Positions 1 to 25,644 of a stretch of 25,644 nt of DNA are shown piece by piece. The notes under the pieces are model-generated. The model worked only from the letters and a program-made list of their open reading frames with translations. It made no database searches and was not told where the DNA came from. Position 1 is the first letter of the stretch; every line of letters begins with the position of its first letter. The position numbers and the translations under genes were made by a program. Source of the DNA: a virus; IMG/VR virus record IMGVR_UViG_3300042390_000392, positions 1 to 25,644 of that record, one strand, 5' to 3'.

Positions 1-1
1 T

Positions 2-1117
2 TGCAAGTTAGGATGGCCAGCACCATACATACGAACTTACATAGACAATGTTTGTGATGTTTGCGGATTAACTTCTAATAGTTCAACTAATCCAATATTT
101 TATAGCACAACCAACCAATTCAATGCGTTACTATCTAACCCATATTATTATGCTACGTTTTTAACCGCTTATACCACTAAAGGCGTTGATATGGCAGGTG
201 CTAAAGATTGGATTCCAAACAATGCTCCATCATATACTTTAGATACTTTTCTTTCAGTCATTAAAACGCCTTGGAACGCTCGGTGGTACTTGCACAATTC
301 AAACTTATACTTTAACCGAAAAGATTTAATAGGTAATGATATTTGGGGTTCAACTCCAATATTAGACTTCACAACAACTGCCGATTCAAATAAGATACTT
401 GGCTCGGTTTGTTTTGCATGGAATGGAGAAGGTAAATTGAAGCGATTAAACATGCGATATGGCACTGATGCAAACGATAACAGCGGTAACGAAATGCTAA
501 AAAGGTTCAATGGTGAATACTTAGAACCAATTACAAATGTTAACTACAAAGAAGCTAAAGAATCAAATGTTTATGAAGTTGGTCCAGCTCAATTTGTATT
601 AGATGGGAATGATTCAATATATGATGCTGTTGTGATGAATGCCATTGGTGCTACTTTAGGTGGGTTTAATTTCACTGGCTGTTTAAAAACCCAAGGTGAT
701 ACATTAGCTTTGGCGAAGATTTTAATATATGACACATCTAGCGATATAGAGGATGCACGTACATTAGGCACATCTTATAGCCCTTATGCAAGTTTGCCTT
801 CTTTTGAAGACGACAATCCAAATGTCATTGTAATTACACAATCTGATTGTAAAAATTACAATTACCCTATGTCGTTTGACCCTGATCAAAACGCTATCAA
901 TTATAATCTTTGGCAATATTGGGAAATTGAAAAATCAGACCCAAGCAAAAAAACAAATTTATCATTTGAATTTCGTTTAGAATATTGTTGTGATTTTAAT
1001 ACTCTTGGGATATACCAAAAGGTTAAATTTAAAAATGGGTGGATAGGAGAACTAGATTTTATTGAATACGACTATTTTAAAAGAGAAATATTACTAAAAG
1101 GAAACGTTTTATACTAA
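2..1117 (+). CDS. Tail/baseplate-like virion protein, 5' end outside window
   Basis: The reading frame is open from base 2 to the TAA at 1115-1117, so the gene begins before the window and the internal ATG at 191 is not its start. At least 371 residues are visible. The protein is rich in aromatic residues and Asn, with an early CDVC pair and a later YCCDF, and has no transmembrane segment. I do not recognise a catalytic motif. Its place just before other virion-type genes and the portal gene suggests a tail, baseplate or fibre component. The stop codon overlaps the promoter-like box that serves the next gene. The virion role rests on context only. Confidence 0.6.
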   Translation, partial: CKLGWPAPYIRTYIDNVCDVCGLTSNSSTNPIFYSTTNQFNALLSNPYYYATFLTAYTTKGVDMAGAKDWIPNNAPSYTLDTFLSVIKTPWNARWYLHNSNLYFNRKDLIGNDIWGSTPILDFTTTADSNKILGSVCFAWNGEGKLKRLNMRYGTDANDNSGNEMLKRFNGEYLEPITNVNYKEAKESNVYEVGPAQFVLDGNDSIYDAVVMNAIGATLGGFNFTGCLKTQGDTLALAKILIYDTSSDIEDARTLGTSYSPYASLPSFEDDNPNVIVITQSDCKNYNYPMSFDPDQNAINYNLWQYWEIEKSDPSKKTNLSFEFRLEYCCDFNTLGIYQKVKFKNGWIGELDFIEYDYFKREILLKGNVLY

Positions 1118-1122
1118 TTTTG
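1115..1122 (+). promoter_or_regulatory. -7 promoter box, leaderless geometry, for gene at 1127
   Basis: TAATTTTG fits the Bacteroidota -7 consensus TAnnTTTG. It is followed by exactly 4 nt and then the ATG at 1127, so the transcript would start at or next to the start codon. No good -33 TTTG is seen 19-21 nt upstream, which lowers confidence. The same spacing occurs at 17649 (minus strand) and 18840. Confidence 0.4.
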
Positions 1123-1126
1123 CATT

Positions 1127-2200
1127 ATGAATAATCTTTGGGAATCATCAAGTTTACAAGCCAATTGCAATATATGCGATGCTGATAAGCCTTTCTTTAT
1201 ATCCGTTGAACGTTCGGACTTAGTAGGATTACGTTTTCAAGTGCCTTGGGCTTTAATTGTTGCGGCTGGGGGTGGCATACCAATAACGGCATCATTGGCA
1301 ATTGTTGATGAAACAGGTGCAAGTATTTATACAAACTTTGGTGTTAATACATCAAATAGATTTTTATTAGGATATAGAATTGACGGGACTAACAAACTAG
1401 CTGAATATCAAATATACACAGGAGTGCCTATGGCAGATGAAAACGGCAATAATTGGTCGCAATTCTATTTTACCGCAACAAGTGGGCAAATTATATCTTC
1501 TACGTTGTATGGCGTAACTTGGGTTTATGGCGTTGATGAATTGCCATATCCTTTTATTGAAGTTAAGCCAGGAGTCATAGTAAAAGGTGGTATAATTGCA
1601 GATGTTAATTTAACTGATGTAATTACTATAAACGGAACTCCTACAACTCAATACCAATTTTTTCCAGGATCGTTGGTAATACCATCGACAGAGGGTTATA
1701 ATTGCTTTAGATACAGATTAACATTTGCGGTAAACGGGGTTAACCAAATGTTTTACACTAAGCCGTTCAAAGTAGTTCGATGCGATGATACAGTACGATT
1801 AGAAGGTCGTTATAACCTTGACCAAATTGACTGCAACCAATACATGCACGCTTCAAGTAGTGGCTTAACGGATTCAATAATGCCGTTTATGTTGCTTCAA
1901 CGAATACCTGCCGATATTCAACGTGTGGCAAATCGAATTAAGAAGATGCAGAACGAAAATTGCTTTGTTTATAAATCCGAAATTCAAAAACAATATAATC
2001 TTAAATCAGACCCATTGCCTGAATGGTATGTTGATGAAATAGAGAATTTAATGTTAGCACAAGACTTTAGGGTAAATAATCAAAGTTATCTAATTGAAAG
2101 TGCAGAAAATATATTTGAAAATAATGATTTTGGTGGAAATTATCAAAATATAAATGTATCTTTGCAAAGTTGCAAGTGTGAAACAGTGTTTGTTTGTTAA
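1127..2200 (+). CDS. Cysteine-rich virion-type protein, 357 aa
   Basis: A 357-residue protein with a beta-rich composition, no signal peptide and no transmembrane segment. It has nine cysteines, including CNIC near residue 14 and a C-terminal cluster (SCKCETVFVC). A stretch near residues 265-310 is more helical and charged (RVANRIKKMQNEN). I do not recognise a named family. The first ATG lies 4 nt after a TAATTTTG box, supporting this start and a leaderless message. Position between a tail-like gene and the portal suggests a structural protein. The cysteine-rich ends are shared with several other virion genes here. Confidence 0.6.
   Translation: MNNLWESSSLQANCNICDADKPFFISVERSDLVGLRFQVPWALIVAAGGGIPITASLAIVDETGASIYTNFGVNTSNRFLLGYRIDGTNKLAEYQIYTGVPMADENGNNWSQFYFTATSGQIISSTLYGVTWVYGVDELPYPFIEVKPGVIVKGGIIADVNLTDVITINGTPTTQYQFFPGSLVIPSTEGYNCFRYRLTFAVNGVNQMFYTKPFKVVRCDDTVRLEGRYNLDQIDCNQYMHASSSGLTDSIMPFMLLQRIPADIQRVANRIKKMQNENCFVYKSEIQKQYNLKSDPLPEWYVDEIENLMLAQDFRVNNQSYLIESAENIFENNDFGGNYQNINVSLQSCKCETVFVC
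2157..2164 (+). promoter_or_regulatory. Possible promoter for genes from 2246
   Basis: TATCTTTG followed by CA matches TAnnTTTG and the TATmTTTGCA form at 17160, 17660 and 23963. A TTTTG ends at 2132, 24 nt upstream, slightly longer than the usual 17-23. It lies inside the last codons of the preceding gene and leaves a leader of about 78 nt. Weak to moderate support. Confidence 0.3.
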
Positions 2201-2245
2201 AAAAAGAGGTTGCTAGCCGATTAATAACAATAAAAAATACACAAT

Positions 2246-2893
2246 ATGTTTTCAACATGTAATAGTGCATGTGTTGGTGAAGTCTTATTAACAAAGACCG
2301 ACCAATGTGCAATTTATCAACGTAGCGAGGTGCCTGTAAGATTATTACTAGGACTTTGCGATTTCGACTTCCCTGAAGGAGTTTACACAGATGAAGATTT
2401 AGCCGCAGCCGTTGCAGATGCAATAGGGACAGGTTCAATTTCAGCAACTCCAGAGTTATCAGATTTAGTTTGGGCTGACCCAACAACAGCTAACAAGAAC
2501 TACCGTGCAAGATGCCGCCCTGCTGATACTATTAACGTATCACGCCAATTAACAGGTCGTGACTTCAATGCAACCGATGTAAATTCAGCGGGAACGGCAG
2601 TACCTTATCAAGACCGTTTATTTTTCAAAAACATTGTAAAAAACAAAGCGGTTAAGATTCGTGGATTTGTGACATGTGATGGTAAAATTTATCTTTTCTT
2701 AAATGAAAACGGAACTTTTGCAAATTACACAGCGCATTTTTGGAGCGGTTACGATACTGAAATCGATGGCACAAGCATTGAGTTCAAACAGTATAGTATC
2801 ACGTTCAATGGTGATCCTGTTAATTGGACTTTGCCATATCTTGACATCATTGCAGCGGGTGCTGAATCTACTTTAGGTTGGTTATTTGAATAA
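2246..2893 (+). CDS. Putative virion protein, 215 aa
   Basis: A 215-residue protein beginning MFSTCNSACVG, with three cysteines in the first 22 residues and six in total. The middle carries an acidic Ala-rich stretch (EDLAAAVADAIGTGS), then a beta-rich C-terminal half with many aromatic residues. No family recognised. The start is the first ATG of the open frame and is preceded by an A-rich stretch typical of this genome. It lies between two virion-type genes and is probably co-transcribed with the gene at 2918. A tail or decoration protein is likely from context, not from any motif. Confidence 0.55.
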   Translation: MFSTCNSACVGEVLLTKTDQCAIYQRSEVPVRLLLGLCDFDFPEGVYTDEDLAAAVADAIGTGSISATPELSDLVWADPTTANKNYRARCRPADTINVSRQLTGRDFNATDVNSAGTAVPYQDRLFFKNIVKNKAVKIRGFVTCDGKIYLFLNENGTFANYTAHFWSGYDTEIDGTSIEFKQYSITFNGDPVNWTLPYLDIIAAGAESTLGWLFE

Positions 2894-2917
2894 TTTTTAA
2901 AAACACAAAATACAAAA

Positions 2918-3385
2918 ATGAAAAAAGTATTATTTCTAGTGATGCTGACACTTACAACAGCAATGGCCTCAATGGCACAAATCAGTTTTGTTAGTTCTAT
3001 TGATGGAACTCTAACCGACACATTAGTAAACGCTGGAACGCTTAGTTTTACTTCGCCAATTAACGCATTATCAAAGTTAGGTAGTTCATACACTATCCAA
3101 TTTAAAGGTGCAAATGTAAGTGGTACAAGCACATACAAAGTAGTTTTACGTGGTACTATTGATGGGACTAACTACGTCCCTTTGCATGGCGTAGGTGTAG
3201 CTGGCACAAACGGAATCCAATGTGATACTTTGCAAGTTACAAGCGGTGCACCTGCATCATTTATCTTCAATGCGCACCAAAACGAATCTACAAACGCTGG
3301 CAAGGTTAAACGACTTCAATTGTTCTTTATTGGAACAGGAACACAAGTTAGTTCTATTGGACCAGTGCAAGCATTCGTTGAGTAA
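2918..3385 (+). CDS. Small exported protein with Sec signal peptide
   Basis: 155 residues. The N-terminus has a clear Sec signal: MKK, a hydrophobic core (VLFLVMLTLTTA), then a likely cleavage site after A20 (SMA|QIS); mature chains starting with Gln are common in Bacteroidota. The mature part is Ser/Thr/Gly-rich and beta-rich (TIDGTNYVPLHG, IGPVQAFVE), like small host surface or phage decoration domains. It has no cysteine except one near residue 102. An exported protein amid head and tail genes is odd: it could act in the periplasm (superinfection exclusion or lysis control) or be a virion protein acquired from an exported host protein. Family not recognised. Confidence 0.6.
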   Translation: MKKVLFLVMLTLTTAMASMAQISFVSSIDGTLTDTLVNAGTLSFTSPINALSKLGSSYTIQFKGANVSGTSTYKVVLRGTIDGTNYVPLHGVGVAGTNGIQCDTLQVTSGAPASFIFNAHQNESTNAGKVKRLQLFFIGTGTQVSSIGPVQAFVE

Positions 3386-3403
3386 TTACTAAAAAATCCA
3401 AAC

Positions 3404-5026
3404 ATGGAATTAAACGACTTTTTATTTAAGTCTAAAAAAAACAATGTCTTACCTCTACTGCCTGACCACAAAAGGGCAGTAGAGGCTTGTTTGGCCGTAC
3501 AAATACATAGCACTGGCGCAAGACCTAAGTACGAATCTAAGATAGGTGTAATATACCCTGAAACGTATCACAAAAAGTTTGATGATTTGTTTCTTACAAG
3601 GTTGCTTAATCGTCATCCAAACGAAAATCCATCGTTTTACAATTGGCGTTTGTCGGTATTTTCACCAGTAGCAAAAGAACTATATGATAAGTTTATTAGT
3701 CTTTGCAAAGGTGCTATTTTACAGCCAAATAACTATACAATAAGCGCTGATGATAGAACGAATGAGTATCTATTGCGTTATGACTTGTATAGTACACTTT
3801 CGGACATGGTAGAATTTATTACACAAAATCCAATAGGGTATATCGGTGTAATTATTCGAGGTGAACGACAACAAAATGAAGATAATAGACCTGAAATCGT
3901 AATGGTTTCGGCTGAAAATATATTGATGGAAGATTACGAAAGTATCGCTTTTAAATACGAAGGTAAAACGTATTTTATTGACGATAACTTTCAATACGAA
4001 ATTGACAAAAGCGGTGTAATTGAATACCCACACAACTTAGGCAAAAAGACCGTATGGCGTTATACTAATTCATTCTTACAACCGTTCCAAAATTGGGCGG
4101 ATTTGTTAGTGCGTAATATGAACGATGATGAGGCAATGGTTAAGACTTATTCTTATCCAAAGGTTCAAATCGTTGAGCAAGAATGTAAAACGTGTATGGG
4201 TGTTGGTCAAGTTGCGGTTTATGACGAACACGACCCAAATGCAACAGGTAGGACATCGTGTGGCACTTGTTTAGGTAAAGGAACGGTAAGCCATAACCCT
4301 GGCGATTTCCTAACTATTAGCGAAGAAACCATAGCTAAGAACAACGGCACGATGTACGACATGGCACGTTTTATAACTCCCGACATCGGCATCCCTGAAT
4401 ATCATTTGAAACGCTGGCAGGTATTCTACGAACGATGTGAAAAGAGTTTGTTTTTAAGTCCAAATGTAGACGTTTCGCAAAGCGGGGAGGCAAAGAAAGA
4501 AGATAGAAAAGACCAAACAATATTTTTACAAACCATTAGTTCATTCTTATTTACGCAAATTAAAAAAAGCGTTGAGTATATGACTTCGTTTATCAATGTA
4601 GGCCAAGGTATTCAAGAGGTTTACATCATTGAACCTAAGCAATTCGACTTGATGAGTGATAGCGATATTATTAATGAATTTGCTTCATTACAAGCTAAAA
4701 CCGATGATAGTCAAACATTAAGCGAGTTAAACTATGTTGTAAACAATAAGATTTTCCGTGACGATGCGGTCCAAAAAAAGATAACTGAAGTATTGTACTA
4801 TGCCGACCCTTTATACGGAGTTTCGGGTAATGCTTTGCGCTCAAAGTTATTGAGTGGTGTTTATACGGACTTCGATAAAACTATTCACGAAAAAGGATAT
4901 AAGCTATTGGTTAACATGGCTAAGCGTGACGATCAAATGTTTGCTGAAACTGAAACAAATACTTTAATCGACCAACTTACCGAACTTGTAAACGCTCAAA
5001 TACCGAGAGGCGTATATAATGGCTAA
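3404..5026 (+). CDS. Portal protein with inserted DnaJ-type zinc motif
   Basis: 540 residues, the usual size of a phage portal, the dodecameric ring through which DNA enters the head. Support: its size, its place directly before a Mu F-like minor head protein (8-bp overlap), and helical segments with a plausible wing/stem arrangement (VYIIEPKQFDLMSDSDIINEFASL, GVSGNALRSKL), consistent with the SPP1/phi29-like portal architecture. Unusually, residues 261-293 carry two CxxCxGxG motifs (C261, C264; C286, C289), the zinc-binding repeat of DnaJ, with 22 residues between them. The portal call is an inference from architecture and order; the zinc motif is read directly. Confidence 0.65.
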   Translation: MELNDFLFKSKKNNVLPLLPDHKRAVEACLAVQIHSTGARPKYESKIGVIYPETYHKKFDDLFLTRLLNRHPNENPSFYNWRLSVFSPVAKELYDKFISLCKGAILQPNNYTISADDRTNEYLLRYDLYSTLSDMVEFITQNPIGYIGVIIRGERQQNEDNRPEIVMVSAENILMEDYESIAFKYEGKTYFIDDNFQYEIDKSGVIEYPHNLGKKTVWRYTNSFLQPFQNWADLLVRNMNDDEAMVKTYSYPKVQIVEQECKTCMGVGQVAVYDEHDPNATGRTSCGTCLGKGTVSHNPGDFLTISEETIAKNNGTMYDMARFITPDIGIPEYHLKRWQVFYERCEKSLFLSPNVDVSQSGEAKKEDRKDQTIFLQTISSFLFTQIKKSVEYMTSFINVGQGIQEVYIIEPKQFDLMSDSDIINEFASLQAKTDDSQTLSELNYVVNNKIFRDDAVQKKITEVLYYADPLYGVSGNALRSKLLSGVYTDFDKTIHEKGYKLLVNMAKRDDQMFAETETNTLIDQLTELVNAQIPRGVYNG

Positions 5027-5894
5027 GAAATCCATTGTAACCGAAAACGACTTATTCAAAGAGGATATAGTCGAACGTTTGCGTAATCGTATTCCTGACA
5101 TTGAAAAACGTGTTATAGATGATATATTTAGAATAATTGATACGTTTGATAGTGCAGGCGGGTTGTTTACAGGTGGCATACTCAATGCAGAACAATTACT
5201 ACAAGTTTCAAATGCAATACAGCAGTCTTTAAAAAGTGCTGGATATATTCAAGACGTTAAACTATTTATATCAGATTTTGGCAAAGTAACGCTAAACACT
5301 GCGCAAATATTAAACGATGTGGGCGGTTATACATTCAACAAATTACCATTATCAGAAATCGAACAAAAGTGGGTTAATCAAACTGCGGAAACAATGTTAA
5401 ATAGTGGTATCAATGAAACATTTAAACGACCTATTTTAAAGATACTAGATGAAACCGTATCTTATGGCGGTTCAATTGAAGCAGCTAAACAAAGTCTAAC
5501 AGATTTTATACGTGGTAATGAATTAGATGGTGGCAAATTATCTTCATACATAACCGTTACCGCTAGAGATTCAGTAAGTCAATTACAAGGGCAACAATTT
5601 CAAAGTATAGCTAATAATGTAGAAACGGCAGGCGTTCGCTATGTCGGTGGGTTGCTTAAAGATTCAAGAGGTCAATGTACGCATTGGGTTAAAGACTTAA
5701 AAGGCTTCATTGCGTGGGATAAACTTGATGAAGAAATCAAGTTAGCGTATAAAAATGAAAAAGCTAAGAAAGTAACCGATGGCGTTCATAGGTGGGGCGG
5801 TATGATGCCAAACACCACTAAAGATAACTTTGTAGTTAAGAGAGGCGGATTTAACTGCACTCATACAGCGATACCAGTTAGGAAGAAGCCTTAA
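5019..5894 (+). CDS. Minor head / head morphogenesis protein (Mu gpF-like)
   Basis: 291 residues overlapping the portal gene by 8 bp. The N-terminal two thirds is helical. The C-terminal 100 residues show the pattern of the Mu F-like head morphogenesis family: RDSVSQLQGQQF, then YVGGLLKDSRGQCTHW, a region with conserved Trp/Gly, and a closing GGFNCTHTAIPV, equivalent to the family's H-x-NCRC-x-x-PV ending. Such proteins follow the portal in many siphoviruses and are internal or connector-associated head proteins. The gene ends converging with the reverse-strand gene at 5891, sharing 4 bp. Confidence 0.75.
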   Translation: MAKKSIVTENDLFKEDIVERLRNRIPDIEKRVIDDIFRIIDTFDSAGGLFTGGILNAEQLLQVSNAIQQSLKSAGYIQDVKLFISDFGKVTLNTAQILNDVGGYTFNKLPLSEIEQKWVNQTAETMLNSGINETFKRPILKILDETVSYGGSIEAAKQSLTDFIRGNELDGGKLSSYITVTARDSVSQLQGQQFQSIANNVETAGVRYVGGLLKDSRGQCTHWVKDLKGFIAWDKLDEEIKLAYKNEKAKKVTDGVHRWGGMMPNTTKDNFVVKRGGFNCTHTAIPVRKKP

Positions 5895-6142
5895 ATAGAT
5901 TTAATTTTATTAAAAAATTCAGATAATTCATTTATTTTATTATCTATCATAAAATTTATAAATCCATCATCTTCATTTATAAACTCTTTACATAACCGCA
6001 ATATTTCTACTTCAGTATTTAAAAATATTTTACCATTTTTATAATCAATACCATTTAAATCTTCTATAATTAAACGTATGCTATATGTACCGTTAATTAT
6101 TTCGGTAGCGCAAACTTTATAGCCTTTATATTCTGTAATCAT
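5891..6142 (-). CDS. Reverse-strand cassette gene, 83 aa, unknown
   Basis: 83 residues (begins MITEYKGYKVCATEI) with an N-terminal beta-hairpin-like half and a helical, acidic C-terminal half ending NKIKSI. Very AT-rich. Last gene of a three-gene reverse-strand group (6483 to 5891), 6 bp after the gene at 6149-6238. Its stop overlaps the convergent stop of the minor head gene. No family recognised. The arrangement suggests an accessory ('moron') function rather than virion assembly. Confidence 0.6.
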   Translation of the reverse strand: MITEYKGYKVCATEIINGTYSIRLIIEDLNGIDYKNGKIFLNTEVEILRLCKEFINEDDGFINFMIDNKINELSEFFNKIKSI

Positions 6143-6148
6143 ATAATT

Positions 6149-6238
6149 TTATTCATCATTTTTAATTTTCATTATCAAATACAGCACATAAGATGCTATT
6201 ATTATCATACCTAAAGACACAAGTTTAAGTTTATCCAT
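6149..6238 (-). CDS. 29-aa single-pass membrane peptide
   Basis: A very short frame encoding 29 residues: MDKLKL, a hydrophobic stretch (VSLGMIIIASYVLYLIM), then KIKNDE. That is one transmembrane helix with short charged ends. It sits 11 bp after the stop of the gene at 6250-6483 and 6 bp before the start of the gene at 5891-6142, so the spacing fits a three-gene operon. Support is the tight packing and the clean membrane-helix pattern; function unknown. Small membrane peptides of this kind in phages can affect lysis or exclusion, but nothing here specifies that. Confidence 0.5.
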   Translation of the reverse strand: MDKLKLVSLGMIIIASYVLYLIMKIKNDE

Positions 6239-6249
6239 TTGGCAAAATA

Positions 6250-6483
6250 CTATTTCTTAGCTTCAAATTTATTAATAGCTTCTAAATAGTTGTCTTTAGC
6301 TTTGCCTTCGATAGTATTGGTAAATGATTTTATTTCAAAGTTTACATTATCCCACTCCCTTACAATTTCTATCAATGCTGCTTGTTTAGTCAACTCAATA
6401 TCGTTCAATAAAAACTTAGCCTTCATCTTGTTTATTGCCTTATTTGTATTTTCATCAATGGTTAATCTCATTTCCTTTGCCAT
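6250..6483 (-). CDS. First gene of reverse-strand cassette, 77 aa, helical
   Basis: 77 residues, charged and mostly helical. The N-terminus (MAKEMRLTIDENTNKAINKMKAKF) looks like the strand-plus-helix opening of small ribbon-helix-helix-type proteins, but I cannot confirm the fold. It has its own promoter just upstream on the minus strand and heads the 6483-5891 group. A small regulator or antitoxin-like protein is possible; no partner toxin is recognised. Confidence 0.6.
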   Translation of the reverse strand: MAKEMRLTIDENTNKAINKMKAKFLLNDIELTKQAALIEIVREWDNVNFEIKSFTNTIEGKAKDNYLEAINKFEAKK

Positions 6484-6501
6484 AAGTTACATTATTTATC
6501 A

Positions 6502-6532
6502 CAAAGTTACACATAAAAAGCATATTACAAAA
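6502..6532 (-). promoter_or_regulatory. Promoter of the reverse-strand cassette
   Basis: On the minus strand TTTTG (6532-6528), then 18 nt, then TAACTTTG (6509-6502), a good match to TTTG-N19-TAnnTTTG. A leader of roughly 15 nt separates it from the ATG at 6483. It lies back to back with the TAATTTTA box (6536-6543) that may serve the forward gene at 6548, so the two operons diverge from one intergenic stretch. Confidence 0.6.
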
Positions 6533-6535
6533 TAT

Positions 6536-6543
6536 TAATTTTA
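6536..6543 (+). promoter_or_regulatory. Possible leaderless -7 box for gene at 6548
   Basis: TAATTTTA resembles TAnnTTTG except for its last base and lies exactly 4 nt before the ATG at 6548, the same spacing as at 1122 and 18840. No convincing -33 box is seen. It would restart forward transcription after the reverse-strand cassette. Confidence 0.3.
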
Positions 6544-6547
6544 CACT

Positions 6548-6817
6548 ATGGCACGACCTAAGAAAACTATTGTCGAAGAACCTAAAGAAGTTGTAACCGA
6601 ACCTTTAGACCTTACACCAACTGAAACACTAAACGTATCAAGTCCACTTGAACCTACTATTGTAAACGTTAAGCCTATCATTTTGAAGGGTAAAACATTA
6701 GATTCAGTAGATAAGGTTAAACTAGCTAAAAAAGGTGGGAAAATAATAGCAATGGCAGTTGAGCGAGGTTTGGCTGAACGAATGTGCAAAGAAAATCCTA
6801 ATTTAGAAATACTTTAA
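6548..6817 (+). CDS. Small head-region protein, 89 aa, unknown
   Basis: 89 residues. The first half is Pro/Glu/Thr-rich and probably disordered (KKTIVEEPKEVVTEPLDLTPTETL). The second half (residues 50-89) is basic to mixed and probably folded (KGKTLDSVDKVKLAKKGGKIIAM), ending MCKENPNLEIL. It lies 2 bp before the next gene in the run leading to the scaffold and capsid genes. No family recognised. Confidence 0.6.
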   Translation: MARPKKTIVEEPKEVVTEPLDLTPTETLNVSSPLEPTIVNVKPIILKGKTLDSVDKVKLAKKGGKIIAMAVERGLAERMCKENPNLEIL

Positions 6818-6819
6818 TA

Positions 6820-7038
6820 ATGGCAAAAAAAAAATCAATGGGAAACGAAATTGAATTACAACCTGAAACGACAGAAGTAGTGCCGATTACCAAAACTGAA
6901 ACAATAGACCTAAAAAACGGATATGTACAAATTAGAGAAATTGGGAAAGAAGGGAATGGAGTAATTGTAAAAGCTATTCATTTCGGTAAAATATACCCTG
7001 AATCAAAATGGGAAATTATAGCCACTAAAAAAAAATAG
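6820..7038 (+). CDS. Small head-region protein, 72 aa, with possible -1 frameshift extension to 7100
   Basis: 72 residues in the zero frame, ending in three Lys codons within a run of nine A (7027-7035), then TAG. A shift of -1 on this run continues for 21 codons (IVSFFGNRQSTP then TRGCSTCGR) to TAA at 7098-7100, giving 93 residues and leaving only 25 nt before the scaffold gene. The run fits the slippery pattern A AAA AAA and is followed immediately by a 6-bp hairpin. The sequence would also read straight into this frame with one more A, so a sequencing or assembly error is an alternative. Function unknown. Confidence 0.55.
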   Translation: MAKKKSMGNEIELQPETTEVVPITKTETIDLKNGYVQIREIGKEGNGVIVKAIHFGKIYPESKWEIIATKKK

Positions 7039-7055
7039 TTTCCTTTTTTGGAAAC
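7038..7055 (+). promoter_or_regulatory. Hairpin after A9 run, possible frameshift stimulator
   Basis: GTTTCC (7038-7043), six T, GGAAAC (7050-7055): a perfect 6-bp stem that begins at the last base of the stop codon after the A9 run. It lacks a following T run, so it is not an intrinsic terminator. Its distance from the slippery run is shorter than usual for frameshift stimulators. Confidence 0.35.
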
Positions 7056-7125
7056 AGACAAAGTACACCGACTAGAGGATGTAGTACGTGTGGAAGATAA
7101 TATAGTAACCTTGTAAAATAAATAT

Positions 7126-7971
7126 ATGTCAAAAAAATTAGAAAAATTATTAGAATCTTTAGGCGTACAAGACGCTGAAAATGTAGTCGCTCAATTACTT
7201 GCTGACGATGATAACATTGAAATTATTGATAGCGTATTAAAGGCTTCTCAAAGCTATGCTAAGCCGTTTATCGAAAGTGAATTAAACGGAAAGTTTAATG
7301 ACGAGCGCAAATCATTAAAAGGGAAATACTTAAAAGAAGCATTACTAAAAGCTAACAAAGCATTTGGAACACCTTTGACTAATAAAGAAGTTGAAGACGT
7401 TTTAAATAACCCTGAAAACGAAGGTAAAACTTATGACGTAGCAATTGAATTGTTGAAAGAAAAAGCCTCTAAGAAAAGTGGTTCAACTGAAACGGAACTA
7501 CAAGCCATGTTGGATATAGCCAATGGTAAAATATCTGAATTTGAAAGCCAAATACCTGAACTTGAAACTAAGTACAAAAATCAATACGAAGAAGCTATAA
7601 ACAAGTTTAAACTTGACGGTAAACTCAACGAGCAAATCCTTAAAGTCCTTGATGGCAAAACTTCTATACCAGTTCAAAAGGCTGCTGAATTAATCATTGG
7701 TCAATTATCTAAAAAAGCACAATTAAGACTTAAAGAAGATGGTAACATTGCTTTATTTGATGCCTTAAAAGATGAACCATTAAAAAAGAACGATACTACT
7801 TTGCAAACTTTTGAAGGATTAGTTGGTGACTTAGTTGAAGAATACGGATTAGCAAAAAAATCTGAAGGTACTGAACGTAAAACAATACCGACGGAAACAC
7901 AAAAAATAAATACACCACCTGCAATTGGTGCCACTGGCTTAGCAGCTAAAATGGCACAAGTTACAGGGTAA
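7126..7971 (+). CDS. Scaffold-like head assembly protein, 281 aa
   Basis: 281 residues, highly charged and mostly helical, with a likely coiled-coil segment around residues 125-165 (ELQAMLDIANGKISEFESQI) and no cysteine. It lies directly upstream of the major capsid gene. That combination (helical, acidic/basic, adjacent to capsid) is typical of phage scaffolding proteins, which template procapsid assembly and then leave. The C-terminal tail (TGLAAKMAQVTG) follows a Pro/Thr-rich linker. No protease gene is seen next to it. The role is inferred from position and composition. Confidence 0.6.
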   Translation: MSKKLEKLLESLGVQDAENVVAQLLADDDNIEIIDSVLKASQSYAKPFIESELNGKFNDERKSLKGKYLKEALLKANKAFGTPLTNKEVEDVLNNPENEGKTYDVAIELLKEKASKKSGSTETELQAMLDIANGKISEFESQIPELETKYKNQYEEAINKFKLDGKLNEQILKVLDGKTSIPVQKAAELIIGQLSKKAQLRLKEDGNIALFDALKDEPLKKNDTTLQTFEGLVGDLVEEYGLAKKSEGTERKTIPTETQKINTPPAIGATGLAAKMAQVTG

Positions 7972-7988
7972 AGATACTAGCAACCCCT

Positions 7989-8007
7989 TTGGCATGGGTA
8001 ATGCCAA
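7989..8007 (+). promoter_or_regulatory. Hairpin in the major capsid leader
   Basis: TTGGCAT, loop GGGTA, ATGCCAA: a perfect 7-bp stem in the 150-nt space between scaffold and capsid genes. No T run follows, so it is probably an RNA processing or stability element, or translation control, rather than a terminator. A tandem 10-bp repeat (AACATTTAAA twice, 8101-8120) sits just before the capsid start. Confidence 0.45.
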
Positions 8008-8119
8008 CAACAAACACGCTTGGCGCTGGTATGTGCCTATCCAAACATCCATTTTTACTTATTGGCGTGATACAAGCCTATTTAATTGTTCAATATTCTT
8101 AACATTTAAAAACATTTAA
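7994..8119 (+). CDS. Possible 41-aa leader ORF before the capsid gene
   Basis: An ATG inside the leader hairpin opens a 41-codon frame (MGNANNKHAWRWYVP...) that ends 2 nt before the capsid ATG. The composition (Trp, Tyr, Ile, Phe rich) is not clearly protein-like and no family is recognised. The close fit to the capsid start could mean translational coupling, or chance. Low confidence. Confidence 0.2.
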   Translation: MGNANNKHAWRWYVPIQTSIFTYWRDTSLFNCSIFLTFKNI

Positions 8120-8121
8120 AA

Positions 8122-9183
8122 ATGGCAAATAATTGCACGCCTAATATACAGGCAAAACTTAATGACCTATATCAGTTAGGTCGATATAAAGCACCCGCCG
8201 GAACGGTTGATTTAGCTTTATCCCCTGCAAATGGTGCAGCGGTTCAAGCACGTATGATTCAAGAGAATGGTAAAGATTCTCAATACTCAATTACTTATGC
8301 TGCTTCACAATGCGATGAACCCGTTGCATGTGGCTCATTCGATTGTACAGGTGCAGGTACTGATTCAGGTACTTTGACTACTTGTACAACTTTCAATTCC
8401 TTCGACTGCTATTCAATGCCTACATGGAAAAACATAGGTATCGCTTCATTGCGTGACTTAGGTTCTATGGAAGTTATGGAAGTATTCGCAGCTAACTTGT
8501 GGGACCAAATGCAAAAGATTAAAGCAAAAATTAACGTTGATGCTTTAACTTCAGTTTGTACAAAGTCGCAACAAAGCTCAAACACATTGAAACTTATTAA
8601 CGCATTAGGCGCACCAGTATTCAATGTCGATGTTGACATCATGGCTGATTATGCTGATGCAGGGTTTGGTGGTGTAACTCCAATGTTGTTGGGTAATCGT
8701 ATTGTAGCGAAATTCGCTAAAGGCGTACAAGCAGGTGGCATTAACGATGGAGGCGTAAACCTTAGCATGATAGATCGTTTCCCTGCATTTTACGATAAAG
8801 ATATGGTTGATGCAAATTGCGCACCTGATACAGCGGGCAACCAAGTATTAATCGCTGCACTACCTGGCGTTATCAACTTGCTTTCATGGTCAAAAAATGC
8901 TGGCATGTTCGCTTCACGTCAAAGTCCAAGTCGTTGGGATAATGTTGACCCTACATCGTTGATTCGTGAAGGTGAAACTTTCTTACATACGGTAATCGAA
9001 GACCCTAGTGGTTTGTTATTCGATTTGGATATTGTTTACGAACCAAAATGTCAAAAATGGCAATACGCTATTCGTAGCTATTACAAAACATTGATATTAC
9101 CTACACAAGGTTGTATCGATGAAGGATTCACAGGCTTAATCAAATATGATGTTTGCCCTGAAACTGCTGTAAGTTGCGATTAG
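8122..9183 (+). CDS. Major capsid protein (inferred)
   Basis: 353 residues, directly after the scaffold-like gene and followed by a strong terminator, the usual context of a major capsid gene. It has no signal peptide or membrane segment. The middle (MWDQMQKIKAKINVDALTS-like helix around residue 130) is followed by alternating beta and Gly-rich segments and a C-terminal beta region (LLFDLDIVYEPKCQKW), plausible for a HK97-type fold. It contains 12 cysteines, starting MANNC, which is high for a capsid protein. The name rests on context, length and composition rather than a diagnostic motif. Confidence 0.65.
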   Translation: MANNCTPNIQAKLNDLYQLGRYKAPAGTVDLALSPANGAAVQARMIQENGKDSQYSITYAASQCDEPVACGSFDCTGAGTDSGTLTTCTTFNSFDCYSMPTWKNIGIASLRDLGSMEVMEVFAANLWDQMQKIKAKINVDALTSVCTKSQQSSNTLKLINALGAPVFNVDVDIMADYADAGFGGVTPMLLGNRIVAKFAKGVQAGGINDGGVNLSMIDRFPAFYDKDMVDANCAPDTAGNQVLIAALPGVINLLSWSKNAGMFASRQSPSRWDNVDPTSLIREGETFLHTVIEDPSGLLFDLDIVYEPKCQKWQYAIRSYYKTLILPTQGCIDEGFTGLIKYDVCPETAVSCD

Positions 9184-9193
9184 TCTAAACTTT

Positions 9194-9221
9194 AAGGGGT
9201 GGCTAATAACCACCCTTTTTT
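9194..9221 (+). terminator. Intrinsic terminator after the major capsid gene
   Basis: AAGGGGTGG (9194-9202), loop CTAATAA, CCACCC (9210-9215) continuing into a T run to 9221. The stem has six Watson-Crick pairs plus one G-T and A-T extension. It lies between the capsid stop and the next start at 9236 and would cap abundant capsid mRNA, with partial read-through to the connector genes. Confidence 0.85.
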
Positions 9222-9235
9222 AAATCTTTTTTTAC

Positions 9236-10213
9236 ATGGCAAATTGCTTTGAAAATATAATCGGAATTAAGGCACAATGTAGTGGTGCTGATACTGATTC
9301 TTTAAGTGGGTATTTCATAACCGATTACCCTGGCATTACAATACAAACAGCGTCACAATACAATGATGAAAAAACGATAACAGGATATAACTATCTAGTC
9401 GATATTCGTAGACGTGCTATGATGCGTTTAAACAACGATATACAAGCGTATATAGCTTCAAATTATCGTGTAAATTCAATACCTGCTAATACATGGTCGA
9501 CTGGTGAATTTAAGTCAACTGTTATTCCTTCAGGCACAAGCGGTGAAAGACGTGGTATAGTAATTTACAAACAAAAGCCTAATTGTAGATTCAGAAAAAT
9601 AGAACTTTCAAGAGTTCGTATTTATTCTAATTACACAGGGACAACAAATTTAAAAATAGCCGACACGTTCGGTGTTGAATATAATCCAACTATTAATCTA
9701 GTTGCTGGACAAATAAACGAATTTCAATTAAACATTACTATCAAAGGTAGTGAGGTCCAAGTTACTTTACCGAGCGAAATAAGTGTTTACTCAAACGAAC
9801 CTAATTGCGGTGTTGGTTGTGGTAATACTAAAAAGAACGAATGTGTAAGAACCGCAGGGTTAAACAATGGTGTTGCTAATACTTCACAAGCATACGGAAT
9901 TGAATTAGATGTCATATGCAAATGTGATTTGTCAGATTTGATTTGCGACCTTGCAACTAATAACCTAATCGGTCAAGCAGCGTTTGAGTTATGTGGCGCA
10001 ATGTTTTATGATGAAATCTTAATGAATAATCGTTTAAATTATTTGACGATTTATAAGGAGGAAAAAATTAAAGCACAAGCACAAGCAGCGTTTGATGCTT
10101 ATAATAGCTACATGACAAACGCAATGTTAGGACTTCGTAACTTCTTAGTGCAAAACGATGGCGGTTGTAAATGTGTTGACTGCTCGGGCGTACAAAAAAA
10201 ATCAAATGTATAA
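9236..10213 (+). CDS. Cysteine-rich connector/virion protein, 325 aa
   Basis: 325 residues with 13 cysteines, including NCGVGCGNTKKNEC near residues 190-205 and a C-terminal GGCKCVDCSG. It starts MANCFENI, similar in style to the capsid's MANNCTPNI. The first 90 residues and the last 90 are helical; the middle is beta-rich (RIYSNYTGTTNLKIADTFGV). It overlaps the next gene by 1 bp. Position right after the capsid suggests a head-tail connector or adaptor, but the length is larger than typical adaptors. No family recognised. Confidence 0.55.
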   Translation: MANCFENIIGIKAQCSGADTDSLSGYFITDYPGITIQTASQYNDEKTITGYNYLVDIRRRAMMRLNNDIQAYIASNYRVNSIPANTWSTGEFKSTVIPSGTSGERRGIVIYKQKPNCRFRKIELSRVRIYSNYTGTTNLKIADTFGVEYNPTINLVAGQINEFQLNITIKGSEVQVTLPSEISVYSNEPNCGVGCGNTKKNECVRTAGLNNGVANTSQAYGIELDVICKCDLSDLICDLATNNLIGQAAFELCGAMFYDEILMNNRLNYLTIYKEEKIKAQAQAAFDAYNSYMTNAMLGLRNFLVQNDGGCKCVDCSGVQKKSNV

Positions 10214-10746
10214 TGAGTTTTGAACTACTACCTGAAAGACTGCAAGAAATAGCAAGCAACTTAGACGCTAAGATGCCTGATATTATTGCAACTCAAAGTA
10301 TGGTGGAACTCGAAGCGGAATGGAAGGATAGAGTATTTGGCGAAGGTAAAAATAGCGATGGGCAAAATATAGGAACTTATAGTACAAAACCTGAATACTT
10401 TAGTAAGTCAAAGTTTATCCGTAAGGCAGCGTTTAAGCCAATAGGTAAAACAGGTAAGAAGACTAAATCTAGTATGTTTTTGCAAGGCGGTTATAATCAA
10501 TTTAGAGATATACAAGGTAGAGAAACACCTAAAGTAAATCTTAAATTTAGTGGCAGTATGGAACGTGCGTTTCGAGTTTACAAGTTTGGTAGTGAAGTGT
10601 TATTTGGTAATGCTGATTCATTTGAACATAAGAAAGTCGAAGGTAACACAGATAGATTTGGCGAATGGTCGGGATTAACTGAACGCGAAAAGGAATTTTT
10701 AAAAGAATCGATAATTAAAGAAGCTATAATCGTAGCAAAACAATGA
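10213..10746 (+). CDS. Tail-completion / neck protein, virion morphogenesis-like
   Basis: 177 residues. The pattern resembles phage virion morphogenesis (tail completion, neck) proteins: an N-terminal helix, a Gly/Lys-rich middle, then a stretch equivalent to the family's 'SG-x-L-x-S... FGS...YA-x-x-H' segment (LKFSGSMERAFRVYKFGSEV, then FGNADSFEHKKVEG). These proteins bridge connector and tail. It overlaps the next gene by 4 bp (ATGA). Assignment by pattern and position. Confidence 0.5.
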   Translation: MSFELLPERLQEIASNLDAKMPDIIATQSMVELEAEWKDRVFGEGKNSDGQNIGTYSTKPEYFSKSKFIRKAAFKPIGKTGKKTKSSMFLQGGYNQFRDIQGRETPKVNLKFSGSMERAFRVYKFGSEVLFGNADSFEHKKVEGNTDRFGEWSGLTEREKEFLKESIIKEAIIVAKQ

Positions 10747-11222
10747 TAGCACAACTTGAAAAAATAAAAGATTATTTACTTGCTACTATAAGTGAGTTTA
10801 ATCAAGGTTTTGCGAACGTGTCGAAGCCTGATGGTACTGATTTTGTAATTGATGACAACGGTATTTATAGAGGCATATCAGACCAACATGGCAACTACTT
10901 TTATTTACGTTCACTCAAAGAAAGTCGTTATAGTAAGTACCAACGAAACTCATTGCAAAAAACTACATCATGTAGAATTGTATCGATTTTAGAAACCGAT
11001 GAAGAAACTCATTTAATGGTTATACTCGATGCTTTGTCGAATGGTTGCCAATTAAATAATATAACAAGATCCGTTACAGAAAAAACACAAGTATTTTTTG
11101 AAGAAACAGGAACAAGAAACATAAATAATTGGTTAAATAAAGTATCTTTGCTTTCAGTTGATTTTGATGTAACAGAAATCGTATCAACTAAAAATTGTAA
11201 ACCTCAAATTTGTAAATGTTAA
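10743..11222 (+). CDS. Neck/tail-terminator-like protein, 159 aa
   Basis: 159 residues, mixed alpha/beta, no membrane segment, ending in a small Cys cluster (NCKPQICKC). It starts in ATGA overlap with the neck-like gene, so the two are translationally coupled. Size and position match tail-terminator proteins, which cap the tail tube, but I see no diagnostic motif. Confidence 0.45.
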   Translation: MIAQLEKIKDYLLATISEFNQGFANVSKPDGTDFVIDDNGIYRGISDQHGNYFYLRSLKESRYSKYQRNSLQKTTSCRIVSILETDEETHLMVILDALSNGCQLNNITRSVTEKTQVFFEETGTRNINNWLNKVSLLSVDFDVTEIVSTKNCKPQICKC

Positions 11223-11909
11223 ATGTGCTGCGATAATCCAATAGACTTAGGTTGTTTTAATTCATGCCAAGACATTTTAACAAATGTTGCATTGGTCGGC
11301 ACGTGGACCTATACCATAATTTACGACTTCAACGGCGCTGAAGTAACGCAAACTTTTACAACAACGGGTAATACAGCTAACAAGTTAGAAATACCTTACA
11401 ACTTATTTAATGAAAGTACATCAACTACGTTTGCTTTGTACGACAACGAAGGCGTTTATATCAATTGTTTTAAATTCAATTTAGTACCTTCAACTTATGT
11501 AATTAATACCGATGATACTTTAAATACGGTTTCATCATTTACCTATGTGGCTTGTAATAATTCACAATTAACAGGCAAATTTACAATTGAGTTTAGTAGT
11601 TACGATGCTTTACAAAATGGTTCTACGTTTAATTTTACGCCTGATATAGATATTATTCCAAGTGCTTCAACAACTGCTACGTTAACGGCCTTAAGCGGTG
11701 GTATTAGCGTTTCAGGAACTACAATAACAATAGTTGATAAGACTTTATTACCAAATGATTTAAAAATAATACTTTTAGCTTTAATTATAAACGAAGAATG
11801 TTCGGATATGATGACCATAGGCGGTGAAGTAACGGCATATTCAAATATAGTTGAAGGATTTAAAATAGGCGTTCAAGTACCTTGTTCACAATATACATTT
11901 ATACCATAA
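11223..11909 (+). CDS. Cysteine-rich beta-sheet virion protein, 228 aa
   Basis: 228 residues beginning MCCDNPIDLGCFNSC, with four cysteines in the first 15 residues and eight overall. The rest is Thr/Ser/Asn-rich beta sequence with two similar halves (VALVGTWTYTIIYDFNG; LTGKFTIEFSSYDALQNG), consistent with two tandem beta domains. It could be the major tail tube or a decoration protein. Its ATG follows the preceding stop codon immediately. No family recognised. Confidence 0.55.
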   Translation: MCCDNPIDLGCFNSCQDILTNVALVGTWTYTIIYDFNGAEVTQTFTTTGNTANKLEIPYNLFNESTSTTFALYDNEGVYINCFKFNLVPSTYVINTDDTLNTVSSFTYVACNNSQLTGKFTIEFSSYDALQNGSTFNFTPDIDIIPSASTTATLTALSGGISVSGTTITIVDKTLLPNDLKIILLALIINEECSDMMTIGGEVTAYSNIVEGFKIGVQVPCSQYTFIP

Positions 11910-12262
11910 TGAATACTACTTACATCATATATTTTCTAGTCTTAGCTATTTCCTGCAATGGTTTAGCTAAGTTGTATTTATACTTGATTCAACCCGAACA
12001 ATTACTTTCATTCGTTCAAAAATGGATAAAATACTTTGACAAACGTAATGACTTTATTTACCGTTCTTTGGGTGGTTGTAAAGTTTGCACAGTTCAAAGA
12101 TTTGCCGAACTATCTTATATCTTATTGTCGATACTATTCTTTCAAGGATGGGTATTAACCTTAATATTTTATCCTTTATTTTGCGGTTTGGTGTTCTATT
12201 TTTCTGAATTGACAAATAAGCCAATAACACCTATTGTTAACCAACAAAAACTTGATCTATAA
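11909..12262 (+). CDS. Membrane protein with GGCKVC motif, 117 aa
   Basis: The ATG at 11909 overlaps the preceding stop (TAATG); an upstream in-frame ATG at 11882 would lie within the previous gene and is less likely. Hydrophobic segments lie at residues 5-28 and about 68-100 (YILLSILFFQGWVLTLIFYPLF). Between them is a loop with SLGGCKVCTVQ, a CxxC pair that recalls small bacterial membrane proteins with a conserved C-x-x-C before a helix. Two or three membrane spans are likely. Why a membrane protein lies among virion genes is unclear; a role at the envelope during entry or exclusion is possible. Confidence 0.55.
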   Translation: MNTTYIIYFLVLAISCNGLAKLYLYLIQPEQLLSFVQKWIKYFDKRNDFIYRSLGGCKVCTVQRFAELSYILLSILFFQGWVLTLIFYPLFCGLVFYFSELTNKPITPIVNQQKLDL

Positions 12263-12537
12263 TGTTTGTACAAAATGTAATTGCAGGAGCAGTAAACACT
12301 ACTTTAACTTATAGTGGAGAGATTTTTATAAGTTTCACTTCTATATCTCCAGGCACTTTGTTTTACGTAAATGGTGTAGATATTACAGCAGGAGTTTCAT
12401 TAATTGATAATGGGTCTTTTGTAAACACTCAAACAATCCAATGCGATGAATCTACATTGATAGTTGATGATTATTTTAATGTATATTTTAAAGTCATTTT
12501 ATTCACAAATCAAACAACGGCTTTGCCTACTAGATAA
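12262..12537 (+). CDS. Small beta-rich protein before the fibre gene, 91 aa
   Basis: 91 residues, beta-rich (TTLTYSGEIFISFTSISPGT), one cysteine, no signal or membrane segment. It overlaps both neighbours by 1 bp (TAATG), so it belongs to the fibre operon. No family recognised; a small tail-tip or fibre-attachment protein is a reasonable guess from position. Confidence 0.5.
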   Translation: MFVQNVIAGAVNTTLTYSGEIFISFTSISPGTLFYVNGVDITAGVSLIDNGSFVNTQTIQCDESTLIVDDYFNVYFKVILFTNQTTALPTR

Positions 12538-13715
12538 TGCCTACATATACTAACATAGCAACGGGCCAAGTACTAACTCAAGACGAGTTTAGCGCATTGG
12601 TTTGCAATGAAACTTATACTTGTTGTAATCAAGCCGATGGGGTTTGGTTCACTGCAAATGATGCAAAGAACGAATATCAATGGCAACAATATTTTATAGC
12701 TAATAATTTATGTAGCGATGGCAACGCCCCTATCAACACCGTAGCACCTGCGATAAGCGGAACGTTAGTTGTTGGCAATGTATTGTCTTGCTCAACAGGC
12801 ACTTGGACTAGCGACACAGGAATAATACCACCTTATACTTACCAATGGTATAGAGGTGCAACTTTGCTAGTCGGTGAAACGAATAATACATATACATTAG
12901 TCCAAGCTGACGCAGGGCAAAACATTAAATGCGTAGTTACTGCGTGTGATAGCGATGGTTGTACGAATGCTGATAGTAATGTCGTTTACATATTAGATGC
13001 TGATTATGCAAGTGTATTATCAAGAGGAACGACTTTAGGATATACATTGCCCGATGCAACATTGCAAGGTAAACAAAACACATTGGTAATTAGTTTGAAA
13101 AGTGCAGGAATATGGAATAAGTTAGACATACTAAAAATATATGCTACCAATAATAGCAACATGGCAACGTTGAATTGGAAAGTACCTGCTAGTCATCAAA
13201 CTACATTGGTTAATTCACCAACGTTTACAACTAATCAAGGATTCAAGGGTAATGCTTCTACATCGTATTTAAACACCAACTTTAACCCTGCTACTAGCGG
13301 AGTTCAATATACTCTAAACAATGCTTCGAGATTCATTTATTTAAAAACTGCATTTGTAACAGCAAATTATGGACAGCTTGATTCATTAACAGGTTCTACG
13401 TCTAACATATTATATAATCGGAATGTTAATGACCAAAAAATAAATCAAGGTGCTTCTGCTATTTCACACAATGCTGATTTAAGCGGTGCAGGTTTGAAGG
13501 TAATCAATCGTACATCATCTACTAACGTTGAACTATTTAATGGCTCAACTCAATTAAGTCGTACAGCAACGAGTACAAGTGTAGCAAGTGGTAATCAATA
13601 TGTCCTACCAAATGGGGGGGATGCTCGTGCTTCTGTATATGGAATGGGAGCTTCTTTAGTTGCTGAAAATTCATCTTTGAAAACTATTTTAGACACTTAT
13701 ATAAATTCTCTATAA
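12537..13715 (+). CDS. Receptor-binding/tail-fibre-like protein with Ig-like and lectin-like parts
   Basis: 392 residues in three parts. Residues 1-60 carry ETYTCCNQADGVW and WQWQQYFIAN-like aromatics and may attach to the virion. Residues about 62-150 read as an Ig-like repeat: APAISGTLVVGNVLSCSTGTW, YTYQWYRGATLL, DAGQNIKCVVTACDSDGC. Residues about 155-392 are beta-rich with NWKVPASHQTTLVNSPTF and FNGSTQLSRTAT, the look of a concanavalin/laminin-G-like binding domain common at the end of Bacteroidota phage fibres. A run of seven G (13614-13620) lies near the 3' end. It probably binds host surface glycans. Confidence 0.6.
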   Translation: MPTYTNIATGQVLTQDEFSALVCNETYTCCNQADGVWFTANDAKNEYQWQQYFIANNLCSDGNAPINTVAPAISGTLVVGNVLSCSTGTWTSDTGIIPPYTYQWYRGATLLVGETNNTYTLVQADAGQNIKCVVTACDSDGCTNADSNVVYILDADYASVLSRGTTLGYTLPDATLQGKQNTLVISLKSAGIWNKLDILKIYATNNSNMATLNWKVPASHQTTLVNSPTFTTNQGFKGNASTSYLNTNFNPATSGVQYTLNNASRFIYLKTAFVTANYGQLDSLTGSTSNILYNRNVNDQKINQGASAISHNADLSGAGLKVINRTSSTNVELFNGSTQLSRTATSTSVASGNQYVLPNGGDARASVYGMGASLVAENSSLKTILDTYINSL

Positions 13716-13918
13716 TGGCAATAGTACTACTCGCAACACAGGAAATATTTGAACGATTAAATGGATATACAAATGGCGTATCAATGATAGAATTTGTAAA
13801 AGATAAAAATGGTTGTTGGGTTATAAGTAGTGATGTTTTAGAAGATTACGCATTTAATGATATAAAAGTAGAATTGATGAAATTACCAAAAATAGCATAC
13901 GAGCCAATTAATGCTTAA
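13715..13918 (+). CDS. Small protein after the fibre gene, 67 aa
   Basis: 67 residues, mixed composition (QEIFERLNGYTNGVSMIEFVKDKNGCWVI). It overlaps the fibre gene by 1 bp and the next gene by 8 bp. No signal or membrane segment. Some fibre genes are followed by small chaperone-like proteins, and this could be one, but there is no motif to prove it. Confidence 0.5.
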   Translation: MAIVLLATQEIFERLNGYTNGVSMIEFVKDKNGCWVISSDVLEDYAFNDIKVELMKLPKIAYEPINA

Positions 13919-14324
13919 AATCCTTCTCATACTATCCCTATTCACACAGAAGCCAAAAACCGAAAAGGTCATAGGCTTTGGGTGCATCTACCTTGCAGGT
14001 GCATCGTATGGCATACGTGAAACATTGCTATGGCATTACCCACAATTTAAGGCAGTTCACCCTAGCGCAAATGACCAATTTTGGCGATGGCAACAAAGCT
14101 ATAAAAACAAATACAATAGTAAAGTACCATTAGCTACTACTGCAATGGTTTGGACAACTGATGGCGCACATTTATTAAATACCTTGCATAAGACGTTTAT
14201 ACTTGGTGGGGCTATAACCATTGGGAATGGGAAACGTAAGTTTAGGCACTATGTAGCCGACTTTGCATTATCATCTATTGTATATAACATAGGATTTCAT
14301 ACAACATATACTTTGATTTACTAA
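13911..14324 (+). CDS. Conserved-looking membrane-associated protein, 137 aa
   Basis: 137 residues with a hydrophobic start (MLKILLILSLF) and further hydrophobic stretches near residues 75-100 and 115-137. The segment ETLLWHYPQFKAVHPSANDQ followed by FWRWQQSYKNKY is distinctive and I believe it recurs in proteins of Bacteroidota and their phages, but I cannot name a family. Overlaps the next gene by 1 bp. Location between fibre genes and small membrane proteins suggests a lysis or envelope role. Confidence 0.5.
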   Translation: MLKILLILSLFTQKPKTEKVIGFGCIYLAGASYGIRETLLWHYPQFKAVHPSANDQFWRWQQSYKNKYNSKVPLATTAMVWTTDGAHLLNTLHKTFILGGAITIGNGKRKFRHYVADFALSSIVYNIGFHTTYTLIY

Positions 14325-14635
14325 TGACTGAAATTTGGAAAATAATTAAAGAATGGCTTAGGCTACCATTAAGTGATAGAACTCTTGTTATATTACTATT
14401 GTTGATATGCCTATTTATACCCGTATTAGGTTACTTATACAAGCAAAATCTAGCGCAGCAGCAAGTCTTTATTGACGAGCGAAATCAATGGAAGGCTAAG
14501 TACGATTCATTAAGTGTGGTGTATGTTAACACTAAGATAGACGCTTTGACAAACGAGATTAAAAAAACTGATTCGTTACTTCGTGAAGCTAATAGAATTA
14601 AATTGTCAATCAAACAAATATTGCCAAAGAAATGA
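14324..14635 (+). CDS. Single-pass membrane coiled-coil protein (spanin-like candidate)
   Basis: 103 residues: a short cytoplasmic start, one strong membrane helix (residues about 20-40, TLVILLLLICLFIPVLGYLY), then a periplasmic helical, coiled-coil-like domain (NQWKAKYDSLSVVYVNTKID...). That is the layout of an inner-membrane spanin (Rz type). It overlaps the next gene by 4 bp (ATGA). No outer-membrane lipoprotein partner (Rz1) with a lipobox is evident. Spanin function is a hypothesis from topology. Confidence 0.45.
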   Translation: MTEIWKIIKEWLRLPLSDRTLVILLLLICLFIPVLGYLYKQNLAQQQVFIDERNQWKAKYDSLSVVYVNTKIDALTNEIKKTDSLLREANRIKLSIKQILPKK

Positions 14636-14928
14636 AATTAACTATTATACATATAATCTCAATATTTGTCACAGCATTTTTCTTAATGTTTACTGATTAC
14701 GAATTGGAAAAAAGTCAGATGAACAAACTGCCTAATGTAAACATACAAACAAATATAATCGATTCACTTGAAAAGGTATGTAATGAAAAACAAAAAGAAG
14801 TCAATGAAGAATTGGAAAATTCTATACAGATATTACAAGATTCACAAACCTACGTTTTGCAATGTGCTTTGGGTATTCCGTTGGGCATTGATTCTATTTG
14901 TACTCGAAATCGTATCATTAATTTTTAA
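14632..14928 (+). CDS. N-terminal membrane-anchored helical protein, 98 aa
   Basis: 98 residues: N-terminal membrane helix (TIIHIISIFVTAFFLMF), then an acidic helical region (DSLEKVCNEKQKEVNEELEN) and a C-terminal part with two cysteines (QCALGIPLGIDSICTRN). Starts in ATGA overlap with the gene at 14324. The pair resembles coupled envelope proteins; partner role in a spanin-like pair is possible but unproven. Confidence 0.45.
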   Translation: MKLTIIHIISIFVTAFFLMFTDYELEKSQMNKLPNVNIQTNIIDSLEKVCNEKQKEVNEELENSIQILQDSQTYVLQCALGIPLGIDSICTRNRIINF

Positions 14929-14940
14929 TTATTATATACT

Positions 14941-15174
14941 ATGAAAAAATTACTTGCAACGCCATTAGGCACGTTTATTAAAGGATTTGCATCTATTGTG
15001 CTTACAATGTGGTTGACTGAATTATCAGCAGGTCACGACTTGTTTACTATGGATTACGAATTAGCAAAGAAACTATTAACGGCTGGGTTAATTGCCAATT
15101 TGCCTATTATTATAAATTGGTTTAATCCTGAATATAAAAATTACGGAAAAGAAAAAATAGAACCTATATTGTAG
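14941..15174 (+). CDS. Holin-like small membrane protein, 77 aa
   Basis: 77 residues with two hydrophobic segments (residues 9-27, LGTFIKGFASIVLTMWLTE; residues 45-62, LLTAGLIANLPIIINWF) separated by a short polar loop, and a charged C-terminus (NYGKEKIEPIL). Two-span small proteins of this kind near other membrane genes are typical holin candidates, which time lysis by opening the inner membrane. The endolysin gene is 3 kb downstream, not adjacent. Function inferred from topology. Confidence 0.5.
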   Translation: MKKLLATPLGTFIKGFASIVLTMWLTELSAGHDLFTMDYELAKKLLTAGLIANLPIIINWFNPEYKNYGKEKIEPIL

Positions 15175-15193
15175 GTAAATGTAAATTATAACC

Positions 15194-16348
15194 ATGCAAT
15201 ATAATTTTAGGGATTATTACGTTCAAATAAAACAACTTTTAGGAGAAGGTTTATCGTCTACTGAAATAGTTGCTAAACTGCTTAACACCAACGATTCAAG
15301 AAATAAGAATAAGAAAGTACACGCTTTTCGTAAGTACATTGACCGGAATAAGCATAGAATAGAAAGTGATTATCAAGGAGTTTATGAAGCTACTGATAGA
15401 TTAGACATTGACAATAAAGACGTGAAGCACCTTTGGATGAAAGACAATGGTGCTTCTTTGTTTATAAAAAATCCTAACTATCAAGAACCGCAACTAAAAG
15501 AATTTGAAACACTCAAGGATTTAATATTAGAAGATATACGAAAAGAAGCGGTGGTAATAAAAGCACCGAAACGAATAGAAAATAAAGATAGCTATTTGCT
15601 TGTTGTTGACCCTGCCGACATTCATATTGGTAAACTTTGCTCATCATTTGAAACCGGAGAAGATTACAATAGTCAGATAGCGGTACAACGTGTTTTAGAG
15701 GGCGTAAGAGGCATATTACATAAGTGTCAAGGGTATAACATAGATAAGATACTTTTTGTGGCAGGAAACGATGTATTACACGTTGATGGTCCACGTAATG
15801 AAACAACAAGTGGGACTAAACAAGATACGGATGCTATGTGGTATGACAATTACCGAACTGCACGTAAATTGTATGTTGATATACTAACTATTTTACTCGG
15901 CGTCGCTGATGTTGAGTTCGTTTATAACCCTTCAAATCATGACTATGTACATGGGTTTTTTTTATGTCAAACTATTGAGGCTCAATTTGCGAAATGCAAA
16001 AACATAACTTTCAACGTTGATATGAGGCATCGTAAATACTTTACCTACTTTAATAATTTAATTAGCACTTGTCATGGCGATGGCGCTAAAGTAGCTGATT
16101 TGCCTATGTTAATGGCTCACGAAGCCGATACATGGAGCTCATGCAAGCACAAGTATATATATACTCATCATGTGCATCACAAGGTAGCAAAGGATTATAT
16201 GGGTGTTTGTGTTGAATCGTTAAGAAGTCCTAGTGGGGCGGATTCATGGCATGCGAAAAACGGATTTATCCATTCCCCAAAAGCTATCGAGGCATTCCTT
16301 CATCATAAATTACATGGTCAGTGTTGCAGAATTACGCATTTATTCTAA
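15194..16348 (+). CDS. Metallophosphoesterase (calcineurin-like)
   Basis: 384 residues. The C-terminal two thirds has the dimetal phosphoesterase motifs in order: DIH (D142, H144), GND (191-193) with H196, NHD (248-250), HGD (294-296) and HHVHH (325-329). These residues bind the two metal ions and the substrate phosphate. The N-terminal 120 residues look like a separate helical domain, with a turn-helix-like start (LLGEGLSSTEIVAKLL) and basic stretches that may bind nucleic acid. Related phage proteins act on DNA or cyclic nucleotides; the substrate here cannot be read from sequence. Family assignment is secure; biological role open. Confidence 0.8.
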   Translation: MQYNFRDYYVQIKQLLGEGLSSTEIVAKLLNTNDSRNKNKKVHAFRKYIDRNKHRIESDYQGVYEATDRLDIDNKDVKHLWMKDNGASLFIKNPNYQEPQLKEFETLKDLILEDIRKEAVVIKAPKRIENKDSYLLVVDPADIHIGKLCSSFETGEDYNSQIAVQRVLEGVRGILHKCQGYNIDKILFVAGNDVLHVDGPRNETTSGTKQDTDAMWYDNYRTARKLYVDILTILLGVADVEFVYNPSNHDYVHGFFLCQTIEAQFAKCKNITFNVDMRHRKYFTYFNNLISTCHGDGAKVADLPMLMAHEADTWSSCKHKYIYTHHVHHKVAKDYMGVCVESLRSPSGADSWHAKNGFIHSPKAIEAFLHHKLHGQCCRITHLF

Positions 16349-16396
16349 GCGTATAGACTGACAAAATAAGATAAAAAGTAAACCTATAACCTTACC

Positions 16397-16609
16397 ATGA
16401 AACTAAGCAAAGTCCAAACCGAATTAATCAAGCAACTGCAAGCAAAGGTTGTATGTCACTACGAAAGTGGGTTAGAAGGTAGGTGCTACATACTGGATAA
16501 AAACATTAGTTGGGCAACGATATTTCGGTTGGAAGATTTGAAACTTATCGAACGCAAAGGGGACAAAGTAATTTTAACACAAAAAGGCAAAGAAATAAAA
16601 CTAAAATAA
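16397..16609 (+). CDS. Small winged-helix-like protein, 70 aa
   Basis: 70 residues: helix-rich N-terminus (KVQTELIKQLQAKVVCHYE), then ISWATIFRLEDLKLIERKGD and a basic ending KVILTQKGKEIKLK, which reads like recognition helix plus wing of a small winged helix domain. One of several small genes after the metallophosphoesterase. DNA binding is a guess from the pattern. Confidence 0.5.
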   Translation: MKLSKVQTELIKQLQAKVVCHYESGLEGRCYILDKNISWATIFRLEDLKLIERKGDKVILTQKGKEIKLK

Positions 16610-16627
16610 TAATTAAAACAAAATAAA

Positions 16628-16834
16628 ATGAATGTAAAAATTAAATTAAAAGACACAACAACTCCAATTTATTATGAGGGAGTTTTAAGCCATTTTTTAG
16701 AAGGCAATACTTTAGCTTTATTATTTGAAGATAATATAGTTAGGAATTTTCCGCTTATCCATATTTGGTATTATGAAACTCAACAAGATAGATTTAGAAC
16801 AAAAACACCATCTGAAACAAAGTCTAAACTATGA
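16628..16834 (+). CDS. Small protein, 68 aa, unknown
   Basis: 68 residues, beta-rich at first (NVKIKLKDTTTPIYYEGVLS), then IHIWYYETQQDRFRTKTPSET. Start preceded by an A-rich stretch. Its stop overlaps an ATG (ATGA at 16831) that opens a 34-codon alternative frame. No family recognised. Confidence 0.5.
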   Translation: MNVKIKLKDTTTPIYYEGVLSHFLEGNTLALLFEDNIVRNFPLIHIWYYETQQDRFRTKTPSETKSKL

Positions 16835-16838
16835 AACT

Positions 16839-16997
16839 ATGGGAACTAATACTTTCGATAGTAAGTTACGAGATTATTCGTACATGGGTATCACGCTTAT
16901 GGTATTATATTGTGCAATGTTTGGGGCGTTGGTGATGGGGATTTATCAAATAATATTTAAACCTTGTAAATATGAAAGTACAAATCGAATGCGATGA
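16839..16997 (+). CDS. Small membrane protein, 52 aa
   Basis: 52 residues from the ATG at 16839: a polar start (MGTNTFDSKLRDYS), one membrane helix (YMGITLMVLYCAMFGALVMGIYQIIF) split here only by description, and a basic tail (KPCKYESTNRMR). A longer frame from 16773 would overlap the previous gene by 62 bp and is less likely. A competing 34-codon frame starts at 16831 in ATGA overlap with the previous stop and ends at 16935 (TGATG); I cannot decide between them by eye but prefer the longer, clearly amphipathic protein. Confidence 0.4.
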   Translation: MGTNTFDSKLRDYSYMGITLMVLYCAMFGALVMGIYQIIFKPCKYESTNRMR

Positions 16998-17151
16998 AAA
17001 GGAAGCTATCCTAATGCTATCCGCAATGGATTTATTGCCACGACTTCACACGATTAAAGAAAGAATTAGGCGGTGTTTAAAAGACGATACAACGGATTTA
17101 ATTTATGAATGTTTGGCTGACATTGATGAATTATTGGTGAATTTAGAATAG
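16972..17151 (+). CDS. Small acidic helical protein, 59 aa
   Basis: 59 residues (MKVQIECDEKEAILML..., ending LADIDELLVNLE), charged and helical. It overlaps the end of the preceding gene by 26 bp and ends just before promoter 17160. The frame, helical periodicity and packing support a real gene. No family recognised; it is the last gene of the run that begins at 16397. Confidence 0.5.
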   Translation: MKVQIECDEKEAILMLSAMDLLPRLHTIKERIRRCLKDDTTDLIYECLADIDELLVNLE

Positions 17152-17159
17152 AAAAGTTG

Positions 17160-17225
17160 TATATTTGCACTTGACAACTCTATATTATATTTAGTATAGA
17201 CCTGCTCCTTTTGGGGGCTTTTTTT
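17160..17225 (+). ncRNA. Short promoter-to-terminator unit A (about 50-nt RNA)
   Basis: TATATTTG (17160-17167), with a TTG 23 nt upstream, is followed by CACT and then about 50 nt before an intrinsic terminator: GCTCC (17204-17208), loop, GGGGC (17214-17218), seven T. Between them TCTATA (17179-17184) and TATAGA (17195-17200) can form a second hairpin. No ORF fits. Either a very small RNA is made here, or the terminator simply ends the 16397-17151 operon and the promoter is fortuitous. Confidence 0.45.
17204..17225 (+). terminator. Intrinsic terminator
   Basis: Five-pair stem GCTCC/GGGGC (one G-T pair) followed by seven T. It ends transcription of the small-gene operon that stops at 17151 as well as unit A. 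Confidence 0.7.
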
Positions 17226-17434
17226 ATATGCAATTAAATATAAGGCGATAATATTTAGCTATTTTATATGCTATTGGGTACGAAATAGGCTAATTTTATC
17301 TTACGTGTGTGATAGGGTATAAAATAACGATATTAAATACGAACTATAATAAGGTTTTAGGCTATTTTATAGCATATTTAGCCATATTTGGCAACAAATA
17401 CGAACTATACTTCGGAATTTATAAGTTGCCAAAT
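17226..17434 (+). repeat. AT-rich repeat-dense non-coding block, candidate replication origin
   Basis: No convincing gene. Contains a 14-bp direct repeat AAATACGAACTATA (17335-17348 and 17396-17409), an inverted repeat ATTTGGCAAC (17386-17395) / GTTGCCAAAT (17425-17434), a further ATTTGGC at 17453, and smaller palindromes such as GCTAT-TTT-ATAGC near 17361-17373. Very AT-rich. Such clusters of short direct and inverted repeats are typical of replication origins, and also of operator or attachment regions. The frame at 17309-17512 crosses these repeats and the reverse-strand gene, so I leave it out. Confidence 0.4.
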
Positions 17435-17644
17435 CTATACTTTTTTACCCACATTTGGCGAGTTATAGTTTTGGTAATTGTACGCACGAGTTATTGCGGT
17501 CAAGTGTTCTAGGTATTTCTCAATACGTATTTTTTCAGCAAGTGCTAGTAAATATTGTTCTTCTGTTATTATTTTATCAACGTTCATAAAGTTAGTTGTG
17601 TTTATATTGACATTACCATTAAATATTCTAGCAGGCTTATTCAT
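17435..17644 (-). CDS. Leaderless reverse-strand gene, 69 aa
   Basis: 69 residues (MNKPARIFNGNVNINTTNF..., EEQYLLALAEKIRIEKYLEHL), polar with one clear charged helix. On the minus strand a TATATTTG box ends exactly 4 nt before the ATG, so the message is probably leaderless. Its stop is followed directly by one arm of the 10-bp inverted repeat at 17425-17434. An isolated reverse gene beside a repeat block could be a replication or control protein, but no family is recognised. Confidence 0.55.
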   Translation of the reverse strand: MNKPARIFNGNVNINTTNFMNVDKIITEEQYLLALAEKIRIEKYLEHLTAITRAYNYQNYNSPNVGKKV

Positions 17645-17648
17645 TGGG

Positions 17649-17656
17649 CAAATATA
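17649..17656 (-). promoter_or_regulatory. Leaderless -7 box for the reverse gene at 17644
   Basis: CAAATATA on the plus strand is TATATTTG on the minus strand. It is 4 nt from the ATG and lies 3 nt from the oppositely oriented TATCTTTG of unit B, making a back-to-back pair of -7 boxes. The -33 region (TTTTA) is weak. Confidence 0.45.
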
Positions 17657-17659
17657 TAC

Positions 17660-17740
17660 TATCTTTGCAGTATATTAAAATGACGTTTAGATTCACTATG
17701 TGTATCAGTCACAACCTAACTTAAATGTTAGGTTTTTTTT
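17660..17740 (+). ncRNA. Short promoter-to-terminator unit B with possible leader peptide
   Basis: TATCTTTGCAGT (box at 17660-17667) starts a transcript of about 70 nt that ends at a strong terminator: AACCTAAC (17713-17720), loop TTAAAT, GTTAGGTT (17727-17734), T run to 17740. Inside lies a hairpin GAT-T-CAC/GTG-T-ATC near 17690-17706 and a 14-codon frame (17680-17724, MTFRFTMCISHNLT) whose stop falls in the terminator loop. It may be an sRNA or an attenuated leader for the operon at 17790. Confidence 0.5.
17713..17740 (+). terminator. Intrinsic terminator with 8-bp perfect stem
   Basis: AACCTAAC/GTTAGGTT around a 6-nt loop, followed by T. The T run ends in TTTG (17738-17741), which is also the -33 element of the next promoter. 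Confidence 0.85.
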
Positions 17741-17768
17741 GTAATATAAAATATTCGTATTAGATTTG
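17738..17768 (+). promoter_or_regulatory. Promoter for genes at 17790-18730
   Basis: TTTG (17738-17741), 19 nt, TAGATTTG (17761-17768): an exact consensus match. The -33 box is the end of the terminator T run. The leader is about 18 nt to the ATG at 17790. It probably drives 17790, 18051 and the endolysin. Confidence 0.7.
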
Positions 17769-17789
17769 TGTGACTAAAAACTAAATAAT

Positions 17790-18047
17790 ATGACATACAT
17801 GCAACTCAAAACGGATGATGATATTAAGCATATCCTTAACCAACTCCCACAAGATAAAAACTATTTCAATAACGCATGGTCGCATTCGATACTAAACGAT
17901 GCACCTAATAAAAAAGAGTTTATTATCAAAGCGTTACAAGTAGCCTTAGACGAATACACCGCAACTCAACCAACTACAAAAGGCGGTAAGATAGCGAGGT
18001 TTATAGCTAGGATTGCAAGTGTATTAAGTAAATTTGTAAAAATATAA
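17790..18047 (+). CDS. Small protein, 85 aa, unknown
   Basis: 85 residues: polar helical N-terminal part (TDDDIKHILNQLPQDKNYFNN), then a basic, partly hydrophobic C-terminal helix (GGKIARFIARIASVLSKFVKI) that is amphipathic and could touch the membrane. First gene after promoter 17738 and 3 bp from the next gene. It precedes the endolysin in one operon, so a lysis role is possible. No family recognised. Confidence 0.55.
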   Translation: MTYMQLKTDDDIKHILNQLPQDKNYFNNAWSHSILNDAPNKKEFIIKALQVALDEYTATQPTTKGGKIARFIARIASVLSKFVKI

Positions 18048-18050
18048 TTT

Positions 18051-18203
18051 ATGACCACAATAATCGCAGGGAAACTTATAAATTACAATGGGATGTCACA
18101 CCGAGTGCTTAGAGTATTCGACTACAAAGGCGATCTAAAAGTTGAACTTAAAAACTTGCACAACAATAACCAATTTATAATCTTTTTATCTGAATTAGAA
18201 TGA
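18051..18203 (+). CDS. Small protein, 50 aa, beta-rich
   Basis: 50 residues (MTTIIAGKLINYNGMSHRVL..., ending FIIFLSELE), reading as a small SH3-like or beta-barrel strand set. The stop overlaps the endolysin ATG (ATGA at 18200-18203), evidence that the frame is translated. No family recognised. Confidence 0.55.
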   Translation: MTTIIAGKLINYNGMSHRVLRVFDYKGDLKVELKNLHNNNQFIIFLSELE

Positions 18204-18730
18204 AAGCAATACTAAACACATTACGCACAATAACACCACCTCGCATAGTTCGTGAAGCAATGGCATTGCTTGGAACGCTAGAAACGCCAGGAACAAAATC
18301 TAATCCTATTATTGTGAATTGGGCAAAAGAAACGAATACTAAAGAGGATGATTGGTATAATGCTGATTCTATTCCGTGGTGCGGTTTGTTTATGGCGGTT
18401 GTTGCCCAACGTGCTAATTGGGAGGTGGTTAAAGAGCCTTTGAGGGCGAAGGCATGGGATAAGTTCGGTCAAGTCGTTAAAGAGGCTGTATTAGGCGATA
18501 TATTGGTATTTTCACGTAATGGAGGTGGTCATGTTGGGTTGTATGTTGGGGAATCAGCAACAACATACTTTGTGCTTGGTGGAAATCAAGGTGACAAAGT
18601 AAGTATTGCTGAAATATCGAAGTCAAGAATCCATAGTATCAATAGACCGATTTATAAAATTGCAATGCCTGAATCTTGTATAAAATATCATTATGCAAGT
18701 GGTGGCAAGTTGTCTACCAACGAGGCTTAA
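18200..18730 (+). CDS. Endolysin, NlpC/P60-like peptidase (TIGR02594 type)
   Basis: 176 residues. The pattern E-A-x-x-x-L-G-x-x-E-T-P-G near the start, PWCG with C61, GHVG with H111 and LGGNQ with N129 matches the cysteine peptidase/amidase family found in many phage lysis genes (TIGR02594 type). C61, H111 and N129 would form the catalytic triad and cut peptide bonds in peptidoglycan at lysis. No signal peptide, so release needs a holin. It is translationally coupled to the 50-aa gene and followed by a terminator. Confidence 0.8.
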   Translation: MKAILNTLRTITPPRIVREAMALLGTLETPGTKSNPIIVNWAKETNTKEDDWYNADSIPWCGLFMAVVAQRANWEVVKEPLRAKAWDKFGQVVKEAVLGDILVFSRNGGGHVGLYVGESATTYFVLGGNQGDKVSIAEISKSRIHSINRPIYKIAMPESCIKYHYASGGKLSTNEA

Positions 18731-18758
18731 CTCTTTTATTCATAGTTAGTTTAATTTT

Positions 18759-18790
18759 ACCCTGCTTAGTGTCTACTTTGCGGGTTTTTT
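18759..18790 (+). terminator. Intrinsic terminator after endolysin
   Basis: ACCC-T-GC (18759-18765) pairs with GC-GGGT (18780-18785), the T bulged, followed by six T. Ends the endolysin operon before the regulator's promoter. Confidence 0.7.
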
Positions 18791-18808
18791 AAATTAAATA
18801 ATAAAATG

Positions 18809-18840
18809 TTTGCATATACAAAAGTTTATACATATTTTTG
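18809..18840 (+). promoter_or_regulatory. Promoter of the HTH gene, leaderless
   Basis: TTTG (18809-18812), 20 nt, TATTTTTG (18833-18840), then 4 nt to the ATG at 18845. The -33 box overlaps an upstream in-frame ATG at 18806, so translation from 18806 is not possible from this transcript. Confidence 0.65.
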
Positions 18841-18844
18841 TGGC

Positions 18845-19045
18845 ATGGCAGAAAAATCAATACGAATCCCAAAAGAAATTAAACAAGCACTTCGCAAGTT
18901 AGTAAAGGCAAAATTAACTAAAACCGCAACTGCTGAATACTTAGGTGTGCATCGTTTGACATTAAGCAATTTGTTAGAGCGTGAAACGTGCGACCCAAAG
19001 ACATTAACTGATGTAAATAAGAAATTAGCGGAGTGGAATAGCTAA
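18845..19045 (+). CDS. Small helix-turn-helix regulator, 66 aa
   Basis: 66 residues: a basic N-terminal part (MAEKSIRIPKEIKQALRKLV), then a helix-turn-helix (TKTATAEYLGVHRLTLSNLLERETCDPKTL) of the type in small phage regulators: LTK-TATAEYLGVHRLTLSNL. Likely a DNA-binding repressor or activator of early genes. I chose ATG 18845 because the promoter box ends 4 nt before it; the upstream ATG at 18806 would add 13 residues (MFAYTKVYTYFCG) and overlaps the -33 box. The TAA stop is part of the TAAC that opens element A1. Confidence 0.7.
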   Translation: MAEKSIRIPKEIKQALRKLVKAKLTKTATAEYLGVHRLTLSNLLERETCDPKTLTDVNKKLAEWNS

Positions 19046-19157
19046 CGTATGGGTATTGGCGAAGTTGCCGAACCGAAAGTTAAATTGAAAAACAAATGTT
19101 GAAATTATGGACGAAAGTTTAATTGAAAAACAGAACGGCAATTTTGCCAATACCTTG
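19043..19157 (+). repeat. Element A1, attC-like hairpin left of the methyltransferase module
   Basis: Starts with TAAC (19043-19046), where TAA is the stop of the HTH gene; then 5 nt; left arm GGTATTGGCGAAGTTGCCG (19052-19070); about 65 nt; right arm (19136-19154) that is its reverse complement except for two G-T positions; then TT and G of GTTAGGT. Loop holds a 21-bp direct repeat (19074-19094, 19112-19132; one mismatch). Shared layout with A2 at 22707. Confidence 0.6.
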
Positions 19158-19823
19158 TTAGGTGCAGTGCCTTCTGCGGTGTATAATGAGGATTGTGTAG
19201 AGGGTTTAAAACGCTTTGAGGATAATCACTTTGACCTTGCCATTGTTGACCCGCCTTATGGCTTAAATATTTCGGCTTTATCAAATTATGGTGAAAGTGG
19301 TGGAACTGATAAGCGATGGAACACCAATAAGAAAGACTTTTATAAGCCGAAAGAATGGGATAAAAACATTCCTACTGCTGAATACTTTGAGCAATTAAAA
19401 AGAGTATCTAAAAATCAAATTGTGTGGGGCTGGAATTACTATGTTAGTTACTTTAATGATTGCCCTTCTTACATAGTTTGGAACAAAGAAGCAAGTGGTA
19501 ATTATTCAGATTGTGAAATGGCTTGGTGTAGCATTAAAGGAACTAACAAGATATTCAAATGGCTGTGGAACGGATTTAGAAAGCAACAACCCGAAGAAAG
19601 AATACACCCTACTCAAAAACCTGTTGCCTTATACGATTGGATTTTAGAGCAATTTGGAAGCGATGCAAATTTGATTTTAGATACACACGTTGGAAGTGGA
19701 AGCAGTAGGATTGCTTGTAATAAGGCGGGTAAACAATTTGTCGGATTTGAAATAGATAAAGATTATTATGAAGCACAAGAAAAGCGTTTTAAAGATTTTG
19801 TCAGCCAACTCCGAATGTTTTAG
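19107..19823 (+). CDS. DNA methyltransferase (N6-adenine type, motif order IV before I)
   Basis: 238 residues. DPPYG at 48-52 (catalytic motif IV), IHPTQKP from 167, and DTHVGSGSS from 192 (AdoMet-binding motif I) followed by GFEID. Motif IV before I is the beta-type order of adenine or cytosine-N4 methyltransferases; DPPY favours N6-adenine. Methylation would protect phage DNA from restriction or affect regulation; no cognate restriction enzyme is present, so it is solitary. The first codons (from ATG 19107) lie inside element A1; GTG at 19167 or 19179 could be the real start if the gene belongs to the module that begins at 19157. The frame ends 10 bp before the module's right boundary repeat. 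Confidence 0.85.
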   Translation: MDESLIEKQNGNFANTLLGAVPSAVYNEDCVEGLKRFEDNHFDLAIVDPPYGLNISALSNYGESGGTDKRWNTNKKDFYKPKEWDKNIPTAEYFEQLKRVSKNQIVWGWNYYVSYFNDCPSYIVWNKEASGNYSDCEMAWCSIKGTNKIFKWLWNGFRKQQPEERIHPTQKPVALYDWILEQFGSDANLILDTHVGSGSSRIACNKAGKQFVGFEIDKDYYEAQEKRFKDFVSQLRMF

Positions 19824-19908
19824 GGTGTCCGCTGGCATTGCACCTAACTACTCGCTAGAACCAACTAATACTTATAATCAATTGATATTCAAATGATTAC
19901 AATACGAG
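19157..19908 (+). mobile_element. Putative integron-cassette-like module 1 (methyltransferase cargo)
   Basis: Begins GTTAGGTGCAGTGCC (19157-19171) and its 3' side begins GGCATTGCACCTAAC (19834-19848), reverse complements with one mismatch, followed by the 64-nt element B1. GTTAGGT and ACCTAAC fit the integron core consensus GTTRRRY / RYYYAAC. Cargo is one methyltransferase. No integrase in the window. The reading as a captured gene cassette is an inference from layout. Confidence 0.45.
19834..19908 (+). repeat. Element B1 with boundary repeat, attC-like
   Basis: GGCATTGCACCTAAC (19834-19848) then the 64-nt element TAAC...CAATACGAG (19845-19908). The element is 45/64 identical, without gaps, to B2 (23411-23474), including TAACTA-TCGCT at the left, a central TTGA-nnn-TCAA hairpin and CAATACGAG at the right. 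The gene at 19893 starts inside it. Confidence 0.6.
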
Positions 19909-20063
19909 TTAAAAATAAAGAATATGAATTTAAGAAGCCTTATTACTTGATGCAGAAAGATGAATTTAAGTTAATTAAAGCGGTGGTAAAAGGTTCAATT
20001 TTAGTGTGGAATATCGAAGGCAAACAAATTACTTATAATCAAATAAAAAAAACTTTAAAATAA
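19893..20063 (+). CDS. Small basic protein, 56 aa
   Basis: 56 residues (MITIRVKNKEYEFKKPYYLM...), beta then helical, lysine-rich. The first five codons lie within element B1. An ATG-start frame of this length with coherent composition is probably real. No family recognised; the start could differ if B1 is an insertion. Confidence 0.5.
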   Translation: MITIRVKNKEYEFKKPYYLMQKDEFKLIKAVVKGSILVWNIEGKQITYNQIKKTLK

Positions 20064-20088
20064 ATTAGTTTATATCAAAAAGTGTTTA

Positions 20089-20096
20089 TACATTTG
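20089..20096 (+). promoter_or_regulatory. -7 box for gene at 20121
   Basis: TACATTTG, with TTAG 20 nt upstream instead of TTTG, 24 nt before the ATG. It probably drives the recombination operon that starts at 20121. Confidence 0.45.
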
Positions 20097-20120
20097 CTTA
20101 AACAATAAAAACAAATAACA

Positions 20121-20396
20121 ATGAACAAAGAACAATTTATCAAACTATCGGTATTCCTAAACGAGAATGAATACACGAACGCAATATCATGGGAATTGCT
20201 GTTTTACTTCGCATCATGTAGCCGAATGAGTAACATGGATGAACACATCGACAAGCATAGATTTGAAACCTTTTGCGACTTCGCATTTGACGAGGCTAGT
20301 ATTGAGCATCATACTATGGTATTCGACAAAGTATTCTTAGACAAGGAATTGGATAGCGAAGAAGAACAATGTTTATTTGCGCATTTGGATAAGTAA
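20121..20396 (+). CDS. Small acidic protein, 91 aa
   Basis: 91 residues, acidic and mainly helical (NEYTNAISWELLFYFAS..., ending DSEEEQCLFAHLDK). First gene after the promoter at 20089 and before the recombination genes. No family recognised. Confidence 0.55.
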   Translation: MNKEQFIKLSVFLNENEYTNAISWELLFYFASCSRMSNMDEHIDKHRFETFCDFAFDEASIEHHTMVFDKVFLDKELDSEEEQCLFAHLDK

Positions 20397-20465
20397 AAAA
20401 GTGAGTGGGTGGCGAAATACTCGATAATAAACGCCAAACTTTTTAAACTTAAACTAAAAAATAAC

Positions 20466-21107
20466 ATGAGCAAAGAACTAGTAAAAATTGAAGCCAAAGA
20501 ATTATCATTAGTACAAGATAATTCGCTAAATGCTAACCAACTAGCATTATTAATGAAACGCACACCTGATAAGTTTGTTAGAACTAGACCTGCCAAAGGC
20601 GGTGGCGCTTGGACTTATGTAAGCGGTGGTTATATCCGCAAAGTATTAAATCTTATGTTTGGTTGGGACTGGGATTTTGAAGTATTGAGTGAATCAGTAC
20701 AAGCAAATCAAGTAATTGTAAAAGGTAAATTAACTTGTCGTGTTAATGGTCGTGCTATTGTTAAGACGCAATTTGGATGCAAAGAAATCATGTATAAACG
20801 TGGCACACAAGACCCATTGAACTTAGGTAATGACTACAAGGCTGCTGCTACCGATGCACTAAAGAAATGCGCTGCCGATATTGGAATTGCTAGCGATATT
20901 TATGGCAAAGATGAATTTAGAGAAATATCGGTTAATACTGAATCAGCCGAAGAAACCCACAACACCAAAGAGAAAGAAAGAGTTACAAAGCATATACTAC
21001 AATGCAAAACCGAAGATGAACTATTACAAGTTTATGATTTGGTAGGTAAATATAATCTAATAACTATTTATGAATCAAAAAAAGAATTAATCAATGCAAA
21101 CAAATAA
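20466..21107 (+). CDS. Rad52-like single-strand annealing protein
   Basis: 213 residues from ATG 20466, the start with a coherent N-terminus (MSKELVKIEAKELS); the GTG at 20409 would add 19 poorly conserved-looking residues. The core (LLMKRTPDKFVRTRPAKGGG, GYIRKVLNLMFGWDW, DYKAAATDALKKCAADIG, YGKDEF) fits the Rad52/Sak-like single-strand annealing family: basic groove residues and the A-x-x-DALKKCA helix. It anneals complementary strands in phage recombination. It overlaps the exonuclease gene by 14 bp, the classic annealase-exonuclease pairing. Confidence 0.7.
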   Translation: MSKELVKIEAKELSLVQDNSLNANQLALLMKRTPDKFVRTRPAKGGGAWTYVSGGYIRKVLNLMFGWDWDFEVLSESVQANQVIVKGKLTCRVNGRAIVKTQFGCKEIMYKRGTQDPLNLGNDYKAAATDALKKCAADIGIASDIYGKDEFREISVNTESAEETHNTKEKERVTKHILQCKTEDELLQVYDLVGKYNLITIYESKKELINANK

Positions 21108-21792
21108 TATTTTATTTAGATCATCATCAGTAGGTGCGCTATTAACAGAACCTAAAAGCAAATCAGACAAAGAGGCTGGGAAGTTATCCGACACAGCGAA
21201 AACTTTAATAGAAGATTTATGGTTATATAATACGTATGGGTTTCGTGAATCTATCAAAAATGACTACATGGATAAAGGTGTGGAAATGGAGCAAGAGTCA
21301 ATGCAATTAGCTCAAGACGTTTTAGGCGGTGCTTTTAGAAGTCGTTATAACAAACAACTAAGCAACGATTACATAAGTGGTTGTCCTGACATTGTTTTAA
21401 CCGATTGTGTTGAGGATATAAAGACTTCATGGAACTTAAAAACATACTTCAATGCCGAACCAACTACGATGTACAAGGTGCAAGCGCAATGTTATATGTG
21501 GCTTACAGGGGTGCATAGTTATCGTTTAATCTATGCCTTAGTGCCTACACCTCAAGACATCATATCAAGCCAAATGCAGAAGCTATCTTATGCTTATGGT
21601 GGAAACTACGATAATCTTGACTACATTGCCGAGTGTCAACAGATACAACGCAACAACGACTTGATTAATGAAATACCGAAATCGGATAGAATAAAGGTGT
21701 TTGAATATACGTTCGATGAAACGTTAGTTGAATCGCTAAAGGTTAAAATAGAGAAGGCTAGAAATTATTATAACACATTAAAATTGAAATAA
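21094..21792 (+). CDS. YqaJ/lambda-exonuclease-like nuclease
   Basis: 232 residues. PD-(D/E)xK nuclease signature: GCPDIV (D99), then EDIK (E107/D108 and K110), and YKVQAQCYMWL as the family's Q-x-Q-x-Y helix motif. This 5' exonuclease makes 3' single strands for the annealing protein encoded just upstream. Overlap of 14 bp with that gene suggests coupled expression. Nuclease class is clear; exact family not proven. Confidence 0.75.
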   Translation: MQTNNILFRSSSVGALLTEPKSKSDKEAGKLSDTAKTLIEDLWLYNTYGFRESIKNDYMDKGVEMEQESMQLAQDVLGGAFRSRYNKQLSNDYISGCPDIVLTDCVEDIKTSWNLKTYFNAEPTTMYKVQAQCYMWLTGVHSYRLIYALVPTPQDIISSQMQKLSYAYGGNYDNLDYIAECQQIQRNNDLINEIPKSDRIKVFEYTFDETLVESLKVKIEKARNYYNTLKLK

Positions 21793-21992
21793 TGATACCC
21801 AAAAAAATAATCAGCATAATCAATAGTTGCAATATGCATCAACAATTAGACACGTGTATCAAGTGGATAGATTACATTTATCCATTTGACGAGCAACGCA
21901 AAAAAGCCTACAAACTAATCAAAAAACGCAAAGCACAAATTGAAATATGTGGCGCAAAGGTTGAATTAATTAATAAAACACAGATAGCATGA
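21792..21992 (+). CDS. Small basic protein, 66 aa
   Basis: 66 residues (MIPKKIISIINSCNMHQQLD, then KKAYKLIKKRKAQIEICGAK), basic, helical. Starts on the last base of the exonuclease stop and overlaps the next gene by 4 bp, so it belongs to the recombination operon. No family recognised. Confidence 0.5.
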   Translation: MIPKKIISIINSCNMHQQLDTCIKWIDYIYPFDEQRKKAYKLIKKRKAQIEICGAKVELINKTQIA

Positions 21993-22294
21993 TAGACCTA
22001 GAACTAGAACTCGAAGCACTCGACACACATAGAAAGTTTAATGGTTGCTTAACAACGCACGAAATAGCTGATAAAGTAGGCATTAAGTATTGGGAGATGG
22101 TAGGCATACTTAGACGAAATAAAGTACACCCTATCAAGGTTGTGCCAATATCGTATAAATACACTCAACAATATTTGAGAAAGTTAAAAGAACTTTACTT
22201 TACTTTAAAAGCTAGACTTGACGATTATGAATTACTCCAAAATATGCGACAAGAAATAAAATATTTAGAAACTTTAAAATTACAACGAAAATGA
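21989..22294 (+). CDS. Small HTH-like protein, 101 aa
   Basis: 101 residues. A helix-turn-helix-like stretch near residues 20-45 (LTTHEIADKVGIKYWEMVGIL) then basic helical repeats (YLRKLKELYFTLKARLDDYE). May bind DNA. Overlaps both neighbours by 4 bp. Family not named. Confidence 0.5.
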   Translation: MIDLELELEALDTHRKFNGCLTTHEIADKVGIKYWEMVGILRRNKVHPIKVVPISYKYTQQYLRKLKELYFTLKARLDDYELLQNMRQEIKYLETLKLQRK

Positions 22295-22536
22295 ACTACT
22301 CCGATTACATAAAACTAGGGTTTAAACGGCACGACACGGATGATGCTGTTGAATTTAACCAAACTGGTTATGGCGGCTTTTACCTATCATTTGACCTTAA
22401 TTCTAAGGCTAGTATCCAAGTATGCTATGGCGAACTAGATAAGCCTAAATTATACGTTAAAAAGCGCAAAGAAGACAGCTATTACATCACCCAATTAACC
22501 GATGAGCAATTAATTAATTTAACTAAAATAAAATAA
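22291..22536 (+). CDS. Small protein, 81 aa, unknown
   Basis: 81 residues: YSDYIKLGFKRHDTDDAVEF, FNQTGYGGFYLSFDLNSKAS, then KLYVKKRKEDSYYITQLTDE. Mixed alpha/beta, reading as an early phage protein. Overlaps the preceding gene by 4 bp. No family recognised. Confidence 0.5.
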   Translation: MNYSDYIKLGFKRHDTDDAVEFNQTGYGGFYLSFDLNSKASIQVCYGELDKPKLYVKKRKEDSYYITQLTDEQLINLTKIK

Positions 22537-22538
22537 AC

Positions 22539-22709
22539 ATGAACCACGAACAATTAACCCAACGCATCGCAGACGCACAAGACTACCAACAACTCTTAGA
22601 CATATCACACTATGTCGAACGAGAATATCAAGGCGACAAGACCGAGTTACGAAAGTTGATAGACGCAAAGTTTAAAAGGGATTTGGATGATTATCCGTTG
22701 GGCAAATAA
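22539..22709 (+). CDS. Small acidic protein, 56 aa, ends in element A2
   Basis: 56 residues (MNHEQLTQRIADAQDYQQLL..., ending DDYPLGK), helical and charged. The TAA stop at 22707-22709 is the first three bases of the TAAC that opens element A2, just as the HTH stop opens A1. No family recognised. Confidence 0.5.
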   Translation: MNHEQLTQRIADAQDYQQLLDISHYVEREYQGDKTELRKLIDAKFKRDLDDYPLGK

Positions 22710-22828
22710 CGGTCGAGTATTGGCGAAGAAGCGGACTTTTACCACTAAAGTTGATACGAATAACCAATGATCAACCTACTACAAATGTTCATACGAAGCA
22801 CTGAAACCGCTTTTTTGCCAATACTTTG
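22707..22828 (+). repeat. Element A2, attC-like hairpin left of module 2
   Basis: TAAC (22707-22710), 5 nt, left arm AGTATTGGCGAAGAAGCGG (22716-22734), 72 nt, right arm (22807-22825) its reverse complement except for two G-T positions at the same offsets as in A1, then TT and G of GTTATGC. The last six arm bases differ from A1 (AAGCGG against TTGCCG) but still pair with their partner, so the fold is conserved while sequence is not. Confidence 0.6.
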
Positions 22829-22895
22829 TTATGCATTCGCCTTATTTTTTCGTGTTGATTATGAGCAAGTTATAAAGTATTTTAAAAATAAATGA
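22767..22895 (+). CDS. Possible 42-aa single-pass membrane ORF
   Basis: A 42-codon frame (MINLLQMFIRSTETAFLPIL..., ending YFKNK) with one hydrophobic stretch. It crosses the right arm of A2 and the module boundary, so it may be chance or a product of the fused boundary. No family recognised; low confidence. Confidence 0.25.
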   Translation: MINLLQMFIRSTETAFLPILCYAFALFFRVDYEQVIKYFKNK

Positions 22896-22913
22896 AAAAT
22901 ACTTTGAAAAAAG

Positions 22914-22944
22914 TTTGCAGTTATCAAAATAGGTTGTATATTTG
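22914..22944 (+). promoter_or_regulatory. Promoter of module 2 genes
   Basis: TTTG (22914-22917), 19 nt, TATATTTG (22937-22944): full consensus. The leader is about 40 nt to the ATG at 22986. Confidence 0.75.
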
Positions 22945-22985
22945 TACCAGATAAGCAATTAAGCATATCAGTAAAAAATAAAAAA

Positions 22986-23246
22986 ATGGAAGCGATAATT
23001 TCAAAAAGAGGCGAAAACAACAAAGTAATAGGTCAATTTTTTGTAACCTATAAGGCACAAAGAGTTTGGGGTGGTGTTCCACAAAAACCATATATAACTA
23101 CTCACCTTATTCCAAGTGAAACTAAAGTAGCATTGACTTGTGATGAATTGAATAGCAATTGGCAAGAAAGATATAATGGCAAATGCCCATTTAACGGAGA
23201 TATTAACTTTGAAGTTGTTAGAATACAACAAAGAACGCAATTTTAA
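22986..23246 (+). CDS. Module 2 cargo protein, 86 aa
   Basis: 86 residues, beta-rich (IGQFFVTYKAQRVWGGVPQKP, then THLIPSETKVALTCDELNSN), with two cysteines and a conserved-looking WGG. No family recognised. It has its own consensus promoter and overlaps the next gene by 1 bp (TAATG). It reads like a small phage or mobile-element cargo gene; function unknown. Confidence 0.55.
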   Translation: MEAIISKRGENNKVIGQFFVTYKAQRVWGGVPQKPYITTHLIPSETKVALTCDELNSNWQERYNGKCPFNGDINFEVVRIQQRTQF

Positions 23247-23413
23247 TGAAAAAGAAAAAAGAAACGAGAGGGGGGAAACGCCCCCTCTCTGGTCGCAAAA
23301 AAGCGGACTATGAAACTAAAACTATTGCCTTTCGTGTTCGTGTCGAGTTTGTTGAACCTATTAAAAAAATGGTAAAGGATTATGTTTCGGGTCGTCTGCA
23401 AGGTGACGCATAA
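23246..23413 (+). CDS. Small basic protein, 55 aa, possible DNA-binding
   Basis: 55 residues: a very basic start (MKKKKETRGGKRPLSGRKKA) and a compact second half (TKTIAFRVRVEFVEPIKKMV) with a strand-then-helix feel of a ribbon-helix-helix protein. Codons 7-15 contain a 9-bp G/C hairpin (23266-23289). The TAA stop is within GCATAAC, the opening of element B2. No family recognised. Confidence 0.5.
   Translation: MKKKKETRGGKRPLSGRKKADYETKTIAFRVRVEFVEPIKKMVKDYVSGRLQGDA
23266..23289 (+). promoter_or_regulatory. Strong GC hairpin inside the 23246 gene
   Basis: GAGAGGGGG (23266-23274), loop GAAACG, CCCCCTCTC (23281-23289): a perfect 9-bp stem in an AT-rich genome. No T run follows on either strand nearby, so it is not a simple terminator. 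It may slow translation or mark an RNA end. Confidence 0.5.
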
Positions 23414-23474
23414 CTAATCGCTTTGCGCAACTATGATGAATAAATAATTGAAAATCAATAGTTTGCAATACGAG
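23408..23474 (+). repeat. Element B2, attC-like, right end of module 2
   Basis: GCATAAC then 23411-23474, the second copy of the 64-nt element (45/64 identical to B1). An imperfect stem joins TTTGCGCAACTATGAT (23422-23437) to ATCAATAGTTTGCAA (23454-23468), with an inner ATTGA-AAA-TCAAT hairpin. After CGAG the flank is CACTAA, not GTT. Confidence 0.6.
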
Positions 23475-23483
23475 CACTAAAAT

Positions 23484-23506
23484 AAAAAAAGCACCCTTTC
23501 GGATGC
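23484..23506 (-). terminator. Intrinsic terminator on the minus strand
   Basis: GCATCC-GAAA-GGGTGC with seven T after it, reading right to left. Six-pair stem (one G-T) closed by a stable GAAA loop. No reverse-strand gene exists upstream of it, which points to a dedicated short RNA. Confidence 0.75.
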
Positions 23507-23565
23507 CTCAAAACTAAATAACTGATGAACGAGGCAAAGATAACTAAATTAATTATATTTACAAA
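23484..23565 (-). ncRNA. Reverse-strand promoter-to-terminator unit C
   Basis: On the minus strand TTTG (23565-23562), 19 nt, TATCTTTG (23542-23535), a perfect consensus promoter; about 30 nt later GCATCC (23506-23501), loop GAAA, GGGTGC (23496-23491), seven T (23490-23484). The RNA would be about 45 nt and has no ORF. It lies antisense to non-coding DNA between element B2 and the SSB-like gene. Confidence 0.55.
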
Positions 23566-23602
23566 CAAATAAACAACGCTTGCCACGAACGGCTATAACA
23601 AC

Positions 23603-23911
23603 ATGAGTGCATTACTATCGGGTTACATTACCCTAGAAAAACTAGAAGAAATCGTAAGAGTTACGAAATCAAAAAATGAAAAAGGCTTTAAATTCTCGGC
23701 TTCAATATCCGAGCAGTCTAACCAATTTGGGCAAAACGTTTCATTCTTTGCCGAACAAAGCAAGGAACAACGTGAGGCAAAACAACCAAAATACTATTTT
23801 TCCAATGGCAAAGTATTTTGGACTGATGGGGTTATTAAAGTAGCGGATAAGCAGGAACAGGCACAAACACCCAGTACTCCAAGTGCAGACGATTCGCAAT
23901 TGCCATTTTAA
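23603..23911 (+). CDS. Small SSB-like protein with DDSQLPF tip
   Basis: 102 residues: a predicted beta-barrel part (residues 1-80: GFKFSASISEQSNQFGQNVS, PKYYFSNGKVFWTDGVIKV) followed by a Pro/Thr/Ser linker and the acidic tip ADDSQLPF. Bacterial and phage SSB proteins end in such a tip (D-D-x-x-x-PF), which docks replication and repair enzymes. The domain is shorter than standard SSB (about 110 residues for the fold alone) but compatible with a compact phage SSB. Position before the primase/helicase fits. Inference: single-stranded DNA binding. Confidence 0.55.
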   Translation: MSALLSGYITLEKLEEIVRVTKSKNEKGFKFSASISEQSNQFGQNVSFFAEQSKEQREAKQPKYYFSNGKVFWTDGVIKVADKQEQAQTPSTPSADDSQLPF

Positions 23912-23938
23912 TCTCTTTTTAAAACAACTTGATGAATA

Positions 23939-23970
23939 TTTTGATTATTCAAGTTAGTTTAGTATATTTG
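23939..23970 (+). promoter_or_regulatory. Promoter of kissing-loop leader D
   Basis: TTTG ending at 23943, 19 nt, TATATTTG (23963-23970), followed by CAGT. Full consensus match. Confidence 0.75.
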
Positions 23971-23974
23971 CAGT

Positions 23975-24062
23975 AACAGAACGTGCGAGGTTCTAATACA
24001 AACTTATTGCCCTTTTACCGATGCTAATACTCGCACTATTAGCGGAAGTGAAAGGGTTTTTT
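23975..24062 (+). ncRNA. Leader RNA D: two hairpins with complementary 7-nt loops, ending in a terminator
   Basis: Hairpin 1: AGAAC (23978-23982), loop GTGCGAG, GTTCT (23990-23994). Hairpin 2: outer stem CCCTTTTAC (24010-24018) with GTGAAAGGG (24048-24056); inner stem GCTAATA (24023-24029), loop CTCGCAC (24030-24036), TATTAGC (24037-24043); then six T. Each loop is 7 nt and the two are perfectly complementary. It sits between a consensus promoter and the primase start, so it may gate expression of the replication gene or be a stable small RNA. Confidence 0.6.
24010..24062 (+). terminator. Intrinsic terminator formed by hairpin 2 of leader D
   Basis: Nine-pair outer stem (one G-T), a short internal loop with CGAT opposite GGAA, then a 7-pair inner stem, followed by six T (24057-24062). 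It lies 14 nt before the primase ATG. Confidence 0.75.
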
Positions 24063-24076
24063 AATCTTATTATAAT

Positions 24077-25644
24077 ATGAATGTAAACACTTTTAAAGCC
24101 GGCAATAATTCAAGTAAGCCGACTTCTACTATTCTATTTGACCAATATTTACAGAACGTGAAAAATGGAGAGTGGCAAGATGACGTATTAGCGTATCGAA
24201 ATGGTAATTTAGAGAAAGTTAAACTACCATGTATTACAACTTCAGGTACATTTAGCAATAGAGCCGAAAGCGGACTTGTTGAACATAGCGGGTTTATGTG
24301 CATAGACTTAGACGCAAAGGACCAAGTAGTTACGTTTGACATAGAGGAGATAAAAAAGGACCAATATGTTTATGCAGTTCACCGTTCAGTTAGTGGATTT
24401 GGGTATGCCGTATTTTTTAAAATAAATCCGGATAAACACAAAGAATCTTATTTTGGACTTGAAAAATACTTTTTAGAAAAATACAAACTTGTAGCTGATC
24501 CTGCGCCTAAAAATGTGGCATCACTTAGATTTGTTTCATACGATCCGGATTTGTTTATAAATGAAAAGGCAAAGACTTTCAAGCAATACGTTAAAAAAGA
24601 AAAGAAGCCTGAACAATTTAGTTATTACCCAACAACGCAAAACGACTTCGATGATATTGTAAGAGAAGTTACAAACAAAGGATTAAATTTATGTGACGAT
24701 TATGATGTTTGGGTAAAGTTTGCATTTGCTTTATCTAAAGAATTTGGAGAAAATGGCCGGTCATACTTTCATGCTTTTAGCTGTACTTCATCAAAGTACG
24801 ATTATGCTAAAACTGATAAGATGTTCGATATTGCAAGTAAAAGAAATGGTAGTGGCGTAGGCATTGCAACTGTATATTACCATTGCAAACAAGCCGGAAT
24901 TAATATAGTTAGCGAAAAAACAAAACAAATTGCACAAGTAGCCAAACTTTCAAAGACTAAAGAAGAAGCCAAAATAACACTAAAGGAGTTAGGAATTGAA
25001 GATGATGGATTAGTTGATAAAATTAAACAAGATGAAGAAAGAACGTCACTTGATGACGTAGTAGACCTAATTAAAATAAGCAAAATAAAGTTTAACGAAA
25101 TTACACGAAATTATGAATTTGGTAAAGAACAAATGACTGATAGAGTTTTGGCCAACTTCTACGCAAAATGTTGGAAACTTATTGACGCTGATCTATCTAA
25201 AGATAAAATATTTACTCTTATTGAGAATCCGGATAACACCACTTCATATAATCCAATACGTGATTTTTTCGCAAAAAATAGCAATTTGAAAGTAAAAGGT
25301 AATTTTGAAAAACTATGCACCTGCTTTGAAATTAAACACGAAGTTAATATTGACGGTAAAAAAATGTACATTACTGATTACCTTCAAACATATTTGAAAA
25401 AATGGCTTATATCAATAGTAGCTTCAGCGCATGGCACGTATTCATTAATGATATTAGTACTTAATGGCAAGCAAGGTATTAACAAAACGCTTTTTTTCCG
25501 TGAATTATTGCCACAAGAACTAAGGGATTATTACGCTGAATCATCGCTTGATGACGGCAAGGATAGTGAAATTTTAATGACTAAAAAACTACTTATTGTA
25601 GATGATGAATTTGGCGGCAAAAGTAAAAACGATTCTAAGAAGCT
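24077..25644 (+). CDS. Primase/helicase, VirE/BT4734 type, 3' end outside window
   Basis: At least 522 residues, no stop before the edge. The N-terminal ~150 residues resemble the BT4734/VirE N-terminal primase domain: GFMCIDLDAKD with D77 and D79 as metal ligands, and SVSGFGYAVFFKI. Residues about 195-285 look like a PriCT-type linker (DYDVWVKFAFALSKEFG, then IATVYYHCKQAG). Then a P-loop NTPase: GKQGINKT (G464-T471) and Walker B LLIVDDE (D509-E511). This is the replicative primase-helicase fusion common in Bacteroidota mobile elements and phages; it primes and opens the DNA. It follows leader RNA D. Confidence 0.8.
   Translation, partial: MNVNTFKAGNNSSKPTSTILFDQYLQNVKNGEWQDDVLAYRNGNLEKVKLPCITTSGTFSNRAESGLVEHSGFMCIDLDAKDQVVTFDIEEIKKDQYVYAVHRSVSGFGYAVFFKINPDKHKESYFGLEKYFLEKYKLVADPAPKNVASLRFVSYDPDLFINEKAKTFKQYVKKEKKPEQFSYYPTTQNDFDDIVREVTNKGLNLCDDYDVWVKFAFALSKEFGENGRSYFHAFSCTSSKYDYAKTDKMFDIASKRNGSGVGIATVYYHCKQAGINIVSEKTKQIAQVAKLSKTKEEAKITLKELGIEDDGLVDKIKQDEERTSLDDVVDLIKISKIKFNEITRNYEFGKEQMTDRVLANFYAKCWKLIDADLSKDKIFTLIENPDNTTSYNPIRDFFAKNSNLKVKGNFEKLCTCFEIKHEVNIDGKKMYITDYLQTYLKKWLISIVASAHGTYSLMILVLNGKQGINKTLFFRELLPQELRDYYAESSLDDGKDSEILMTKKLLIVDDEFGGKSKNDSKK

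Follow-up and report, generated by a model that had tools for sequence, protein, structure and literature searches.

Two modules of a Bacteroidota phage are very probably gene cassettes of an integron-type system also present in Bacteroidota

Two modules of a phage record (IMG/VR IMGVR_UViG_3300042390_000392; the window comprises 25,644 nucleotides) are very probably gene cassettes of an integron-type system that is common to Bacteroidota and their phages. The modules have the same anatomy and covarying ends, and whole units of this kind are present, absent or exchanged at TAAC sequences in related phages. Arrays in bacteria and other viruses adjoin a tyrosine recombinase and an attI-like site, with opposite gene polarity in the two groups. 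Inspection of the sequence found the features of the original prediction in place, including boundary sequences that are reverse complements within each module.

Cassette 1, all features of which lie on the plus strand, is inferred to span 802 bp (19046–19847) in the form C|G-hairpin-GTTAGGT...methyltransferase...ACCTAA|C, its ends having been placed from the sister phage L129 and from indels among Flavobacterium phages. The attC-like hairpin A1 (19043–19160; fold z -5.0; covariance model 97.8 bits) consists of TAAC, a 5-nt spacer, a 19-bp stem, a 65-nt loop, a 2-nt spacer and GTTA. The cargo is an N6/N4 DNA methyltransferase (19107–19823; Pfam PF01555, 4.8e-17; PHROG 67), whose ATG is inside the A1 loop and whose reading frame crosses the 3' arm of A1. 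The R'-like start GTTAGGTGCAGTGCC (19157–19171) and the R''-like end GGCATTGCACCTAAC (19834–19848) form the inverted repeat I16 over 15 bp with one mismatch, and the latter was also identified from end statistics. The cassette is followed by the attI-like terminal site B1 (19845–19908; AAC|TACTCGCTAGAACCAACT), which is shared with L129, there behind another cassette.

Cassette 2, also on the plus strand, shows the same anatomy and is inferred to span 704 bp (22710–23413) in the form C|G-hairpin-GTTATGC...two small genes...GCATAA|C. Its hairpin, A2 (22707–22831; fold z -3.4; covariance model 107.2 bits), has a 19-bp stem and a 72-nt loop. A promoter-like site read from the sequence, TTTG-19 nt-TATATTTG (22914–22944), is a candidate that we take to match the Bacteroidota promoter consensus. 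The first gene (22986–23246, 86 aa) had no match in family searches (Pfam, PHROG); the second (23246–23413, 55 aa) stops at the TAA that opens the terminal TAAC, and a last gene resembling it lies 3' of A2-type hairpins in four other contigs (L030, L076, L094, L107). The end GCATAAC (23408–23414) is exactly complementary over 7 bp to GTTATGC at 22828–22834, and the attI-like terminal site B2 (23411–23474; AAC|TAATCGCTTTGCGCAACT) follows. As had been noted, the boxes GTTAGGT/ACCTAAC of cassette 1 strictly fit the integron consensus and GTTATGC departs from it. The remark that the phage has no integrase was also confirmed, as no recombinase was found in the 25.6-kb record, which is possibly a fragment.

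Both hairpins have stems of 19–20 bp, with TAAC at the start and GTTA at the end, and when the plus strand was folded as single-stranded DNA none of 200 shuffles folded equally well. Particular hairpin patterns were found again in dozens of viral contigs. Compensatory changes at 15 of 17 stem pairs among 46 sequences, 45 of which have one particular G.T pair, indicate that the A-type hairpins are one family. A covariance model, built from elements that a pattern search and a stem scanner had first picked out, matched in 142 of 296 Bacteroidota genomes sampled from GTDB, often as chromosomal arrays; at most 11 candidates were scored in each genome, which caps the hairpin counts. The hairpin strand was the stabler strand in all cases (83/83 and 30/30), a result partly built into the scanner. 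The alignment contained no clear extrahelical bases typical of attC, their place being occupied by conserved wobbles and mismatches. An Rfam search gave no significant match, and a search of plasmids for the hairpin of L065 found none. A1 and A2 are attC-like sites of cassettes and sit on the 5' side of the cargo.

Comparison of near-identical Flavobacterium phages showed that they differ by exact hairpin-plus-cargo units at TAAC. Between mumin6-1 and mumin6-4 this difference is 506 bp; mumin and filifjonk differ by one and by three cassettes. The cleanest indel has about 7 bp in common at its ends. Because the unit that comes and goes between mumin6-1 and mumin6-4 is a hairpin with its downstream gene, the A hairpin travels with the gene downstream of it, and its assignment to the upstream gene (the canonical polarity) is ruled out in these phages. 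In L129, site 1 has flanks resembling those of the phage (97–99% identity upstream, about 90% downstream), and the same TAAC joins enclose two different methyltransferase cassettes. The empty-site check proposed with the original prediction was borne out in part, since cassette-presence variants exist among the sister phages and units are exchanged at the TAAC joins of site 1, but module 2 and B2 are missing together in L129. According to the joins in sister phages, the cassette ends are boxes of the GTTRRRY and RYYYAAC type with the crossover at G|TT = TAA|C, in keeping with the integron-cassette logic that had been proposed. The two ends of the same cassette matched at no fewer than 8 of 10 positions in 44 of 61 viral and 35 of 59 bacterial cassettes, against about 2% of shuffled ends; no end matched that of the previous cassette at 8/10 in viral or bacterial arrays.

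The same elements occur, as anticipated, in integron-like arrays with a recombinase. Chromosomal arrays in Bacteroidota often carry a XerA/IntI-like tyrosine recombinase (PF00589) and an attI-like site at their 3' end. Of the 30 top-ranked recombinase loci, taken with flanks of 1.5 kb, 17 contained the hairpin; in 16 of these 17 it lies downstream of the recombinase on the opposite strand (side and strand taken from the tables), and a matching cassette end lies 69–126 bp past the recombinase stop at 15 of 16 chromosomal loci. Other viruses also encode array-type recombinases. Among 40 viral contigs encoding a relative of the array recombinase, two of which (L285 and L286) are probably near-copies, 21 had arrays upstream on the same strand, and most virus-encoded integrases, like 15 of the 16 chromosomal loci, have an attI-like site beside them. 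In one check of virus records, a single terminase family was matched in 4 of 16; some of the arrays counted as viral may therefore lie in bacterial DNA. Gene strand was opposite to that of the hairpin in 76 of 85 bacterial cassettes (attC 3' of the gene, the integron polarity); all 40 viral cassettes scored were inverted, with the attC-like hairpin 5' of the gene on the same strand.

The array recombinases scored 192–212 bits against the IntI family TIGR02249 (cut-off 265) and lack the IntI-specific insertion, with positions 181–237 of the profile unmatched. The best family match was XerA (NCBIfam NF040815), five of six recombinases scoring 221–229 bits (cut-off 220), and the chromosomal enzymes have an additional N-terminal region of about 70 residues. 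IntI was rejected as the array enzyme, as nothing above the TIGR02249 cut-off was found in the eight genomes carrying a hairpin pattern.

The terminal sites differ in kind from the A elements. B1 and B2 are 70% identical over 64 nt, and their hairpins are weak or non-significant (z -2.8 and -0.3). The original prediction had taken them for the attC of the cassettes; this assignment was rejected because they fold poorly and no GTT-closed hairpins come after them, and the attC-like element is A. A terminal-site consensus from 27 phage cassettes reached 10.1 bits (control mean 1.65, control maximum 2.67). Scores of B1 and B2 against the attI of virus-encoded integrases were only within the top 4–6%, a B-specific pattern had no match in viral contigs, and a similarity search with B1 gave weak, scattered phage matches only. 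B1 and B2 are attI-like terminal sites and may function as attI.

Other explanations of the modules were weighed against the cassette reading. Phage mosaicism, in which homologous recombination acts between conserved hairpins and gene ends with no dedicated recombinase and the hairpins are passive spacers, agrees with the similar 3' ends of the methyltransferase genes in the phage and L129, with the common ends and diverged middles of A1-linked methyltransferases, and with a Rad52-like protein and an exonuclease encoded in the record. It is nevertheless unlikely, given that the cleanest indel has so little identity at its ends, that unlike hairpins substitute for each other at the same TAAC, and that arrays terminate at a recombinase with a conserved terminal site; such recombination may operate in addition to the cassette system. 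The form first proposed, with ordinary cassettes taken up by a canonical host IntI and B1 and B2 as attC, appears very improbable. GTTAGGT/ACCTAAC agree with the consensus, Polaribacter phage P12002L has similar hairpins 5' of methyltransferase genes, and a study of phage cassette clusters reports recombination of P12002L_attC2 with attI1 by IntI1 (PMC9892861). Against this stand the association of the hairpin with the downstream gene, the poor folding of B1 and B2, and the lack of an above-cut-off IntI in the eight genomes; the array recombinases are XerA/IntI-like and also encoded by viruses.

Elements acting at the RNA level, as mRNA hairpins that expose or mask start codons with no tie to mobility, would account for the G.U pairs kept on the coding strand and for the start codon within the loop in 41 of 76 viral elements. 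This explanation has slightly less to recommend it still, as hairpin polarity is unchanged in the bacterial arrays, where most genes are on the other strand, and the covarying cassette ends are distant in the mRNA. Least probable is single-strand transposition of the IS200/IS605 type with the hairpin beside a TAAC target. Insertion beside a short fixed sequence with no duplication beyond TAAC, and a hairpin stabler on one strand, are features of that kind, but subterminal hairpins would be expected at both ends and only one end has a hairpin; the cassette ends covary, and the enzyme adjoining the arrays is a PF00589 tyrosine recombinase.

The recombination mechanism of the cassette system, including its chemistry and single-stranded substrate, is proposed from homology and anatomy. 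Each module can be written TAA|C-hairpin-GTTAxyz-cargo-zyxTAA|C, its two inverted ends covarying. In an excised circle, zyxTAAC and GTTAxyz would prolong the hairpin, giving a single long site folded from the coding strand. A XerA/IntI-type tyrosine recombinase would cut this site at TAA|C, and the cut cassette would then be joined at the TAA|C of either a neighbouring cassette or an attI-like site (B1, B2). The recombinase acting on the phage cassettes is presumably supplied by the host or by a virus infecting the same cell. Genes of the inverted viral cassettes are read toward the attI end, fitting a one-way phage operon in which the integrase, where present, is the last gene. Much of the phage cargo examined, as here, includes a DNA methyltransferase, which plausibly serves evasion of host restriction.

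A wider interpretation, which we favour by a small degree, is that a distinct XerA-like (non-IntI) class of integrons is widespread in Bacteroidota, with a phage-adapted branch in which the cassettes are inverted and the integrase is terminal; hosts would stock defence genes and phages methyltransferases, and orphan attI-like sites would let phages lacking an integrase share the pool. Integrons were reported to be nearly absent from Bacteroidetes, with one complete integron in Salinibacter ruber (PMC9024848), a picture that a parallel system with sites in roughly half the genomes sampled would revise. Such a system would also suggest how phages exchange their methyltransferase genes and hosts their defence genes. 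Those lytic Flavobacterium phages for which plating has been linked to methyltransferase presence (PMC7077304) open the system to laboratory testing.

Among known systems, integrons share the cassette arrays, the attC-like hairpins with R-type boxes, the G|TT (TAA|C) joins, and an attI-like site with a tyrosine recombinase at one end of the array. They differ in that the recombinase here is below the IntI cut-off without the IntI insertion, the spacers are 5 and 1–2 nt, G.T wobbles replace clear extrahelical bases, and the viral genes are inverted with the integrase downstream. The phage integrons and CALINs of Qi et al. 2023 (PMC9892861), including P12002L with its methyltransferase genes, likewise involve a virulent phage, a Bacteroidota host and attC-like sites beside methyltransferase genes. 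Some of the published sites are of divergent direction; systematic inversion, attI-like terminal sites, a chromosomal counterpart and the array recombinase found here do not figure in the available part of that description. Reverse integrons (Treponema denticola and others; PMC6557892) resemble most of the chromosomal arrays found here in that the integrase is transcribed in the direction of the cassette genes, but their integrase is termed IntI, and the viral form here also inverts the gene relative to attC. XerA-type tyrosine recombinases (NF040815; PDB 4a8e, 5hxy) are the family that the array recombinase matches best; the chromosomal array enzymes are set apart from them by their N-terminal extra region and their tie to cassette arrays.

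The cassette as a mobile unit is directly visible in isolated Flavobacterium phages. The mumin6-4 sequence at the site reads AGCGGTTAACG|TTATCAGG, and mumin6-1 carries 506 bp extra at the same TAAC; filifjonk has a single cassette at one TAAC, and a tandem run of three at a second, that mumin lacks. Read on the gene strand the cassettes join at TAA|C, which on the opposite strand is G|TT, the integron crossover, and this join was also found at site 1 of L129, a sister phage contig. L129 matches the window at 97–99% as far as position 19048; the match resumes with the TAAC at 19845, and between these shared flanks L129 holds two different methyltransferase cassettes. Site 2 is different in that L129 lacks both module 2 and B2, so that B2 was part of the gain or loss there.

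Among relatives from viral contigs gathered with specific hairpin patterns, the hairpin keeps its downstream gene, while the upstream sequence varies. In A2-type cassettes (L030, L076, L094 and L107) the hairpin is retained and the small last gene, which could be a regulator, is similar, with differing genes between the two. The A1-linked methyltransferase genes of contigs L012 and L037 share their beginnings with the window gene at 19107–19823 and differ in their middles; that of L012 also shares its end. These genes look as if recombined internally.

In the window, A1 (19043–19160) and A2 (22707–22831) are strong hairpins that open at the TAA stop of the preceding gene and close at GTTA. At the cargo end of both modules the boundary that follows the hairpin recurs in reverse complement (TAAC); next comes B1 (19845–19908) or B2 (23411–23474), which are 70% similar. 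Cargo 1 (19107–19823) encodes an N6/N4 DNA methyltransferase, whose ATG sits inside the A1 loop. Cargo 2 consists of two small genes belonging to no known family, preceded by a promoter-like site (TTTG-19 nt-TATATTTG, 22914–22944) resembling the Bacteroidota promoter consensus. A Rad52-like protein and an exonuclease are encoded between the cassettes (20409–21789); this region may also be shuffled through homologous recombination.

B1 and B2 were originally predicted to be the attC sites of these cassettes. In phage arrays a common motif near ACGCAA stands in the sequences after the last TAAC. The information content of 27 such terminal sites, B1 and B2 included, is 10.1 bits; in 500 resamples of TAAC-following sequence it averages 1.65 and peaks at 2.67. 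B1 and B2 fit this motif in part, and the best reading is that they are orphan attI-like sites instead.

Compensatory changes were detected in 15 of 17 stem pairs of the hairpin family (46 aligned elements), and one stem position is G.T in 45 of the 46. Covariance model scores were 97.8 bits for A1 and 107.2 bits for A2. A cassette's own ends match at 8/10 positions or more in 44/61 viral and 35/59 bacterial pairs, compared with about 2% of shuffled ends and none of the previous-cassette ends in these pairs; position 7 of this pairing is again mostly G.T. In every modelled circle the fold of the hairpin strand is better than that of its complement, a figure biased by the stem scanner, which chooses the strand partly by stability. 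Independent support for the strand is its link to the gene strand and the attI side.

The model matched in 142 of 296 Bacteroidota genomes, including chromosomal arrays such as that of G065 (some twenty elements in 37 kb). In G065, G067, G281 and G297 an array is closely followed, at its 3' end, by a tyrosine recombinase; G067 also has a decayed one with two in-frame stops near an array 3' end (C1 820830–821141). The array recombinases best match NF040815 (XerA/integron integrase), score below the IntI cut-off and have no IntI insertion. Within 1.5-kb flanks, 17 of the 30 top recombinase loci contained a hairpin; in 16 of the 17 it lies downstream of the recombinase and on the other strand. 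In 15 of 16 loci, a complementary cassette end lies 69–126 bp past the recombinase stop, preceded by a core resembling TATAAACAA|GTT.

Among 40 searched viral contigs encoding a recombinase relative, arrays lie upstream of it on the same strand in 21, the viral nature of some contigs resting on IMG/VR since a search for one terminase family gave a match in no more than 4 of 16 of the virus records. An AAC|TATTATATATA-like site precedes the recombinase gene in about half of the viral array loci examined. One 170-kb record classed as virus (G319, behind L107) has 36 hairpin matches at about 77–115 kb.

Cargo was sampled in small numbers, as ten bacterial and ten viral proteins chosen by length. 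For several bacterial ones the match is to defence-related families (Shedu, GmrSD, MutH, AIPR, Schlafen/AlbA, a reverse transcriptase), for one to nucleotidyltransferases, a group including resistance enzymes; six viral ones match methyltransferase families. The chromosomal cassette gene at L219 11855–12634 matches nucleotidyltransferases (LinB-like, streptomycin adenylyltransferase) and is a candidate resistance gene. The paper on the Flavobacterium phages, which leaves integrons unmentioned, ties reduced plating to the lack of a methyltransferase (PMC7077304).

IntegronFinder 2.0 reported one complete integron in Bacteroidetes (PMC9024848), and another paper gives integrons a varying prevalence across phyla, Bacteroidota among them (PMC9668308). 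PMC9892861 reports phage attC sites, including those of Polaribacter phage P12002L, partly tested with IntI1. Reverse integrons are already known (PMC6557892); no account of the inverted viral form turned up in the literature searched, which excluded preprints and most subscription papers.

The loop holds a start codon, open through the 3' arm, in 41/76 viral elements (1/76 in the reverse-strand control) and in 12/73 bacterial ones (control 2/73). With the longest ORF taken to represent each cassette, the gene is opposite to the hairpin strand in 76/85 bacterial cassettes and on it in 40/40 viral ones. Phage cassettes join at the G|TT crossover of integrons, TAA|C on the gene strand. In integrons the gene is opposite to the attC hairpin strand; most of the bacterial cassettes scored are alike in this, and the viral ones scored are reversed.
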